Assembly: GCF_039645965.1 (NCBI RefSeq)
Contig: NZ_CP147917.1
Span: forward strand, 806,001-870,000
Direction of reading: 5' to 3'
Length of the DNA stretch: 64,000 nucleotides
Origin: Sulfurimonas sp. HSL3-2
Lineage (GTDB): Bacteria; Campylobacterota; Campylobacteria; Campylobacterales; Sulfurimonadaceae
Under the pieces are notes generated by a model. That model was not told the origin of the DNA and ran no database searches. It saw nothing but the letters and a program-made list of their open reading frames with translations. The position numbers and the translations under genes were made by a program. Position 1 is the first letter of the stretch, and every line of letters starts with the position of its first letter. Below are positions 1-64,000 of this stretch, in pieces.

Positions 1-1
1 T

Positions 2-640
2 AAAAAGGACGGTGTGAACATCGTCGTTTTAGATACAGATAAAAAACGTGTAGAAGAAGCTGTACATGACGGTTTTATAGCTTTTGACCACGACTCCGGA
101 CTGCTCAGTACATATGAAGACCTGAAACTCAACATCAACACTCAAGTCAAATGCATACTGTGTCTGGATGACAGCGATGTCGAAAACATATATACGATAC
201 TCACGGTAAGGTCGATAAGCAAGCAGGTCGAGATCATCTCTATTTTACAAAACAAGAAAAATAGAAAGAAACTTGAACTCGCAGGCGTTTCAAATATCAT
301 TTTCTCTCAAGAGTTCATAGGGATGATAGCAAAAGAGTACATAGGTCAGCCTGTCGCATTCGAACTGATCCATGCACTGAGATCCGAGACGAACGGTATA
401 CAGATATCGGAAGTACTTGTAGACGACGTCATGATCAAATACAACGGTACCATCGCAGATATAGAAAGCAGCAGGTTTAAGCTTTTACTTCTGGGCATAT
501 ATAAAAGTGCACAGCAGCACTTCTTGTTCAATCCCATAGACTCTACACTGCTTGAAACAGGTGATATGCTTATCGTCGTGGGCGATTATGTGTTTATCGA
601 CGAGTTCAAAAAACATCTCCATAAAAAGAGTGCCAGATGA
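2..640 (+). CDS. Potassium channel NAD-binding (RCK/TrkA-N) protein, 5' end outside window
   Basis: This is the C-terminal part of a TrkA-N/RCK regulator, probably of an ion-channel protein that binds a nucleotide and gates K+ flux. The reading frame is open to the left edge, and the residues just before the GTG at 14 (KKDGVNIVVLDTD) continue a Rossmann beta-strand. The GTG is therefore unlikely to be the start, and the GxGxxG strand and any channel helices lie outside the window. A TrkA-N half (to about residue 120) is followed by a TrkA-C-like half ending in MLIVVGDYVFIDEF. Its stop overlaps the next gene as ATGA, which implies translational coupling. The family is clear; membership of a full channel polypeptide is inferred. 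Confidence 0.8.
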   Translation, partial: KKDGVNIVVLDTDKKRVEEAVHDGFIAFDHDSGLLSTYEDLKLNINTQVKCILCLDDSDVENIYTILTVRSISKQVEIISILQNKKNRKKLELAGVSNIIFSQEFIGMIAKEYIGQPVAFELIHALRSETNGIQISEVLVDDVMIKYNGTIADIESSRFKLLLLGIYKSAQQHFLFNPIDSTLLETGDMLIVVGDYVFIDEFKKHLHKKSAR

Positions 641-1359
641 GATCAGCCGTCATATTCGGATACAATGAGTTTGCACTAGAGATTGCAAACAGTCTAAAGA
701 CAAAATACAGCGATATTGCTCTTTTTGTACTCGAAGACAAGGAGTTGAGACTGCTTCAAGACAATAACTTTAAAGTCTCGAAGTTCAGTATAGAAGACGA
801 CTGGTTAAACCTGCAGGGAGAGTACGATATAGATGAACTCATCGTCTTCTGTGCGCTTGAGGACACGGCGGAAAACATCTTTTTGACCATCTCTTTAAGA
901 GCTGTCTATGAAAACCTGATCATCATAGCGCTCTCTTCGGATCAGGAAAGCGGCAGAAAGCTTAAAATGGCGGGTGCGAACAAGATAATCCCTATCACTC
1001 AGACGACGGTGAACATCATCACGGAGATGATCGAACGTCCTTTTGTGACAGAGATACTCAACAACATCCTTTACTCTGACGATGAACTAAAGATAGCGCA
1101 GGTCACGATCGAGAAAGATTCCGAGGTGATCGGAAAAAGTGTAGAGAGCATCGATTGGAAAAACAGGTACGGACTGCTTGTGGTCGCTATCATCAGAGAG
1201 AACCTCGACACCTCTTTTATCTATACAAAAAAGGCAAACCGCGAGGCTATGAAAGAGGATGATGTTTTAGTCATCGTAGGTTATGAAAACGATATTACAG
1301 AATTTGAAAAAACAATAGGAAGGAGAAACAATGTTAATTGGCGTGATTGGAGCTGGTAA
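637..1359 (+). CDS. TrkA-N/TrkA-C domain protein, second NAD-binding K+ transport regulator
   Basis: This 240-residue protein has a divergent Rossmann TrkA-N domain (SAVIFGYNEFALEIA at residues 3-17, with GYNEFA in place of GxGxxG). A TrkA-C/RCK-C domain follows at about 150-230, with the typical end motif DDVLVIVGYENDITEFE. It is probably a cytosolic gating subunit working with the channel protein encoded upstream, whose stop codon it overlaps by 4 nt. Its 3' end overlaps gpsA by 29 nt, so three genes form one transcript. The nucleotide-binding loop is less canonical than in TrkA, so binding of NAD(H) or another nucleotide cannot be asserted. Confidence 0.8.
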   Translation: MRSAVIFGYNEFALEIANSLKTKYSDIALFVLEDKELRLLQDNNFKVSKFSIEDDWLNLQGEYDIDELIVFCALEDTAENIFLTISLRAVYENLIIIALSSDQESGRKLKMAGANKIIPITQTTVNIITEMIERPFVTEILNNILYSDDELKIAQVTIEKDSEVIGKSVESIDWKNRYGLLVVAIIRENLDTSFIYTKKANREAMKEDDVLVIVGYENDITEFEKTIGRRNNVNWRDWSW

Positions 1360-2218
1360 GTGGGGAACGGCTCTAGCCTATGCACTGTCTGAGAAAAATG
1401 AGGTCTATATAACCTCAAGAACACCCAGAGATATGAAAAACTTTGTCTCTCTAGAGGAGATACTGAAGATCGAGTATCTTGTCATCGCTATACCTGCGCA
1501 GGAAGTATCCAAATGGCTTGAACATAACTACAATTTCAAGAATCATAAGATAATGGTGGCCGCAAAAGGGATAGAAGCAAGCACAGGAAGGTTTTTAAAC
1601 GAGATATATTCCAAGTATGTCCCTGAGTCGAACATCTGCTTTCTATCGGGTCCGTCTTTTGCCACAGAGGTGATGAAGTCACTTCCCACAGCTGTTGTGG
1701 TAAACTCGAAAAATGAGGAGCTGAGCGCTAAATTCGCATCGTTTTTCCCCTCTTTTATGAAGACATACACATCAACGGATGTCATAGGTGCAGAGATAGC
1801 GGGGGCATATAAAAATGTTATCGCCATCGCTGCAGGTATCTGTGACGGGTTTGATCTTGGAAAGAATGCAGCAGCTTCACTCATAGCGCGCGGACTTGTC
1901 GAGATGCAGAGGTTCGGCCACTGCTACGGTGCAAAAGATGAGAGTTTCATAGGTCTAAGCGGTGCGGGAGACCTTTTCCTCACAGCATCATCCACGATGT
2001 CAAGAAACTTCAGGGTAGGCCACGGTCTGGCTGCCGGAAAATCTAAAGAGCAGATAGTCCAAGAGCTAGGCGAAGTAGCAGAGGGCATCGGAACGGCTTA
2101 CGCCTTACATGTAATAGCCGAGGAGAAGAAGATCTATCTCCCGATAGCTACGGAAGTCTACAAGATACTCGAAGGCAAAGACCCAAAAGAGAGTCTGAAA
2201 GACCTGCTTACGCAGTAG
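1331..2218 (+). CDS. gpsA: Glycerol-3-phosphate dehydrogenase [NAD(P)+]
   Basis: GpsA reduces dihydroxyacetone phosphate to sn-glycerol 3-phosphate, the backbone for phospholipids. The N-terminal Rossmann motif is intact (GVIGAGKWGTALA, residues 4-16). The family motifs LSGPSFA, the catalytic-lysine motif GAYKNVIAIAAG and the C-terminal LSGAGDL motif are all visible. At 295 residues it is slightly shorter than the usual 320-340. The start is supported by a strong ribosome-binding site (AAGGAG) just upstream, inside the preceding gene, with which it overlaps by 29 nt. A hairpin overlapping the stop probably ends the transcript. Confidence 0.96.
   Translation: MLIGVIGAGKWGTALAYALSEKNEVYITSRTPRDMKNFVSLEEILKIEYLVIAIPAQEVSKWLEHNYNFKNHKIMVAAKGIEASTGRFLNEIYSKYVPESNICFLSGPSFATEVMKSLPTAVVVNSKNEELSAKFASFFPSFMKTYTSTDVIGAEIAGAYKNVIAIAAGICDGFDLGKNAAASLIARGLVEMQRFGHCYGAKDESFIGLSGAGDLFLTASSTMSRNFRVGHGLAAGKSKEQIVQELGEVAEGIGTAYALHVIAEEKKIYLPIATEVYKILEGKDPKESLKDLLTQ
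2105..2114. repeat. TTACATGTAA palindrome (copy 1, within gpsA)
   Basis: Exact 10-bp palindrome inside the gpsA coding region, one of 11 exact copies in the window. Confidence 0.85.
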
Positions 2219-2224
2219 GTCTTT
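2198..2224 (+). terminator. Hairpin terminator at the end of gpsA
   Basis: AAAGACCT (2198-2205) pairs perfectly with AGGTCTTT (2217-2224) around an 11-nt loop, and a T-rich stretch (TTCGTTT) follows. The left arm lies inside the last codons of gpsA. It separates the gpsA operon from the AT-rich islet that begins at once downstream. Confidence 0.7.
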
Positions 2225-2271
2225 TCGTTTAAATATTAAATGAGATTTTGGAGACAAAAAAAGGGATACAG

Positions 2272-2715
2272 ATGAATTTTGAACAAATTGATTTAACTGG
2301 CTGTAGATTAATTGGTGCGATATGGGAATTAGGACATATCGGTCCAAAGCATCATGCAGTAATTATTGGAAAAAATCTTGATGATGATTTGATATATATT
2401 GCAGAAAATATGCATACAGGCTATCAATTAGTTACATTAGATGATTTTAAAAGCCGATATTCAAAAAATGGAGATATCAAAGTCCAAGTAAATGATGGTA
2501 ATAAGACTAATCTAGAAGTAGCGCAAGATGCACTTAATGTAATATATTCAAAAACGAAGAAAAAATATAATTTGATTTCTAATAATTGTGAATCTTTTGT
2601 AAATCAAGTTACCCATGGACATTCTATAAGCACTCAAGTTCTAACAACTATTGGTGGATTGATTTTAATAGCTGGAATATGGTATTTACAAAAAAAGAAT
2701 GGAAAAATCATATAA
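2272..2715 (+). CDS. LRAT-like (NlpC/P60 superfamily) papain-fold protein with C-terminal membrane segment
   Basis: This 147-residue protein resembles lecithin:retinol acyltransferase-type domains. A His motif (KHHAVIIG, about residues 30-37) and a Cys motif (NNCESFVNQV) are followed by GHSISTQV, as in the LRAT family, so the catalytic His and Cys appear present. A hydrophobic segment near the C terminus (LTTIGGLILIAGIWYL) suggests membrane anchoring. Family members act as acyltransferases, lipases or peptidases; the substrate here is unknown. I chose ATG 2272, preceded by AAGGGA, over the TTG at 2248, which has no good ribosome-binding site. Base composition is much more AT-rich than in its neighbours, which suggests recent acquisition. 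Confidence 0.7.
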   Translation: MNFEQIDLTGCRLIGAIWELGHIGPKHHAVIIGKNLDDDLIYIAENMHTGYQLVTLDDFKSRYSKNGDIKVQVNDGNKTNLEVAQDALNVIYSKTKKKYNLISNNCESFVNQVTHGHSISTQVLTTIGGLILIAGIWYLQKKNGKII

Positions 2716-2787
2716 TTATACCAAAGAAATTATTGAAAATTAATCACAAGCTATGAGTTACATATCATAATAATAAAGGACATTTAA

Positions 2788-3366
2788 ATGGAATATGTAG
2801 ATGATTATTCTGGATATGGAAATCAAGTCCTTTATAAAATGTGTGAAGAAAGACCTTTACATAATGATATTGATACAATTCGTTCTAAACTTTGGATTAT
2901 TGGTAGAGCATATGCAGCTTCAATAGAACGAAAAGCTGGAGAAGAATTTAATATTGAAGATGTAGCTGAAATTCTAAAAGAATCGAAGCTAGATCAAGAA
3001 ATTGAAAACCTCAATAAAATAGGAAGAATTGATCAAAATAATATTGAAGTCCTTCTTGGCACTCATGATTATTTGATGCAATTATTTAAGAAAATTACTG
3101 GACTAGAAAAGCGTTCTTTAGCATCTAAGTATCTACATTTTCATGCCCCAAAGTCTGTATTTATTTATGATTCAATTGTACGAAATGAATTGAGAAAAAG
3201 ACTTAGAGCAATTGGAAAAACAAGATTTCCTATTTCGAAAAAATATGATTCTGAATATGAATCACATGTTCTAAGATGCATATACTATAGAGATAAAATA
3301 TACGAAAAACAATTTGAAGCATTAGTAAGTCCAAGGAAATTAGATTCAAGCCTTTATGGATATTAA
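2788..3366 (+). CDS. Uncharacterised protein in AT-rich islet
   Basis: I do not recognise this 192-residue protein with certainty. It is soluble, charged and mostly helical in appearance, without a signal peptide or membrane segment. The most distinctive stretch is SKYLHFHAPKSVFIYDS (about 113-129). It recalls a K-x-L-H-F-x-x-P-x-x-x-x-x-[YW]-D motif that I associate with several uncharacterised bacterial proteins. A basic segment follows (RNELRKRLRAIGK). The start has AAAGGA upstream. It lies 72 bp behind the LRAT-like gene, shares its low GC (about 28-30% in the lines I counted), and is probably co-transcribed with it. A role in conflict or defence is only a guess from context. Confidence 0.65.
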   Translation: MEYVDDYSGYGNQVLYKMCEERPLHNDIDTIRSKLWIIGRAYAASIERKAGEEFNIEDVAEILKESKLDQEIENLNKIGRIDQNNIEVLLGTHDYLMQLFKKITGLEKRSLASKYLHFHAPKSVFIYDSIVRNELRKRLRAIGKTRFPISKKYDSEYESHVLRCIYYRDKIYEKQFEALVSPRKLDSSLYGY

Positions 3367-3413
3367 TGAATCTAATATTTTTACATGAAGGTTTTCTATT
3401 TTGAGAAACTAAT

Positions 3414-4070
3414 ATGAGTGAACATATCCAAGACTCCTTACGCGAACAAACACGAGGTGAAGAACTCGCAAACAGCATTAGCCACACCGTAGCATTCATC
3501 GCGATGCTGGTCGGGACGCCTTTTCTCATCATAAATGCAGTGAAGCAGGGAGATGTCGGACAGATCGTCGGTACCAGTATCTTTTCTGCGACTGCGATAC
3601 TGCTTTATCTCTCCTCTGCTATCTACCATGGACTTGTTGTGGGAAAGGCAAAAGACCTCTTTAGGATCATCGAGAACTCCGCTATATTCTTTCTTATTGC
3701 AGGCACATACACACCTTTTACACTTGGTGTATTAAAAGGAGGGTGGGGCTGGAGTATTTTTGGTGTTGTCTGGGGTCTTGTGGTCGTCGGGGTCGCGCTG
3801 AAAGTCTTTGAAAGAAAACCCCATCCCGTTATCTCTATGATCCTCTACCTTCTGATGGGTTGGCTTATGATCGTCGCGGCTTATCCTTTGTTTGTCAAGA
3901 TGCCCATAGAGGGTATAGTCTTGCTTGTTACCGGAGGCTTGTTCTACACTCTTGGCGTGGTGTTCTTTTTAACAGACCACAAGTTGCGCTATGGACATTT
4001 GATCTGGCATCTTTTTGTTATGGCCGGAACCGCATGTCACTACTTCGCGGTTCTCTGGTATGCCCTCTGA
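3414..4070 (+). CDS. Haemolysin III / TrhA-type PAQR family membrane protein
   Basis: This 218-residue protein has seven hydrophobic segments and the conserved PAQR/HlyIII histidines: ELANSISHTVAF near the N terminus, LSSAIYHGL around residue 68, and HLIWHLFVMAG near the C terminus. Bacterial members have been linked to membrane-energetics and lipid homeostasis, and the historic haemolysin name is probably misleading for most. The gene returns to the ordinary, more GC-rich composition after the AT-rich islet. It has a 74-bp gap to the SLC13 gene, which may have its own promoter. Confidence 0.88.
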   Translation: MSEHIQDSLREQTRGEELANSISHTVAFIAMLVGTPFLIINAVKQGDVGQIVGTSIFSATAILLYLSSAIYHGLVVGKAKDLFRIIENSAIFFLIAGTYTPFTLGVLKGGWGWSIFGVVWGLVVVGVALKVFERKPHPVISMILYLLMGWLMIVAAYPLFVKMPIEGIVLLVTGGLFYTLGVVFFLTDHKLRYGHLIWHLFVMAGTACHYFAVLWYAL

Positions 4071-4112
4071 GGTTCGTAAGCAGCAAGACTCGCCACACTC
4101 ACTAAATTATGT

Positions 4113-4118
4113 TAAAAT
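4113..4118 (+). promoter_or_regulatory. Candidate -10 element for the SLC13 gene
   Basis: TAAAAT sits in an AT-rich gap 27 bp before the TTG start. No clear -35 element is seen, as is usual for this phylum. The assignment is weak and based on position. Confidence 0.3.
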
Positions 4119-4144
4119 AGTTTAAAACATAAAGGTCTATTATT

Positions 4145-5500
4145 TTGAGTGAGCAGTTTATACAGGTAAAAAAGATATCGACAGCGGTTTTAGTGGGCGT
4201 TGTCATCTACTTTCTCTCATTCTCTTTTTTCAGCATTGCACAGAGCTCTTTACTTGGTATCATCGCTTTTTTAGTCGTCTTGTGGACGAACGAGGGGCTT
4301 CCACTAGCAGTAGTGTCTTTGATGCCCATCGTGCTTTTTCCCGCTTTTGGAATACTCTCGACAAAAGAGACATCCATAAACTACTCAAATCCCATCATAT
4401 ACCTCTTTTTAGGCGGTTTCTTACTTGCTATTGCCGTTGAGAAGACGGGGCTTCATCGTTACTTGGCTGAGAAGATACTCTCCTTTTTCCCAAAGACGGC
4501 TCGAGGGATCATCTTCTCTTTGATAGTGACATCCGCACTTTTAAGCTCCATCCTTTCAAACACGACGACCACGCTTCTGCTCATCCCCATCGCTATCTAT
4601 CTGACGGAGGATGCAAGACTGAAGATGCGCTTTGCGCTTGCCATCGCTTACGGTGCGAGTGTGGGCGGCATCATGACCCCCATCGGCACACCGCCGAACC
4701 TCATACTGCTTGGCATCATGCAGGAACACTCTTTAGCGCTGATACCGTTTTTTAAATGGATATGGATGGTCGCACCTCTTTCACTTGCTATGATAGCCGT
4801 TGTCGGATCTTTGCTGAGCATCGGTGTCAAAAACATAAAGCTGCAAAGAGATGCGCAGAAGCTGTCACTTACCAAGGATCAGAAGAAAGTCGTTTTCATT
4901 CTGCTCGGGTTGATGGCACTGCTACTTTTAAACGCTCCCATCAGACCCTACTGGAACGGTTTGGGATTTAACGAGAGTGCTATGCTTTTGGCCGCGGGGC
5001 TTCTTCTGTTTGTCGCTCCTTTTGACATACTCAACTGGATGCAGGACAAGGAGCATATCCCCTACAGGATCATGTTTCTCTTTGGTGCGGGCTTTTCCAT
5101 AGCCGATGCGTTCTCAAAGATAGGTCTGGCAAACGAACTTGCAGGTTACATCCTGCAGGTCACGACGCTCTCTCCGATGCTGCTGATACTCTTTGTCGCG
5201 GTGATGATAACTTTTACGACGGAGATCACCTCGAACACGGCGCTTATCTCCATAATGCTGCCGGTGATCTATGCAGTTGCACAAAAGGCGGGCATAAACA
5301 CGACACTGTTTATGATGATAGCGACCATCTGCGCCTCATACGCTTTTATGCTGCCTATCGCCACCCCTCCAAACGCCATCGCGATGAGCAGCGGAGTCGT
5401 TCATGTAAAAACGATGATGAAATATGGCTTAGTTTTAAATATTGTAGGTATAATTTTAGTCGTTTTAATAGCCGAATTTTTTTGGAAAAATGTATTATAA
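4145..5500 (+). CDS. SLC13/DASS family sodium:anion symporter
   Basis: This is an inner-membrane transporter of 451 residues with about 11-12 hydrophobic segments. The two DASS-type substrate/sodium clamp motifs are visible: SNTTTTLLLIP (about 138-148) and SNTALISIMLP (about 362-372), each followed by a TPP loop (IGTPPNL and IATPPNA). Family members carry dicarboxylates, citrate, sulfate or phosphate, and the sequence alone does not decide which. In a sulfur-oxidising autotroph, C4-dicarboxylate or sulfate transport are both plausible. It starts with TTG; no in-frame ATG lies early enough to replace it, and AAAGG lies a suitable distance upstream. The Dabb gene follows after 12 bp. Confidence 0.85.
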   Translation: MSEQFIQVKKISTAVLVGVVIYFLSFSFFSIAQSSLLGIIAFLVVLWTNEGLPLAVVSLMPIVLFPAFGILSTKETSINYSNPIIYLFLGGFLLAIAVEKTGLHRYLAEKILSFFPKTARGIIFSLIVTSALLSSILSNTTTTLLLIPIAIYLTEDARLKMRFALAIAYGASVGGIMTPIGTPPNLILLGIMQEHSLALIPFFKWIWMVAPLSLAMIAVVGSLLSIGVKNIKLQRDAQKLSLTKDQKKVVFILLGLMALLLLNAPIRPYWNGLGFNESAMLLAAGLLLFVAPFDILNWMQDKEHIPYRIMFLFGAGFSIADAFSKIGLANELAGYILQVTTLSPMLLILFVAVMITFTTEITSNTALISIMLPVIYAVAQKAGINTTLFMMIATICASYAFMLPIATPPNAIAMSSGVVHVKTMMKYGLVLNIVGIILVVLIAEFFWKNVL

Positions 5501-5512
5501 AAAGGAAAATAA

Positions 5513-5803
5513 ATGATCGTTCATATAGTGATGTTTAAATTTAAAGAGCATGATAAAGAGCAAAACATCTTAAAGATAAAAGAGATGTTAGAGAGCCTGC
5601 CATCAAAGATAGAGGAACTAAACACAATGGAAGTGGGAGTTGACTTTAACGGCAGTGAACGTGCTTATGATATGAGTCTTTACTCGACGTTCGATACAAA
5701 ACACGGACTCAGCGTGTATGCGACACATCCTGCACATCTAGAGGTGCTTTCGTTCATAAAAGAAGTAGTCGAGACTACAAAAGTGGTAGATTACGAGAAG
5801 TAA
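5513..5803 (+). CDS. Dabb family (stress-responsive A/B barrel) protein
   Basis: This 96-residue protein opens with MIVHIVMFKFKE and closes with SFIKEVVETTKVVDYE. Both are typical of the dimeric alpha-beta barrel (Dabb) family, related in fold to antibiotic monooxygenases and EthD. The DMSLYSTFDT and YATHPAHLEV motifs match the central strands. No catalytic function is established for most bacterial members. It follows the SLC13 gene by 12 bp with AAAAGG upstream, and precedes a small Cys-rich gene by 2 bp, so the three are probably co-transcribed. Confidence 0.85.
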   Translation: MIVHIVMFKFKEHDKEQNILKIKEMLESLPSKIEELNTMEVGVDFNGSERAYDMSLYSTFDTKHGLSVYATHPAHLEVLSFIKEVVETTKVVDYEK

Positions 5804-5805
5804 AC

Positions 5806-6003
5806 ATGGGATGGACATGTCAGCATGATCTCAAAGGACACTGCAAACTTTTAAACGTCCCGTGTGTCCCTGGGATCAAAGGATGTACTTTAAACAAAGG
5901 TGCGGATGTGGTCTTTACTACGGGAAGTTATGAAGAGGATAAAAAACGTAAAGAGGATGAAAAAGAGGAGATAGACTTCAGCGCCTTGGCTAGAAGTAAC
6001 TAA
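5806..6003 (+). CDS. Small Cys-rich protein with acidic/basic tail
   Basis: This 65-residue protein has four cysteines in the first 27 residues (MGWTCQHDLKGHCKLLN, then PCVPGIKGC), spaced C-x7-C-x6-C-x6-C. That spacing suggests a metal site or a small disulfide-free Zn/Fe knuckle. The second half is strongly charged (EEDKKRKEDEKEE). I recall similar short MGWTC-starting proteins in other Campylobacterota but know of no function. The start lies 2 bp behind the Dabb stop. The stop overlaps the convergent ABC-F stop by 4 bp. Confidence 0.7.
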   Translation: MGWTCQHDLKGHCKLLNVPCVPGIKGCTLNKGADVVFTTGSYEEDKKRKEDEKEEIDFSALARSN

Positions 6004-7937
6004 GAGTTCTCTATCTCTTCGACTTTCTCCTCTATGCTCAGCAGCTCTTCTACTTTCTGTTCATAAAGCTCTTCGAGTTTTGCAAGCTCGTCTGCTAAGA
6101 CCGTGATGCCTATCTTCTCATAGCATTTAGGGTCTGCCAGACAGTTTTTCTTCTCATCTATCTGTGCTTCGAGCTCATCTATCTCGGATGGGAGCTTTTC
6201 AAGCGCGATCTTCTCTTTGTATGTCAGTTTCAGCGTCTTTTGTTTGACACGTTCTACAGGTTTCTCTTTGACGCTCTCTTTTTCCATCTCTGAAAGCTCT
6301 TGAAGTTCACGCTCCAACTCCAGATACTCTGAGTACTGCTGATAGCTCTCCTCTATCTTTGCATCGCCTTTAAAGATAAAAAGCTTTTTAGCGATCTTGT
6401 CGACAAAGTATCTGTCGTGGCTGACGATGATGACCGCACCCGGAAAGCTGACGAGTTTCTCTTCCAAGATGTTAATAGTCGGGATATCGAGGTCGTTTGT
6501 CGGCTCATCGAGGATGAGGATATCCACTTTTTTAGTAAATAAAAGTGCAAGAGCGACACGGTTTTTTTCCCCGCCGCTGAGTACTCCCACTTTTTTATCC
6601 AAAAACTCTCTCGGGAAAAGGAAGTTCTTCAGGTAGCCGTAAACGTGCATGTTCTTGCCCTGTACATCGACTCTGTCTCCGCCGTTTGGACAAAACGTCT
6701 CTATGAGGTCTTTACTGTCATCAAGCATCTCTCTGTGCTGGTCGAAGTACCCGATGGTAAAGTCACCGCGGTTTATGACGCCGCTTGTCGGCTTGATACG
6801 TCCCAAAAGTGCTTTAAGAAGAGTCGATTTTCCGCTTCCGTTTGGTCCGACTATGGCGATGACGTCTTTTTGCAGGATACGCGTACTGAAGTCGTCTATC
6901 AGTTTTTTAGTCCCGAGAGTGATACTGAGGTTCTCTACCTCAAAAAGCATCTTCTGTCTGTTGACGCTTTTGTCACGGTTGAAGTTTTTTGCTTCACGTT
7001 CAAGCTCTACGCTCATCTTGCGGATCTTGGCAGGGTTTGTCTTTGCATCTTCACGAAGTTCCATAAGACGGGCTTTTCTTCCCTCGTTACGTTTGAGCCT
7101 TGCACGAACCCCTCTGCTATACCACTCGTTTTCTGACTTTACGAGTCTTAAAAGGTTCTCATGCTGTTTTTGAAGTGTGCGAAGGATCTCCTCTTTTTGT
7201 GTCAGATAGTCGCTGTATCCGCCTTTGAACTCACGCAGTTTACAGTCTTCGACCTCAATGCTTTTTGTCGCGACCCTGTCTATGAAATACCTATCGTGAG
7301 AGATAAAGACAAGCGTGAACTTCTCTTTTAAGAGCAGTTCCTCTAAAAACTCGACCATGTAGACGTCAAGGTGGTTGGTAGGCTCGTCAAGAAGCAGTAC
7401 ATCAGGTTTTTGAAGAAGTAAAGAGGCGAGGGCGACACGTCTTTGCTCTCCACCGCTTAGAAGAAGTACGGGTTTGTCCTCATACTCTTTGAGCTTGAAA
7501 TGCTCTATGATCCTTTCTATCTTATCATCGAGACTCCAGGCACTGTGGTGGTCTAGATAATGTCCGAGTTTTGAATGCTCGTCTAAAAGGTTTCTGTTCT
7601 CAAAATCATCGGCAAGTAAAATGGAAAGCTCGTCATATCTTATTTTAGCATCTATAAGCTCTTTCAAGCCGTCTTTTACAGCTTCCCTTACACTTTGCCC
7701 CTCTTTGAACTCAGGACGCTGTGAGAGCATCTTTACTTCAAGGTCTTGACGGGTGATGCGCTCTCCTGCATCTGCATCGAGAGAACCGTCGACTATCTTC
7801 ATAAGAGTCGATTTCCCGCTGCCGTTTTTTCCGATGATGACGATGCGCTCACCCTCATCGACGTGAAAGTTTATATTTTCTAAGATCTTTTGAGCTTCAT
7901 AATGTTTTGAAATATTTAGTAGGTCTATAAGTGCCAT
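6000..7937 (-). CDS. ABC-F family ATP-binding protein
   Basis: This soluble 645-residue protein has two ABC ATPase domains and no transmembrane segment, so it is an ABC-F translation factor/ribosome-associated ATPase rather than a transporter. Domain 1 has Walker A GKNGSGKST (about 36-44), signature LSGGEQRR and Walker B LLLDEPTNHLD. Domain 2 has GPNGSGKST, LSGGEKNR and LILDEPTNDLD. The long linker between them is Lys/Arg-rich. A charged C-terminal coiled coil (about 560-640) matches Uup/YdiF-type members, which can bind DNA or rRNA. Its 3' end abuts the convergent small Cys-rich gene. Confidence 0.92.
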   Translation of the reverse strand: MALIDLLNISKHYEAQKILENINFHVDEGERIVIIGKNGSGKSTLMKIVDGSLDADAGERITRQDLEVKMLSQRPEFKEGQSVREAVKDGLKELIDAKIRYDELSILLADDFENRNLLDEHSKLGHYLDHHSAWSLDDKIERIIEHFKLKEYEDKPVLLLSGGEQRRVALASLLLQKPDVLLLDEPTNHLDVYMVEFLEELLLKEKFTLVFISHDRYFIDRVATKSIEVEDCKLREFKGGYSDYLTQKEEILRTLQKQHENLLRLVKSENEWYSRGVRARLKRNEGRKARLMELREDAKTNPAKIRKMSVELEREAKNFNRDKSVNRQKMLFEVENLSITLGTKKLIDDFSTRILQKDVIAIVGPNGSGKSTLLKALLGRIKPTSGVINRGDFTIGYFDQHREMLDDSKDLIETFCPNGGDRVDVQGKNMHVYGYLKNFLFPREFLDKKVGVLSGGEKNRVALALLFTKKVDILILDEPTNDLDIPTINILEEKLVSFPGAVIIVSHDRYFVDKIAKKLFIFKGDAKIEESYQQYSEYLELERELQELSEMEKESVKEKPVERVKQKTLKLTYKEKIALEKLPSEIDELEAQIDEKKNCLADPKCYEKIGITVLADELAKLEELYEQKVEELLSIEEKVEEIENS

Positions 7938-7946
7938 TATCTGTCT

Positions 7947-7956
7947 TTACATGTAA
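7947..7956. repeat. TTACATGTAA palindrome (copy 2, intergenic)
   Basis: Exact 10-bp palindrome in the 53-bp gap between the two minus-strand genes. It lies 34 bp behind the stop of the upstream membrane-protein gene and 9 bp before the ABC-F start. Confidence 0.85.
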
Positions 7957-7990
7957 GGTTTATAAAAACCGTATTTTACTAGATTGTGGA

Positions 7991-8290
7991 TTAAAAACAG
8001 ATACGTTTTGCAACGTACCATGTCGCGATCGCTTTGTCCGTGTAATGGAACTCCTGCTGATTTAAAGGGATGACCTCGTTTCTAAGTTTTGAGCGGATGA
8101 TGCCTACGATCAAAAAAGTGATAAGAAGTGTGGCACCTGCTATGAAGTAATCATAAAGATACCAAGCAATGAGTGCGGCGATGACGGTAGTGAACTTTAG
8201 AAAAAAGGAGATGATAAAAACCAGCACTCTGCATTTTTTCTTTTCGATCTTCGGTGTCGGTTCTATCAGTTCTAAAAAATCATCTTCCAT
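7991..8290 (-). CDS. Small two-helix membrane protein
   Basis: This 99-residue protein of unknown function has an acidic N terminus (MEDDFLELIEPTPKIEKKK). Two adjacent hydrophobic segments span about residues 22-45 and 49-63. A polar C-terminal tail ends in KAIATWYVAKRICF. The N terminus looks cytoplasmic, which would put both ends inside. It lies upstream of the ABC-F gene on the same strand with a 53-bp gap and may be co-transcribed with it. No domain was recognised; the AT-rich 217-bp region upstream probably holds its promoter. Confidence 0.65.
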   Translation of the reverse strand: MEDDFLELIEPTPKIEKKKCRVLVFIISFFLKFTTVIAALIAWYLYDYFIAGATLLITFLIVGIIRSKLRNEVIPLNQQEFHYTDKAIATWYVAKRICF

Positions 8291-8507
8291 ATTCAGAATC
8301 CAATATCTTCAAATCTGTATATTTCATCAAGTATTTGCCCTTGCATCTATTAAAGTTAAAAGATTTTATCATTAGATTATTAAAAGAATGTTAACTGACG
8401 TAAAAACAAATAAAAAAATAGACTTAAGTCGTCATGGTGTCTAAAAGGTTTAAGAGAGAGATTCTCTATTTTAGGTATGATTACAGTATTAAAATGAAAG
8501 GATTGAT

Positions 8508-8699
8508 ATGTCAGAACCAAATTTAGAAGATATTACCGATTACAACACGCTTAAAGGCCAGAAAAAAAGGGTTGTGTGGGCAGTCATCCTAGCGGGACTC
8601 ATAATCGGTGTCGTTTATGTAGTAAGCTATAACTATTTTTCTAATGTTACAGATTCAATTCACGTTGAAAAAAATATAGGCACTATACCCGTAAAATAA
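8508..8699 (+). CDS. Small single-pass membrane protein
   Basis: This 63-residue protein has a polar N-terminal 24 residues (MSEPNLEDITDYNTLKGQKK), one hydrophobic helix (VVWAVILAGLIIGVVYVVSY, about 25-44) and a short polar tail. The basic stop before the helix predicts N-in topology. A good ribosome-binding site (AAAGGA) precedes the ATG. It lies 23 bp upstream of the M48 protease gene and is probably the first gene of that operon. The function is unknown; a small adaptor or substrate of the membrane protease is possible but unsupported. Confidence 0.65.
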   Translation: MSEPNLEDITDYNTLKGQKKRVVWAVILAGLIIGVVYVVSYNYFSNVTDSIHVEKNIGTIPVK

Positions 8700-8722
8700 A
8701 CTCATAAAGGTTTTATAAACAG

Positions 8723-9979
8723 ATGTTGATGACAATGATAGTGATATATTCTTTTTATGTACTGGCAAACCTCTATGTGAGTGTGATGCAAATAGGGTAT
8801 ATATCGCAGGCAAAAAGAAAAGCTCCCGTATTGATGGAGTGTGACGAGTATATAAAAGCAGCTAACTATAGCATTGCAAAAGAGCGCCTCTCTATGGCAA
8901 GAACGATAGTCGACTATATGGCAGTACTTGCGTGGATAGGTTTTGGTATAACATACTTAAGTGATTATATTTTTTTAGAAAATGATGCATTAAAAAGTGT
9001 CGCGGTAGTACTCGGTTTTATTTTGATCAACTCAGTGATATCGCTGCCGTTTTCTGTTTATGAGAAGTTTACTTTAGATGAGAAATTTGGATTTAATAAA
9101 TCGACCGTAGGACAGTTTGTAAAAGATACGTTTGTGACATTGGTACTGAGCATCGTTTTCGGCGGACTTGTCATTTGGGGCGTTTATCTTATCATGACGA
9201 CTTTTGAACTCTGGTGGTTATGGAGTTTTGTATTTATCTTCGGTGTCATCATCCTGATAAATATGTTTTTTCCTACCGTCAGAGCGATGTTCTTTGACAA
9301 ACTTACTCCTCTAGAGGATGAGAAACTGGCTCGTGATATCCAGGAGTTGATGGATAAGACAGGCTTTGTGAGCAGCGGCGTGTTTATAAGCGATGCGAGT
9401 AAACGCGATGCAAGACTAAACGCGTATTTCGGCGGTCTTGGAAAGACAAAAAGAGTAGTACTTTTTGACACGCTTTTAGAAAAACTGGAGTCAAAAGAGC
9501 TGCTTGCCGTTTTAGGACATGAGCTTGGGCACTTTGCGCACGGCGATATCTACAAGAATATAGCACTGGTAGGCGGTATGCTGTTTGCGATGTTCGCTGT
9601 TTTTGGAAACCTGCCGGAGAGTTTATATCTTGAGATGGGTCTTTCCCCGTCGCCGTACATCGTTATGATCCTGTTTTTGATATTTATGCCTGTTTTAGGG
9701 TTTATTATGATGCCTATCATGGGAATCGTCAGCAGACACAATGAGTATGAAGCGGATAAGATGGGAGCAGAGCTCGGCGGAGCAAGCGGCGAGATAGAAC
9801 TGGCAAATGCACTGAAAAAGCTTGTGACCGAAAACAAAAGTTTTCCGCTTTCACATCCCGTTTACATATTTTTTCACTATACGCATCCGCCTGTTATCGA
9901 AAGATTAAAGGCATTGGGTGTAGATATAGCGGTCAATGATACAACAGCTTTAGAGGGAACATGCCCGAATATAGACTAG
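8723..9979 (+). CDS. M48 family membrane zinc metalloprotease (Ste24/CAAX-protease type)
   Basis: This is an integral membrane peptidase of 418 residues. The zinc site is complete: HELGH at 266-270 and the third ligand Glu343 in RHNEYEADKMG. Multiple hydrophobic segments lie before (about 5-25, 65-110, 135-185) and after the active site, as in the Ste24/CAAX type. The length also fits Ste24 better than the shorter HtpX. Bacterial homologues are thought to take part in quality control of membrane or exported proteins. Its 3' end overlaps prmC by 19 bp. Confidence 0.92.
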   Translation: MLMTMIVIYSFYVLANLYVSVMQIGYISQAKRKAPVLMECDEYIKAANYSIAKERLSMARTIVDYMAVLAWIGFGITYLSDYIFLENDALKSVAVVLGFILINSVISLPFSVYEKFTLDEKFGFNKSTVGQFVKDTFVTLVLSIVFGGLVIWGVYLIMTTFELWWLWSFVFIFGVIILINMFFPTVRAMFFDKLTPLEDEKLARDIQELMDKTGFVSSGVFISDASKRDARLNAYFGGLGKTKRVVLFDTLLEKLESKELLAVLGHELGHFAHGDIYKNIALVGGMLFAMFAVFGNLPESLYLEMGLSPSPYIVMILFLIFMPVLGFIMMPIMGIVSRHNEYEADKMGAELGGASGEIELANALKKLVTENKSFPLSHPVYIFFHYTHPPVIERLKALGVDIAVNDTTALEGTCPNID

Positions 9980-10800
9980 AAGAATTACAAAAAGAGTTAG
10001 TCGAGATCTTAAACGGCAAGATAGAAAGAGCCGCGAGAGAAGCGCAACTGATACTTATGCATTCGTTACAACGTGATGAACTGTGGCTTATGATGCATAA
10101 AGACGAGATCATTACAAATGCCGATGAGATCATCGAAAAGGCAAAAAGACGTTCAAAAAACGAGCCTCTTGAATACATTACAAACAGTGTTAGTTTTTAC
10201 TCGCAGGAGTTCTTTATAGATTACGGGGCACTTATCCCAAGACCTGAGACGGAACTGCTTATAGACGAGGTTCTAAAGCGCATAGACGACAGAGATGCCG
10301 TAATGACTTTTGCTGAGGTGGGAGTAGGCAGCGGGATCATCTCCATCGTCTTGGCACAACATCTGCCAAATGCGAAGTTTATCGCCGTAGATATTTCAGA
10401 GGCTGCTATAAAGATCGCAAGAGAGAACATCAAAAGGTTCGGACTTCAAGAGAGGATAGAACTAAGACACGGTTCTTTACTGGAACCTGTAGATGAGAAG
10501 ATCGATTTTCTTGTCTCAAACCCTCCATATATAGCCGATGACGCACCTTTGGAGTCAAATCTTTCCTATGAACCGCAAAACGCCTTATTTGGCGGAGAGA
10601 TCGGCGACGAGATCATAAGAGAACTTCTTATAGAGTTTTTAAACAGAGATATTAATTGGTTCAGTTGTGAGATGGGTTATGATCAAAGAGATAAAATAGT
10701 AAACTTTTTATCTGATAAGAGTTGTCCAAACATAGACTTTTACAAAGACCTGAGCGGTTTTGACAGAGGTTTTACATTATTAAAGGCGAGAGATGAATAA
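9961..10800 (+). CDS. prmC: Peptide chain release factor N5-glutamine methyltransferase
   Basis: PrmC (HemK) methylates the glutamine of the GGQ motif in release factors RF1 and RF2. The class I SAM-binding motif is EVGVGSGIISI (about 119-129) and the catalytic NPPY motif is at residues 187-190. The N-terminal helical domain (1-75) and the IPRPETELL linker motif match the family. The length (279) is normal. A ribosome-binding site (AGAGGGAAC) lies inside the M48 gene, and the 3' end overlaps the DUF4149 gene by 8 bp, so the three are translationally linked. Confidence 0.95.
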   Translation: MPEYRLEELQKELVEILNGKIERAAREAQLILMHSLQRDELWLMMHKDEIITNADEIIEKAKRRSKNEPLEYITNSVSFYSQEFFIDYGALIPRPETELLIDEVLKRIDDRDAVMTFAEVGVGSGIISIVLAQHLPNAKFIAVDISEAAIKIARENIKRFGLQERIELRHGSLLEPVDEKIDFLVSNPPYIADDAPLESNLSYEPQNALFGGEIGDEIIRELLIEFLNRDINWFSCEMGYDQRDKIVNFLSDKSCPNIDFYKDLSGFDRGFTLLKARDE

Positions 10801-11272
10801 AAGAATATATGTAGATTTTAGTTATTTGATTTTGCTTGCGGCATCATTCGGCGCTGTTATGGTTTTAGGCGTCATAGTCGCTCCCGTGATCTTCCATACG
10901 GATAGGCTCACCGTAGATCTTTTGATAGACCATTATAACTCAGGCGTTATTATGAGTGAGATCTTTTTGAGATTTAGCTATTTTATATATTTTCTCAGCT
11001 TTTGTGTGGCTCTTTATGAAGCTGTTATGTACAAGATGGGACAAAGAGATAAGACACTGTTTTACTCGGCATTTCTTGTCGTGACGACAGCATTGTTGTT
11101 TAGCGGTGTGTATGTTCCAAAGATACTTGAACTTCAGGCTATGGGCAGAGAAGCGACAACGAGTGACACTTTTGACAATCTTCATATAGCAAGCGAGTTG
11201 GACTTCAAGATACTTGCTATCGCTTTGATCGTTTTATTTGTAAGACGTCTTATGCTTTTAAGACGCAGTTAG
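10793..11272 (+). CDS. DUF4149 family four-helix membrane protein
   Basis: This 159-residue integral membrane protein has four hydrophobic segments (about 8-32, 53-75, 85-105, 132-152). It matches the DUF4149 pattern: a small residue-rich first helix followed by VIVAPVIFH, and a loop with VPKILELQ. The function is unknown. It overlaps prmC by 8 bp as the last gene of this operon. The convergent J-domain gene ends 8 bp away. Confidence 0.8.
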   Translation: MNKRIYVDFSYLILLAASFGAVMVLGVIVAPVIFHTDRLTVDLLIDHYNSGVIMSEIFLRFSYFIYFLSFCVALYEAVMYKMGQRDKTLFYSAFLVVTTALLFSGVYVPKILELQAMGREATTSDTFDNLHIASELDFKILAIALIVLFVRRLMLLRRS

Positions 11273-11279
11273 TAGTAAA

Positions 11280-11582
11280 CTAGATCGTATCTTTCTTCGT
11301 TCCGAACTTTTCTTCCCACCACTCTTGCGGTGAGAGGCTTGTCTTTTTCAGACTCTCTTCATCAAACGGATAATCATAATTATTGCAGTATGTAAGCACA
11401 GTCTCGTAAGCTTCATTTATCTGTGAGCTCATCTTTGTAGCAGTATCGATGTCATCCTTGTGTTTATCGGGATGCCATTTTTTCATTAATGTTCTGTATC
11501 TGTTTTTTATTTCTATAAGTGAGGCTTTTTCGCCAAGGCCAAGGAGTGTTTTGGCCTTGATAAGTTTTTCAAAGGAGGACAA
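11280..11582 (-). CDS. J-domain (DnaJ-like) protein directly behind ftsZ
   Basis: This 100-residue protein carries a J-domain with the HPD motif (MKKWHPDKHKDD) and a short C-terminal tail, so it is a small DnaK co-chaperone without zinc-finger or substrate domains. The only early start is a TTG two codons behind the ftsZ stop and in the same frame (TGA TCC ACT TTG). No convincing Shine-Dalgarno sequence is seen. Translation probably depends on reinitiation after ftsZ, or the start is different. It is the last gene of the ppiD-like-ftsA-ftsZ operon. Confidence 0.75.
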   Translation of the reverse strand: MSSFEKLIKAKTLLGLGEKASLIEIKNRYRTLMKKWHPDKHKDDIDTATKMSSQINEAYETVLTYCNNYDYPFDEESLKKTSLSPQEWWEEKFGTKKDTI

Positions 11583-11588
11583 AGTGGA

Positions 11589-12713
11589 TCAGTCTTGTTG
11601 TCTTCTCATATATGTAGGTACTTCAAGATAATCATCACCTACATCGCCGCCCACAACAAGTCTTGGACGAACAACTGCTCTTGGAGGAGCTTTTACTTCA
11701 GGTTCAAAATCACTGTTATTTGTGTTGATACCTTTTTCAAATCCTGTCGCAACTAAAGTGATACGTACAAAATCTTCCGGAAGAGTCTCATCAGTAGATG
11801 TACCGAAGATAACTTCTGCATCTTCATGTGCACTTTCATGTACGACTTCCATAGAGTTGGCAAGTTCCATCATCGGGAAGTTCGGGTGCATGTTAAAGTG
11901 TACTAACACACCCATTGCTCCGTTGATAGACATATTGTCTAGTAAAGGAGACTCGATAGCTGCTTTGATAGCTTCATAAGCAGCATTTTCACCTTGATGC
12001 TCACCCACACCCATAAGTGCCATACCGCGATGACTCATAACAGTTTGTAAGTCGGCAAAGTCAAGGTTGATATCATTATCGCCGCTTGAAAGGATAACAC
12101 CAGATGTTCCGCTGACAGCTTGTGCCAAGACAGAATCGACGATCTTGAAACTTTCTTTCATCCCTAGTTTACGATCGATGATAGATAAGAGCTTGTCATT
12201 TGGAATAACGACGATCGAATCACTCTCTTGTTTAAGCTCTTCAAGTCCGCTTTCTGCAAGTTTAAGACGTTTTCTTCCTTCGAATAAAAACGGTTTTGTA
12301 ACGATAGAGATAGTTAAAGCACCTACCTCTTTTGCGATCTGTGCGACAACAGGAGCAGCACCAGTACCTGTTCCTCCGCCTAGACCTGCTGCAACGAAAA
12401 CGATATCTGCGCCTTCAAGTGCAGTACGTATCTCATCATAGCTCTCTAATGCAGATTCTTTACCGATCTCCGGTTTCATACCTGCACCAAGACCTTTAGT
12501 AAGTTTTGTACCGATCTGGATTCTTGTAGATGCAGTCGACTCATCAAGAACTTGAGCATCTGTATTTACAACTATCATATCGATCCCGCTAACGCCTTCG
12601 CGAAGCATATGACCGATCATATTACCACCGCCGCCGCCGACACCGACTGCAACTATACGAGCACCGCTTGTCGCTCTTGCTTCTTCTACTGAAAATGGAT
12701 CCATCTTACACAC
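11589..12713 (-). CDS. ftsZ: Cell division protein FtsZ
   Basis: FtsZ is the tubulin-like GTPase that forms the division ring. The tubulin signature [11 protein letters not shown] is intact, the N-terminal glycine loop ([14 protein letters not shown]) is present, and the T7-loop region is conserved. The extreme C terminus ([12 protein letters not shown]) is the conserved peptide that binds FtsA. At 374 residues it has normal length with a short linker. It lies 18 bp behind ftsA, and a J-domain gene follows in the same frame. Confidence 0.98.
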
Positions 12714-12731
12714 TCCTTTGATTTAACTTGC

Positions 12732-14099
12732 TTAAAATAATTGGGTAGCCCAATTCCAAAATTTTGAAACTACGCTTGCTTCGTCTCTTTTTCTCTCTTT
12801 TTCATTCGGCAGTTTTGCCAGTTTTGACTTTATGTCGTTCTCCGGCGCTACTGGAATGGAGTCTTCAGCTGTATCCTCATCCGTACTAAAATCGACTGCA
12901 CTGTCTTGGACCGGTGATTCGCCGTGATGTCTCATACGCTTGTTGACATCTATCTCATAAGCAGAGTAGTTGTTTGCAGCGTATTTGATAAGACCAAGAG
13001 CAGCTGAGTACTCAGGTCCTCTGACGTCATCATAAAGACCATCCATCTCAGGTGCTTGAGCAAGACGCACAGGCATATTGTCAAATATTGCGACAGCCAA
13101 CTCTCTGATACCGTCCATATTGCTAAATCCGCCTGTCAGTACGACTCCCGCACCAAGATGCTCTTTTAGTCCGCTTTTTTCCAACGACTGCGCTACTATC
13201 ATAAGTGTCTCTTCGACTCTTGCATAGATGACGTTATGAACGACCTCTAACGATACTTCATGTGTCGAATTTTCATCGCCGATGATCGGCAGCTCTATCA
13301 GGTCATTGCTCGGTGTGTTAAGTGAACCGTAGTTCATCTTGACTTTTTCAGCAACGTTTAACGGAGTATGCAGAGCCATAGAAAGATCGTTCGTTATATG
13401 GTTGGAACCTACACCTAAGAAGTCGTTGTATCTGATAGAATTACCGGAATGTACAACGATGTTACAAGTGTTTCCGCCCATGTCGATAACAGCGACGCCT
13501 AACTCTTTTTCATCATGGTTCAATACGGCGATAGCAGAAGCGTATCCTGAAAGGATGACGTTCTCGACTTCGACACCTGCAGCTTTTACCGCTTTTTTAA
13601 GGTTATGAAGGTTTGATTTTTGTGTAGTGATGATGTGAGTCTCGACCTCTAGTCTTGAAGCGTTCATGCCAAGAGGGTCTTCGATGAAGTCCTGCTCATC
13701 CACTTTAAAATTGTACGGAAGTGCGTGAAGTACTTCATACTCATTTGGGATATTCGCATTATATAGAGATGTATGCATAACGCGGTTTATCTCTTTAACG
13801 CTGATCTCTTTATGAGGGATGTTTACGATACCGCTAGAGTTTAGACTTTTCGTGTAAGCGCCAGAAATAGAGACTATAGCACTTTTAATGTCTGTACCGG
13901 CAACACGTTTTGCATCCGCAAGAGCATTTCTTATCGATTTTGATGCTAACTCTATGTTAGTGATGCTGCCTTTTTTTAGACCTTGAGCTTTAGCTTTTCC
14001 TGAACCTGTGATCTGTATATGGCCATGCTCGTTTATGTCTGCGATAACTGCGCTAACTTTAGTTGATCCAATATCTATGGCTAAAACAGTTTTGTTCAA
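12732..14099 (-). CDS. ftsA: Cell division protein FtsA
   Basis: FtsA is the actin-fold protein that tethers FtsZ to the membrane. The N-terminal phosphate loop is AIDIGSTKVSAVIAD (about 7-21), and the later nucleotide-binding motif is VIDMGGNTCNIVV. The C terminus ends in an amphipathic helix (VSKFWNWATQLF), the membrane-targeting sequence. A less conserved acidic linker (about 395-440) precedes it. At 455 residues it is slightly longer than E. coli FtsA. It starts 1 bp behind the upstream PpiD-like gene, so coupling is likely. Confidence 0.97.
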   Translation of the reverse strand: MNKTVLAIDIGSTKVSAVIADINEHGHIQITGSGKAKAQGLKKGSITNIELASKSIRNALADAKRVAGTDIKSAIVSISGAYTKSLNSSGIVNIPHKEISVKEINRVMHTSLYNANIPNEYEVLHALPYNFKVDEQDFIEDPLGMNASRLEVETHIITTQKSNLHNLKKAVKAAGVEVENVILSGYASAIAVLNHDEKELGVAVIDMGGNTCNIVVHSGNSIRYNDFLGVGSNHITNDLSMALHTPLNVAEKVKMNYGSLNTPSNDLIELPIIGDENSTHEVSLEVVHNVIYARVEETLMIVAQSLEKSGLKEHLGAGVVLTGGFSNMDGIRELAVAIFDNMPVRLAQAPEMDGLYDDVRGPEYSAALGLIKYAANNYSAYEIDVNKRMRHHGESPVQDSAVDFSTDEDTAEDSIPVAPENDIKSKLAKLPNEKERKRDEASVVSKFWNWATQLF

Positions 14100-14100
14100 C

Positions 14101-15567
14101 TTACAGTCCTTCTACAAATATTTCAGTTTTAAAACGCTTTTTCAACACTTTAAGCAGGTTTTGATTTAACAAATCAGTTCTTAGCTTAACTATAACAGAA
14201 TCAACATTTTCTTTTGAATTATCGAGCAACTTTTGTTCCAAAATATTAAATAAGACTATCTTTTTATTACTTAGAGTAACAAAACCGCGTTTTTTGTTAT
14301 TTTGAAAAAGCTGGCTTAGGAACTCAGAACCCTCTTGTTCAGTAAGACCGGCAACTTTTGTCACATCTTTTGCTGTTATAAAATCGGTATTTTTCCCATT
14401 AAATGTAGCAAGTGATGATTGAGCAAGTTGTTGTAACTGGTTCTCTTTTGCTTGTGAAGCGTACATTGCAGCGACTTGAGCTTTGGCTTCTTCAAATGTT
14501 TTTGGGACTGAAGGATTCATTTTATCAAGTTTGATAATAACGTATTGGTCATTTATGACTCTAGGTTTAAGGTATGGTTTTGCATCTGTTAGTTCAGAGA
14601 CCTCTTTTAATATGTCTGCATCGAAGATGTTCTTGCTGCTGCTTAGAGAAACATTTTTAACTGCAATGTTTTTATCCAGTTCACCTTTTTTATATGCTAC
14701 GAAAGTTCTTAAAGACTCTTTTTTCGTCTCTTCGTCGTTTAGCATCTTTGTTATAAGTTTTCTTGCAGAATCAGGGATCTTCTCATTCCAAGTTATGCTT
14801 GTGAATGCCGACTTGTGAGCGTTGTAGTACTCTGTAAGTTCACCGTCCGTGTACTCTTTGCTTACAGGTGCTTGGATTATGTATGAAACATCAAAACTCG
14901 GTTCAGTCATAAAATTAGATTTTACGCCTTCCCAGTATGCTTTTAGTTTTTCGTCCGACATATCTACTTTTATCATAGACATATCAAGTACTTTATAGTT
15001 TATCTTGTCTGCGATATTAAACATTGTAAGAAGAGACTGCTCTTCAAGTGCAGTTGGCTTGATGCTTAACATGCTTAATGTTTTTGAGATCAGGATCTGT
15101 TTTCTAAGATCGCTTTCATACTCTTTTGTAGAAAGATTGTTTCTTGAAAGTATAGTCTTGTAAAGGTCCTTGTCAAAAGCACCGTTTGTCTCAAATGCTT
15201 TTTCAGCCTTGATGACGTTTAACACCTCTTCGTCACTGACTCTCAGGTTATAGCTGTTTGATAGATTGAGTATAAGAGCCTGATTGATCAGCTGGTTCAG
15301 AGCCTGTTTTTGAAGACCGAAGCTTTTTGCCTGAGCCTCATCGAATTTTCCCTGAAACATTCTGTTGAAATATGAGTACATACGGCCATATTCTTGCTGA
15401 AGTTCACGGTAGCTGATCTCGACATCACCGACCTTTGCGACTGCGCTTGCTTTCTTCCCGTAATTGTACTGTCCCCAACCTACAAAACCGGCACCGATAA
15501 ATGCGATCGTAGAAATCCAAATTGTTATAACTAGCCATTTGCGGTGTCTCTGCATCCATGAAATCAT
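14101..15567 (-). CDS. SurA-N/PpiD-like periplasmic folding protein
   Basis: This membrane-anchored periplasmic chaperone has 488 residues. A short basic N terminus is followed by one helix (WLVITIWISTIAFIGAGFVGW, cited from residue 10) and a SurA-N-type helical chaperone domain (VGDVEISYRELQQEYG onwards). The C-terminal half resembles PpiD in order and ends in a KTFEEAKAQVAAMY-type helix. I do not see the conserved parvulin active-site pattern, so isomerase activity is doubtful. It is the first gene of the ftsA-ftsZ operon, an arrangement I recall in related Campylobacterota. Confidence 0.85.
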   Translation of the reverse strand: MISWMQRHRKWLVITIWISTIAFIGAGFVGWGQYNYGKKASAVAKVGDVEISYRELQQEYGRMYSYFNRMFQGKFDEAQAKSFGLQKQALNQLINQALILNLSNSYNLRVSDEEVLNVIKAEKAFETNGAFDKDLYKTILSRNNLSTKEYESDLRKQILISKTLSMLSIKPTALEEQSLLTMFNIADKINYKVLDMSMIKVDMSDEKLKAYWEGVKSNFMTEPSFDVSYIIQAPVSKEYTDGELTEYYNAHKSAFTSITWNEKIPDSARKLITKMLNDEETKKESLRTFVAYKKGELDKNIAVKNVSLSSSKNIFDADILKEVSELTDAKPYLKPRVINDQYVIIKLDKMNPSVPKTFEEAKAQVAAMYASQAKENQLQQLAQSSLATFNGKNTDFITAKDVTKVAGLTEQEGSEFLSQLFQNNKKRGFVTLSNKKIVLFNILEQKLLDNSKENVDSVIVKLRTDLLNQNLLKVLKKRFKTEIFVEGL

Positions 15568-15641
15568 AAATAATAAACCTTATATAGAAAATTTAGTTAT
15601 TCTATGATATTTCGTATTAAAGCTGTATAAAAAAGGATTGC

Positions 15642-15657
15642 AATATTGGACAATATT
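15642..15657. promoter_or_regulatory. Inverted repeat in the bioA upstream region
   Basis: AATATTG and CAATATT form perfect 7-bp arms around GA, 46 bp upstream of the bioA ATG and just upstream of a candidate -10 region (TATTAT near 15679). The position suits an operator, but the factor is unknown. Confidence 0.4.
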
Positions 15658-15703
15658 TTGATTTTATATAGTTTTGGTATTATTTTGCCAAAGGAAGAGG
15701 ATT

Positions 15704-16999
15704 ATGAACAATTTACAATTATCGAATCAAGACTTAGAACATATCTGGCATCCGTGTACACAGATGAAAGATCATGAGTTTTTGCCGATAATCCCGGTAA
15801 AAAAAGCTCATGGAGTCTATCTGGAAGATTTTGAAGGAAACAGTTACATCGATGCGATAAGCAGCTGGTGGGTAAACCTGTTCGGACATACAAACGAGTA
15901 TATAAATTCCAAGATAAAAGAGCAGCTTGACAATCTGGAACATGTCATCTTGGCAGGCTTTACGCATGAACCTATCATTAGGCTTTCAAAAAGGCTGGTC
16001 GACCTGACCCCTAAGGGGCTTAACAGATGTTTTTATGCAGACAACGGATCAAGTGCCATAGAGGTCGCACTCAAGATGAGTTATCACGCACATAAAAACA
16101 GCGGCAGAGAGAGAACACTTTTCGTTTCACTGAAAAACAGCTACCACGGAGAGACTATCGGTGCTCTTTCGGTGGGTGATGTCGAACTTTACAAAGAGAC
16201 CTATGAACCGCTTTTGATCAGTTCGATCCAGACAGAAGTACCCAAAGATCAAAGTAAACAGGCTGCGCTTAAAGCTGCCGAAAAGTTCGAAGAGTTGTGT
16301 GAAAGAAGAGCGGGAGAGATCTCAGCGCTTATCGTCGAACCTTTGGTTCAAGGAGCGGGTTCAATGCACATGTATCATCCCGACTTTTTGTTACATGTAA
16401 GTTTTACATGTAAGAAGTACGGTATCCATCTTATAGCCGATGAAGTGATGGTCGGCTTTGGTCGTACAGGATCGATGTTCGCGTGTGAACAAGCGGGGAT
16501 CAGTCCCGATTTCATAGTCCTTTCAAAAGGACTTACAGGCGGATACCTGCCGCTTTCTGTCGTGCTTACGACTGATGATATCTATAATGTTTTTTACTGC
16601 GACTATAGTGAGTACAAAGCATTTTTGCACTCACACAGTTATACAGGAAATGCTCTTGCATGTGCCGCGGCCAATGCGACCTTGGATATTTTTGAAAAAG
16701 ACGACGTTATAGAAAATAACAAAAAGACGGCTGCTTACATGTATGAGAAACTGCAGAAGTTCAGTGAACTTGAGATCGTGGAAAACATAAGACAGACGGG
16801 GATGATATGCGCATTTGATCTTAAAGGCTTTACGCCGCAGCAGAGAATAGGGCTAAAGGTGTATCAGCACGGTCTGGATAACGGAGTTCTGCTTCGTCCG
16901 TTAGGCTCGACTATCTACTTTATGCCTCCGTATATTATAACACACGAAGAGATAGACAAGATGTTCGATGTGGCTTACGAGGCGGTCTCACGACTCTAA
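15704..16999 (+). CDS. bioA: Adenosylmethionine-8-amino-7-oxononanoate aminotransferase
   Basis: BioA converts KAPA to DAPA in biotin synthesis using S-adenosylmethionine as amino donor. The PLP-binding lysine is in VLSKGLTGGYLPL, the PLP aspartate is in LIADEVMVGFGRTG, and the N-terminal WHPCTQM motif is specific for BioA. I chose ATG 15704, preceded by AGGAAGAGG, over an upstream TTG, giving 431 residues. Two TTACATGTAA palindromes 13 bp apart are accommodated in the coding sequence around residues 230-236. The 3' end overlaps the convergent aldolase-like gene by 4 bp. Confidence 0.95.
   Translation: MNNLQLSNQDLEHIWHPCTQMKDHEFLPIIPVKKAHGVYLEDFEGNSYIDAISSWWVNLFGHTNEYINSKIKEQLDNLEHVILAGFTHEPIIRLSKRLVDLTPKGLNRCFYADNGSSAIEVALKMSYHAHKNSGRERTLFVSLKNSYHGETIGALSVGDVELYKETYEPLLISSIQTEVPKDQSKQAALKAAEKFEELCERRAGEISALIVEPLVQGAGSMHMYHPDFLLHVSFTCKKYGIHLIADEVMVGFGRTGSMFACEQAGISPDFIVLSKGLTGGYLPLSVVLTTDDIYNVFYCDYSEYKAFLHSHSYTGNALACAAANATLDIFEKDDVIENNKKTAAYMYEKLQKFSELEIVENIRQTGMICAFDLKGFTPQQRIGLKVYQHGLDNGVLLRPLGSTIYFMPPYIITHEEIDKMFDVAYEAVSRL
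16391..16413. repeat. Paired TTACATGTAA palindromes (copies 3 and 4, within bioA)
   Basis: Two exact copies at 16391-16400 and 16404-16413 are separated by GTT, so they could also form a 10-bp hairpin. They lie in the stretch of bioA encoding LLHVSFTCKK. Confidence 0.85.
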
Positions 17000-17586
17000 T
17001 CAAACGTGATCGATTTCTTATCGCGCTCGAGCATAAGGAGTCTGCAGCTTTTTTCCAAGATGGCAAGCTTCTTTGCCATCAGATGGATATCTCTGTTATA
17101 GGCATAGATGCCGTAACCGCGGATGACCATGATATCCGTATCGTTAGTCTTTAGATACTTTGTTATCTCACTCTCTGCTCTGTCATACCAGTCTTCAAAC
17201 TGCTGAGGATTTACGATATCTAAACGTCCGATCTCCATATATCCGAAGTAGTCTTTTGGGATGATGATGTTATGGTCAAGTGAATACGCCGTCGTAAACG
17301 GAGGCATCGTAAATGTTATGAATTTTGCATCGCTTATCTGCGAATAGATATTTTTGTGGATATCCGCATCCAGACTCGCTTGTTTCCATCTATAGTCTTT
17401 TTTGAAGTTAAGCTCTATAAGAGTCTTTTCATCCAGCGAGTCGAAGATCGCATCATCCGTATTGATAATAAACTGATTTGAGTCTGTTTTAGCTGATATG
17501 GAACCGTGATAGATCCCGAAGAAATCTTTCCTGAACATGGAAAGAGAAAATGTTTTGATCTGAGATTGTACTAGTTGCTTATTCAT
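16996..17586 (-). CDS. Class II aldolase/adducin-like protein lacking metal-binding histidines
   Basis: This 196-residue protein keeps the class II aldolase/adducin layout, with GSIS near residue 28, a DADIHKNIY segment and a late RGYGIYAYN motif. The zinc ligands are replaced: the usual HxH is F92-T-M94 (TFTMPPFTTAY), and the usual GHG is G157-Y158-G159. It is therefore unlikely to be a metal-dependent aldolase or dehydratase and may be a structural or ligand-binding relative, as adducin is. It lies 56 bp behind the MBL gene on the same strand and may share its transcript. Confidence 0.75.
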   Translation of the reverse strand: MNKQLVQSQIKTFSLSMFRKDFFGIYHGSISAKTDSNQFIINTDDAIFDSLDEKTLIELNFKKDYRWKQASLDADIHKNIYSQISDAKFITFTMPPFTTAYSLDHNIIIPKDYFGYMEIGRLDIVNPQQFEDWYDRAESEITKYLKTNDTDIMVIRGYGIYAYNRDIHLMAKKLAILEKSCRLLMLERDKKSITFD

Positions 17587-17642
17587 AAGATAATTGTATC
17601 TAAAAACTTATGTTTTAGATACTCGATCTGTAAAAAAAATTA

Positions 17643-18401
17643 TCAGTAAAGTGCATCAATATTATCACTGCCGCACTCTAACTCTTTAAGCCAGTCAAGG
17701 AAAAGTCGGACATTTTCACCTTCAAAAAGAAGTCCGTGCTGCGGTGCTATGATCTCGACATCAAGTTTTTCAACATGATTTACCCATGCGCGGCAAAGCT
17801 TGTTTGAACCCATATATCTTTTATGAAAGCCCTCTAGATACACTTTATGCTCATCGAAGTTTTGGACATGTTTATAGTCATCGTCCATATTGACGATAGC
17901 CGCACCGATATCCCCTGAAAAGAGTATCTTCGATGCTGAGTCGTACATCGAGAAGTTCCCCGGTGAATGCAGAAAGTGTGCAGGGACAAACTGAAGATAG
18001 TTGTCACCGAAGTTTATTTTTGCACCATGATCGGCAAGCGGCATGATCCTGCTCATATCTAAAAAACCGTAGTGGCTCATAAATCTGACCCAAAGGGCTG
18101 AGATGATGAACTTTGCAGAGGTACTTACACTCCACTGTGTGATCGAACCTGATACGTCGGGATCTTGATGTGAGAGAAAGATGAACTTGATATTTTCAAG
18201 CGGAACATACTTGCTTACGGCTTCGCTGAGTTCGTCAAAGATCGCTTCGCTTCCCGGATCTATCAGGACACCCGTATTTTTTTGTACTATCAGATACTGG
18301 TTTACAGACAGATATGAGTCTTCCTGAGATTCATCGTCAAAACTAAACATAATAAATTTATGAACACCGTTGTCAAATAAGACCTTCTCTTTGTTTGCCA
18401 T
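17643..18401 (-). CDS. ODP-type (flavodiiron-like) metallo-beta-lactamase-fold protein
   Basis: This 252-residue protein resembles the diiron domain of flavodiiron proteins but lacks a flavodoxin domain, as in stand-alone ODP oxygen-binding proteins. The diiron ligands line up: H78, D80 and D82 (LSHQDPD), H145 (HFLHSPGN), D164 (SGDIG) and H222 (PQHG). Known ODP proteins reversibly bind or sense O2, some within chemotaxis systems. The gene follows the receiver-PilZ gene by 1 bp, so the two are probably one transcript linking oxygen sensing to a c-di-GMP-type output. That functional link is inferred. Confidence 0.85.
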   Translation of the reverse strand: MANKEKVLFDNGVHKFIMFSFDDESQEDSYLSVNQYLIVQKNTGVLIDPGSEAIFDELSEAVSKYVPLENIKFIFLSHQDPDVSGSITQWSVSTSAKFIISALWVRFMSHYGFLDMSRIMPLADHGAKINFGDNYLQFVPAHFLHSPGNFSMYDSASKILFSGDIGAAIVNMDDDYKHVQNFDEHKVYLEGFHKRYMGSNKLCRAWVNHVEKLDVEIIAPQHGLLFEGENVRLFLDWLKELECGSDNIDALY

Positions 18402-18402
18402 T

Positions 18403-19896
18403 TTACAATCCTTTAAATTCCCGAATTAAAGCCATCTGCCGCTTTGCTATATATTTTATGAGTGCACTCTTTTGGTCAAATCCAAAATCCATCATAAAAA
18501 CTATACTATAACTATCATCATATTCATCTTCTCTTAAATATCTGCCCTTCGATCCGATCGCTACAGGTTCCGTATCGTAATTGAGTATGATCTCGATATA
18601 TATTTCACTCCCTTCTTTATGTATTCCCGCAGGCAGAGCATCGAGTTTGAGTTTAACGGCATCCACGGAGATATCTTTGATCGAGATATCACCGCCGTAA
18701 TTATGGTCGTTTACCGACAATGTGACACTGTAGTTATCATCAGGTCTGACACGGACATTCTTTCTGGTGATAGGCGATGTTTCTATAAAGTAGAAGCTTC
18801 TAAACTCTGCTAATTGGTTTGTGAACTCTATCTTCGCGATGTTCTCACAGATGATAGAGTGCGGCAGTGTCTCCGAGACGATAACTACTCTTTTCTCATT
18901 TTGTATCGCTTTTAACTGCATCTGATTTGTCTTTAAGACAATATGTGTTTCATCTATGTCGACGATGATCCCGTGATTTGTGATGCTTAGGCCTTTATAA
19001 TAGTTATGCATTTGAAGTTTTGCGGTATTTTCTTTAAGAACGGTCAGAAGGTTGATCATATACCCTCTCTCTTCCTCTTTCTTTGTATCTACCTCTTTGC
19101 TATACAGGTGCATAAGATTTAACTGGGTAATGTTGTCAAGCGAGATGATGACGTGAGTATCGTCATCGGGTATGGTCTTATACTTTAGAAGAAAATGGTT
19201 TATGTTCTCATCTTTGTCTTTCATCTCTACATTAAATATGTTTTGCTCGCTGGAGTAAATCTTTTCCTTCCAGCTAATGTTCGCATCATTGTATAAAAAA
19301 CCCTCATGTTTTAAAAACAGAGCACCGAAGTCTGAGCACTTATCATTAAACTCTTCAATCGTGTTCACATTGAAAAAATCTAAAAATACTTTGTTGGCCA
19401 TGATGGGAGTATCTTCATTGAGCATCAAGACCATAACGCTCTGATTGTCTAGAAGTTTGTTCTGCTGTGTTGAAAATATCTGTTTGTTCTGTTCATCTTT
19501 TATCTCTTTAATTGCAAGAGAAAGTGTATTGAGCAGTTCCGATACGTTTATGGGTTTTTTGATAAATCTGAATATCTTTAAGTTGATGTAGTGTTTGAGG
19601 ATCTCTTTTTCATCATGTGCGGAGATTATGATGATCTTTGTTTGAGGTGATATCTTTTTGACCTCTTTGCTCAGCTCCAGACCGTTCATCTTAGGCATGT
19701 TGATATCGGTGATAAGAATGTCCGGATTGTGCTTTTTAAACTGTTCTAGACCGGCTTCTCCATCTTCGGCAGCGTATACGTCACGAAAGAGCTTGCGAAA
19801 AAGAATAGAACCGTTGTTGAGAAGTTTAGGATCGTCTTCAACATATAAGACAGATATCCCTGTACCTCTAAGCTTTAGCTTTTTTAGATCGATCAT
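18403..19896 (-). CDS. Response regulator with receiver, PAS-like and PilZ domains
   Basis: The receiver domain (about 12-130) has the acidic pair D21/D22, phospho-acceptor D64 (LITDINMPKMNG) and the KKP motif. A PAS-like middle part (about 155-270) and a PilZN/YcgR-like segment (about 300-380) follow. The C-terminal PilZ domain (about 385-495) has RKNVRVR matching RxxxR, and KDISVDAVK matching the D-x-S-x-x-G motif with Ala for Gly. It may couple phosphorylation to c-di-GMP binding. I chose ATG 19896 because the GTG two codons earlier forms part of the ribosome-binding site (AGAGGTG). It has no adjacent histidine kinase and is followed directly by the ODP gene. Confidence 0.82.
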   Translation of the reverse strand: MIDLKKLKLRGTGISVLYVEDDPKLLNNGSILFRKLFRDVYAAEDGEAGLEQFKKHNPDILITDINMPKMNGLELSKEVKKISPQTKIIIISAHDEKEILKHYINLKIFRFIKKPINVSELLNTLSLAIKEIKDEQNKQIFSTQQNKLLDNQSVMVLMLNEDTPIMANKVFLDFFNVNTIEEFNDKCSDFGALFLKHEGFLYNDANISWKEKIYSSEQNIFNVEMKDKDENINHFLLKYKTIPDDDTHVIISLDNITQLNLMHLYSKEVDTKKEEERGYMINLLTVLKENTAKLQMHNYYKGLSITNHGIIVDIDETHIVLKTNQMQLKAIQNEKRVVIVSETLPHSIICENIAKIEFTNQLAEFRSFYFIETSPITRKNVRVRPDDNYSVTLSVNDHNYGGDISIKDISVDAVKLKLDALPAGIHKEGSEIYIEIILNYDTEPVAIGSKGRYLREDEYDDSYSIVFMMDFGFDQKSALIKYIAKRQMALIREFKGL

Positions 19897-19970
19897 AATC
19901 ACCTCTGTTGAGAGAGATTGTAGAATAGTATTTATTATAGGAAAATTAAAGAGGAGAGTTTACGTAGTAG

Positions 19971-19997
19971 TTACATGTAAGAAAGACTTACATGTAA
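19971..19997 (-). repeat. TTACATGTAA inverted pair forming a hairpin behind sorB copy 1 (copies 5 and 6)
   Basis: Two exact copies (19971-19980 and 19988-19997) extend to 11-bp perfectly complementary arms around the 5-nt loop AAAGA. The hairpin starts 17 bp behind the sorB1 stop in the direction of transcription. No T-run follows, so a classical terminator is uncertain. Confidence 0.8.
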
Positions 19998-20013
19998 CCG
20001 ATATAAAGATTTC

Positions 20014-20313
20014 TTATTTACCGTTTCCGTAGTGTTTAGCAAGGTAGTTTACGATGATCTTTGCATCATTGTCAGCGATAGGCGCTTTAAAGTGTGTTAT
20101 CATCTTGTCTACTTTACCTTTCCAAAATGCGCGAGACTGCGGACCTTGGTTTGTAATATATCCAAAAGAGTGACACATCAAGCAGTTTGCGTTTACTTCG
20201 TCAAACCCTTTACCCATCTTGATCTCATAAGAGATATAAGGAACTTCGACAGGTTTACTTACCTGTGCGAACATTGCTGCACAAAATGCTAGTATTAATA
20301 ATAATTTTTTCAT
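20014..20313 (-). CDS. sorB: Sulfite dehydrogenase cytochrome c subunit, copy 1 (SorB-like)
   Basis: This 99-residue periplasmic c-type cytochrome has an N-terminal signal peptide (MKKLLLILAFCAAMFA) and one haem site, C44-x-x-C47-H48 (NCLMCH). It takes electrons from the SorA molybdenum subunit encoded 11 bp upstream and passes them to the respiratory chain. The C terminus (IIVNYLAKHYGNGK) is nearly the same as in the second copy. A TTACATGTAA hairpin lies directly behind the gene. The assignment is strong because of the adjacent SorA gene; the symbol is by analogy. Confidence 0.85.
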   Translation of the reverse strand: MKKLLLILAFCAAMFAQVSKPVEVPYISYEIKMGKGFDEVNANCLMCHSFGYITNQGPQSRAFWKGKVDKMITHFKAPIADNDAKIIVNYLAKHYGNGK

Positions 20314-20324
20314 CCATTCTCCCT

Positions 20325-21530
20325 TTATACGACTTTGATAGTTACTACGTCGATACCGTTGAATTTATATCCGCCGTGGTTCCATTTAACATCTTTTGTA
20401 AGAGGCTGCTCATTACCCAGTTTGTCTACCGCTTTTGCCATGATCTTGACTTCACCGTAAGTCTCAGGTTTAAAGCTGTATCTAAATCCTCTGTACGCAT
20501 AACGTCCAGCTTTACCGTCATCTAGTTTAGCTGCATCCCAAGTTTTACCGCCGTCTAAAGATATAAACACATCTTTGATACCTATACCGCTGTCAAATGC
20601 GACACCGCGTACGACTAGTTGTGAACCGTATGCTACGACTTCGCCGTTTGTCGGGAAACCTATAACAGATTTTACGTTCATAGTAGTAATAGGTTTAGTC
20701 GTCTTAAATTTATGATCAGGAGTCTCAGACTCAGTTTCATTGTCCGGAACACGGTAAGCGACATCCATAAAGAACAGGCTTTTGTATTTGTCAGTAACCG
20801 TGATATTGCTAAGCATCTTAACCCAGCTGTCAGAGTAGTAACCAGGAAGAACAAGACGTACAGGGTATCCGTTTAGGTAAGGAAGGTCTTCACCGTTCAT
20901 CTCATACGCAACGATAACGTGATCATCCAGTTCGCTTAGGTGAAGTTCACGTACAAAGTTTGGAGTCTCATAGTATGCAGCATTGTCCATACCGTTGAAT
21001 CCGATCCACTCAGAATCTTTTTTAAGTCCTGCACGGTGAAGTAGGTCACTAAGTCTTACACCTTTCCATTTTGCACAACCCATAGCACCGCTACCCCATT
21101 GGATACCGCCAGTGATTGGTTGAAATGCTGAACGGCTGTTTCCGCCACACTGCAGTACTGCAGTAACTTCGACTTGCTCAAAATCCTCTTTTAACTGTTT
21201 TAGAGTCACTTGGTAAGGAGTCTTAACCAAACCGTTAATAGAGATCGTGAATTTGTCCGGATCATTATGAGTCGGGATCTCAGGAAGATGCCATCTGACA
21301 AAGAACTGGTCATTTGGAGTGATAGCTTGTGTGAAAACATCACGCGGTGCTTCAAGTAGAGGCGGACGATCCGAGTATGTGATCATCGGTCTTTTCTCTG
21401 GAAAATTTATTTTAGATATTGGTCTATTGTCTACAGGTTGTCTGGTGGCTACAGTACTACCAAAGGCGCTACTGCCCACAGTAGCGGCCCCAACAACAGC
21501 AGCAGTTTTAAAGAAATCTCTTCTTTTCAT
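20325..21530 (-). CDS. sorA: Sulfite dehydrogenase molybdopterin subunit, copy 1 (SorA-like)
   Basis: This is a periplasmic sulfite-oxidase-family enzyme that oxidises sulfite to sulfate. It begins with a Tat signal (MKRRDFFKTAAVVGAATVG) and has the molybdenum ligand Cys128 in LQCGGNSRSAF. The family GxxWGxGAMGCAKWKGV block and the C-terminal dimerisation domain with SLDGGKTW are also present. At 401 residues it has the SorA length, without a haem b5 domain. The next gene encodes its cytochrome. It is a tandem paralogue of the gene at 22006-23208, with the first 24 residues identical. Confidence 0.93.
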   Translation of the reverse strand: MKRRDFFKTAAVVGAATVGSSAFGSTVATRQPVDNRPISKINFPEKRPMITYSDRPPLLEAPRDVFTQAITPNDQFFVRWHLPEIPTHNDPDKFTISINGLVKTPYQVTLKQLKEDFEQVEVTAVLQCGGNSRSAFQPITGGIQWGSGAMGCAKWKGVRLSDLLHRAGLKKDSEWIGFNGMDNAAYYETPNFVRELHLSELDDHVIVAYEMNGEDLPYLNGYPVRLVLPGYYSDSWVKMLSNITVTDKYKSLFFMDVAYRVPDNETESETPDHKFKTTKPITTMNVKSVIGFPTNGEVVAYGSQLVVRGVAFDSGIGIKDVFISLDGGKTWDAAKLDDGKAGRYAYRGFRYSFKPETYGEVKIMAKAVDKLGNEQPLTKDVKWNHGGYKFNGIDVVTIKVV

Positions 21531-21590
21531 ATTATTTGCTCCTTATTTTTTGGAATTTTATCATAAAAAGTTGATAAATAGCTAAGTAGA

Positions 21591-21628
21591 TTTCTTAATG
21601 TTTTATTCAATTTTTCTGTATAAATTAT
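21591..21628 (-). promoter_or_regulatory. Conserved upstream block of sorA copy 1 (putative LysR operator)
   Basis: This block shares the core ATTCAATTTTT-n-TGTATA, followed by an AATTAT segment, and a preceding TTAAT with the region upstream of sorA copy 2. It lies 60 bp before the sorA1 ATG. Conservation outside coding sequence suggests a common regulator site, plausibly for the LysR protein at 23338. The similarity may in part be a relic of the duplication. Confidence 0.55.
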
Positions 21629-21644
21629 CCATATAAAAGAAGGA

Positions 21645-21673
21645 TTACATGTAAGAATATCTCTTACATGTAA
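21645..21673 (-). repeat. TTACATGTAA inverted pair forming a hairpin behind sorB copy 2 (copies 7 and 8)
   Basis: Exact copies at 21645-21654 and 21664-21673 extend to 12-bp perfect arms around a 5-nt loop (ATATC). The hairpin starts 17 bp behind the sorB2 stop, the same spacing as at sorB1. A moderately T-rich stretch follows on the minus strand. Confidence 0.8.
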
Positions 21674-21690
21674 AATAGAAAAGCTAAAAA

Positions 21691-21993
21691 CTACTTGCCG
21701 TTTCCGTAAGTAGTAGAAAGGTAGCCTACGATAGTAGGTATATCTTCAGGAGCGATAGGAGCTTTGAAGGCATTGATCATCTTATGGACCTTTTCATCCC
21801 AAAACTTGTGTGACTGGTTTCCTTGATTGAGAATATATCCAAAAGAGTGACACATGGAACAGTTGGCCTGAACACTATCGAGGCCTTTTCCATCTTTTAG
21901 TGTATATGGCACATCGGGTGATACTATGTCTTGGCTTACCTGCGCCATCAATGGCGAGAGAGCTAAAGCTGTACTAAATATGATTTTTTTCAT
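21691..21993 (-). CDS. sorB: Sulfite dehydrogenase cytochrome c subunit, copy 2 (SorB-like)
   Basis: This 100-residue c-type cytochrome is a paralogue of the one at 20014-20313. It has a signal peptide (MKKIIFSTALALSPLMA) and one haem site, C45-x-x-C48-H49 (NCSMCH). The block around the haem (ANCxMCHSFGYIxNQG) and the C-terminal TYGNGK are shared between the copies. The signal peptides and inter-motif residues differ, so the duplication is not recent. It follows its SorA partner by 12 bp. Confidence 0.85.
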   Translation of the reverse strand: MKKIIFSTALALSPLMAQVSQDIVSPDVPYTLKDGKGLDSVQANCSMCHSFGYILNQGNQSHKFWDEKVHKMINAFKAPIAPEDIPTIVGYLSTTYGNGK

Positions 21994-22005
21994 GTAATAC
22001 TCCTT

Positions 22006-23208
22006 TTATACAATTTTGATCGTGACCATATCGATACCGTTGAACATATATCCGCCTCTATCCCAAGGGACATCTTTAGCAAGCGGCTGTTCGTTTCCTA
22101 AATAGTCTATTGCTTTTGCCATGATTGAAAGTTTCCCTTTTTTGTTTGGTCTAAAACTAAATCTGAAAGCTCTGTAAGCATAGCGTCCGTTGTCTATACC
22201 TAACATTGCTTCTTCCCATGTTTTTCCATTATCAAGAGAGATAAGGACTTTTTCTACACCGATACCGCCGTCAAAAGTGACACCGCGTACGACAAGCTGA
22301 GACTGAAACTCTACTTCTGCACCGTCATCAGGGAAACCGATGAAAGATTTGATATTCATCCTTGTGATCGGTTTTGTCATTTTTGCTAAATGATCCGGTG
22401 TCTCTCCGTGTGTCGCATTGGCAGCAATACGGTACGCTTTATCCATAAAGAACAGTGGCGTATGATCTTTGGTTACAACGATATCCTTGATCATTTTTAC
22501 CCAGCTGTCAGAGTAGTATCCGGGAACGATCAGACGGGTTGGAAAACCGTTGAGATATGGAAGGTCCTCATCGTTCATCTGGTATGCGATCATAACATCT
22601 TCATTCAGTTCATCAAGATTGAGTTCGCGCACAAAGTCAGGTGTTTTATCATAAGCCGGTTTTTCCATACCGTTGAAGTTCACCCAGTGAGAATCTGCTT
22701 TCATACCTGCACGTTTGAGGACGTCTTTTAATCTTACACCTTTCCATTTTGCACATCCCATCGCGCCGCTGCCCCATTGGACACCGCCTGTTATCGGGAC
22801 AAATGCTGAACGGCTGTTTCCGCCACACTGAACAACAGCCGTGACCTCTATTTGTTCAAAATCTTCTTTTAGTTTTCTGAGGGTCAGTTCATAAGGCTTA
22901 GCCACATTTCCGCTAATTTTAATAGCGTATTTCTCAGTATCTATCAATGTCGGAATTTCCGGAAGATGCCATCTTACGAAGAATTCATCGTTTGGAGTGA
23001 TGACTTGAGAAAATGTCGAACGCGGCGCTTCAAGAAGCGGAGGGCGGTTCGAGTGAGTGATCATCGGTCTCTTTTCCGGAAAGTTGATCTTTTGCGGTTT
23101 TCTGCTGTCAATAGGCTCTCGCATAGCTACACTGCTGCCAAATGCACTGCTGCCGACTGTTGCAGCACCTACAACAGCAGCGGTCTTAAAGAAATCTCTT
23201 CTTTTCAT
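22006..23208 (-). CDS. sorA: Sulfite dehydrogenase molybdopterin subunit, copy 2 (SorA-like)
   Basis: This is the second SorA paralogue, 400 residues, with the same Tat leader (MKRRDFFKTAAVVGAATVG) and the molybdenum ligand Cys128 in VQCGGNSRSAF. The domain order is identical to copy 1, with substitutions spread throughout, notably around 85-115 and 270-300. Both copies keep the catalytic residues I can recognise, so both are likely functional. It is transcribed divergently from the LysR gene with a 129-bp shared promoter region, and its own sorB follows. Confidence 0.93.
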   Translation of the reverse strand: MKRRDFFKTAAVVGAATVGSSAFGSSVAMREPIDSRKPQKINFPEKRPMITHSNRPPLLEAPRSTFSQVITPNDEFFVRWHLPEIPTLIDTEKYAIKISGNVAKPYELTLRKLKEDFEQIEVTAVVQCGGNSRSAFVPITGGVQWGSGAMGCAKWKGVRLKDVLKRAGMKADSHWVNFNGMEKPAYDKTPDFVRELNLDELNEDVMIAYQMNDEDLPYLNGFPTRLIVPGYYSDSWVKMIKDIVVTKDHTPLFFMDKAYRIAANATHGETPDHLAKMTKPITRMNIKSFIGFPDDGAEVEFQSQLVVRGVTFDGGIGVEKVLISLDNGKTWEEAMLGIDNGRYAYRAFRFSFRPNKKGKLSIMAKAIDYLGNEQPLAKDVPWDRGGYMFNGIDMVTIKIV

Positions 23209-23276
23209 CTATATGCTCCTTAATTTTTTTGTCTCGAAAATAGTGTAACAGAGAAAAGTAATTAAGCAAAAGTAAA

Positions 23277-23316
23277 TTTTTTAATCATAATATTCAATTT
23301 TTTTGTATATAATTAT
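23277..23316. promoter_or_regulatory. Conserved block between sorA copy 2 and lysR (putative LysR operator)
   Basis: This block shares the core ATTCAATTTTT-n-TGTATA and flanking TTAAT and AATTAT segments with the sorA1 upstream block. It lies 68 bp from the sorA2 start and about 21 bp from the LysR start. That is the usual place for a LysR-type regulator to bind and control both the divergent target and itself. Confidence 0.6.
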
Positions 23317-23337
23317 GGAAGTTATAAAGGATGTCTT

Positions 23338-24210
23338 ATGTTTACACTAAAACAACTTGAAGTTTTTATGTCTCTGGCACAGAAGCAAAAGGTAATCGAC
23401 GTGGCCACGGAATTCAATATGAGTCAGTCTGCCATATCGATGTCGATAAAAGAGTTAGAGAAGATAGTCGGTGAAAACCTTTTTGAAAGAATAGGGAAAA
23501 GATTGACCTTAAATGAAAGAGGCGTGCTTTTTTTAGAACAGATATCTACGCATATAGATGCTTTGGAAAAAGTCTATGCAAACTTTTCATCTCAAAAAAT
23601 CGAAGGGAGTCTGCGTATATGCGCCAGTGTCACTATAAGCAACTATCTTTTACCGGGGTATATAGATGAGTACAGCCGTATCCATCAAAATGTAAAGTTC
23701 TCTCTGAAATCTGCGAACACGAATGATGTTATCCGTATGATAAAAGAGGGCATATATGATATAGGTTTTATCGAAGATAAATGTAATGACGAAGCCCTTA
23801 CATGTAAGCAGATTGCGACAGACGAGCTTGTCGTAGTCACATCAAATACAGAACTTGCAGCGGCAGAGAGTCATTATATAGATGCACTTTCAGGTATGCA
23901 GTGGATCATGAGAGAGGTCGGTTCAGGGACAAGGGCTGTGTTTTTAGATGCGATCGCACCCGAAACCATAAACATATATATGGAGTTCGATCATACCGAG
24001 ACGATAAAGAAGTTCTTGAAACTAAGCCCGAACTATATAAGCTGTCTTCCTAAGATATCCGTAGAAAAAGAGTTGCAGGACGGTTCACTGTTTGAACTTC
24101 CTATCCGCGGTTATCGTTTTGACAGGGATTTTATACTTATAATGAGAAAAGATAAAAAAGTCAGTATGCTGGTAGATGATTTTACGAAGTTCATATCTAA
24201 TTCGATATAA
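23338..24210 (+). CDS. LysR family transcriptional regulator next to the sulfite dehydrogenase genes
   Basis: This 290-residue LysR-type regulator has an N-terminal winged helix-turn-helix (FTLKQLEVFMSLAQ, then FNMSQSAISMSIKELE). A periplasmic-binding-protein-like effector domain spans about 90-290, with the usual LRICASVTISNYLLPGYI opening. Its divergent orientation to sorA copy 2, and the shared motif upstream of both sorA genes, suggest that it controls sulfite oxidation, with sulfite or a related sulfur compound as a possible effector. One TTACATGTAA palindrome lies within the coding region. Confidence 0.9.
   Translation: MFTLKQLEVFMSLAQKQKVIDVATEFNMSQSAISMSIKELEKIVGENLFERIGKRLTLNERGVLFLEQISTHIDALEKVYANFSSQKIEGSLRICASVTISNYLLPGYIDEYSRIHQNVKFSLKSANTNDVIRMIKEGIYDIGFIEDKCNDEALTCKQIATDELVVVTSNTELAAAESHYIDALSGMQWIMREVGSGTRAVFLDAIAPETINIYMEFDHTETIKKFLKLSPNYISCLPKISVEKELQDGSLFELPIRGYRFDRDFILIMRKDKKVSMLVDDFTKFISNSI
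23798..23807. repeat. TTACATGTAA palindrome (copy 9, within the LysR gene)
   Basis: Exact copy with the fuller 12-bp form CTTACATGTAAG, inside the effector-domain coding sequence. Confidence 0.85.
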
Positions 24211-24243
24211 TTCGTTATTAAAGAAATAAAAGGTCTGTCAGTC

Positions 24244-25173
24244 ATGCAAAATATCCCTCATATTCCGGTCTTATATCGAGAAGTCCTAGAAGCTTTTGAC
24301 GATGTGGACAGCGGGATAATCATAGACTGTACGATGGGGTACGGCGGACACTCCTCACTGCTTTTGGAAAATAAGCCCAATATCAAGCTTATCGGCATAG
24401 ACCAAGACCAGACGGCTATCGACTTCTCGACTGAGCGTTTAGAGCCTTTTAAAGAGAGAGTAGAGATCAAAAAGGGTCGTTTTTCCAAAGTGATTAAAGA
24501 GATCTTACAAAACAACGATGTAAAAGAGATAAAAGGGATTCTTGCCGATATCGGCGTCTCTTCACTTCAGCTTGATCAAAAAGAGAGAGGATTTTCATAT
24601 GAGAGTGACAATCTCGATATGAGGATGGATAAAGACGCTCCGCTAAGTGCATCGGATGTCATAAACAACTACTCTGTCGTCGAGCTGGAGAGGATCATAA
24701 GAGATTACGGCGAGATGAGAAACTATAAACAGATAGCCTCTTTTATCGTAAACAACCGCCCGTTTCATTCTGCAAAAGAGCTGAGTGATAAACTCAGACA
24801 TCTTCTGCCTCACGGTAAGAAGATCCATCCTGCGACTCTATTGATGCAGGCGATCCGCATTGAAGTAAATGATGAGCTTGGAGAGTTAAATACACTCTTG
24901 GATGAGATACAAAATATTGGACTTGTCGATACGGATGTGGCGATCATCTCGTTTCATTCACTTGAAGACAGGATCGTAAAACAGAGGTTTTCAGAGTGGA
25001 GCAAAAACTGTATATGCCCGCCTGAAGCATTCAGATGTACATGCAGCAGAGACAACGCGATAGGCAAACCGAAATCCAAGAAGCCTATAACGGCACAAAA
25101 TGATGAGTTAAAACAAAATCCAAGAAGCCGAAGTGCGAAGCTGAGAGTTTTTAAAATAAAGAAGATGAAGTAA
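24244..25173 (+). CDS. rsmH: 16S rRNA (cytosine(1402)-N(4))-methyltransferase
   Basis: RsmH (MraW) methylates C1402 of 16S rRNA in the decoding centre. The SAM-binding motif is DCTMGYGGHSSLLL (about 29-42), and the family motifs GILADIGVSSLQLD, RGFSY and SFHSLEDRIVKQ are all present. The length (309) is normal. As in many bacteria it is followed at once by an FtsL-like gene, here 4 bp downstream, but the rest of the classical dcw cluster is absent; ftsA and ftsZ lie about 10 kb away. Confidence 0.97.
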   Translation: MQNIPHIPVLYREVLEAFDDVDSGIIIDCTMGYGGHSSLLLENKPNIKLIGIDQDQTAIDFSTERLEPFKERVEIKKGRFSKVIKEILQNNDVKEIKGILADIGVSSLQLDQKERGFSYESDNLDMRMDKDAPLSASDVINNYSVVELERIIRDYGEMRNYKQIASFIVNNRPFHSAKELSDKLRHLLPHGKKIHPATLLMQAIRIEVNDELGELNTLLDEIQNIGLVDTDVAIISFHSLEDRIVKQRFSEWSKNCICPPEAFRCTCSRDNAIGKPKSKKPITAQNDELKQNPRSRSAKLRVFKIKKMK

Positions 25174-25177
25174 AGAG

Positions 25178-25456
25178 ATGAGTGAAAAAAATGAGATTTT
25201 AGATGAGGTTTCATCTGTCATAAAACCAAGAAAGAGTTTAGATCTAAGATATCTGCTGCAGTTACTGTTGATAATCTCTTTAGTCTTTGTGACAGTCTTT
25301 CCAAAGATGTATCTACAGCATGAGATCTATTATAAAAGCAGGGAGATAGCAAAACTGCAGCGTGAATATGACTCTTTAAAAGAGGAAAATGAGATTATTA
25401 ATGCTAAAGTAGAGGCGATCAAGTTTAAAAACCAGATCTTAGACACTATATTTTAG
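25178..25456 (+). CDS. FtsL/DivIC-like cell division protein
   Basis: This 92-residue bitopic protein has a cytoplasmic segment of about 25 residues, one membrane helix (LLQLLLIISLVFVTVF, about 27-42) and a periplasmic leucine-zipper-like coiled coil (EIAKLQREYDSLKEENEI). That topology, and its position directly behind rsmH, are the hallmarks of FtsL. FtsL sequences diverge strongly, so the call rests mostly on topology and position. The ribosome-binding site overlaps the end of rsmH. Confidence 0.75.
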   Translation: MSEKNEILDEVSSVIKPRKSLDLRYLLQLLLIISLVFVTVFPKMYLQHEIYYKSREIAKLQREYDSLKEENEIINAKVEAIKFKNQILDTIF

Positions 25457-25465
25457 GAAGCTGAT

Positions 25466-28400
25466 ATGATTAAAAAATTTGTCGAGTTCGCCATAGACAA
25501 ACCGATCTTAAATCATATATTTTTAGCTTTCATACTGGTCATGTCCATTTTTGCATACATCAATGTGCCAAAAGAGATATTTCCTCCCATCGACACCGAC
25601 CAGATCATAGTCACGGGCGGATATGCAGGTACGAGTGCCGACGTACTGGACAAGATGGTCGCAAAAAGCATAGAGGATGAACTCAAAAATATCGATTCTC
25701 TGGATACCATAAAGACTACCATTAAAAACGGTGCTTTTACCATAACCGTCGATATCAAACGCGGTTCAAACAACATCTCGGTACTCAATGATGTCAAAGA
25801 CGCCATAGATAAGACAAAGCGTGATCTTCCTTCAGATATGGATGACCCTATTGCAAAGATACAGGAGAAGTCGTTTCCTCTGGTATTGATAGCACTTGCG
25901 GGAAAAGTCAGCACAAAAGAGCTGATCCTACGTGCCGATGAACTCAAAAGCGAACTCTCAAAACTCAAAGACTTGAACGATATTACTATCCGCGGCGACG
26001 CCGATGACGAGTTGGTGTTTCGCATCAACGAAGAGCGCATAAAAGCGTACGGACTTGACCAGGCATCCGTCGTATCGGCACTTTCTAACATCAGTTCCAT
26101 CTTTCCTATCGGGACTATCAAGCAAAGAGGCTCGCATCTTTACATCTCTACATACAACGGCGAAAAAGATAAAAAAAGCGTAGAGGACACGCTTATTACC
26201 GTGATGGGAAAAAGAGTGAGAGTAGGCGATATAGCCGATGTTTCGTTTGAACTGAGTGACGAGAGCGAGATATCGCACTATAACGGAGTAAGAAACATCT
26301 CCATAAACGTGACAAAGTCAAAATCGGGAAATGCGATAGCTCTTTCAAAAGAGATCAAAGAGATCCTTAAAGAAAAAGAGAAACAGTACCCAAACCTTCA
26401 GTACAGAGTCTACACCGATACGTCGATCTGGATAAAAAACCGTCTTAATACCGTTGTATCAAACATACTTTTCGGACTCATTTTAGTGTTTATCTCGATG
26501 CTGATCTTTGTAAACCGCGGTATCGCTTTTGTCGTCGCTATCGGGATACCTGTGAGTTTTATGATAGGGCTTATCGCCACCCAGCTGCTGGGTGACAGTA
26601 TCAATATGCTCTCTCTTTTAGGTGCGCTTATCGCTCTTGGGATGCTGGTGGACGAGGCTATCGTCGTGGCCGAGAACATCTACAGGCATTTAGAAGAGGG
26701 TAAAAGCAGACGTGAAGCTGCCGTTATGGGTGCCGTAGAGATGTTTCCAGCCGTTCTGACGGCTACACTTACAACCATCTTTGCATTCTTGCCTATGCTG
26801 CTTTTGACAGGAGATATGGGGGCTTTTATAAAGATCATTCCTATTATGATCTCAGTACTGTTACTTAGTTCTCTTTTTGAAGCATTTTACTTTTTGCCAT
26901 TGCACTCGTATGACTTTTTAAGACTGCAAAAAGAGGGGTTCGCGACACACTCGATTTGGGAGCATCTTTACAGATGGTACGACAGGCTGCTACATTTTCT
27001 CTTTAGAAGAAAACACCTCTCACTGATAATGATCGCCGGGCTGATCCTGCTTGCGACATTCGTGATGATCAAACAAAGCAAGTTTCAGCTCTTTCCCGAG
27101 TTTGATGTCACACAGATATACGTAAGCGGCAAGGTGGATGTAAACTCTGAACTTCAAGACACGGAAAAACAGGTTAGCAAGATAGAGAAAGTGCTGCTTG
27201 AAAAACTGGATAAAAAAGAGTTTTCCAGTGTGACGAGTGTTATCGGTATCAAAATAGATGCCAAGAACCAGGCGGAACTCGGAGACAACCTTTTTCAGAT
27301 TTTTATAGACCTCAAAGAGCGTGCACCCGATAACTTTTACAACAAATATATAAACCCGCTGCTTAGTATAGAGTATGACAAGGATCTGCTGGTACGCGGA
27401 CGCGATGCAAAAGATATGGCAGAGGATATAAAAAGCTGGATAAAAGAGTTTAAGACACAAAAAGATGCAAACGGCAAGCCTCTTTTTGACGAACTCACCA
27501 TAAGAGTCCCGGGTGCGGGAGTCGTGGCAAACGACATCGAGATCAGTTTCAGCGGTAAGAGTGAAGATGAGATCATAGCGGGGATCAAAAAAGTACAGAG
27601 TGCACTCTCAAAGATAGACGGTGTCTATAACATCACCGATGATGCGACAGTAGGTGCAAAAGAGCTTAAACTCCGTGTCAACAGATATGGACAGTCACTA
27701 GGGTTTAACGAACAGATAGTCTCAAGTCAGCTTCGATCATACTACCTGAAGGGTGAGTATGCAAAGATGTTTAACGAAGAGGGGCTTATCCGCATAAAAG
27801 TTGAGGGTGATGTAAAAGACAGACTCTCATCACTTAACGGCATAGAACTGAGTGTCCCTAACTCAAACAGCTTTGTCGCATTAAAAGATATCTGTGACTT
27901 TGTAGTGATCCAGGGGTTTGTGACGATCAATAAAGAGGATGGAAAAAGAATACGTACCATCTTCGCATCACTTGACAAGAAAAAGGTGACGTCGTCCGAG
28001 GTGATGCAAAAGATAGATCCCCTTTTAAAAGAGTTGGAGAAAGAGGGATTCACGCTTGATATCAAAGGTGAGGAAAAAGAGAACAACAAAAACAAAAAAG
28101 AGGTTGGACAATCAGCTATTATCGCGATCTTTTTGATATTTATCACGCTTATCTGGCTGTTTAACTCGTTTAGAAAGTCTTTGATAGTCTTAAGCACCAT
28201 CCCGCTTTCTCTTCTCGGTGTCTTAGTCGGTCATGCAATAATGGGACTCAACCTTACGATGCCCGGACTTATAGGGATCGTAGGTCTTGCCGGAGTCGTA
28301 GTAAACGACGGTCTGATCATGGTGATGTTTATCAAAAAAGCAACAAACAGCGAAGAGCTTATGAAGATGGCAAGAACCAGGCTTAGACCGATCCTGCTTA

Positions 28401-28585
28401 CTTCCATCACTACTGTTTTAGGGCTTTCAACGCTTATCTTTTTTGCTTCGGGACAAGCTTTGATACTTCAGCCGATGGCTGTTTCTTTAGGATTTGGCGT
28501 AACTTGGGCTACTGTGCTAAATCTAATCTATGTTCCGCTACTCTACGCTGTCGTGTATAGGATAAAGCCTCCTTTAGCGAGTTGA
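25466..28585 (+). CDS. RND family efflux transporter permease
   Basis: This inner-membrane proton-driven RND pump has 1039 residues, the full AcrB-like size. Twelve helices are interrupted by two large periplasmic loops (about 35-320 and 550-870). The proton-relay motif in helix 4 is present as GMLVDEAIVVAENIYRH, with Asp-Glu in place of Asp-Asp. No membrane-fusion protein or TolC-like gene is adjacent. The pump must use partners encoded elsewhere or work alone, and drug specificity cannot be read from the sequence. It follows the FtsL-like gene by 9 bp. Confidence 0.9.
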   Translation: MIKKFVEFAIDKPILNHIFLAFILVMSIFAYINVPKEIFPPIDTDQIIVTGGYAGTSADVLDKMVAKSIEDELKNIDSLDTIKTTIKNGAFTITVDIKRGSNNISVLNDVKDAIDKTKRDLPSDMDDPIAKIQEKSFPLVLIALAGKVSTKELILRADELKSELSKLKDLNDITIRGDADDELVFRINEERIKAYGLDQASVVSALSNISSIFPIGTIKQRGSHLYISTYNGEKDKKSVEDTLITVMGKRVRVGDIADVSFELSDESEISHYNGVRNISINVTKSKSGNAIALSKEIKEILKEKEKQYPNLQYRVYTDTSIWIKNRLNTVVSNILFGLILVFISMLIFVNRGIAFVVAIGIPVSFMIGLIATQLLGDSINMLSLLGALIALGMLVDEAIVVAENIYRHLEEGKSRREAAVMGAVEMFPAVLTATLTTIFAFLPMLLLTGDMGAFIKIIPIMISVLLLSSLFEAFYFLPLHSYDFLRLQKEGFATHSIWEHLYRWYDRLLHFLFRRKHLSLIMIAGLILLATFVMIKQSKFQLFPEFDVTQIYVSGKVDVNSELQDTEKQVSKIEKVLLEKLDKKEFSSVTSVIGIKIDAKNQAELGDNLFQIFIDLKERAPDNFYNKYINPLLSIEYDKDLLVRGRDAKDMAEDIKSWIKEFKTQKDANGKPLFDELTIRVPGAGVVANDIEISFSGKSEDEIIAGIKKVQSALSKIDGVYNITDDATVGAKELKLRVNRYGQSLGFNEQIVSSQLRSYYLKGEYAKMFNEEGLIRIKVEGDVKDRLSSLNGIELSVPNSNSFVALKDICDFVVIQGFVTINKEDGKRIRTIFASLDKKKVTSSEVMQKIDPLLKELEKEGFTLDIKGEEKENNKNKKEVGQSAIIAIFLIFITLIWLFNSFRKSLIVLSTIPLSLLGVLVGHAIMGLNLTMPGLIGIVGLAGVVVNDGLIMVMFIKKATNSEELMKMARTRLRPILLTSITTVLGLSTLIFFASGQALILQPMAVSLGFGVTWATVLNLIYVPLLYAVVYRIKPPLAS

Positions 28586-28591
28586 TTACCC

Positions 28592-28601
28592 TTACATGTA
28601 A
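28592..28601. repeat. TTACATGTAA palindrome (copy 10, behind the RND gene)
   Basis: Exact copy in the 12-bp form CTTACATGTAAG, beginning 7 bp behind the RND stop codon. Confidence 0.85.
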
Positions 28602-28629
28602 GCTAAGCGTTTATATAGAGTTGAAGTGA

Positions 28630-28635
28630 TATAAT
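28630..28635 (+). promoter_or_regulatory. Candidate -10 element for the DUF2018-ispB-hemA-proS operon
   Basis: TATAAT lies 28 bp upstream of the first ATG of a run of closely packed genes. No clear -35 element is visible. Confidence 0.5.
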
Positions 28636-28662
28636 CGCAAAAACAATATTTAGGAAAGTGAT

Positions 28663-28944
28663 ATGTATAATATTTTTGAAGATGAAGATGATATCTTTAT
28701 GGGATCTCCTAAGAGTAAGTTCCTAGATATTATCTTTAATGCACACCGCGGTTTGGCGGATGCCGAGTTAGAGAGAATCATGGAACGTATGGCTGTCTTA
28801 GAGCTTATGATGGATATGGAAGATGCTGACGCTCTTGAAAAGAAGATAGCTCAGTATGCTTTTGAAAACTTGGATGAGGTTCAGACAAAAGTAAAAAGTC
28901 TTTACATCGAGAGTATGGGAAATATTGTAACTCAAAGCGAGTAA
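28663..28944 (+). CDS. DUF2018 family protein (HP0242-like)
   Basis: This 93-residue all-helical acidic protein matches Helicobacter pylori HP0242 (DUF2018) in size, composition and position. HP0242 is known structurally as an intertwined, pseudo-knotted homodimer; its cellular role is unknown. The N terminus is acidic (MYNIFEDEDDIFMG) and the core is rich in Glu and Met (ELERIMERMAVLELMMDMED). As in H. pylori, it is followed by an HP0241-like gene, ispB, hemA and proS. The start has AGGAAAG upstream. Confidence 0.8.
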   Translation: MYNIFEDEDDIFMGSPKSKFLDIIFNAHRGLADAELERIMERMAVLELMMDMEDADALEKKIAQYAFENLDEVQTKVKSLYIESMGNIVTQSE

Positions 28945-28951
28945 GACTTAA

Positions 28952-29374
28952 ATGGTCAGATTTTTACAAGTAATTTTACTCTTATCTGTTTTTAGTGTTT
29001 CTATTAATGCACAACTTTATGAAGCAAGCTACAATATAAAGCTAAAAAAGGATAAAACAGAGAAAATTCTTGTAAAATATGACGGTATTGAAAAGCTGCT
29101 TAAATTTAGGTGGACTCTATACCACAACGACGGATTGGTACTGTTTCGCTCCTATGATCAGATAGTCGCACAGAATATACTTTATTTAGGTCACACCAAC
29201 CAGTCGATTCGATTAGAGCTAAAATCTCGTGCCGGCGGATTTTACTCGTTGCCGTATATTATTTTAAAATTTGTAAAATTTGATTATCAGACACAAGAAG
29301 CTACTTTTGAGCTTTTTCTGTTTGATAAGAAAAAGCAGATAGATTTGAAGTTTTTAACTAAGGAAGCATTGTAA
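28952..29374 (+). CDS. HP0241-like exported protein of unknown function
   Basis: This 140-residue protein has a cleavable signal peptide (MVRFLQVILLLSVFSVSINA). The mature part is beta-rich and ends in a charged segment (LFDKKKQIDLKFLTK). No catalytic motif is seen. By position between the DUF2018 gene and ispB it corresponds to H. pylori HP0241, which is uncharacterised as far as I know. A periplasmic or outer-membrane-associated location is likely. Confidence 0.7.
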   Translation: MVRFLQVILLLSVFSVSINAQLYEASYNIKLKKDKTEKILVKYDGIEKLLKFRWTLYHNDGLVLFRSYDQIVAQNILYLGHTNQSIRLELKSRAGGFYSLPYIILKFVKFDYQTQEATFELFLFDKKKQIDLKFLTKEAL

Positions 29375-29376
29375 GG

Positions 29377-30267
29377 ATGATTGAAAAAGTAGAACAAGAG
29401 ATAGATAGATTAATAAAAGAGATAAATTATGACGATGTTACCCGTCTTTTTTCAACTCTAGTCGGCGGAAAACGCCTTCGTGCTAAACTTGTCTTAAAAA
29501 TCGCATCGGCTAATGAAGACTCACTTTTATTAGCTGCTATTATCGAGCTTATACACGCTGCAAGCCTTTTACATGATGATGTCATAGATGATGCCGCTTT
29601 AAGACGCGGAAATGCATCTGTAAATGCTACAGAGGGAAGTAAAGTTGCCATCATGCTTGGAGATATACTTTACTCAAAAGCATTTACCTCTCTTGTCTCT
29701 TTTGACAAAGAGATCGCTTCGGTAGTCTCATCTGCCGTAACTGCTCTTTCTATCGGAGAGATGCAGGATGTCAATCTTGCTAAAAACTTCAATGATGACG
29801 AAAAGATCTATCTTGATATGCTTTATTTAAAAACAGCATCGCTCATAGAAGCCAGTGCTACGGCAGCTGCGCTTTTAGCCGGAAAAGATGCAGCGTCTTA
29901 TGCTCTTTACGGGAAAAATCTCGGTCTTTCATTTCAGATCATCGATGATATCTTAGATATCGTCTCAGACGAAAAGACTCTTGGAAAACCTGCAATGAAC
30001 GATTTTGTAGAGGGAAAATGTACTCTTCCGTATATCTATCTTTACCACTCTTTAGATGATGCAGATAAAAAAAGACTAGTCTCGCTTCACGGTAAAAAGA
30101 TATCTTCAGAAGATAGCGTCTGGATCAAGACGAAGATGGATGAACATAAGTCTATTGAAAAGTCGTTTGCACTTGCGGTAAAACTTTCAGACGAAGCAAA
30201 ACATGTGGTCTCAGGGGATGTGGAATTGACAGCGATCCTAGATACGATGATACAAAGAAGTTATTGA
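29377..30267 (+). CDS. ispB: Polyprenyl diphosphate synthase (octaprenyl type)
   Basis: This trans-prenyltransferase makes the side chain of menaquinone. Both aspartate-rich motifs are present: HDDVIDDAALRRG (first Asp pair at 67-68) and FQIIDDILDIVSD. The GGKRLRAKL lysine-arginine motif near residue 30 binds isopentenyl diphosphate. At 296 residues the length is normal. The chain length of the product cannot be read safely. It starts 2 bp behind the HP0241-like gene and its stop overlaps the hemA start. Confidence 0.92.
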   Translation: MIEKVEQEIDRLIKEINYDDVTRLFSTLVGGKRLRAKLVLKIASANEDSLLLAAIIELIHAASLLHDDVIDDAALRRGNASVNATEGSKVAIMLGDILYSKAFTSLVSFDKEIASVVSSAVTALSIGEMQDVNLAKNFNDDEKIYLDMLYLKTASLIEASATAAALLAGKDAASYALYGKNLGLSFQIIDDILDIVSDEKTLGKPAMNDFVEGKCTLPYIYLYHSLDDADKKRLVSLHGKKISSEDSVWIKTKMDEHKSIEKSFALAVKLSDEAKHVVSGDVELTAILDTMIQRSY

Positions 30268-31553
30268 TGCATTATTTGACAATAAGCTTTACGCATAAAA
30301 ATTCAACGATAGAGATACGTGAAAAACTCTCTTTCTCGGATGAAGGACATTTAAAAGAGTGTCTGGCAAAACTTAATTCATCTGAAGCTATCCACGAAAG
30401 TATATTGATCTCTACATGTAACAGAATGGAAGTCTTTGTAAGCTGTTCAAGCGTTATGACGGCGACAAAACATATCTTTAAACTATTAAACGAACGCTCA
30501 GGAATAAGCGAAGAGGAACTCGAAGGCCGTGCAGATATCTTTGACGATCAGGGTGCGATCCATCATCTTTTCAGTGTCGCATCATCACTGGACTCTTTGG
30601 TAGTCGGTGAAACACAGATAGCAGGACAGTTAAAAGATGCGTTTAGGTTTTCATACGACAACAATTACTGCGGTCAAAAACTCTCACGCGCTATGCATTA
30701 TGCATTTAAATGTGCTGCAGAGGTCAGAAACATCACAAATATCTCTTCAAAGCCGGTCTCTATTGCAAGTGTCGCAGTAAATCAGCTGCGTGATATCTTA
30801 AAAGATCTAGAGGGTAAAAAAGCTCTTGTTATCGGTGTCGGAGAGATGTCTGAGATCACGGCTAAACATCTTATCTCTAACGGTGTCGAGGTCTATATTG
30901 TCAATAGAACACGAGCCAATGCCGAAGAGTTGGCTGTTAACTGCGGTGCAAAAGTGAAAGATTTTTCTGAACTGCCTCAGTTGGTAAATGAGTTTGAGAT
31001 ACTCTTTACGGCAACATCTTCAAAAGACCCGATCATCACGGATGCGATCATTGAGAACTGTGACTTTGAACGTTACTGGTTCGATATGGCTCTTCCTCGT
31101 GATATCAGTTTTTCTCACGGAGAGAACATCAATCTTTTTGTTATAGATGATCTAAAGTCGATAGTCCATGAAAATCTTACAATAAGAGAAGATGAAGCAA
31201 GACGTTCGTATGAGATAATCGGCCGTCAGACTATGCACTTTTATGAGTGGCTCAGAAGTCTATCGGTCGAACCGATCATAAAAGAGATCTATACTCAAGC
31301 AAAAAAAGCTGCCGAAGATGAGACTGCCCGCGTTATCTCAAGCGGATATCTTCCAAAAGAGTATGAAAAAGAGATACAGAAGATGAACGAGCAGGTACTA
31401 AAAAGATTTTTACATGATATCACACATAAGATCCGTCAAGTTTCAGGCGAAGCCAATGCTGATACTATGATAGAGTCTTTAAAATTTTTGTTACAAAGTG
31501 AAAAATCAGAGTTACCGAACAAATATAAATGCGAACATATGATAAAGGGTTAA
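30267..31553 (+). CDS. hemA: Glutamyl-tRNA reductase
   Basis: HemA reduces glutamyl-tRNA to glutamate-1-semialdehyde, the first step of C5 haem synthesis. The active-site cysteine is Cys51 in LISTCNRMEVF. The NADPH-binding domain has VIGVGEMSEITAKHL, and a C-terminal helical dimerisation domain follows. I chose ATG 30267, overlapping the ispB stop by one base, over the TTG codon just before it. hemC lies four genes downstream, so two haem genes share this locus. Confidence 0.96.
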   Translation: MHYLTISFTHKNSTIEIREKLSFSDEGHLKECLAKLNSSEAIHESILISTCNRMEVFVSCSSVMTATKHIFKLLNERSGISEEELEGRADIFDDQGAIHHLFSVASSLDSLVVGETQIAGQLKDAFRFSYDNNYCGQKLSRAMHYAFKCAAEVRNITNISSKPVSIASVAVNQLRDILKDLEGKKALVIGVGEMSEITAKHLISNGVEVYIVNRTRANAEELAVNCGAKVKDFSELPQLVNEFEILFTATSSKDPIITDAIIENCDFERYWFDMALPRDISFSHGENINLFVIDDLKSIVHENLTIREDEARRSYEIIGRQTMHFYEWLRSLSVEPIIKEIYTQAKKAAEDETARVISSGYLPKEYEKEIQKMNEQVLKRFLHDITHKIRQVSGEANADTMIESLKFLLQSEKSELPNKYKCEHMIKG

Positions 31554-31559
31554 AATAAA

Positions 31560-33260
31560 ATGAGATTGTCAAACTTGTATATTCCTACAACAAAAGAAGC
31601 ACCTTCAGATGCAACACTGCCGAGCCATATTTTTCTTTCACGTGCGGGATTTATCTCACAAGTCGCTAGCGGACTGTATAACTTTTTACCGTTAGGTAAA
31701 AAAGTTTTGAAAAAGATAGAAAATATCATCAATGAAGAGATGGAAGCTATCGGTGCTCAAGAGGTAGAACTAAGTTTTGTGACACCGGCAGAACTTTGGC
31801 AGGAGAGCGGACGTATTGAGAAGTTTGGAAAAGAGCTTTTACGTTTTAAAGACAGAAAAGAGAACCTTTTTGTTCTTGGGCCTACTCATGAAGAGATGAT
31901 GGTAAACCTGGTACGTAACAAAGTCACAAGCTACAAGCAGCTTCCTCTTCACCTGTATCAGATAAAGACAAAGTTCCGTGACGAAGCTCGTCCGAGATTC
32001 GGTCTAATGCGCGGTCGTGAATTTCTTATGAAAGACGGTTACAGTTTTCACGCTACTACTGAAGACCTTGACAGAGAGTTTAATGCCGTTGAAGAGGCTT
32101 ATAAAAAAGTCCTGACTCGTCTGGGACTAAACTTTAGAATCGTAGAAGCAGACAGCGGTGCGATCGGCGGAACAGGTTCAAAAGAGCTTATGGTACTTGC
32201 AGACAGCGGTGAAGACACGATAGCGGTTTGTGACAAGTGTGAATACGGTGCAAACATCGAAGCGGCAAAACGTTCTGAACGTAAAGAGATCCCTGAAGCG
32301 CCGGAAGCACAGTTCAATAAGTTTCTTACACCTGATGTCAAAAGCATAGAGGAACTCAGCGAGTTCTTTAAAGTCGATCCTTACTACACTGTAAAAGCAG
32401 TCGCAAAAAGACTTGTATTTGAAGATAAAAGCGAGATAGCTCTTTTCTTCCTTCGCGGATGCGATGCTCTTCAGGAGAAAAAAGCACAGAGTACGACAGG
32501 TGCTATCGATATAGTCGATGTTGATGAGTCTGAACTTGCAGAGATCGGTCTAGTCGCAGGCTTTATGGGACCTCTTGATCAGACAAAAGTAAAATATGTC
32601 ATAGATACAGACCTGTATGAAGCAAAAAACATGATATGCGGTGCAAACGAAAAAGATTACCACTTTGTAGGCGTTGATATGTCAGTACTGAGCGAAGCAT
32701 ATTTTGCCGATATCGTAGAGGTAAAAGAGGGTGACGGCTGTCCACACTGTGACGGTACTTTATCATACACAAAAGGGATAGAAGTCGGTCACATCTTTAA
32801 ACTCGGAACGACATATTCAAAAGTCTTAAAAGCTGAGTTCTTAAATGAAAAAGGGCAGGCTGAGCCGTTTATCATGGGGACTTACGGTATGGGTGTGAGC
32901 CGTTTGGTCGCTGCTATCATTGAACAGCATCATGATGAGAACGGATGTATCTGGACTAAAGAGAGTGCTCCGTATATGGTAAACGTCATGGTCTCAAATA
33001 TCAAAGACGAAGAGCAGGTGGCTCTTGGTGAAAAGCTTTACAGCGAATTAAAAGCAAAAGGCGTCGAAGTCGTACTGGATGACAGAAAAGAGCGTTTTGG
33101 ATTTAAGATGAAAGATGCAGAACTTGTAGGATATCCTTACACGATCGTCATCGGTAAAGAACTTGTAAACGGGATGGTTCAGATATTTGACAGAGCTGCT
33201 TACTCAAAAGAGGATGTCAAAGCGGATGAGATCTTAGAAACAATAGTAGGACGTTTATAG
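31560..33260 (+). CDS. proS: Prolyl-tRNA synthetase
   Basis: This class II synthetase of bacterial type has 566 residues. Motif 2 is [20 protein letters not shown], and motif 3 is [13 protein letters not shown]. The insertion (editing) domain lies between about 220 and 390 and would deacylate mischarged Ala-tRNA(Pro). The C-terminal anticodon-binding domain has [19 protein letters not shown]. It follows hemA by 6 bp, as in H. pylori. Confidence 0.97.
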
Positions 33261-33683
33261 ATGATCTATTTTATAGTATACCTGTTTTTAGAAGTTCTTA
33301 TATCGGTAAATATCTCTTCATTGATCGGCGGTTTGGCTACCTTCTTTGAGATCATACTGACTGCTTTATTAGGTATAGCGATACTGATCAATTTTCGTAC
33401 TACATTCTTACAAAACCTAAGTGCAGTCTCTTTTAACTGTATAGACTTAGAAGAGTTTCAAAAACTGAACCTTTTTACGGTCTTTGGTGCGATACTGCTT
33501 ATTTTGCCGGGATTTTTGACAGATATAATAGGAATAGCCCTGCAGTTTTCTGTTTTTACATCGATGGCCATTAATTATTATAATGTAAAATCTGGTAAAT
33601 GTAATATTAATACTGATACAACAAGAAAGGATGATGATGTTATCGATGTCGAAGTTATTAGTGACACTATTTCTAGTAAGTAG
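33261..33683 (+). CDS. FxsA family membrane protein
   Basis: This 140-residue inner-membrane protein has hydrophobic segments at about 1-22, 25-45 and 73-103. It carries the FxsA signature ILLILPGFLTDIIGIALQ. FxsA in E. coli is known for suppressing phage T7 exclusion by F plasmid when overproduced; its normal role is unclear. The ATG follows directly on the proS stop. The acidic C-terminal tail (RKDDDVIDVEVISD) overlaps the next gene. Confidence 0.82.
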   Translation: MIYFIVYLFLEVLISVNISSLIGGLATFFEIILTALLGIAILINFRTTFLQNLSAVSFNCIDLEEFQKLNLFTVFGAILLILPGFLTDIIGIALQFSVFTSMAINYYNVKSGKCNINTDTTRKDDDVIDVEVISDTISSK

Positions 33684-34497
33684 TCTGTTTTCGGTCTCTG
33701 TTTTTGCTCAGGCAAAAGATTATACAAACGAGGTTGTCAGTTTTTTAAAAAACAATATCAGTAAGAATCCAAACGTTATATCACTGGACGTAAAGGTCAT
33801 AGATAAAAAAGATATGGAAAAACCGGAAGGCTGGCAGGCTTATATTGTCTCTTTTGAAGGAAAAGCAAAAGTAGGTAAAGATGAGAAAAAGATCTCGCAA
33901 AACTCTATCTATTTTGTAAAAGACGGGATCATGGCTACTGAACTGATAGATATGAAAACAGGTATGAAGCTCAACGATACGATCAGTCCAAAGTTTAAAG
34001 ACGAGTTTTATACAAAATCAAACCTTATCTACGGAGATGAAAGTGCTGCACATAAAGTAGCAATTTTCTCAGATCCGCTTTGTCCGTTTTGTAAAGCTTT
34101 TGTTCCGGGTGCTATAGAGTATATGAAAAAATATCCAAAAGATTTTGCAGTGTACTACTATCACTATCCGTTAGAGGGTCTGCATCCTGCTTCACCGACT
34201 ATCTGTAGAGCTGCCATCTATCTTGAACTACAAGGGAAAAAAGACTCTCTTCTTAAGATATACAGTCTGAAGATCGATCCAAGAGAGACAAATGAACAGA
34301 AGATACTGGATGTCATAAATCATACACTCGGAACAACGATCAGTGTCAAAGATATTCATTCGATCATGGTCCAAAGTCAATTTGAAGAGGATCGTCAGAT
34401 TGCAAATGTTCTGTTGGTAAACGGGACACCTACTGTTTATTTTGACGGTGCAAAAGATGCAACAAAAAACAAATATAAAAGCGTAAAGGTACATTAA
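33637..34497 (+). CDS. DsbC/DsbG-like periplasmic thiol:disulfide oxidoreductase
   Basis: This exported thioredoxin-fold protein begins with a signal peptide (MSKLLVTLFLVSSLFSVSVFA). The N-terminal domain (about 25-125) resembles a dimerisation or adaptor region. The thioredoxin domain contains the CPFC redox motif (FSDPLCPFCKAFVPG) and the cis-Pro motif NGTPTVYFDG. It probably isomerises or oxidises disulfides of periplasmic proteins, perhaps cytochrome apoproteins. Three ATGs occur in a row; I chose the third (33637) because AGAAAGG then has suitable spacing. Confidence 0.85.
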   Translation: MLSMSKLLVTLFLVSSLFSVSVFAQAKDYTNEVVSFLKNNISKNPNVISLDVKVIDKKDMEKPEGWQAYIVSFEGKAKVGKDEKKISQNSIYFVKDGIMATELIDMKTGMKLNDTISPKFKDEFYTKSNLIYGDESAAHKVAIFSDPLCPFCKAFVPGAIEYMKKYPKDFAVYYYHYPLEGLHPASPTICRAAIYLELQGKKDSLLKIYSLKIDPRETNEQKILDVINHTLGTTISVKDIHSIMVQSQFEEDRQIANVLLVNGTPTVYFDGAKDATKNKYKSVKVH

Positions 34498-34500
34498 CAT

Positions 34501-35451
34501 ATGAAAAAACTAACTATAGCTACTCGCGGAAGTCAACTTGCTCTATGGCAGTCTAACCATATAAAATCTGTTCTTGAAGAACAAAATCCGGGACTGGAAG
34601 TTGATCTAAAGGTTATAGTGACAACAGGTGACAGGATTCAAGACAAAGCGTTGTCTCAAATAGGCGGTAAAGGTCTGTTTTTAAAAGAGTTAGAAGAAGC
34701 TATGTTACGCGGCGAAGCACAGATCGCTGTTCACTCGTTAAAAGATGTACCGACTGAACTTCCTGAAGGTTTTGTACTCGGTGCTATCACTGAGCGTGAA
34801 GATTCAAGAGATGCACTTTTAAGTGAAAAATATGAGAGCATCGAAGCACTTCCTGAGGGTGCGGTTGTCGGTACATCATCACTTAGACGTAGAATGCAGA
34901 TAGAGCGTCTTCGTCCCGATCTTGTCATAAAAGACCTGCGCGGAAATGTCGACACGCGTATCAAAAAACTTAAAAACGGTGATTTCGATGCTATTATCTT
35001 AGCATCAGCCGGGATAAACCGCTTAGGTTTTACAGGCTCAGTAAAATATGTCTATCCGATCTCACTAGATGAGATGATTCCGTCAATGGGACAGGGCGCT
35101 TTAGGGATAGAAGCTATCAATGATCCTGAAGTACTAGAGATCGTCAGCAGATTGCAAGATGACTCTACAATGATTGCGACGACAGTAGAGAGAGATTTTG
35201 TAGATTCATTAGACGGCGGATGTCAAGTACCGATAGGCGTCAATGCAGTAGTCAGCGGTGAAGATATCTCTATAAAAGTGATCTTGGGATTGCCTGACGG
35301 TTCTGAGATATTAAGCGAAGATACGACAGCAAAAGTATCAAACTATAAGACCATCGGCAGACTTATAGGTCAAGACCTGATAAACAAGGGTGCAAAAGAG
35401 CTTTTACATCGTGCGGAAGTAATGGCATCAAATATGGTATCTACCCTTTAA
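34501..35451 (+). CDS. hemC: Porphobilinogen deaminase (hydroxymethylbilane synthase)
   Basis: HemC joins four porphobilinogen units into hydroxymethylbilane in haem synthesis. The N-terminal IATRGSQLALWQ motif and the substrate-binding arginines (GTSSLRRRMQIERLRPDL) are intact. The cysteine that carries the dipyrromethane cofactor is in LDGGCQVPIGVNA. The length (316) is normal. It begins 3 bp behind the Dsb-like gene. An inverted repeat downstream may end the transcript. Confidence 0.96.
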   Translation: MKKLTIATRGSQLALWQSNHIKSVLEEQNPGLEVDLKVIVTTGDRIQDKALSQIGGKGLFLKELEEAMLRGEAQIAVHSLKDVPTELPEGFVLGAITEREDSRDALLSEKYESIEALPEGAVVGTSSLRRRMQIERLRPDLVIKDLRGNVDTRIKKLKNGDFDAIILASAGINRLGFTGSVKYVYPISLDEMIPSMGQGALGIEAINDPEVLEIVSRLQDDSTMIATTVERDFVDSLDGGCQVPIGVNAVVSGEDISIKVILGLPDGSEILSEDTTAKVSNYKTIGRLIGQDLINKGAKELLHRAEVMASNMVSTL

Positions 35452-35469
35452 AAATAAAACTCCATAAAC

Positions 35470-35491
35470 TTTTCCCTTATTCAAGGGAAAA
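35470..35491. terminator. Stem-loop between hemC and the ubiD-like gene
   Basis: TTTTCCCTT pairs with AAGGGAAAA (9 bp, loop ATTC), 19 bp behind the hemC stop. No T-run follows on the plus strand, so it may be a weak terminator or an mRNA-processing element. Confidence 0.5.
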
Positions 35492-35518
35492 ATAGTCCAA
35501 CTACAATAAAGAGAAATA

Positions 35519-37333
35519 ATGCAAAAAACTATAGAGTTACTTAGAAGAGAAAATCAGCTTACTATTATTAACGACAAGGTAGATATATATTTAGAGATCC
35601 CTCATCTTGCATATGCCGAAGTAAAGAAACAAGACGGCGGTAGAGCTCTGCTTTTTACAAATCCGGTCGATTCAAAAAATGGAGTCGAGTTTGATACTCC
35701 GGTATTGATGAACATATTCGGCTCATATAAAAGATGTGAACTTCTTTTTGGCAGACCTATCGAGTCTGTAGCAGATGAGATAACAAAGCTATTACATATG
35801 AAACCGCCGAGCGGATTTAAAGCGAAGATGTCGATGCTTGGTGAGCTTTTTGCATTAAAAAATATCTTTCCTAAGCGTTTAAAGGGCGAGGGCGAATGTC
35901 AAAAGATCAAGTACTTAAACGATGATGTAAATCTTTATGATCTACCGATACTTACGACTTGGGAAGAGGATGGCGGTCCGTTTATCACTATGGGTCAGGT
36001 CTATACTCAAAGTCTTGACGGTGAGATGGTAAACCTAGGTATGTACAGACTTCAAGTGTATGATAAAAATCATCTTGGTATGCACTGGCAGATCCACAAA
36101 GATTCATCTCACTTTTTTGACCAGTATCAAAAAGCGGGTAAAAAGATGCCTGTCAGTATTGCGATCGGCGGAGATCCGCTTTACACTTGGTGTGCAACGG
36201 CACCGCTTCCTTATGGAGTAAATGAGCTGTTGCTTTACGGACTTATCAAAAAAGAACCGGCAAGACTTGTAAAGTCGCTTACAACACCGCTTTATATACC
36301 TACTGATGTTGATTTTGTCATAGAAGGCTGGGTCGATCCGTCTGAGTTTAAAGTGGAAGGACCGTTTGGAGACCACACGGGATATTACACGTTAGAAGAG
36401 AAATATCCGTTTATGGAAGTAAGTGCCATCACGACAAAAAAAGAGCCTGTATATCTTGCAACGGTCGTTGGAAAACCGCCTCTTGAAGATAAATATATGG
36501 GATGGGCGACTGAGAGAGTATTCCTACCGCTTCTCAAAACGAATGCACCGGATCTTATTGATTATCATATGCCTGAAAACGGCGTTTTTCATAATCTCAT
36601 TTTAGCTAAGATGCAGACACTTTATAAAGGACATGCAAAGCAGTTTATGCACCTTTTCTGGGGTTCGGGACAGATGAGTTTTGTAAAGCATGCAATATTT
36701 TTAGATGCAGCAGCACCAAAGCTTACAAACTATGATGCATTAGTCACCTATATACTAAACAGATTTGACCCAAAACGTCTCTTTATTACCGAGGGTGTGA
36801 CGGATGCTCTTGATCACTCTTCACCTGAAGCCTTGGTGGGAGGAAAACTCGGCATCGATGTGACTGCTGCAAATGTAGTTGCTCCTCCACAGCTTTTAGG
36901 TGATGAAGAACTGTTAAATAAGGTGCAGGAAGTCTGTCCGGAAGTGACAGGGTTGCAGCAGTATATGCGCCATACAAACAACCCTATAACGGTTCTCTCC
37001 GTCAAGAAATCAAGAGTCTTAAAAGAGTGTTTTGAAGCATTGGTAGCACTAAGTACGAATATACGTATAGTCGTCTTTGTAGATGAAGAGAAAAACGATA
37101 TTTCTAATCCGTATATGCTTATATGGAGAGTGACGAATAACATCGATGCGACTCGTGATATTTTTATCTCGGGATTAATGGTCGGAGTTGACGGAACAAA
37201 TAAGAATAAGATCGACGGATTCAATAGAGAATGGCCCGGTGATGTCGAGTGTACGGCAAGTGTAGTCGAGAGTTTAAAAGAGCGTAACTTATGGACTTTA
37301 GATGAGCAAACGCACAAAAAGTATCAGATTTAA
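35519..37333 (+). CDS. UbiD family menaquinone biosynthesis decarboxylase
   Basis: This UbiD-type prenylated-FMN decarboxylase has 604 residues. It corresponds to the enzyme commonly annotated as menaquinone biosynthesis decarboxylase in Campylobacterota, which make menaquinone by the futalosine route. Family blocks are visible: LTTWEEDGGPFITMGQV, the central GPFGDHTGYYTLEEKYP and the C-terminal ITEGVTDALDHSSPEALVGG. The cofactor would come from a UbiX partner not in this window. The start has AAAGAG upstream. Confidence 0.88.
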   Translation: MQKTIELLRRENQLTIINDKVDIYLEIPHLAYAEVKKQDGGRALLFTNPVDSKNGVEFDTPVLMNIFGSYKRCELLFGRPIESVADEITKLLHMKPPSGFKAKMSMLGELFALKNIFPKRLKGEGECQKIKYLNDDVNLYDLPILTTWEEDGGPFITMGQVYTQSLDGEMVNLGMYRLQVYDKNHLGMHWQIHKDSSHFFDQYQKAGKKMPVSIAIGGDPLYTWCATAPLPYGVNELLLYGLIKKEPARLVKSLTTPLYIPTDVDFVIEGWVDPSEFKVEGPFGDHTGYYTLEEKYPFMEVSAITTKKEPVYLATVVGKPPLEDKYMGWATERVFLPLLKTNAPDLIDYHMPENGVFHNLILAKMQTLYKGHAKQFMHLFWGSGQMSFVKHAIFLDAAAPKLTNYDALVTYILNRFDPKRLFITEGVTDALDHSSPEALVGGKLGIDVTAANVVAPPQLLGDEELLNKVQEVCPEVTGLQQYMRHTNNPITVLSVKKSRVLKECFEALVALSTNIRIVVFVDEEKNDISNPYMLIWRVTNNIDATRDIFISGLMVGVDGTNKNKIDGFNREWPGDVECTASVVESLKERNLWTLDEQTHKKYQI

Positions 37334-37364
37334 AAATTAAATATTTATGATTATTTTACTATAA

Positions 37365-37404
37365 GGTAATTATTATAAAAACTGATGTAAGATGGGTAAT
37401 TATT
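37365..37404 (+). promoter_or_regulatory. Direct repeat GGTAATTATT upstream of the cytochrome gene
   Basis: GGTAATTATT occurs at 37365-37374 and 37395-37404, exactly 30 bp (about three helical turns) apart. TATAAGG-like sequence lies beside each copy. The second copy is 19 bp before the ATG. It looks like a promoter with paired regulator sites or a small tandem duplication. Confidence 0.4.
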
Positions 37405-37423
37405 TTTTTATAAGGCATAGTTA

Positions 37424-37759
37424 ATGAATAAAATTTTATTTTATCTTATATCAGCGTTTCTTATTACTCAAGCAACTTCGAATGCAGCCGTATATAAAGG
37501 GCAGAGAGCATATGTTAAAGAATGCCGTCATTGTCACGGCGGCGGTCAATCTGTAGCGGCATCTAAAAAAATGAGAACTTGGAAAAAAATGCTTAAAAAC
37601 AAGGGTGCCGATCTAGCCGATATACATCTAAGCAGTGACAAAGCAAAAGACTCATGGGAATATTTTAACAGTAGTAAATTTAAAAAACATGCAAGACATC
37701 TTAAAGATTTTCTTGTAGAGTATGCAAAAGACAGCGGAAAAGTACCCGCTTGTAACTAA
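37424..37759 (+). CDS. Small monohaem c-type cytochrome
   Basis: This 111-residue exported cytochrome has a signal peptide (MNKILFYLISAFLITQATSNA) and one haem site, C34-x-x-C37-H38 (KECRHCHGGG). The mature protein is strongly basic, with many lysines, and several methionines could supply the distal ligand. It ends in VPACN with an extra cysteine. The gene stands alone between a candidate promoter region and a strong terminator, so it is probably regulated independently. The redox partner is unknown. Confidence 0.85.
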   Translation: MNKILFYLISAFLITQATSNAAVYKGQRAYVKECRHCHGGGQSVAASKKMRTWKKMLKNKGADLADIHLSSDKAKDSWEYFNSSKFKKHARHLKDFLVEYAKDSGKVPACN

Positions 37760-37760
37760 T

Positions 37761-37789
37761 GTAAAATAATCTTTCAAAGATTATTTTAC
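37761..37789 (+). terminator. Strong hairpin terminator behind the cytochrome gene
   Basis: Two perfectly complementary 14-nt arms (37761-37774 and 37776-37789) flank one base, directly behind the stop codon. The tail is TTCCTCCTCCTT. The symmetry and position make transcription termination very likely. Confidence 0.8.
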
Positions 37790-37840
37790 TTCCTCCTCCT
37801 TATATCATTTCTTCTAAGCGTAACTTACACGAACTTAAGT

Positions 37841-37846
37841 TAAAAT
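37841..37846 (+). promoter_or_regulatory. Candidate -10 element for argH
   Basis: TAAAAT lies 28 bp upstream of the argH ATG in an AT-rich gap that follows a terminator, so some promoter is needed here. The exact element is uncertain. Confidence 0.35.
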
Positions 37847-37873
37847 TCTGAACTTTTTTATTTTGGAGATATT

Positions 37874-39256
37874 ATGGATAAGATGTGGTCTGGTCGTTTT
37901 AGTAAAGGTGCGTCGTCTCTACTAGATGATTTTAATGCTTCAATCATGTTTGACAGAAAATTATACCGCGAAGATATAGAGGGCTCTATTGCTCATGCAA
38001 CTATGCTTCAAAAACAAAATATATTGACAAAAGATGAATTAGATTCGATCATAAGCGGTCTTTCTCAGATCAAAGACGAGATAGAATCAGGCGAATTCGA
38101 GTGGAAGATCAGTGATGAAGACCTTCATATGGGGATCGAAAAAAGATTGACTGCTCTTATCGGAGATGCGGGTAAGAAACTTCACACTGCAAGAAGCAGA
38201 AACGATCAGGTCGCTGTCGATTTTAGAAGATATGTCCTTCGTAAGAACAAAGAGATATCAATTGCTATCAAAAAAGTGATGGAAGTCTTAGTCGATATAG
38301 CCCAAAACCATACTGAGACTCTTTTACCGGGTATGACGCATCTACAGCATGCTCAGCCTATCAACTTCGGTTTCCATCTATTGGCTTATGCGTCTATGTT
38401 TAAGCGCGATGTAGAAAGATTTGAAGACTCATTCAGACGCAACAACGTATCTCCGCTTGGATGTGCAGCATTGGCAGGGACTCCTCATAATATAGACCGT
38501 AGTGTAACTGCAGAACTTTTAGGGTTTGACTCTGTGAGTGTGAACTGTCTGGACACAGTAAGTGACCGCGATTTCGCACTGGAGATCCTTTTTAACATCT
38601 CTACAATGATGATGCATATCTCACGTTTGAGTGAAGAGCTTGTGATGTGGTCAAGTTATGAGTTTAAGTTTGTTGAACTAAGCGACGAGTACTCTACAGG
38701 CTCATCTATCATGCCTCAAAAGAAAAATCCTGACGTTCCAGAACTTTTACGTGGAAAAACAGGACGTGTATATGGTTCGCTTATGGGACTTTTAACTGTT
38801 ATGAAAGGTCTTCCGTTAGCTTATAATAAAGACACGCAAGAGGATAAAGAGGGAGTGTTTGATGCAGTTGAGACTGCAGAGATCTCTTTAGAGATACTCA
38901 AAGAAGCACTGCGTACTATGGATATCAAAACAGATAATATGCATCAAGCTTGTAAAGTAGGGCACCTAAGTGCTACGGATCTGGCTGATTATCTTGTTGA
39001 GAGATGCGGTATCCCGTTTAGAGAGGCTCACTTCATCACAGGTAAAGCTGTCGCAAAAAGTGAAGAGCTGGGCATAGACTTAAGCGATATCGCATATGAA
39101 GAACTACACAAAATAGATAATAGAATCCAAAGCGATGTTATAGAAAAATTATCTATCAAAAACTCTATGAATGCCAGAGTCTCACAAGGCGGGACATCTA
39201 CAAAAGGCACATTAGAGCAGCTGGCATATTTTAAAAATTATCTTGCGGAGAAATAG
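37874..39256 (+). CDS. argH: Argininosuccinate lyase
   Basis: ArgH splits argininosuccinate into arginine and fumarate. The superfamily signature [20 protein letters not shown] carries the catalytic serine loop, and the [14 protein letters not shown] and [14 protein letters not shown] motifs are intact. The length (460) is normal. The start has TTTTGGAGAT upstream. The OsmC gene follows by 2 bp in the same operon, with no obvious functional link to arginine synthesis. Confidence 0.97.
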
Positions 39257-39258
39257 GC

Positions 39259-39723
39259 ATGAAAGTAGTTGTTACACATAAAGAAGATATGAAGTTTGAG
39301 GCAAAAGCGCAAAACGGCAGTTTTATTATCGACTGTCCACAGATCAGCCCGTTAGAGTACTTTCTAAGCGGGATCATTACATGTAGTGCGACGGATATGA
39401 TCATGCTTCCGAAAAATCAGGGGAAAACTGTCTCAAATCTAAGTATTCAAGGCGATGTCGTCAGAAATGAGGATTTTCCTCGTAAGTTCAATGAACTTCA
39501 TCTGACATACAGCTTTGACTCAGATGCTGATGACACGACTGCTGCACGCTTTGTGATGGCTTCGTTAGAGACATACTGTTCGACGATCAACACTATTCGT
39601 GACAGCGTGAAGATAACTTATACGATCATACATAACGGTAAAACTATCAGAGAAAATGCATCTATGATATCAGGTGGCGGTTCGAAGATAGATATGGGTA
39701 ATATCGAGAGCTGCCCGCAATAA
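39259..39723 (+). CDS. OsmC family protein
   Basis: This 154-residue protein has the two conserved cysteines of the OsmC/Ohr fold, in GIITCSATDMIM and LETYCSTINTI. Family members reduce organic hydroperoxides through these thiols or act in sulfur and redox metabolism. The sequence does not separate OsmC from YhfA-like subgroups, although the short N terminus favours the latter. It lies 2 bp behind argH and is followed by a TTACATGTAA palindrome and a stem-loop shared with the convergent mltC-like gene. Confidence 0.85.
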   Translation: MKVVVTHKEDMKFEAKAQNGSFIIDCPQISPLEYFLSGIITCSATDMIMLPKNQGKTVSNLSIQGDVVRNEDFPRKFNELHLTYSFDSDADDTTAARFVMASLETYCSTINTIRDSVKITYTIIHNGKTIRENASMISGGGSKIDMGNIESCPQ

Positions 39724-39729
39724 CCCCTC

Positions 39730-39739
39730 TTACATGTAA
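39730..39739. repeat. TTACATGTAA palindrome (copy 11, behind the OsmC gene)
   Basis: Exact copy in the form CTTACATGTAAG, 6 bp behind the OsmC stop, overlapping the left arm of the following stem-loop. Confidence 0.85.
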
Positions 39740-39758
39740 GGAGTTCAACTCTCCTTAC
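39736..39758. terminator. Stem-loop between convergent OsmC and MltC-like genes
   Basis: GTAAGGAG (39736-39743) pairs perfectly with CTCCTTAC (39751-39758) around a 7-nt loop. It lies between two converging genes and covers the stop of the MltC-like gene, so it could end transcription in both directions. Confidence 0.5.
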
Positions 39759-40960
39759 TTATAGATCTTGCTATATGCAACCATACGTGTCGAGACATTT
39801 TTAAGATAATGTTTTGGTTCGTCATATCTTAAATCCCTCAGAAGTCTATTATAAACGTTATTTGATGATAAAGCATTTATATCATCCGCTGCATAGCTCA
39901 TAGAATATTTTTGTCTGCTTGAAAGTTTTTTATTTCTGTTAAATGCCCAGGCTATGTTTCCAGCTCCCGTATTATAAGCGGCTATGGTACAGTAAAGTCT
40001 GCTTACAGGGTCTTTGATATCTTTTAAATACTTGTAATATAAGATATGCAGATAAGCACTCCCCATCATAATATTATTTGTACTGTTGTAAAGATAACTA
40101 GACGATACAAGTTTTTTCTCATTAAAAAGATAATGGTAAGCATCCATCCCAGCACTATTTGGGACGATCTGCATAAGTCCGAATGCAGGAATATATGATC
40201 TTGCTCTGGGATTAAAGCTGCTTTCAGTCTGCATTATCGCAAATACAAGAGGTATACTCAGACTCTCTTTTAAAGCATACCTGCGGACGTCGTCATAGTA
40301 TTGTTTTGACTTTTTCTGCATAGTGTCTGAAGGCATTTGGATATTGAGACTATAGACATGTGCTCCCTCTATCTTGGACTGTAACACCATTATTTTGTTA
40401 TCTTTTACATTGTCGTCAACATACTTTTTAACACTGCTTTTTGTAGGCTTATTGTCAAATATGACGTTAGAAAGAATCGGTTCATCTTTTACGGGAGCAT
40501 CGACAAGACCGACAGGTTTTTTGATTTTGGAGAGTATCTTTTCAAGCGGATCAGTCTCTTGAACACCTTTATTATCGATGGTCACGGCTTTTGCAAGAGC
40601 AATTTTTAACTTTTCTTTTGCATCTTCAGGTGAAGTGGCGATTGTTTGGACAGTGATGGTGTTTTTTTCAAAATCGACATCCGTTCTGGTCTTTTTATCA
40701 GGAGTATAAGCGACCCACTCTTTTTTGGTGGATATCTTCGGATCGCTCCAGTAAGCTCCCAGTGATTTTTTGTAATCGTCAAAAGCTTTGAGCTGGGCTT
40801 TTTTATACTCGTCAAAAGCGTCTTCCTGAGACTTTTTGTATTGGTAGAACTCTTGCTTATTGCCACTCTCTTTTTGCATCTGCTGTTGTTGAAACTCTTT
40901 GAAAGTCTCAGCATCGGCAAAAGAGATAAGGGCAGCTAGCAGCAGTGTTTTTTGAAACAT
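39755..40960 (-). CDS. MltC-like membrane-bound lytic murein transglycosylase
   Basis: This exported enzyme cleaves peptidoglycan glycan strands. It has a signal peptide (MFQKTLLLAALISFADA) and a Lys/Gln-rich N-terminal coiled region with repeated DEYKKAQ-type units (about 20-70). A DUF3393-like domain (about 75-205) precedes the catalytic SLT domain with Glu in MQTESSFNPRARS, followed by AFGLMQIVP and AAYNTGAGNIAWAF. No lipobox cysteine is evident, unlike E. coli MltC. It lies 9 bp behind the HIT gene on the minus strand. Confidence 0.9.
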   Translation of the reverse strand: MFQKTLLLAALISFADAETFKEFQQQQMQKESGNKQEFYQYKKSQEDAFDEYKKAQLKAFDDYKKSLGAYWSDPKISTKKEWVAYTPDKKTRTDVDFEKNTITVQTIATSPEDAKEKLKIALAKAVTIDNKGVQETDPLEKILSKIKKPVGLVDAPVKDEPILSNVIFDNKPTKSSVKKYVDDNVKDNKIMVLQSKIEGAHVYSLNIQMPSDTMQKKSKQYYDDVRRYALKESLSIPLVFAIMQTESSFNPRARSYIPAFGLMQIVPNSAGMDAYHYLFNEKKLVSSSYLYNSTNNIMMGSAYLHILYYKYLKDIKDPVSRLYCTIAAYNTGAGNIAWAFNRNKKLSSRQKYSMSYAADDINALSSNNVYNRLLRDLRYDEPKHYLKNVSTRMVAYSKIYK

Positions 40961-40969
40961 TATTTATCT

Positions 40970-41326
40970 TTAAAAAAAGTCTTTTGGATCAGCGTCTGCT
41001 AAATGATCCCATCTTAGTTTTGAACCGCCTATGACATGCCAGTGCAGATGTTTTACCTCTTGTCCGCCGTTTTCTCCTACATTTGTAATAACTCTGTATC
41101 CGCTTTTATCTATGCCGAGCTTTTTGGTAAGTTCCTGTATAAAAGTAGTCATGCCACTCATAGTCTCCGCTGAGACCTCGTTAAAACTGTCTACGTGTTT
41201 CTTTGGAATGGCAAGTATATGGATAGGTGCTTTAGGATTAATATCATGAAACGCGACGAAGTCATCGTTCTCTAATTCTATGTTTGCCGGAATATTTTTT
41301 TCAACGATTTTACAAAATAAACACAT
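40970..41326 (-). CDS. HIT family (HinT-like) nucleotide hydrolase
   Basis: This 118-residue protein has the histidine triad HLHWHV (KHLHWHVIGG) near residue 95 and an N-terminal CLFCKIVEKNIPA motif typical of HinT/PKCI proteins. Such enzymes hydrolyse purine nucleoside phosphoramidates and adenylates. Cys3 and Cys6 suggest that the zinc site seen in some members is at least partly kept. It is the first gene of a short minus-strand unit with the MltC-like gene, divergent from pheS. Confidence 0.92.
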   Translation of the reverse strand: MCLFCKIVEKNIPANIELENDDFVAFHDINPKAPIHILAIPKKHVDSFNEVSAETMSGMTTFIQELTKKLGIDKSGYRVITNVGENGGQEVKHLHWHVIGGSKLRWDHLADADPKDFF

Positions 41327-41446
41327 TTTTTAACCTTTTCTCTATTATTAAAATAATCATAATACGATTCTATCATAAATGTCATTTTTTTACTTTAAAA
41401 ATAGGCGGGAGCTACTTTATGAAGCTTTTTGTAATAGATTTTTCTG

Positions 41447-41452
41447 TATAAT
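41447..41452 (+). promoter_or_regulatory. Candidate -10 element for the pheS-pheT-aroA-ispH operon
   Basis: TATAAT preceded by TG lies 30 bp before the TTG start of pheS, in the 156-bp divergent gap with the HIT gene. Confidence 0.55.
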
Positions 41453-41482
41453 CGCTTTTAAATTAACTACTGGAGACTCTAT

Positions 41483-42475
41483 TTGAAAGAGTGGTATGAA
41501 AAAATCAGATCAGCTAATAGTGTTGAAGATTTAGAAAATATACGTATATCTATTTTCGGAAAAAAAGGTATTTTAGCCGAGCAGTTTGAAAAGATGAAAG
41601 CTGTACCGAATGAGGAAAAAGCATCATTTGCAAAAGAGCTGAATACACATAAAGGTGAATTGACTTCACTATTTAATGAACAAAAGATCATTATTCAGAC
41701 AAAAGAGTTACAAGAAGCGATGAAAGCCGAAGCTATCGATGTTTCTCTTTTCTCTACAACATCAAGAAAAGGTGCGCTGCATCCTGTGATGGAGACTATG
41801 GACAGAATCGTCGAATACTTTTCGTCTATGAACTTTTCTGTCGAGACAGGACCGATGGTCGAGGATGACTTTCATAACTTTGAAGCATTGAATTTGCCAA
41901 AATATCATCCGGCGCGCGATATGCAGGATACTTTTTATTTTAAAGACGAGATGCTGCTTCGTACACATACATCACCTGTTCAGATAAGAACGATGCTGCA
42001 TACAAAACCGCCAATTCGTATGATAGCTCCGGGTGCAGTGTTTAGACGTGACTATGACTTGACGCATACACCGATGTTCCATCAAGTCGAGGGGCTTCTC
42101 GTAGATGAGACAGGAAAGGTATCTTTTGCAAACCTAAAATATATATTAGAGGATTTCTTAAAATATATGTTCGGTGACGTAGAAGTGCGTTTTAGACCGA
42201 GTTTCTTTCCGTTTACGGAGCCGTCTGCTGAAGCGGATATCTCATGTATCTTCTGTAAAGGTGAAGGCTGCCGTGTATGTTCACATACGGGTTGGCTAGA
42301 AGTTTTAGGATGCGGGATCGTAGATCCAAACGTCTTTAAAGCAGTTGATTATGAAGATGTAAGCGGATACGCATTTGGACTAGGTGTTGAACGTTTTGCA
42401 ATGCTTATACATCATATCGGAGACCTTCGTTCGTTATTTGAAGGAGATGTTAGACTATTGGAGCAGTTTCAATGA
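41483..42475 (+). CDS. pheS: Phenylalanyl-tRNA synthetase alpha subunit
   Basis: PheS holds the aminoacylation site of the alpha2beta2 enzyme. Motif 2 ([12 protein letters not shown] and [21 protein letters not shown]) and motif 3 ([13 protein letters not shown]) are intact. A Cys cluster ([12 protein letters not shown]) is typical of many bacterial PheS. The start is TTG, supported by TGGAG upstream and by the N-terminal alignment [11 protein letters not shown]; no suitable in-frame ATG exists. The stop overlaps the pheT start as ATGA. The length (330) is normal. Confidence 0.97.
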
Positions 42476-44814
42476 TAGTTACAAAAAGTTGGTTAAACGA
42501 ATTTATCAGTATTGAAGACAAATCTACAGAGGAGTTATGCAAGACACTGAACTCGATCGGCTTAGAAGTAGATAGAGTAGTTGAGTATGAGATCCCAAAC
42601 AAGATAGTTTTCGGACACGTCATTGAGTGTGAAAGACACCCGGATGCAGATAAACTCAATGTCTGTAAAGTAGATATCGGTACAAGTATCCGTCAGATCG
42701 TGTGTGGTGCTGCAAACGTTAGAAAAGGTCTTCATGTAGCCGTTGCAACTGTCGGTGCAGAGATGCCTGGCGGACTGAAGATAAAACCTGTAAAACTTCG
42801 CGGAGTAGAAAGTGAAGGAATGATCTGTTCAGCTAGCGAGCTTGGTCTTGCTGATATCGGCGGAGGGATCATAGAGTTTGATTCATCGATCGGTGAGTTT
42901 AAACTGGGTCAGGAACTTAGTGAAAACCCATATCTTCAAGATACGCTTATAGAGATCGAACTGACTGCCAACAGAGGGGACTGTTTAAGTATCTACGGTG
43001 TTGCACGTGACTTGTGCGCGGCATACAGCAGACCGCTTAAAAAGATAGATGATGCTCAAGATGTAGACAGACGTATGGGAATAGGAAGGATCCTTCAATT
43101 TTCTCATACCGATGGACTAAACGTCAACCTTAGATATAAAGCGGTTGATTTTAAAGAGATGAAACTTCCGTTTATAGTCTCACTGCGTCTGTCACAGATA
43201 GAGGAAAAACAGCAGTCTAGTTTAGAGTCAGTCATGTTTTATTCTACATATACGACAGGTGTTATTTTAAGAGCGTATGATTACAACTTCTTTAAAGACA
43301 GTGAAGAGGGTGATAAAAAAGTCAAGATATCTTTAGCTCTTGATGATCTGGGATATGCTGCTATCTATTCAAAAGACAAGCCAGCTTCGATCGTCGGTAT
43401 AAAGCAGTGTGATGCTTCAAGAATGCGTTCAAATGAAGGGCTTGTCATCATTGAGGCTAGTTATATACCGCCGCATATCATCTCTAAGAAAATGGCTGAG
43501 AACAAGGTTGAAAATGGTCCTCTTTTTTATAGAACATCAAGAGGAAGCGAGCCGAAACTTAATATTGGACTCAACTATTTCATAGGTATGTTCGAAGAGT
43601 ACAGCGAATCGGATATCTACGGTGGAAACATCGAGCTTTGTGATGAGTATGAGGGTGTGGTTATCAGCATAAGCGTAGATGAGATCAACAGTATCATCGG
43701 TGCAGACATAGATAAGACGACGATTACTAAGATACTGCAAAACCTTGGATTCGATATTGGAAAATCTCAAGGCAACAGCTTTGTAGTATCTGTTCCAAGA
43801 TATCGTCACGATATAGCCAATAAACAAGATATCGTAGAAGAGATAGTACGTCTTGTCGGAATAGACAACATCCCGTCTAAGCCGTTTACACTAAAAGAGA
43901 AGAATCCGCTTTCAGACGGATATTTCCAATTTAAAAAATTGAGAAAATATAGACAAAGTGCAGCCGCTCAAGGCTTTTTTGAGACAGTACACTTTGTATT
44001 TAACGAAAAGGTAAAACTAAAAGAGTACGGCTTTACATGTATAGATGAAAGTCTGGAACTTTTAAATCCGATCGTAAATACGCTTGACACTATGCGTCCG
44101 ACATTGATGCTGGGACTTCTAAATGCTGCAAGTTCGAACATTAAGTCAGGATATAAAGATGTCAGACTTTTTGAGATAGGGACTGTATTTTCGACTGCTA
44201 GAGCAGAGTCGACAAAGATGGCATTTATCTACAGCGGAGACAGCAGTAAAGACGGAATATTAAACAGCGGAAAATCTAAAAAAATGGATTTTGGAAGCTT
44301 TGTTCAATTGGTCTCAAATGTTATCGGTGATATCGATCTTGTTAAAAATGAGCCTGCTCACGGATTGGCAAATCCATATCAGTCTGCAAAGGTACTCCTT
44401 GATGGTCAAGAAGTGGGAGAGCTGTTTAAACTGCACCCTGAAGTTCAAGACGAGTTTGACCTTGATGAGACGTTTATCTGTGAGATAGAGTTTGATAAGT
44501 TGTCATTCAATCTTGTAGAAGCTAAAGCGTACTCTAAATATCAGGCATCATTTAGAGACCTGAGTATCTTGGTTCCAAGCAGTTTAAGCTATAAAGATAT
44601 CCAAGATGTTATAACTGAGAATAAAACAGAAGAGATCGTGCGTTTTTATCCGGTCGATAAGTATGAGGATGAGAAACTTGGAGATAATGCGAGTCTGACT
44701 ATCCGTTTTGTTTTACAGTCATTGACAAAGACTTTAGAAGATGAAGATATTACATCGACTATGGATACTGTATTAAATGCACTTAATGAAAAGCTGGGAC
44801 TTACTCTAAGATGA
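42472..44814 (+). CDS. pheT: Phenylalanyl-tRNA synthetase beta subunit
   Basis: PheT carries the tRNA-binding and editing functions of the enzyme. The N-terminal EMAP-like tRNA-binding domain ([13 protein letters not shown], then [12 protein letters not shown]) is followed by the B3/B4 editing region, B5 ([19 protein letters not shown]) and the C-terminal anticodon-binding-fold domain (FRDLSILVP). At 780 residues it is normal in length. It overlaps pheS by 4 bp and aroA by 4 bp, so translation is tightly coupled. Confidence 0.97.
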
Positions 44815-46088
44815 AAAATGTAAAAGTATATCCGTCAAAAGAGTTCGTATTTACGACAGATAAGATCGCGTCTGATAAATCTATCTCTCACCGCTCTGTG
44901 ATGTTTGCCATGCTGGCAGACGGAGAATCGACAGTGAAAAACTTTTTACGTGCAGAGGATACTTTGAACTCTTTAGAGATCGTAAAGAACCTCGGTGCTA
45001 AAGTTGTCGATGACGGTGATGTGATAAAGATCAGCTCATCAGGCATCAAAGAGAGTGAGAATATACTAGATTGTGGAAACTCAGGAACGGGTATACGTCT
45101 TTTTTGCGGACTTTTAAGTTCAGCAGAGGGACATTTTGTCTTAACGGGAGATGAGTATCTCCGCCGTCGTCCTATGAAAAGAGTGACTGCACCGCTTCGC
45201 GATATCGGTGCAAAACTTGACGGAAGAAATGACGGAGACTTGGCACCACTTAGTATCAGAGGTTCATCTTTAAAGGCGTTTGATTATGAGAGCAAGATAG
45301 CTTCTGCACAGGTAAAAAGTGCAATGATCCTTGCAGCCCTTAGATCAGACGGTGTCTGTACATACAGCGAGCCGGAGCTCAGCCGTGACCATACGGAGAG
45401 AATGTTAAAAGGGATGGGTGCGGATATAAAAGTGGAAGGTCTAAAGACTACTATCACTCCGCTTACAAAACTTTTATCACCCTTAGACATACGTGTTCCA
45501 GCCGATCCTTCGAGTGCATTTTTCTTTGCAGTAGCAGCAGCGATAACTCCAGATTCATCAGTCACACTTCAAGGCGTAACATTAAACAAAACACGCATAG
45601 AAGCATTTAAAGCACTAGAGCGTATGGGTGCAGACATTAGGTATGATCTGACAGACGATAAGTATGAGCCGATCGGTGATATAACGGTAAAATATGCGCC
45701 GTTAAAAGCGATAACAGTCGAGGACAATATCTCTTGGCTTATCGATGAGCTTCCTGCGCTTTCCATCGCTTTTGCTTGTGCAGAGGGTGTAAGTGTTGTA
45801 AAAAATGCCGAAGAGCTTCGTGTAAAAGAGAGTGACAGGATATCAACGGTCGTAGAGGGTCTTAGATCTTGCGGAATCAAAGTAGACGAGGTAAAAGACG
45901 GCTACAGTGTAAAGGGCGGTGAACTTAAAAGTGCCGTTGTGGACAGTCACGGTGATCATAGAATAGCGATGAGTTTTATCATTGCAGGACTAAGATGCGG
46001 TATGGAAGTAAAAGATATAGATTGTATCAACACTTCGTTTCCAAACTTTTTTGAACTTTTACAAAATTTGACTACAATCGAGTATTGA
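44811..46088 (+). CDS. aroA: 3-phosphoshikimate 1-carboxyvinyltransferase (EPSP synthase)
   Basis: AroA joins PEP to shikimate-3-phosphate in aromatic amino-acid synthesis. The shikimate phosphate site (DKSISHRSVMFA) near residue 23 and LDCGNSGTGIRLFCGLL are intact, as are RRPMKRV and the later RVKESDRIS motif. The length (425) is normal. It overlaps pheT by 4 bp and is followed by ispH after 4 bp, the order known from H. pylori and Campylobacter. Confidence 0.97.
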   Translation: MKNVKVYPSKEFVFTTDKIASDKSISHRSVMFAMLADGESTVKNFLRAEDTLNSLEIVKNLGAKVVDDGDVIKISSSGIKESENILDCGNSGTGIRLFCGLLSSAEGHFVLTGDEYLRRRPMKRVTAPLRDIGAKLDGRNDGDLAPLSIRGSSLKAFDYESKIASAQVKSAMILAALRSDGVCTYSEPELSRDHTERMLKGMGADIKVEGLKTTITPLTKLLSPLDIRVPADPSSAFFFAVAAAITPDSSVTLQGVTLNKTRIEAFKALERMGADIRYDLTDDKYEPIGDITVKYAPLKAITVEDNISWLIDELPALSIAFACAEGVSVVKNAEELRVKESDRISTVVEGLRSCGIKVDEVKDGYSVKGGELKSAVVDSHGDHRIAMSFIIAGLRCGMEVKDIDCINTSFPNFFELLQNLTTIEY

Positions 46089-46092
46089 TACA

Positions 46093-46917
46093 ATGAAAAT
46101 AGAACTTGCCGAGAATTATGGATTTTGTTTTGGTGTTAAACGTGCTATTAAGATAGCGGAGGAGAACAGAAACTCTGTTACTTACGGTCCGCTTATCCAT
46201 AATGCAAAAGAGATCCAAAGACTCGACAGTGACTATAAAGTCGGACTCACGGAAGATATATCTACTTTTAAAACCGGCGACAAGGCAGTCATCAGGACTC
46301 ACGGTATACCAAAAGCGGAACTAGAACTCTTAACTGATAAAGGAGTAGAAGTAGTCGACGCTACATGCCCTTATGTGACTAAGCCTCAGCAGATATGTGA
46401 AGAGATGAGCGAACAAGGATATGATATCGTCATATTCGGTGATGAGGCGCATCCGGAGATAAAAGGCGTAAAGAGCTACGCTGCAAACGGTGCATATGTC
46501 GTCAGCTCTACTGATGATCTCGAAGATCTAAAACTCAAAGATCGTATAGCTCTTGTTGCGCAGACAACCCGTAAAGTAGAAGAGTATCTTCAGATCGCCA
46601 ACTATCTGATTCCCAGACATAAAGAGGTCAGAGTCTTTAATACTATTTGTAACGCGACGTTTGAAAATCAGGATGCTGTTAGAAAATTGGCAAAAAGAGC
46701 GGATGTGATGGTGATAATCGGCGGTAAAAACTCATCAAATACAAAACAGCTTTATTCCATTGCAAAAGAGTATTGCAATGACAGTTATCATATTGAAGAT
46801 GAAAAAGATATAGATATGTCTTGGTTTGATTCAAAGGAACTATGCGGCATCAGTGCAGGAGCATCTACACCTGACTGGATCATTCAAAAAGTAGTGACTG
46901 CTATACAAAACAGATAA
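46093..46917 (+). CDS. ispH: 4-hydroxy-3-methylbut-2-enyl diphosphate reductase
   Basis: IspH is the last enzyme of the MEP isoprenoid pathway and yields IPP and DMAPP. Its three iron-sulfur cysteines are in YGFCFGVKRAI, DATCPYVTKPQ and NTICNATFENQ. The catalytic THG and SSNT-type motifs (KNSSNTKQL) are also present. The length (274) is that of the short form. In related genomes rpsA usually follows; here a 337-bp non-coding gap and the glycogen cluster follow instead. Confidence 0.97.
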   Translation: MKIELAENYGFCFGVKRAIKIAEENRNSVTYGPLIHNAKEIQRLDSDYKVGLTEDISTFKTGDKAVIRTHGIPKAELELLTDKGVEVVDATCPYVTKPQQICEEMSEQGYDIVIFGDEAHPEIKGVKSYAANGAYVVSSTDDLEDLKLKDRIALVAQTTRKVEEYLQIANYLIPRHKEVRVFNTICNATFENQDAVRKLAKRADVMVIIGGKNSSNTKQLYSIAKEYCNDSYHIEDEKDIDMSWFDSKELCGISAGASTPDWIIQKVVTAIQNR

Positions 46918-46949
46918 ACCTCCCTTCTATGCGTAAATATTTCAGTTAA

Positions 46950-46968
46950 CTAAACACTTAGTGTTTAG
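46950..46968. promoter_or_regulatory. 9-1-9 inverted repeat (possible operator)
   Basis: CTAAACACT and AGTGTTTAG are perfect reverse complements separated by one base. The symmetry resembles a dimeric repressor site, but the position is far (about 290 bp) from the first glycogen gene. Confidence 0.45.
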
Positions 46969-46969
46969 A

Positions 46970-47020
46970 TTTGTAACAAAAAAAATGAGTATTTTTTCAT
47001 ATGTTACAAAATTTTTTTTT
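46970..47020 (+). terminator. Inverted repeat followed by a T-tract behind ispH
   Basis: TTTGTAAC (46970-46977) and GTTACAAA (47003-47010) are perfect complements around a 25-nt loop. A tract of nine Ts (47012-47020) follows. The long loop makes it a weak but plausible terminator for the pheS-ispH operon. Confidence 0.45.
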
Positions 47021-47073
47021 GTTTACATTTATGTATGTTTTTAAGATAAGATAATAATAGCTTATTTATCTTG

Positions 47074-47079
47074 TATAAT
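47074..47079 (+). promoter_or_regulatory. Candidate distal -10 element for the glycogen cluster
   Basis: TATAAT within TTGTATAATA, 176 bp upstream of the first start codon. If used, it gives a long 5' leader containing the TAGGTACCTA palindrome. Confidence 0.35.
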
Positions 47080-47185
47080 ACATAACAGTTGTAGGTACCT
47101 AAATAAAAGATTTTAGGAACGAAAAACTACATAAATTCGATGTAAAACAAATAGTAAAATTTTTTGCATATTAAGAAAATAGATA

Positions 47186-47191
47186 TATAAT
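47186..47191 (+). promoter_or_regulatory. Candidate proximal -10 element for the glycogen cluster
   Basis: TATAAT within GATATATAATTG, 64 bp upstream of the first start codon. No clear -35 element is seen. Confidence 0.4.
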
Positions 47192-47254
47192 TGACTGCAT
47201 TTAAAGATTACAAAAAAGTTTTAAACGGATTTAGTAAATAAATGAAGGTAGATT

Positions 47255-48928
47255 ATGAAACTTCACTCTTACGACATCAATAAAAAATTCAGTACAAGTG
47301 TAGCTTATTTCTCAATGGAATTTGCAATCGATCAAGCTCTTAAAATATATTCAGGCGGTTTGGGATTTCTATCCGGTTCTCATATGAGAAGTGCGTATGA
47401 TCTGAAACAAAATATCGTCGGAGTCGGCATTTTATGGAGTTTTGGTTATTATGATCAGGTCCGAAATGAAGATCGTACATTAAAACCGCAATATACGAGA
47501 AAATTTTACTACTTTTTAGAAGATCTCAATGTAAAAGTCAGTGTAAAAGTCCAGAACAAAGATGTGGTCGTAAAGGCTTTTTTACTGCATCCTGATGTTT
47601 TTGGTACCGCTCCTATCATCCTGCTATCAACCGACACGGATGAAAATGATTATCTTTCCCGTACGATCACGCATAAACTCTATGAAGAAAATGAAAGAAC
47701 CCGTGTTGCGCAGGAGATTGTCTTGGGTGTGGGTGGAGTAAGAGTCTTAGAAGCTATTAACAGAAGTGTCGATATCTATCATATGAACGAGGGACATTCG
47801 CTGCCGCTAGTATATGAACTATACAACCGCTATAAAGATATACAAGTCCTAAGAGAACAGATCGTGTTTACTACACATACTCCAGAAGCTGCGGGAAACG
47901 AAGTCCATAATTTACATTTTTTAGATGAGATGGGCTTTTTCAGCGGATTGGATCTAGATACTGTCCGTTCTATAAGCGGCCATCAAAAAGACGATAATTT
48001 TAGTTTGACCGTCGGTGCACTAAGAGCATCAAAAAGAGCCAATGCTGTTTCTAAGATCCATCAAAGAGTCTCTAACGAGATGTGGTCAAATGTTGAAGAT
48101 AAATGTGAGATCATCTCAATTACGAATGCTCAAAATAAAAAGTACTGGGCAGATAAGACACTTTTACGTGCACTTGATGAGCATGAAGATTATGAGCTGG
48201 TCGCAAGAAAAAAACACTTGAAGAAACTACTTTTTGACGAAGTGGCAGATCAGACAGGAAAGATGTTCGATCCTGAGATATTGACCATTGTCTGGGCAAG
48301 AAGATTCGCCGAATATAAGAGACCGGGACTTCTAAAGCATGATCTTAACAGATTTATAAAGTTCATTGAAAATACAGAGATGCCTGTTCAGATCATTTGG
48401 GCAGGAAAACCATATCCTACAGACCACGGTGCAATAGATATCTTTAATGAACTGATATATATCGGACACAGACATCCAAATATTGCCGTGTTGATCGATT
48501 ATGAACTCTCATTATCCAGACTCTTAAAACAGGGAAGCGATATCTGGCTCAACACTCCTAGAATCACGAGAGAAGCATGCGGGACAAGTGGGATGTCCGC
48601 TAGTATGAACGGTTCTATCCACTTTTCTATAAATGATGGATGGCACCCTGAATTTGCAAGAGACCGCAGAAATGCTTTTACAATACCTGAAGTCGATCAT
48701 AATCTAAGCGTGACAGAACAGGATACGACAGACAACAAAAACTTGATGGATATTTTAGAAGAGGTTGTCGTTCCGATCTATTATAATAAACCTAAAAAAT
48801 GGATCAAGATTATGAAAAATGCTATGACGGAGATAGATATAGAATTTGATTCTACAAGATTGGCAAGAGATTACTATGAGTTGTTGTATGATTATAAATA
48901 TTCCAGCGATATAGAGGAACCAAAATAA
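47255..48928 (+). CDS. GT35 alpha-glucan phosphorylase-like protein lacking the PLP lysine
   Basis: This 557-residue GT35-fold protein is a shortened relative of alpha-glucan phosphorylases (usually 800 residues or more). Most family motifs are present: FSMEFAIDQALKIYSGGLGFL near the start (quoted here minus its first residues), HMNEGHSLPLVYE, TTHTPEAAGNE, ARRFAEYKRPG and AGKPYPTD. In the block EACGTSGMSASMNG the lysine that binds pyridoxal phosphate (GTSGMK in relatives) is Ser448 (codon TCC at 48596). Phosphorolysis as known would need that lysine, so this protein may use another donor or be regulatory. It is the first gene of the cluster and overlaps pfkA by 1 bp. Confidence 0.85.
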   Translation: MKLHSYDINKKFSTSVAYFSMEFAIDQALKIYSGGLGFLSGSHMRSAYDLKQNIVGVGILWSFGYYDQVRNEDRTLKPQYTRKFYYFLEDLNVKVSVKVQNKDVVVKAFLLHPDVFGTAPIILLSTDTDENDYLSRTITHKLYEENERTRVAQEIVLGVGGVRVLEAINRSVDIYHMNEGHSLPLVYELYNRYKDIQVLREQIVFTTHTPEAAGNEVHNLHFLDEMGFFSGLDLDTVRSISGHQKDDNFSLTVGALRASKRANAVSKIHQRVSNEMWSNVEDKCEIISITNAQNKKYWADKTLLRALDEHEDYELVARKKHLKKLLFDEVADQTGKMFDPEILTIVWARRFAEYKRPGLLKHDLNRFIKFIENTEMPVQIIWAGKPYPTDHGAIDIFNELIYIGHRHPNIAVLIDYELSLSRLLKQGSDIWLNTPRITREACGTSGMSASMNGSIHFSINDGWHPEFARDRRNAFTIPEVDHNLSVTEQDTTDNKNLMDILEEVVVPIYYNKPKKWIKIMKNAMTEIDIEFDSTRLARDYYELLYDYKYSSDIEEPK

Positions 48929-49887
48929 TGGCATTTGCAATAATATGTTCAGGCGGCGATGCGCCCGGTATGAATCCGGCTATTAAAAAATTTGTTGATT
49001 ATACGTATAAAAAAGGTGAGGATGCATATCTTATCTATGATGGATTAGACGGACTTATCGATAATAAAATCAAAAAAGCGACACATAAAGATGTCGCGGG
49101 AATAGTCCACTTTGGCGGGACTATTATCCGCTCATCACGCTCGAAAAGATTTTTTGAATATGAATATAGAAAACAGGCGTATGAGAATCTAAAAGCATTA
49201 GGGATAAAGGGTCTTGTCGTGTTAGGCGGAGACGGGACATTTAGAGCGATGCAGAAGCTCAGTTCAGAGTTTGATATCAACTTCGTAGGTGTCCCTTCAA
49301 CCATCGATAACGATATATACGGGACAGAGTACTGCTTGGGTGTAGATACTGCTTTAAACGTGATACGCGATGCACTTGATAAGATCAGAGATACCGCATC
49401 ATCTTTTAACAGAGCATTCTTAGTAGAGGTGATGGGTAGAGATTGCGGGTATCTTGCAATTGCTTCAGCGATAGTAAGCGGAGCGGAGATCTGTGTTATT
49501 CCCGAGATCGAATTTAAAAAAGAGGCACTGCAAAACAGGTTGATTCAAGAGATAAAAGATGGCAGAAACTATATCTTGGCAATAATCTCAGAAGGAGCAA
49601 AACAAACATCTGAAGTCCATAGCTGGATCCAAGAAACATTTAACTTAGAGACCAGAGTGAGTATATTGGGACATATTCAAAGAGGAGGCAATCCGAGCGT
49701 ACATGACAGGATGATGGCATTTGATTTTACAATTCGTGCAATAGATTATCTCTTAGAACACAGTGATTCAAATAAAGTAGTCGTATATAACAGCGGAAAG
49801 TTCGATTTTATGGAAATTGAGGAAGTCGTTTCAAACAAATACCAGCTTCCTGAACATCTTTTAAATTCAATTAATTATCTCGATTAA
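48928..49887 (+). CDS. pfkA: 6-phosphofructokinase
   Basis: PfkA phosphorylates fructose 6-phosphate in glycolysis and would let stored glucan feed lower glycolysis. The nucleotide loop GGDGT (100-104) has Gly, not the Asp of pyrophosphate enzymes, which favours ATP use. The catalytic motif STIDND (124-129) contains Asp127, with Ser124 where ATP enzymes usually have Gly and PPi enzymes Lys. MGRDCGYLA and RVSILGHIQRGG are intact. Length 319. Many Campylobacterota lack this enzyme. It overlaps the GT35 gene by 1 bp. Confidence 0.93.
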   Translation: MAFAIICSGGDAPGMNPAIKKFVDYTYKKGEDAYLIYDGLDGLIDNKIKKATHKDVAGIVHFGGTIIRSSRSKRFFEYEYRKQAYENLKALGIKGLVVLGGDGTFRAMQKLSSEFDINFVGVPSTIDNDIYGTEYCLGVDTALNVIRDALDKIRDTASSFNRAFLVEVMGRDCGYLAIASAIVSGAEICVIPEIEFKKEALQNRLIQEIKDGRNYILAIISEGAKQTSEVHSWIQETFNLETRVSILGHIQRGGNPSVHDRMMAFDFTIRAIDYLLEHSDSNKVVVYNSGKFDFMEIEEVVSNKYQLPEHLLNSINYLD

Positions 49888-49900
49888 AGGAGCACTCTAT

Positions 49901-52405
49901 ATGAAAGCAGTAGTAATGGCAGGTGGATTCGGTACAAGAATCCAACCACTGACACACTCTATTCCCAAACCTATGTTACCTATCATGAACAAACCTATGA
50001 TGGAACATACGATGATGATGCTAAAGGATCTGGGTATAAAAGAGTTTATTGTGCTTTTGTATTTTAAGCCGGATATTATTAAAGAGTATTTTAAAGACGG
50101 CAGTGACCTCGGTATAAAGATCACATATGTAGTCCCGGAGGATGATTACGGGACTGCCGGTGCAGTTAAGCTTGCACAAGAGTATATCGGTGATGAGAAC
50201 TTTATTGTCATAAGCGGAGATCTTGTGACAGATTTTGATTTTCAAAAACTGTTTGATTTTCATGCAGCTAAAAAATCAAAACTCTCCATCGGACTTACTT
50301 CTGTAGAAAACCCTTTGCAATTCGGTGTGGTCATTGCTAATGAAGATAATGTGATCGAGAAATTTTTGGAAAAACCGAGCTGGGGTGAAGTATTCAGCGA
50401 TACTATAAATACGGGTATATATGTTATAGAACCGGAGATTTTAAATTATATCCCTGAAAATGAAAATTTCGATTTTGCAAAAGACCTTTTTCCCTCTTTA
50501 ATGCAAAAAGAGATAGATTTAATGGGCTACAACCTTAGCGGGTATTGGCGAGACGTAGGAAATCCTGAAAGCTATAGAGAAGTGTATGAAGATATATTGA
50601 ACTGTCGAATAAAATTTGATATATCCGGGTATAAAAAAGAGTATCCTGACGGTACGTTATATACAGCATCCAGGTATGATCTAGATCCGACGGTAGAGAT
50701 CATAGGTACAGTTGTTTTAGGTGATAATGTTACTCTAAAAAAAGGTGTGAAACTCAGTAATGTCGTCATAGGCGATAATGTCACGATCGGAGCATTGAGC
50801 AAGGTCAGAAACTGTGTGTTTTGGAATAATATAGAGATCGATAAACATGCAAAACTTGATAACTGTATTATCTGTAACAACAATATAATCGGTAAAAACG
50901 TTACAGTGAAAGCAGGATTGATCCTGGCTGAAGGTTGTGAGGTCGGTGAGTTGACATCCATTGAACAGGATGTCATCATCTGGCCCGATAAAAAGATAGA
51001 ACCTGCATCCATTGTCAGTCATAACATCATCTTGGGAAGCAGATATAAAAACTCGATCTTTGAAAATGGAACCGTATTTGGGACGAGTAATGTCGAACTT
51101 TCATGTGAAATGGTGACAAAACTGGCTGAAGCTTTTGCTGCACAGCTTCCAATCGGTTCAAAAGTGGTAGTGGGAAGAGATGATGACAGAAGTTCCCGTA
51201 TGCTCAAACGTGCTTTTCTAGGCGGATTATTATCTGCGGGTATAAACGTACAGGATATTAAAAGTGCTCCGCAGTCTGTTTTAAGATTTACATTGGCAAA
51301 TGATAATGATCTGGTCGCCGGAGCTCACTTTAAGCGGTCTATTATCGATACCAGAAACTCAGAGATAACGTTTTTCAATGATGAAGCTATACGTTTAGAT
51401 TCTAACGCGGCAAAAGCTATTGAAAAACTGTTTTTTACTGAAAAATTTCGCAGAGTCGAGTATTCAAAAATTGGAAAGATATATGAAACGCATTATAAAA
51501 CTGAGTGTACAAGTTATAAATATGCGATAGAAAGAACTTTAGACCACTCAAGTATCAAATACAGTAATTTTCGTGTTGCAGTCGATCTTATGCACGGTAG
51601 TACTGCGGAGATGTTTCCCGGAATACTCAATGACCTCGGTATAGAAAATATCGTATTAAACGCTTATTATGATGAACAAAAACTTTCAAATATGCGGGCA
51701 CTGCGAAAACGTTCAGAAGAAGATATATCAAAGATCGTTAAAAGTCTGGACTATGATATGGGTGTCATGATCTATCCAAATGTACAAAGGATCACATTAA
51801 TAGCTGATAACGGAGAGGTCTTAAATAAGATAAATGCACTTTACAGCGTGTTATATCTGTTAAATATGGATCTCAAAGAGAATAAGAAAAAAACAGTCTT
51901 CTTACCTAGCTGGGCGCCGGATATCATCTATTTTGAGAATCTTATAATCGAGCGCGGAAAATATTCCGACTTTAAAGCTGAACAGCTTAAAAAATATGAT
52001 CTTATTGCAACGGTCGACGGTAACTTTAGCTTTAAAGAGTTCAGCTATACCAGAGATGCCATGTATGCAAGTTTAAAGATAATGGAGTTACTAAGCTATA
52101 ATAATATTAAACTATCAGCGGTGTCAAAAATGATAGATGATTTTTATTATAAAACTTTTAAAGTAGATTGTCCGCAATCTCTAAAAGGGAAGATGATGAG
52201 AATGTTCCTGGAAGATGCAAAAGGTAAAAAGTCATCATTGGTAGACGGTGTGAAAATCTGGGAAAATGATACCAACTGGATATTGATGATACCTGATCAG
52301 TATAGTGAATATTTGAACATCTATATTCAAGCGATAGATGAAAAAGCCGGAAACGCACTCTACGAAAGATACAGTGCAAAAATGACCGAATGGTCTGCTA
52401 AATAA
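49901..52405 (+). CDS. Sugar-1-phosphate nucleotidyltransferase fused to an inactive phosphohexomutase-like domain
   Basis: This 834-residue fusion has an intact N-terminal nucleotidyltransferase (AGGFGTRIQPLT near residue 6, PKPMLP, GTAGAVKLAQ, SGDLVTDF and YWRDVGNPESY). A left-handed beta-helix of hexapeptide repeats follows (about 250-375), then a phosphohexomutase-like domain (about 380-830). In the latter the catalytic TASHNP is A473-G-A-H-F-K478, and the metal loop DGDxDR is Y625-P-N-V-Q-R630, so mutase activity is very unlikely. Relatives are annotated as GDP-mannose pyrophosphorylases. With no glgC nearby it is a candidate NDP-glucose source for the glycogen synthases. Confidence 0.88.
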   Translation: MKAVVMAGGFGTRIQPLTHSIPKPMLPIMNKPMMEHTMMMLKDLGIKEFIVLLYFKPDIIKEYFKDGSDLGIKITYVVPEDDYGTAGAVKLAQEYIGDENFIVISGDLVTDFDFQKLFDFHAAKKSKLSIGLTSVENPLQFGVVIANEDNVIEKFLEKPSWGEVFSDTINTGIYVIEPEILNYIPENENFDFAKDLFPSLMQKEIDLMGYNLSGYWRDVGNPESYREVYEDILNCRIKFDISGYKKEYPDGTLYTASRYDLDPTVEIIGTVVLGDNVTLKKGVKLSNVVIGDNVTIGALSKVRNCVFWNNIEIDKHAKLDNCIICNNNIIGKNVTVKAGLILAEGCEVGELTSIEQDVIIWPDKKIEPASIVSHNIILGSRYKNSIFENGTVFGTSNVELSCEMVTKLAEAFAAQLPIGSKVVVGRDDDRSSRMLKRAFLGGLLSAGINVQDIKSAPQSVLRFTLANDNDLVAGAHFKRSIIDTRNSEITFFNDEAIRLDSNAAKAIEKLFFTEKFRRVEYSKIGKIYETHYKTECTSYKYAIERTLDHSSIKYSNFRVAVDLMHGSTAEMFPGILNDLGIENIVLNAYYDEQKLSNMRALRKRSEEDISKIVKSLDYDMGVMIYPNVQRITLIADNGEVLNKINALYSVLYLLNMDLKENKKKTVFLPSWAPDIIYFENLIIERGKYSDFKAEQLKKYDLIATVDGNFSFKEFSYTRDAMYASLKIMELLSYNNIKLSAVSKMIDDFYYKTFKVDCPQSLKGKMMRMFLEDAKGKKSSLVDGVKIWENDTNWILMIPDQYSEYLNIYIQAIDEKAGNALYERYSAKMTEWSAK

Positions 52406-52415
52406 GGACAGTACA

Positions 52416-54437
52416 TTGAAACTTAGCTTTATGTGGCATATGCATCAGCCAGATTACCGTGACAGCAGCGGTGTCATGCAGATGCCTTGGGTCTTTTTAC
52501 ATGCTATAAAAGATTATTATGACATGCCGTGGATGCTGGCTCAGCATGATGGGCTCAAAGCTACATTTAACATTACTCCGCCATTGATGCAGCAGTTAAA
52601 ACTTTATTATCAACATCCTCAAGAACATGATAAGTTTTTAGCATTGTGGTCAGAAAATCCGTCATATCTAGATGAAGAAGATAGAAACTGGGTCATTAAG
52701 ATCTGTAAAAGTTCAAATTACGAGACGATGGTAGTTCTGTTTCCGAGATACAAAGAACTTTATATTCAAGAGCATTTCAATAACAATGAACTTATAGAAC
52801 TAGAGGTACTATTTATCCTTTCTTGGTGCGGTGTCTATCTTCAAGAAAACAGTAGCGTCGTTATAGATCTGATCAAAAAGCAAAGAGATTATAGTGCTGA
52901 AGATAAGTTTTTACTTCTAGACGAATTATCCAAATTTATATCAGGGATCTTTGATTATTACTTGAAGTTAAGGAACGAGGGTGTCATTATGATATCTACG
53001 ACACCTCTAAACCATCCGATCCTGCCTTTGCTTATGGATATGGAAAATGCGCGTATTGCAAACCCTTCTACAAATATGCCAAAAGAGTATATAAAGTTAG
53101 AAGATGATGCACTGATGCAGGTAGAAAGAGCAAAAGAACTTTTTCATGAGACTTTCGGCTTTATCCCTGAGTGTTTTTGGCCGGCAGAGGGAGCTGTCGA
53201 TGAAAAAAGTGTCGAGCTTTTAAAATCATGCGGAGTCAAGTGGATAGCTACGGATGAGGAGATACTGTTTAAATCATTAAACTCAAACAACAGAGCCGAT
53301 ATCTATTTTCCATATTCATATAACGATGTCTGTATCGGTTTTCGTGATCATAACTTAAGTGATCTGATCGGTTTTACATATAGGCATGCAGACTCGTATG
53401 AAGCGTCATCAAGCTTTATAAAAGAGCTGGATAAGATACACAACAGCAACCCGGAAGCCACGGTATTTGTTATCTTAGACGGTGAAAATGCTTGGGAGTT
53501 CTTTAAGAAAAATGGTTTTAACTTTTTTAACTCTCTTTATGAAAAGCTGAAAAGTCTCTCTTGGTGTCAGACTGTCACTATGGCTGAAAGCTGTAAGACT
53601 CCGGCAAGAAAATTAGCACGTTTAGCACCCGGAAGCTGGATACACGGTGAGTTTAATACCTGGGTAGGACATAGAGAAAAGACAAGGGCGTGGGAGCTTA
53701 TCTATCTTACAAAAAGAGATTATGAACACCATAAAGACTCTCTTGATCAGGAGACTAATGAAAAGATCATAGAACACTTTTTGATCGCTGAGTGTTCTGA
53801 TTGGTTCTGGTGGTACGGAGATGACCATTTTAGCGAGTTTGGAGCAGAGTTCGATGAACTTTTCCGTTCACACCTGATAAATATTTATAACCTGATAAAT
53901 ATCACGCCTCCATCAGATCTTTTTATCCCTATTATTAAAAATAAAAGTACAAAAAGTTTTTGGCTTAAACCGCAATCGGATATATCTCCCGAGATCAACG
54001 GAAAACATGATTCATTTTTTGAATGGATAGGATGCGGTGTCGTAGATGAAAGTAAACTCTTTTCGACGATGGACAAACAAAGAGGTCCGATAAAAAAAAT
54101 ACTTTACGGACAAGATGATGAGAAGCTTTATTTTGCATTTGAAGCACGGATAAAAGAACTGTGCGGCAGTGATTCGATAGAGATTATTATCGATCCTATC
54201 AATGTGCGGGGCAAAGTGGGATTTCAAACGCAAAAAGTCTTTCTAGGTGACTTGGAAGTCAACGTAGCATGTAAAGACCAGCTCGAGATCAGTATAGATA
54301 AGAGTAAAATGGGCAAAGATGAGATCCATGTCAGATTTGAACTGGAAAAAGACGGTAACGTTGTTCAGACATTACCCGGGTTTGGCGAACTTAAGATAGA
54401 TCTTGGCAATGACTATAGCCATAACTGGTTTGTTTAG
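52416..54437 (+). CDS. GH57 family alpha-amylase/amylopullulanase-like glycoside hydrolase
   Basis: This 673-residue protein opens with the GH57 motif MWHMHQPDYRD and carries the catalytic pair: Glu258 in FWPAEGAVDE (nucleophile) and Asp355 in ILDGENAWEFF (acid/base). The C-terminal part (about 490-670) is a beta-rich domain resembling glucodextranase/DOMON-like modules. No signal peptide is seen, so it acts in the cytoplasm on stored glucan. The start is TTG with AAGGAC upstream, and MKLSFMWHMHQP aligns with relatives from that residue. The next GH57 gene follows by 8 bp. Confidence 0.9.
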   Translation: MKLSFMWHMHQPDYRDSSGVMQMPWVFLHAIKDYYDMPWMLAQHDGLKATFNITPPLMQQLKLYYQHPQEHDKFLALWSENPSYLDEEDRNWVIKICKSSNYETMVVLFPRYKELYIQEHFNNNELIELEVLFILSWCGVYLQENSSVVIDLIKKQRDYSAEDKFLLLDELSKFISGIFDYYLKLRNEGVIMISTTPLNHPILPLLMDMENARIANPSTNMPKEYIKLEDDALMQVERAKELFHETFGFIPECFWPAEGAVDEKSVELLKSCGVKWIATDEEILFKSLNSNNRADIYFPYSYNDVCIGFRDHNLSDLIGFTYRHADSYEASSSFIKELDKIHNSNPEATVFVILDGENAWEFFKKNGFNFFNSLYEKLKSLSWCQTVTMAESCKTPARKLARLAPGSWIHGEFNTWVGHREKTRAWELIYLTKRDYEHHKDSLDQETNEKIIEHFLIAECSDWFWWYGDDHFSEFGAEFDELFRSHLINIYNLINITPPSDLFIPIIKNKSTKSFWLKPQSDISPEINGKHDSFFEWIGCGVVDESKLFSTMDKQRGPIKKILYGQDDEKLYFAFEARIKELCGSDSIEIIIDPINVRGKVGFQTQKVFLGDLEVNVACKDQLEISIDKSKMGKDEIHVRFELEKDGNVVQTLPGFGELKIDLGNDYSHNWFV

Positions 54438-54445
54438 GAATTAAG

Positions 54446-56476
54446 ATGAAGAAAGTTTCACTGCTATTTGGTATCCATATGCATCAGCCGGTCGATAATT
54501 TTGGTGACTCTGTAGAGAATGCGATAAAACTTTGTTATAAGCCGTTTTTTGAGACGATGGTGAAGTTTCCTGAGTTTAAATTTGCTCTGCATTGCAGCGG
54601 GTGGCTGCTTGAAGAGATCAGAACCAAACACATGGATATATTTGAGAATATGCAGTATTTGACAAAAAAAGGCTCCATAGAGTGGCTGAGTGCAGGATAC
54701 TATGAACCTGTTTTAAGTTCTATCCCCTCACAAGACCGTATATCGCAGATAGAGAAGTTAAACAGATATATAAAAAAATATTTTAAAGTAAGCCCAAAAG
54801 GACTTTGGCTCACGGAGAGAGTGTGGGAGTCCGCGTTAGTCCCGGATCTTGCAGAGTGCGGAATCAAGTATGTCGTAGTGGATGACTATCATTTTTTAAG
54901 CAGCGGATTTGATACCTCTTCACTTGACGGTTATTATACGACGGAAGAGAGTGCAAAAGAGGTCAATCTTTTCCCGATATCAAAGTCTCTTAGATATGCT
55001 CTGCCTTTTTTTAGCGTTCAAAGTGCGATCGATTTTATTTTATCATCTGCTGTGAGTGAGAATTCTGCTGCGGTCGTATTTGATGATGCCGAAAAGTTCG
55101 GTCTGTGGCCAAAGACACATGAATGGGTTTATAAAAAACATTGGCTGCAACAGTTTGTAGAAGCTGTTTTAGCAGATGAAAATATCGTCACACAGCATTA
55201 CGGGACATATATGAAAGAAAATCGTCCTCTCGGCATAGCTTACTTAAACAATACCTCCTATTTTGAGATGGGAGAATGGAGTCTTAAGAGTAAACAAGCA
55301 TTGGCATTAGAGGAGTTAAAACAGAGTGTCGGTGAACATTACTTCAATGATATCGGAGTCTCTTTTATAAAAGGCGGGATATGGAAAAACTTTTTTATAA
55401 AATACAGAGAAAGTAATTACCTGCATAAAAGGATGCTCTACTTTAGCAAGAACCAAGATACATTGCCGAAAAAAGCATTGGAGTCTCTATACAAACTTCA
55501 GACAAACGATGTGTTCTGGCACGGAATATTCGGCGGTATATACCTTCCAAATCTTCGTGATAACGCGTACAGATATCTTTTAGAACTTGAAGCTTCAAGA
55601 GAGAAGAAAGATATCTTTATTGAAGTATCGGATATCGATAAAGATGGATATGATGAGTTTAAAGTCGTAACAAAAAACCTTAGTGCAGTTTTTTCGACAA
55701 AATTTGGCGGACAGATGATGGAATTCGGTTCGTTTGATACTTTTTTTAACTGGCAGAACACTATGATGCGTAGAAAAGAGAGTTATCATGAAAAGTTGTT
55801 CCACCATACTGATCTAAATAATACAGATAAGCATCAAGACGGTATCAGTACAATCCACAATGATGATCTGGAAATAGATGAATCATTAAAAGATGAACTG
55901 ATATATGACTGGCATCCGAAATATTCGTTTATCGATCATTTCTGCCGTGATGAATTAACACTTGAGAGTTTTAAAGGTCTTACGTTTAAAGATGTTGCAG
56001 ATTTTGCAAACCAGCCTTTTACTTTGAATAAAAACAAAAATAGTTTCAGCAGAACAGGCGGGATATATCTGGACTGGTGTTATGAGACAAAACTGAAAAA
56101 AGAGTATGGGTTTAAGACAAATTCGATCAGTTTGGATGTCAAATGTAACAGTGAGTATGAAGAAAGACTTTTTTATGCGCAGGAGTATAATTTCCATTTT
56201 GCTCATCCAAATAGAGTCACATTTAACGGTAAAACTTTACATAATGGTTTTACTCAGTATAATTGCGATGAACTTGTCATTGTCGATGATTTTACAAAGA
56301 AAGTGTTAACATTAAAGATGAATCAAAAATGCAATATTTTCGGATATATCTTAAATACTATCTCAAAAAGTGAGACAGGTTTTGATAAGATGGCTCAGGA
56401 GATATCATTTATATTGACGCTGCCTTTTTATTCAAAGTTCAAATTCAAAGTCGATCTGGAGTTATCTGATGTCTGA
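54446..56476 (+). CDS. GH57 family 4-alpha-glucanotransferase
   Basis: This 676-residue protein matches the Thermococcus litoralis type of 4-alpha-glucanotransferase. It begins LLFGIHMHQPVDNFGD, the nucleophile is Glu124 (LTERVWES), and the acid/base is Asp214 in VVFDDAEKFGLWP, at nearly the same numbers as in T. litoralis. The C-terminal DUF1925/DUF1926-type beta domains (about 380-670) are present. It would reshuffle short maltodextrins from glycogen breakdown. It overlaps the galT-like gene by 8 bp. Confidence 0.92.
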   Translation: MKKVSLLFGIHMHQPVDNFGDSVENAIKLCYKPFFETMVKFPEFKFALHCSGWLLEEIRTKHMDIFENMQYLTKKGSIEWLSAGYYEPVLSSIPSQDRISQIEKLNRYIKKYFKVSPKGLWLTERVWESALVPDLAECGIKYVVVDDYHFLSSGFDTSSLDGYYTTEESAKEVNLFPISKSLRYALPFFSVQSAIDFILSSAVSENSAAVVFDDAEKFGLWPKTHEWVYKKHWLQQFVEAVLADENIVTQHYGTYMKENRPLGIAYLNNTSYFEMGEWSLKSKQALALEELKQSVGEHYFNDIGVSFIKGGIWKNFFIKYRESNYLHKRMLYFSKNQDTLPKKALESLYKLQTNDVFWHGIFGGIYLPNLRDNAYRYLLELEASREKKDIFIEVSDIDKDGYDEFKVVTKNLSAVFSTKFGGQMMEFGSFDTFFNWQNTMMRRKESYHEKLFHHTDLNNTDKHQDGISTIHNDDLEIDESLKDELIYDWHPKYSFIDHFCRDELTLESFKGLTFKDVADFANQPFTLNKNKNSFSRTGGIYLDWCYETKLKKEYGFKTNSISLDVKCNSEYEERLFYAQEYNFHFAHPNRVTFNGKTLHNGFTQYNCDELVIVDDFTKKVLTLKMNQKCNIFGYILNTISKSETGFDKMAQEISFILTLPFYSKFKFKVDLELSDV

Positions 56477-57482
56477 AATAAGATTAGATAGAATTCATAA
56501 TAAATATGTATTGATAGCTCCAGAGCGGCTTTATCGACCAAACTTACGCCATACGGACAGTAAAAAAAGTTCAAGTGCGATATGTCCGTTTTGTGAGGGC
56601 AATGAAGATCTGACACCCTCTGAGGTCTTTGCTATCAGAGACAATGAACCCAATATGCCATCTTGGAAGACAAGAGTAGTCCCAAATCTTTATAAAGCCG
56701 TTCAGATAGAGTTAGAAGATGTCTCTAAAAGAGACGGGATGTTTGAATCGATCCCGGGAGTAGGAGCGCATGAGATACTTATAGATACACCTTGCCATGA
56801 TTGCGATATCGTTCAGCTTGAAGCTATTGATGTTGAAAACTGGCTGAGAAGCATGATAATCCGGATAGAAGACCTTAGAAATGACAAAAGACTGATACAC
56901 CTGAGCATATTTAAAAATTTCGGTCTAAATGCCGGTGCGACACAGGACCATCCGCATACTCAGATACTGGCTCTTCCGATCATGCCAAAAAGTGAACTCG
57001 TGTTCTTAGACCGTAATATGACATATTATCGCCGTCACGGACGCGGAATACTTGAAGATATCATCCATAACGAGATGATCGCCAAAAAAAGGATAGTCAG
57101 TAAGATAGGTAATTTTATAGCATTCTGTCCGTTTGCAAGTGCATACCCTTTTGAAGTGATGATAGCTCCAATAGTCAATATATCCGGATTAAGCAGATGC
57201 AGTAGAAAAGAGATAACCGATCTGGCAGTACTCATTAAAATCGTATTTGAAAAGTTAAATATCCAGCTTGGCAGATTTGACTATAATCTTTCATTCGATA
57301 TGGCACCTTTAAACAAAAACTTTGAAAACGAACCGTATGTAAGCAGTTTTGACAAGAACTACCGCTTTAGTCTTCGCATTACACCGAGGATCTATACGTT
57401 GGGCGGATTTGAGATATCTACAGGCATGGCGATCAACAGTGTAGTCCCGGAAGACTGTGCCAAGCTTTTGCGGGGAGATTGA
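56469..57482 (+). CDS. galT: GalT-type hexose-1-phosphate uridylyltransferase
   Basis: This 337-residue GalT-family enzyme has the zinc CPFCEGNE motif near residue 39 and the nucleophilic HPH motif (DHPHTQILALP; His161 and His163). GalT moves UMP between UDP-glucose and galactose 1-phosphate. Relatives act on ADP-glucose or other NDP-sugars, and the glycogen context makes a role in glucose 1-phosphate/NDP-glucose exchange possible. No galE or galK lies nearby. It overlaps the GH57 gene by 8 bp, and the first glgA follows after 4 bp. Confidence 0.88.
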   Translation: MSEIRLDRIHNKYVLIAPERLYRPNLRHTDSKKSSSAICPFCEGNEDLTPSEVFAIRDNEPNMPSWKTRVVPNLYKAVQIELEDVSKRDGMFESIPGVGAHEILIDTPCHDCDIVQLEAIDVENWLRSMIIRIEDLRNDKRLIHLSIFKNFGLNAGATQDHPHTQILALPIMPKSELVFLDRNMTYYRRHGRGILEDIIHNEMIAKKRIVSKIGNFIAFCPFASAYPFEVMIAPIVNISGLSRCSRKEITDLAVLIKIVFEKLNIQLGRFDYNLSFDMAPLNKNFENEPYVSSFDKNYRFSLRITPRIYTLGGFEISTGMAINSVVPEDCAKLLRGD

Positions 57483-57486
57483 TCTG

Positions 57487-58878
57487 ATGAAAGTCCTTTT
57501 TGCTTCTAGTGAAATATTCCCATATGCCAAAAGCGGAGGATTGGCCGATGTTGCTGATGCTCTTCCAAATATCTTAAAAGACTCTGTCGATATTGCCAGA
57601 GTCATGCCTTTATACGGTTTTATGGATAAAGATGGGCTAGAGTATGAAAGATCATATAAGATAAGTTTCGGAGGAATCGATTATAAGATCAATCTTTATG
57701 CAAAAGAGAGTGATACGTTAAAGACCTGTTTTATAGAAGCTCCTCTGCTTAGTGCTACACAGAGTCTTTATTGCGATAAAGAGGGAGATTACCCGAACAA
57801 TGATCTGCGTTTTGGGATATTTTGTATGGCTGTTGTAGAGCTTTCATCGGTATTGAAGATAGATATCCTGCATCTCAACGATTGGCATACGGCTTTGTGT
57901 GCACTTTTGATAAAAGAACGCGGATTAAAGATAAAAACGGTCTTCACGATCCATAATCTAGCCTATCAGGGTATCTTTGGCAAAAACTCGCTTGAAAGAC
58001 TCGGCATCGATAAAAAATATTTTACTATGGAAAGTCTGGAGTTTTACGACAAGGTGAACTTTTTAAAAGCCGGCATAGCTTACAGCGACCGAATAACAAC
58101 AGTGAGTCCAACCTATGCAAAAGAGATATTGACTAAGGAATTTGGATGCGGATTGGAAGGTTTTTTATCATATCACAAAGATAAGTTAAGCGGTATCTTA
58201 AACGGCATCAATGACAAGATCTTTAATCCTGCAGATGATAAAGCATTAGCTTTTGAGTATGATAAAAACACGCTTGAAAACAAGTATAAGAATAAGGTCG
58301 AATTTATAAAAACTGCAACGTTAAAGGACCCGAGACGTCCTCTTATCGTAATGATAGCAAGGCTTGTCGAGCAAAAAGGGATCGATCTGCTGATGGATTC
58401 ATTAAAGCTTTTACTGGCTAAGAAAATAAATTTTTATATACTTGGAGAGGGGAGTGCAGAGTTTTCCAAAAAACTGGCACTGTTTGCAAAAGAGTACGAT
58501 AACTTTGAGTTTTTTGAAGGCTACGATGAAAAGCTTTCTCATCAGGTCTATGCGGCTGCAGACTTTCTACTCATGCCTTCTAAGTTCGAGCCATGTGGGT
58601 TAAATCAGATGATAGCGATGCGTTACGGGACTATTCCGATAGTCCATGCCATAGGTGGTTTAAAAGACAGTGTTCATGAAGATGATATGAAATGCGGCGG
58701 TGGTATAGTCTTTAAAAAATATACTAAAAAAGAGTTTCTCTTAGCTATTGACAGAGCCTTAAAACTAAAAAAAGAGAATGAAAAGTTTCAGGCGACAATG
58801 GAGTTTAATATGGGATGCGACTTCTCATTTACGCCAAGTGCTTTAGAATATCTAAAACTCTATAAGAGTCTGGTATGA
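57487..58878 (+). CDS. glgA: Glycogen synthase (GT5), first copy
   Basis: This GT5-family glycogen synthase extends alpha-1,4-glucan from NDP-glucose. The donor-binding motif KSGGLADVADALPN lies at about 17-30. HLNDWHTALCALL, IARLVEQKGIDLL and FEPCGLNQMIAMRYG are intact. I chose ATG 57487, with GGGGAG upstream, instead of an earlier in-frame ATG inside galT, giving 463 residues. It differs widely from the second GlgA, so the two are not a recent duplication. It overlaps the glucokinase gene by 4 bp. Confidence 0.93.
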   Translation: MKVLFASSEIFPYAKSGGLADVADALPNILKDSVDIARVMPLYGFMDKDGLEYERSYKISFGGIDYKINLYAKESDTLKTCFIEAPLLSATQSLYCDKEGDYPNNDLRFGIFCMAVVELSSVLKIDILHLNDWHTALCALLIKERGLKIKTVFTIHNLAYQGIFGKNSLERLGIDKKYFTMESLEFYDKVNFLKAGIAYSDRITTVSPTYAKEILTKEFGCGLEGFLSYHKDKLSGILNGINDKIFNPADDKALAFEYDKNTLENKYKNKVEFIKTATLKDPRRPLIVMIARLVEQKGIDLLMDSLKLLLAKKINFYILGEGSAEFSKKLALFAKEYDNFEFFEGYDEKLSHQVYAAADFLLMPSKFEPCGLNQMIAMRYGTIPIVHAIGGLKDSVHEDDMKCGGGIVFKKYTKKEFLLAIDRALKLKKENEKFQATMEFNMGCDFSFTPSALEYLKLYKSLV

Positions 58879-59714
58879 ATCTAGCCATTGATGCGGGCGG
58901 GACTAATTACCGTGCAGAGATATTAGATAATGATCAGTCGGTACAAACACTCTGTGTAAAGAGTGCCGATATCGGTCTGTCTAACTGGATCGAGACGATC
59001 TTAAATGAGTATCACGGCATAAAAACTGTCTATATCGCTTATGCGGGACAGGTAAAAGAGGGAGTGATCATCTCTGCTCCGAACCAAAATGTAGATAATC
59101 ATGACATAAAAAACTACTTTGAAGATAAGTTCGGTGTGGAATTGTTTATAGAAAATGACCTTAATTGTGCAGTACTGGCAGAAGCAGAGCATTTTAATTG
59201 TGAAAATATCTGTGCTTTATATGTGGGGACGGGATTAGGTCTCGGGGTCGTCAGTTCATCAAAGTTGATCTGCGGTCATAACGGCGTTACCACAGAGATA
59301 GGACATATCCCATATAAAGATGCACCGTTTCGATGCGGATGCGGTAAAAGCAACTGTTTGGAGCTTTTTGCATCAGGCTCCGGGGTTATGAAGTTTAAGG
59401 AGTATAATTCAATCGACAGTTCCAAAAGACTTACCGAGTTACAAGAGAGTAAAAACGCAGTTGAAAAAAAGCTTTACGATGAGTTTGAGACAGCTTTAGT
59501 ACATGCAGTAGGAACGGTCATAACTCTGTTTACTCCCGAGATACTTGTCCTTGGCGGGGGAATCATATCCGCAGATGAAGAACTTATACAGAGAATCACT
59601 TCAAGAGTGAAGGATTTTGCTATGCCTATAACTCTTCAGGGTGTTAAGATAGTACAAACACAGATGCAAAATGCGCCCTTAAGAGGTGCATTATTACTAA
59701 AGGATTGTAGATGA
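58875..59714 (+). CDS. ROK family glucokinase
   Basis: This 279-residue sugar kinase phosphorylates glucose, here probably the glucose freed by amylase or glucanotransferase action. The ATP-binding motif is AIDAGGTNYRAEIL (about 4-17), the catalytic Asp is in FIENDLNCAVLAEAE, and the ROK zinc motif is CGCGKSNCLELFASG. There is no HTH domain, so it is an enzyme rather than a ROK repressor. It overlaps both glgA genes by 4 bp, which places glucose phosphorylation in the same coupled unit. Confidence 0.9.
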   Translation: MNLAIDAGGTNYRAEILDNDQSVQTLCVKSADIGLSNWIETILNEYHGIKTVYIAYAGQVKEGVIISAPNQNVDNHDIKNYFEDKFGVELFIENDLNCAVLAEAEHFNCENICALYVGTGLGLGVVSSSKLICGHNGVTTEIGHIPYKDAPFRCGCGKSNCLELFASGSGVMKFKEYNSIDSSKRLTELQESKNAVEKKLYDEFETALVHAVGTVITLFTPEILVLGGGIISADEELIQRITSRVKDFAMPITLQGVKIVQTQMQNAPLRGALLLKDCR

Positions 59715-61192
59715 GTCAAGAGAAGTTAAAGGTTCTGTTTGCAGCTTCAGAAGTAGTCGGATTTGCAAAGACAGGCGGGCTTGCAGACGTGGCGGGTGCT
59801 CTTCCGAAGGCGATAAAAAAACTTGGTCACGACATCATAGTCGTCATGCCGAGGTACTATCAGATAGACAAAAGCCAGCTCACTAAACTTGAAGCTCCTT
59901 TGGGTGTACCTATGGGCGCAATGGGAGAGCTTTGGGCAGGAGTTTATACGACTACTTTAGCTCAAAGTGAAGTGCCGGTATATTTTATAGATTATGAGAG
60001 ATATTTTGGAAGAAGTGGACTTTATGATGACCATGAAGGTTCATTTGAAGACAATGCGAACCGTTTTATATTTTTCTCAAAAGCGGCTTTACAGCTTTGT
60101 AAGATGCTGCATTTTACGCCTGATATCATTCATGCAAATGATTGGCATACCGCAGCGATCCCTCTCTTGATGAAGACAAGATTCGTCCATGATTTTGCTT
60201 TTGCGAAGTCTGTACTTACTATTCATAACTTGCAGCACCAAGGCAATTTCCATAAAAACATCATGGATGTAATGGAGGTCGGCTGGGATCATTACAACTC
60301 TCATGAGTTTGAAAGTATGAACAGCGTAAATCTTTTAAAAGGCGGTATTATGCATGCAGATGCCGTTACGACGGTCTCAAAAAAATATGCGCAGGAGATC
60401 CAAACACCGGAGTTCGGGTTTGGACTGCAAGACCACATAGGAGCACATAGTGATAAGCTTTTTGGAATCCTTAACGGGGTGGATTACGATGAATGGAACC
60501 CTTCTGTAGATAATCTGATCGCTAAAAAATACGACATCGATGATATGTCAGGAAAACTGGAGTGTAAGAGAGATATTCAAAGACATTTCAATCTTGAAGT
60601 GCGGGAGAATGTACCTCTTATAGGTTTTGTCGGACGTTTTGTGGAGCAAAAGGGGATCGGGCTGATAGCAACCGTTATAAACGGTCTTTTAGATATGGAT
60701 GTTCAGATCGTGATGCTTGGAGCGGGAGAGAAGTGGGCAGACGGCTTTTTTGGAAATGTTGCCTATCACCGTCCGAATTTCGGCTTACATGTAGGATACA
60801 GCGACGGACTGGCACACAAGATAGAAGCAGGGTGCGATATGTTTTTGATGCCTTCACTCTTCGAGCCGTGCGGGTTGAACCAGATATACAGTCTTCGTTA
60901 CGGGACGCTGCCGATCGTGCGTGCGACGGGCGGACTTGACGATACGATAGTAAACTTTGACGAACATCATCAGCACGGAAACGGATTTAAGTTTTACGAT
61001 GCGGCTCCCGAGGCACTTTACTATACGGTGTTGTGGGCAGTTGAAATATACTACAAAGATAAAGCAGCATTTAAAGATATGCAGGAGCGCGCGATGAAAG
61101 AACATTTTAGCTGGGATGATTCGGCAAAGAGTTATGAAGCCGTTTACCAATACATCCTAAACAGACACAATACACCAAAGCCGATACTATGA
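59711..61192 (+). CDS. glgA: Glycogen synthase (GT5), second copy
   Basis: This second GT5 synthase has 493 residues. The KTGGLADVAGALPK donor motif, HANDWHTAAIPLL, VGRFVEQKGIGLI and FEPCGLNQIYSLRYG are all intact. It has an N terminus and middle region unlike the first copy, which suggests different roles such as priming versus elongation, or use of different NDP-glucose donors. The stop overlaps the glgB start by 4 bp. Confidence 0.94.
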   Translation: MSQEKLKVLFAASEVVGFAKTGGLADVAGALPKAIKKLGHDIIVVMPRYYQIDKSQLTKLEAPLGVPMGAMGELWAGVYTTTLAQSEVPVYFIDYERYFGRSGLYDDHEGSFEDNANRFIFFSKAALQLCKMLHFTPDIIHANDWHTAAIPLLMKTRFVHDFAFAKSVLTIHNLQHQGNFHKNIMDVMEVGWDHYNSHEFESMNSVNLLKGGIMHADAVTTVSKKYAQEIQTPEFGFGLQDHIGAHSDKLFGILNGVDYDEWNPSVDNLIAKKYDIDDMSGKLECKRDIQRHFNLEVRENVPLIGFVGRFVEQKGIGLIATVINGLLDMDVQIVMLGAGEKWADGFFGNVAYHRPNFGLHVGYSDGLAHKIEAGCDMFLMPSLFEPCGLNQIYSLRYGTLPIVRATGGLDDTIVNFDEHHQHGNGFKFYDAAPEALYYTVLWAVEIYYKDKAAFKDMQERAMKEHFSWDDSAKSYEAVYQYILNRHNTPKPIL

Positions 61193-63105
61193 AGCATGAG
61201 ATCTTTTATGACGTAACACTTTTTACGGAGTTTGATATCTACCTGTTCAAAGAGGGTACACATGTAAAACTTTATAATCATTTTGGTTCCCATTTTATGC
61301 AAAGAGATGGTGTGAAAGGTGTCTACTTCGCAGTCTGGGCTCCAAACGCAAACGGCGTTAGTGTTATCGGAGATTTTAACTATTATGATGCACTCTCTCA
61401 TCCATTGAAACTGCGAGAAGACGGTTCTGGTATATGGGAAGGGTTTATAACAGATATAGAACAGGGACTGACGTATAAATATCATATATCATCACATACG
61501 GGCAGTACTCAAAAAGCCGATCCATACGCTTTTTATGCAGAAGTAGCTCCTAGTTCGGCATCGCGTATCTGGAGTTTGGACGGTTATAAGTGGGATGATA
61601 AACAGTGGATGAGATCACGCCATAAAAATAACTCTCACACCGCAGCGATCTCGATCTATGAGATGCATCTTGGTTCGTGGAAGAGAAAAGTGGAGGAAAA
61701 CAACCGCTTTTTGACATACATAGAAGCTGCGAATGAACTGGCGGTCTATCTAAAAGAGATGAACTTTACGCATGTAGAATTACTTCCGATCACGGAGTAT
61801 CCATTTGAAGGTTCATGGGGATATCAGGTTACGGGATATTTTGCGCCGACATCACGTTACGGTACGCCTGATGAGTTTATGGCCTTTGTGGATATCATGC
61901 ACAATAACGGTATTGGAGTGATCCTGGACTGGGTTCCGTCGCATTTTGTGACCGACGGGCATGGTCTTATGAACTTTGACGGGACCTGCCTTTACGAACA
62001 TGAAGACCCGAGAAAAGGGTTCCATCCCGAGTGGGGCAGTGCTATTTTTAACTATGACAGAAACGAAGTACGCGCTTTTTTAATCAGTTCAGCAATGTTT
62101 TGGCTTGAGTTTTATCATCTTGACGGTATCAGAGTCGATGCCGTTGCATCTATGCTGTATCTTGATTATGCAAGAAAAGAGGGTGAATGGGTGCCAAACG
62201 AGGATGGCAGTAATATAAACCGTGGTGCCGTCACTTTCTTAAAACAGCTCAATACTACTACTTACGGTGCATTTAATGACATCATGATGTTTGCCGAAGA
62301 GTCTACAAACTACTCGATGGTAAGCAGACCCGTAGATGTCGGCGGACTTGGATTCGGATATAAATGGAACATGGGCTGGATGCACGATATCTTGAAATAT
62401 ATGAAGATAGATCCGCTTTTTAGACAGCATCACCATCATCATCTGACATTTAGTTTTGTTTACATGTACAACGAAAACTATCTTCTTCCTTTGAGCCATG
62501 ATGAGGTCGTTCATATGAAGGGTTCGCTCATTAATAAAATGCCCGGAAGCAACGATAAAAAGTTTGCAAACCTTAGAGCGCTTTATGCGTTGATGTTCGC
62601 TCATCCCGGTAAAAAACTGCTCTTTATGGGTGCAGAGTTTGCACAGTTTGCAGAATGGAATTTCCAGCAGAGTCTTGACTGGCATCTACTAGAGTATAAA
62701 GAGCACAGAGGCATAAATAATATTTTAAAGACACTTAACAGACTTTATATAGATCTGCCGGCACTGCATAAAAACGATGTGCAAAGCAGCGGTTTTGAGT
62801 GGATAGACGAAAATGATTATACGGCAAATGTGATCTCCTTTGTTCGTAAGGGCGGCAGGGGTGTCAAGTCTCTTCTTATTATCTGTAATTTTTCAGACAA
62901 AGAGCACACAAGCTACAGGATCGGAGTTCCGAATAAGGGCGAATATATAGAGGTCTTTAACTCTGATGATGAGTCTTTTGGCGGTGAGGGAAGAGTAAAC
63001 GCTAAATCTATGACATCAGAGACAAAGATATGCCATGGAAGGAAAAATAGCCTTCAGGTGACACTTCCGCCTCTGAGCGTCGTCTATCTGCAAAAGGCAA
63101 AATAG
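61189..63105 (+). CDS. glgB: 1,4-alpha-glucan branching enzyme (GH13)
   Basis: GlgB introduces alpha-1,6 branches into glycogen. An N-terminal CBM48-type domain (about 25-125) with YFAVWAPNANGVSVIGDFN is followed by the GH13 barrel with nucleophile Asp317 (DGIRVDAVASMLY), acid Glu370 (FAEESTNYS) and the LSHDEVVH motif. The C-terminal beta domain is present. Length 638. A run of five histidines (414-418) sits where relatives have a shorter His stretch before LTF. It is the last gene of the cluster and ends 2 bp from the convergent ATPase gene. Confidence 0.96.
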   Translation: MKHEIFYDVTLFTEFDIYLFKEGTHVKLYNHFGSHFMQRDGVKGVYFAVWAPNANGVSVIGDFNYYDALSHPLKLREDGSGIWEGFITDIEQGLTYKYHISSHTGSTQKADPYAFYAEVAPSSASRIWSLDGYKWDDKQWMRSRHKNNSHTAAISIYEMHLGSWKRKVEENNRFLTYIEAANELAVYLKEMNFTHVELLPITEYPFEGSWGYQVTGYFAPTSRYGTPDEFMAFVDIMHNNGIGVILDWVPSHFVTDGHGLMNFDGTCLYEHEDPRKGFHPEWGSAIFNYDRNEVRAFLISSAMFWLEFYHLDGIRVDAVASMLYLDYARKEGEWVPNEDGSNINRGAVTFLKQLNTTTYGAFNDIMMFAEESTNYSMVSRPVDVGGLGFGYKWNMGWMHDILKYMKIDPLFRQHHHHHLTFSFVYMYNENYLLPLSHDEVVHMKGSLINKMPGSNDKKFANLRALYALMFAHPGKKLLFMGAEFAQFAEWNFQQSLDWHLLEYKEHRGINNILKTLNRLYIDLPALHKNDVQSSGFEWIDENDYTANVISFVRKGGRGVKSLLIICNFSDKEHTSYRIGVPNKGEYIEVFNSDDESFGGEGRVNAKSMTSETKICHGRKNSLQVTLPPLSVVYLQKAK

Positions 63106-63107
63106 TC

Positions 63108-64000
63108 TCAGTCGATATTGAGATACTGCATTTTTTTAAGTCTAAGATACTTATATGTCTCGTGGGAGATCAGTATCAAGACGGGAAATGGAAGCAGTAT
63201 CCATAGATCTGTTGTCGGCACATGGGCCGTATTAAACACTTTTTGAACCGCTTCCACGTTTAAGAGCATATATATCCACACTAAAACGGCGCCCCATGCG
63301 AATAGTAGTGTTTTGTTTGACTTCCAACTGATCGTCCAGATATTAAAATCCCAGCTTCTCATCGTCCATACATTTGCCAGCTGGCTGGTCACAGCTCCTA
63401 AAAGTGTCATAGTCATCGCTTGAGCGTGAAAGACTGGATCGCTTAAGTTTACATCTCCATACTGCCATCCGTGAGAGAAAAGAAAGCTCATAAAGGCAAA
63501 CATCGCCGCACTTGCTTCGATGATACCTATAAAGAAATATCCCCGTTTAAAGACTTCCCAGTCGAGGATCTTTTCATCCTTGCCAACAGGCGGTCTTTTC
63601 ATGATGTTCTTTTCAGGCTTCTCGCTTCCAAGAGCAAGACCCGGTAGCATATCTGAACCAAGGTCGATAGAGAGGATCTGGATAACTGAGAGCGGGTTTG
63701 GTATCTTTAAAAAGAAGGAGAGGATGTAGGGCACGATCTCTGGTACGTTTGATGAGAGTATATAGGTCACAAACTTTTTGATATTGAAGTATACGGTTCT
63801 TCCCTCTTCGATCGCCGAGACGATGGAGTTGAAGTTGTCATCAAGAAGTATCATGTCGCTTGACTCTTTTGCCACGTCGGTACCGCTTCCCATAGCGATG
63901 CCAATGTCCGCTTTTTTCAGTGAAGGGGAGTCATTGACTCCGTCTCCCGTCATCGCTACGACTTCACCGTTTTTTTGCAGAGCATCAGCGATCTTTAGTT
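63108..64000 (-). CDS. Cation-transporting P-type ATPase, C-terminal part (5' end outside window)
   Basis: This is the C-terminal part of a P-type ATPase of the calcium/general cation group. The frame stays open to the right edge and reads into the hinge motif VVAMTGDGVNDSPSLKKADIGIAMG. The helices after the hinge carry NVPEIVPYILSF and LSIDLGSDMLPGLALG, and four further hydrophobic segments follow, as in the cation-ATPase C-terminal domain. The phosphorylation motif lies outside the window. The ion cannot be decided, though LGSDMLPGLALG resembles Na+/K+- and H+/K+-type bacterial members. It converges on glgB. Confidence 0.88.
   Translation of the reverse strand, partial: LKIADALQKNGEVVAMTGDGVNDSPSLKKADIGIAMGSGTDVAKESSDMILLDDNFNSIVSAIEEGRTVYFNIKKFVTYILSSNVPEIVPYILSFFLKIPNPLSVIQILSIDLGSDMLPGLALGSEKPEKNIMKRPPVGKDEKILDWEVFKRGYFFIGIIEASAAMFAFMSFLFSHGWQYGDVNLSDPVFHAQAMTMTLLGAVTSQLANVWTMRSWDFNIWTISWKSNKTLLFAWGAVLVWIYMLLNVEAVQKVFNTAHVPTTDLWILLPFPVLILISHETYKYLRLKKMQYLNID

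Follow-up and report, generated by a model that had tools for sequence, protein, structure and literature searches.

A multi-phylum clade of GT35-fold proteins with serine or threonine at the position of the PLP lysine

According to reviews, all members of GT35 are phosphorylases, and the family stands out among phosphorylases as the only one that needs PLP [PMC4336185]. The phosphate of PLP acts as the acid/base catalyst in these enzymes [PMC11046441, PMC4336185]; therefore, loss of the cofactor should cripple phosphorolysis unless the site has been rebuilt. The window analysed here, a stretch of 64,000 nucleotides from Sulfurimonas sp. HSL3-2, encodes a GT35-like protein with a serine where the PLP lysine is expected (Table 1). 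This raises the question of whether such a protein can still act on alpha-glucan and, if so, by which mechanism. A sequence-only reading of the locus had described it as a folded, selected GT35 relative that cannot work by the known phosphorolytic mechanism.

Serine at the PLP-lysine position

Positions 48593-48600 read ATG TCC GC and encode Met447, Ser448 and the start of Ala449 in the open reading frame at 47255-48928 (+ strand). In HMMER alignments against PDB sequences, Ser448 stands opposite the lysine of EASGTSGEKAEMNG in the Segatella copri glycogen phosphorylase (9l6i) and opposite the lysine of EASGTGNMKFAMNG in 9wvu. Codon reading and alignment thus bear out the earlier claim that Ser448 replaces the PLP lysine in the GT35 block, and the change from AAA or AAG to TCC does take three base substitutions. 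The neighbouring motifs are conserved as had been stated, among them ARRFAEYKR (residues 348-356), and the motif EACGTSGMSASMNG occurs once in the window compared with zero times in shuffles. A sequencing error had been called unlikely, in agreement with the Ser or Thr found in every relative that covers the site. Considered together, sequencing error, pseudogene and chance have practically no likelihood as the origin of Ser448, given conservation over the whole length in more than 100 loci and a dN/dS of ~0.04-0.09 relative to same-genus orthologues, a value that is approximate only, dS being near saturation.

The window protein scores 446.6 bits against TIGR02094 (cut-off 191.7) and 46.7 bits against PF00343 (cut-off 27), which is its sole Pfam match; the Pfam scan found no GT4 domains. 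Against TIGR02093, with a cut-off of 552.9 bits, proteins of the Ser/Thr type reach 43-66 bits and those of the Lys type 75-109. The AlphaFold2 model has a mean pLDDT of 92.1 and its best structural match is the S. copri glycogen phosphorylase (TM 0.90 to 9l6i/20yr); among the 50 Foldseek matches listed, only GT35 proteins appear. Model quality, fold and the conservation of the substitution across phyla uphold the description of a folded, selected GT35 relative. Since the family cut-offs are exceeded and the fold is that of GT35 but the cofactor lysine is missing, we refer to a GT35-fold clade and not to members of the PLP phosphorylases.

Table 1. Features of the glycogen locus in the window
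Feature	Coordinates	Strand	Basis
GT35-like protein, 557 aa, Ser/Thr-type (no PLP lysine)	47255..48928	+	TIGR02094, PF00343, AF2
ARRFAEYKR, residues 348-356, putative RxxxxK phosphate-binding motif R350/K355	48296..48322	+	alignment, hhalign
E417, S421, K425, co-varying with PLP-lysine loss	48503..48529	+	Ser/Thr-type vs Lys-type alignment
Conserved block EACGTSGMSASMNG, residues 440-453	48572..48613	+	glucose-contact residues E/A/S/G by analogy with potato Pho1 (PMC11465516)
Codon TCC, Ser448 at PLP-lysine position	48596..48598	+	ORF translation, HMMER alignment, orthologues
6-phosphofructokinase	48928..49887	+	PF00365, PRK03202
NTP-transferase fused to degenerate PGM/PMM domain, best GlgC-like gene	49901..52405	+	
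GH57 protein (TTG start)	52416..54437	+	PF03065
GH57 amylase/4-alpha-glucanotransferase-type	54446..56476	+	PF03065, PF09094, PF09095
GalT-like nucleotidylyltransferase	56469..57482	+	PF01087, PF02744
Glycogen synthase GlgA, copy 1	57457..58878	+	TIGR02095 495.6 bits
ROK-family sugar kinase	58875..59714	+	PF00480
Glycogen synthase GlgA, copy 2	59711..61192	+	TIGR02095 547.1 bits
Glycogen branching enzyme GlgB	61189..63105	+	TIGR01515 857.9 bits

A Ser/Thr clade spread over several phyla

When 60 related genomes were searched for the protein, orthologues were found in 30 genomes, the window's own included, and site 448 is Ser or Thr, never Lys, in every orthologue covering it. Moreover, a degenerate DNA pattern, in which Lys was barred at the site by design, was scanned over 84,980 species genomes and matched at least 119 loci. 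All of these encode a short protein with GTSGM[ST]A, mostly 545-600 aa in length, and they belong to Campylobacterota, Bacteroidota, Verrucomicrobiota, Candidatus Gastranaerophilales/Melainabacteria, Halopseudomonas, one Desulfurellales contig, and others. The pattern is blind to any member whose residue at the site is Lys, Ala, Gly or Asn; hence, the statement that the residue is always Ser or Thr rests on the homology searches, in which the short proteins have Ser/Thr and the long TIGR02094 proteins always Lys.

In a tree of 55 sequences, the Ser/Thr and Lys forms part on one branch with a support of 100/100. Eight changes at site 448 map on this tree, one between Lys and a hydroxyl residue and at least seven between Thr and Ser. 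Repeated Thr/Ser exchange combined with a single Lys/hydroxyl change shows that the hydroxyl is maintained at this site. The taxonomic labels of some MAGs, such as Beijerinckiaceae or Sphingomonadales, may be wrong, as the tree places locus L106 within Bacteroidota.

The conservation of a non-Lys residue across phyla makes the standard Schiff-base PLP mechanism unlikely, and to this extent the claim that the protein cannot work by the known phosphorolytic mechanism stands. Read as a ban on phosphorolysis it is too strong, however, as PLP-free GT-B phosphorylases exist and the distribution of the two forms over genomes suggests that the clade has replaced the classical phosphorylase.

Pocket residues kept and changed

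For comparison of the two forms, 132 sequences of the Ser/Thr type and 30 of the Lys type, including some near-duplicates, were aligned. GGLG at 34-37, H208, N291, R350, Y354, K355, Y416, E440, G443 and T444 are conserved in both forms; for R350, K355, H208, N291 and E440 the conservation is at least 95% in both clades. The glucose contacts of potato Pho1 are Asn561 and the stretch Glu754-Ala-Ser-Gly757, which precedes the PLP lysine Lys762 by eight to five residues [PMC11465516]. These contacts correspond to N291 and E440-A441-C442-G443 of the window protein.

Other positions change jointly in the Ser/Thr clade: Lys to S/T448, Val to K425, Ala to S421 and Asp to E417, together with Phe to W347, Tyr to W61 and Pro to K30. 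E417, S421 and K425 are invariant in the Ser/Thr-type alignment, while the Lys-type enzymes mostly have D, A and V at these positions (Val in 97% at position 425). Several of the changed positions are likely pocket residues because Ala653 and Arg649 of rabbit GP, the equivalents of 421 and 417, line the PLP site. Many of the diagnostic swaps (S421, K425, W347 and E417) enlarge the side chain, as if filling the space that the cofactor would have vacated.

The glycogen operon

All operon genes listed in Table 1 are located downstream of the Ser/Thr-type gene on the same strand, and much of this layout recurs across Campylobacterota, where the NTP-transferase is a neighbour of the Ser/Thr-type gene. 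Among the neighbourhoods examined outside Campylobacterota, mostly no shared glycogen context was found, apart from the Desulfurellales contig, in which a ROK kinase also adjoins the Ser/Thr-type gene. No GlgC over the curated cut-off was detected in the 61 genomes searched, though many have both GlgA and GlgB; the NTP-transferase/PMM fusion is the best candidate for the enzyme that makes NDP-glucose. In 12 of the 12 orthologues compared, its PGM/PMM half has neither the catalytic Ser/His loop nor the Mg-binding DGDGDR loop any longer, and is thus a further degenerate enzyme domain of this operon. The two GlgA genes are differing paralogues split by the ROK kinase, an arrangement that recurs in many relatives. 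The GalT-like protein is present in the glycogen operons of several Campylobacterota and could use ADP-glucose or glucose 1-phosphate, not galactose.

Two further neighbours of the Ser/Thr-type gene were observed elsewhere. An unannotated, lipoprotein-like open reading frame of ~326 aa adjoins it in L055 and 15 other loci, mostly Bacteroidota, and on a Runella rosea plasmid (L230 11947-14082) it is followed by a gene of the pyridoxamine 5′-phosphate oxidase family.

Probable replacement of the Lys-type enzymes

No other PF00343 gene was found in the window's own genome, and a Lys-type GT35 is absent in 25 of the 30 Campylobacterota-relative genomes with the Ser/Thr form. The other five keep both forms, which implies non-identical roles there. 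Across phyla, 22 genomes with the Ser/Thr form gave TIGR02093 over the cut-off in 0/22 and a Lys-type TIGR02094 protein in 1/22. Likewise, in a Gastranaerophilales/Cyanobacteria sample with ~21 genomes that have the short form, a Lys-type TIGR02094 protein is present in none and a TIGR02093-like protein in two. The Ser/Thr form was found in 11 and another GT35 in 73 of 99 Bacteroidota genomes, and both together in 0 (p=6e-8, relatedness ignored). The presence of the Ser/Thr form goes with that of GlgA: 28 genomes have both, five only GlgA, two only the Ser/Thr form, and 26 neither (p=4.6e-10, relatedness ignored). The exclusion pattern fits what a functional substitute for the classical phosphorylase would look like.

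Two observations concern individual relatives. In G053, one of the five relatives with both forms, a Ser/Thr-type and a Lys-type GT35 gene share a strand at a distance of ~2.8 kb (L154 5426-7063 and 9902-11680). Bacteroidota with the Ser/Thr form often have an open frame of ~270-300 aa whose match to GlgA is confined to the N-terminal half of the synthase (G060, G061, G077, G078, G080 and G081).

How might the Ser/Thr clade work?

Collectively, we are confident that the clade is real and conserved, does not use Schiff-base PLP, and is active on alpha-glucan; it probably works by a different, B6-free mechanism. Our preferred reading, which we put forward tentatively, is that of a PLP-free reversible alpha-glucan phosphorylase that binds phosphate directly. 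PLP-free retaining GT-B phosphorylases are known, as exemplified by GT4 trehalose phosphorylase with its RxxxxK motif [PMC12018205, PMC8950772], of which residues Arg507 and Lys512 have been studied [PMC12018205]. In such a scenario, a large GT35-fold clade would have lost covalent PLP once, Ser/Thr being conserved where the lysine had been, and would act on alpha-1,4-glucan in glycogen metabolism in place of the classical glycogen phosphorylase. Phosphate, or else the phosphate group of glucose 1-phosphate, would be held directly by R350 and K355 (RxxxxK), as in GT4 trehalose phosphorylase, and K425 and the hydroxyl of Ser/Thr448 might assist. H208, N291 and E440 would bind the glucosyl unit, the transfer of which would be front-face (retaining).

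As a close rival, we consider it possible, if doubtful, that the protein is instead an NDP-glucose-dependent glucosyltransferase. The vacated pocket would then take the nucleotide of ADP-, GDP- or UDP-glucose, R350 and K355 would hold the distal phosphate, and the glucan would be extended as by glycogen synthase. Such an enzyme would be akin to the NDP-sugar user proposed as the ancestor of GT35, or represent a reversion to it; the proto-GT35 enzyme is proposed to have gained PLP as a stand-in for a nucleoside monophosphate [PMC11046441]. The NTP-transferase neighbour in the Campylobacterota operons is consistent with this possibility, as are 3/22 tested genomes in which GlgB is present without a GlgA or GT3 synthase over the cut-off. 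Experiments with pyridoxal-diphosphate-glucose on rabbit GP reportedly indicate that the nucleotide and PLP sites overlap. Moreover, five of six Ser/Thr-type proteins score 36-45 bits against the GlgA profile TIGR02095 over much of their length, compared with 0-21 for the Lys type, which does better on TIGR02093. On shared columns, however, the difference falls to 23 vs 14 bits, and the profile-profile scores against GlgA are equal (69.9 for the Ser/Thr type, 67.6 for the Lys type), which makes the signal of GlgA-likeness weak. As a proof of NDP-sugar use, this resemblance was rejected: it mostly vanishes without inserts and in the profile-profile comparison. Furthermore, two GlgA are already encoded in the Campylobacterota operon, and a third synthase would not predict the exclusion of Lys-type phosphorylases. 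It is because of this exclusion, and because many replacements in the pocket are larger, that direct binding of phosphate is favoured over NDP-glucose.

Could the protein still be a PLP enzyme, with PLP bound non-covalently or via another lysine? The alignment has no substitute lysine at or adjoining 448, but Lys425 is a candidate: it is invariant in the clade at a position where the Lys type nearly always has Val, and it follows by one helical turn the equivalent of rabbit Ala653, a PLP neighbour. The ligands of the PLP phosphate are kept as well. A Schiff base would, however, have to come from a different helix, and the Ser/Thr hydroxyl at 448 is strictly selected, so that we regard retention of PLP as unlikely. 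It is slightly less likely still that the protein is a catalytically dead glucan-binding or regulatory protein: although the catalytic cofactor site is lost and an operon neighbour has a visibly degenerate PMM domain, the residues of the glucosyl and phosphate sites are invariant over several phyla, which would be needless for binding alone, and the protein is usually the sole GT35 of its genome.

Significance

In the literature searched, the coverage of which was partial, no paper on a Lys-less GT35 or on the Ser/Thr clade was found. The one annotated member inspected, that of the Runella rosea plasmid, carries the annotation glgP, "alpha-glucan family phosphorylase". A monophyletic clade spanning several phyla has dropped the lysine that holds PLP and altered positions around it; either the GT35 fold would do phosphorolysis without PLP, or the fold would have switched donor. 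Both outcomes bear on the origin of the PLP mechanism, and a large number of genome annotations and metabolic models would have to be revised. Should the less favoured use of NDP-glucose be true, a glycogen-phosphorylase architecture would act as a glycogen synthase in a living PLP-free branch of GT35. This branch would allow a direct test of the proposal that an ancestral GT-B transferase took up PLP in its nucleotide site.

Comparison with known systems

The closest system is the Lys-type branch of TIGR02094, represented by the S. copri glycogen phosphorylase (9l6i). It is the sister clade and shares the fold, the glucose and phosphate residues, and the RRFxxYKR and EAxGTSG blocks, but it has Lys448, Val425 and usually Ala421 in proteins of ~680-920 aa, where the clade of the window protein has Ser/Thr448, Lys425 and Ser421 in shorter proteins. 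Classical GT35 enzymes (TIGR02093; rabbit GP and E. coli MalP) have the same fold and active-site layout; they carry PLP on Lys680/Lys646, whereas the Ser/Thr clade stays far below the cut-off of that profile. GlgA (GT5) likewise has the GT-B fold, and equivalents of the R/K, H, N and E residues align by hhalign, but the window protein scores only 44.8 bits against TIGR02095 compared with a cut-off of 328.45. The GT4 trehalose phosphorylase of Schizophyllum commune, our working model, is a retaining GT-B enzyme in which RxxxxK handles phosphate [PMC12018205]. It belongs to a separate family and its substrate is trehalose, and the window protein has no GT4 Pfam match; RxxxxK is found in the window protein, but the motif is common to GT-B families.
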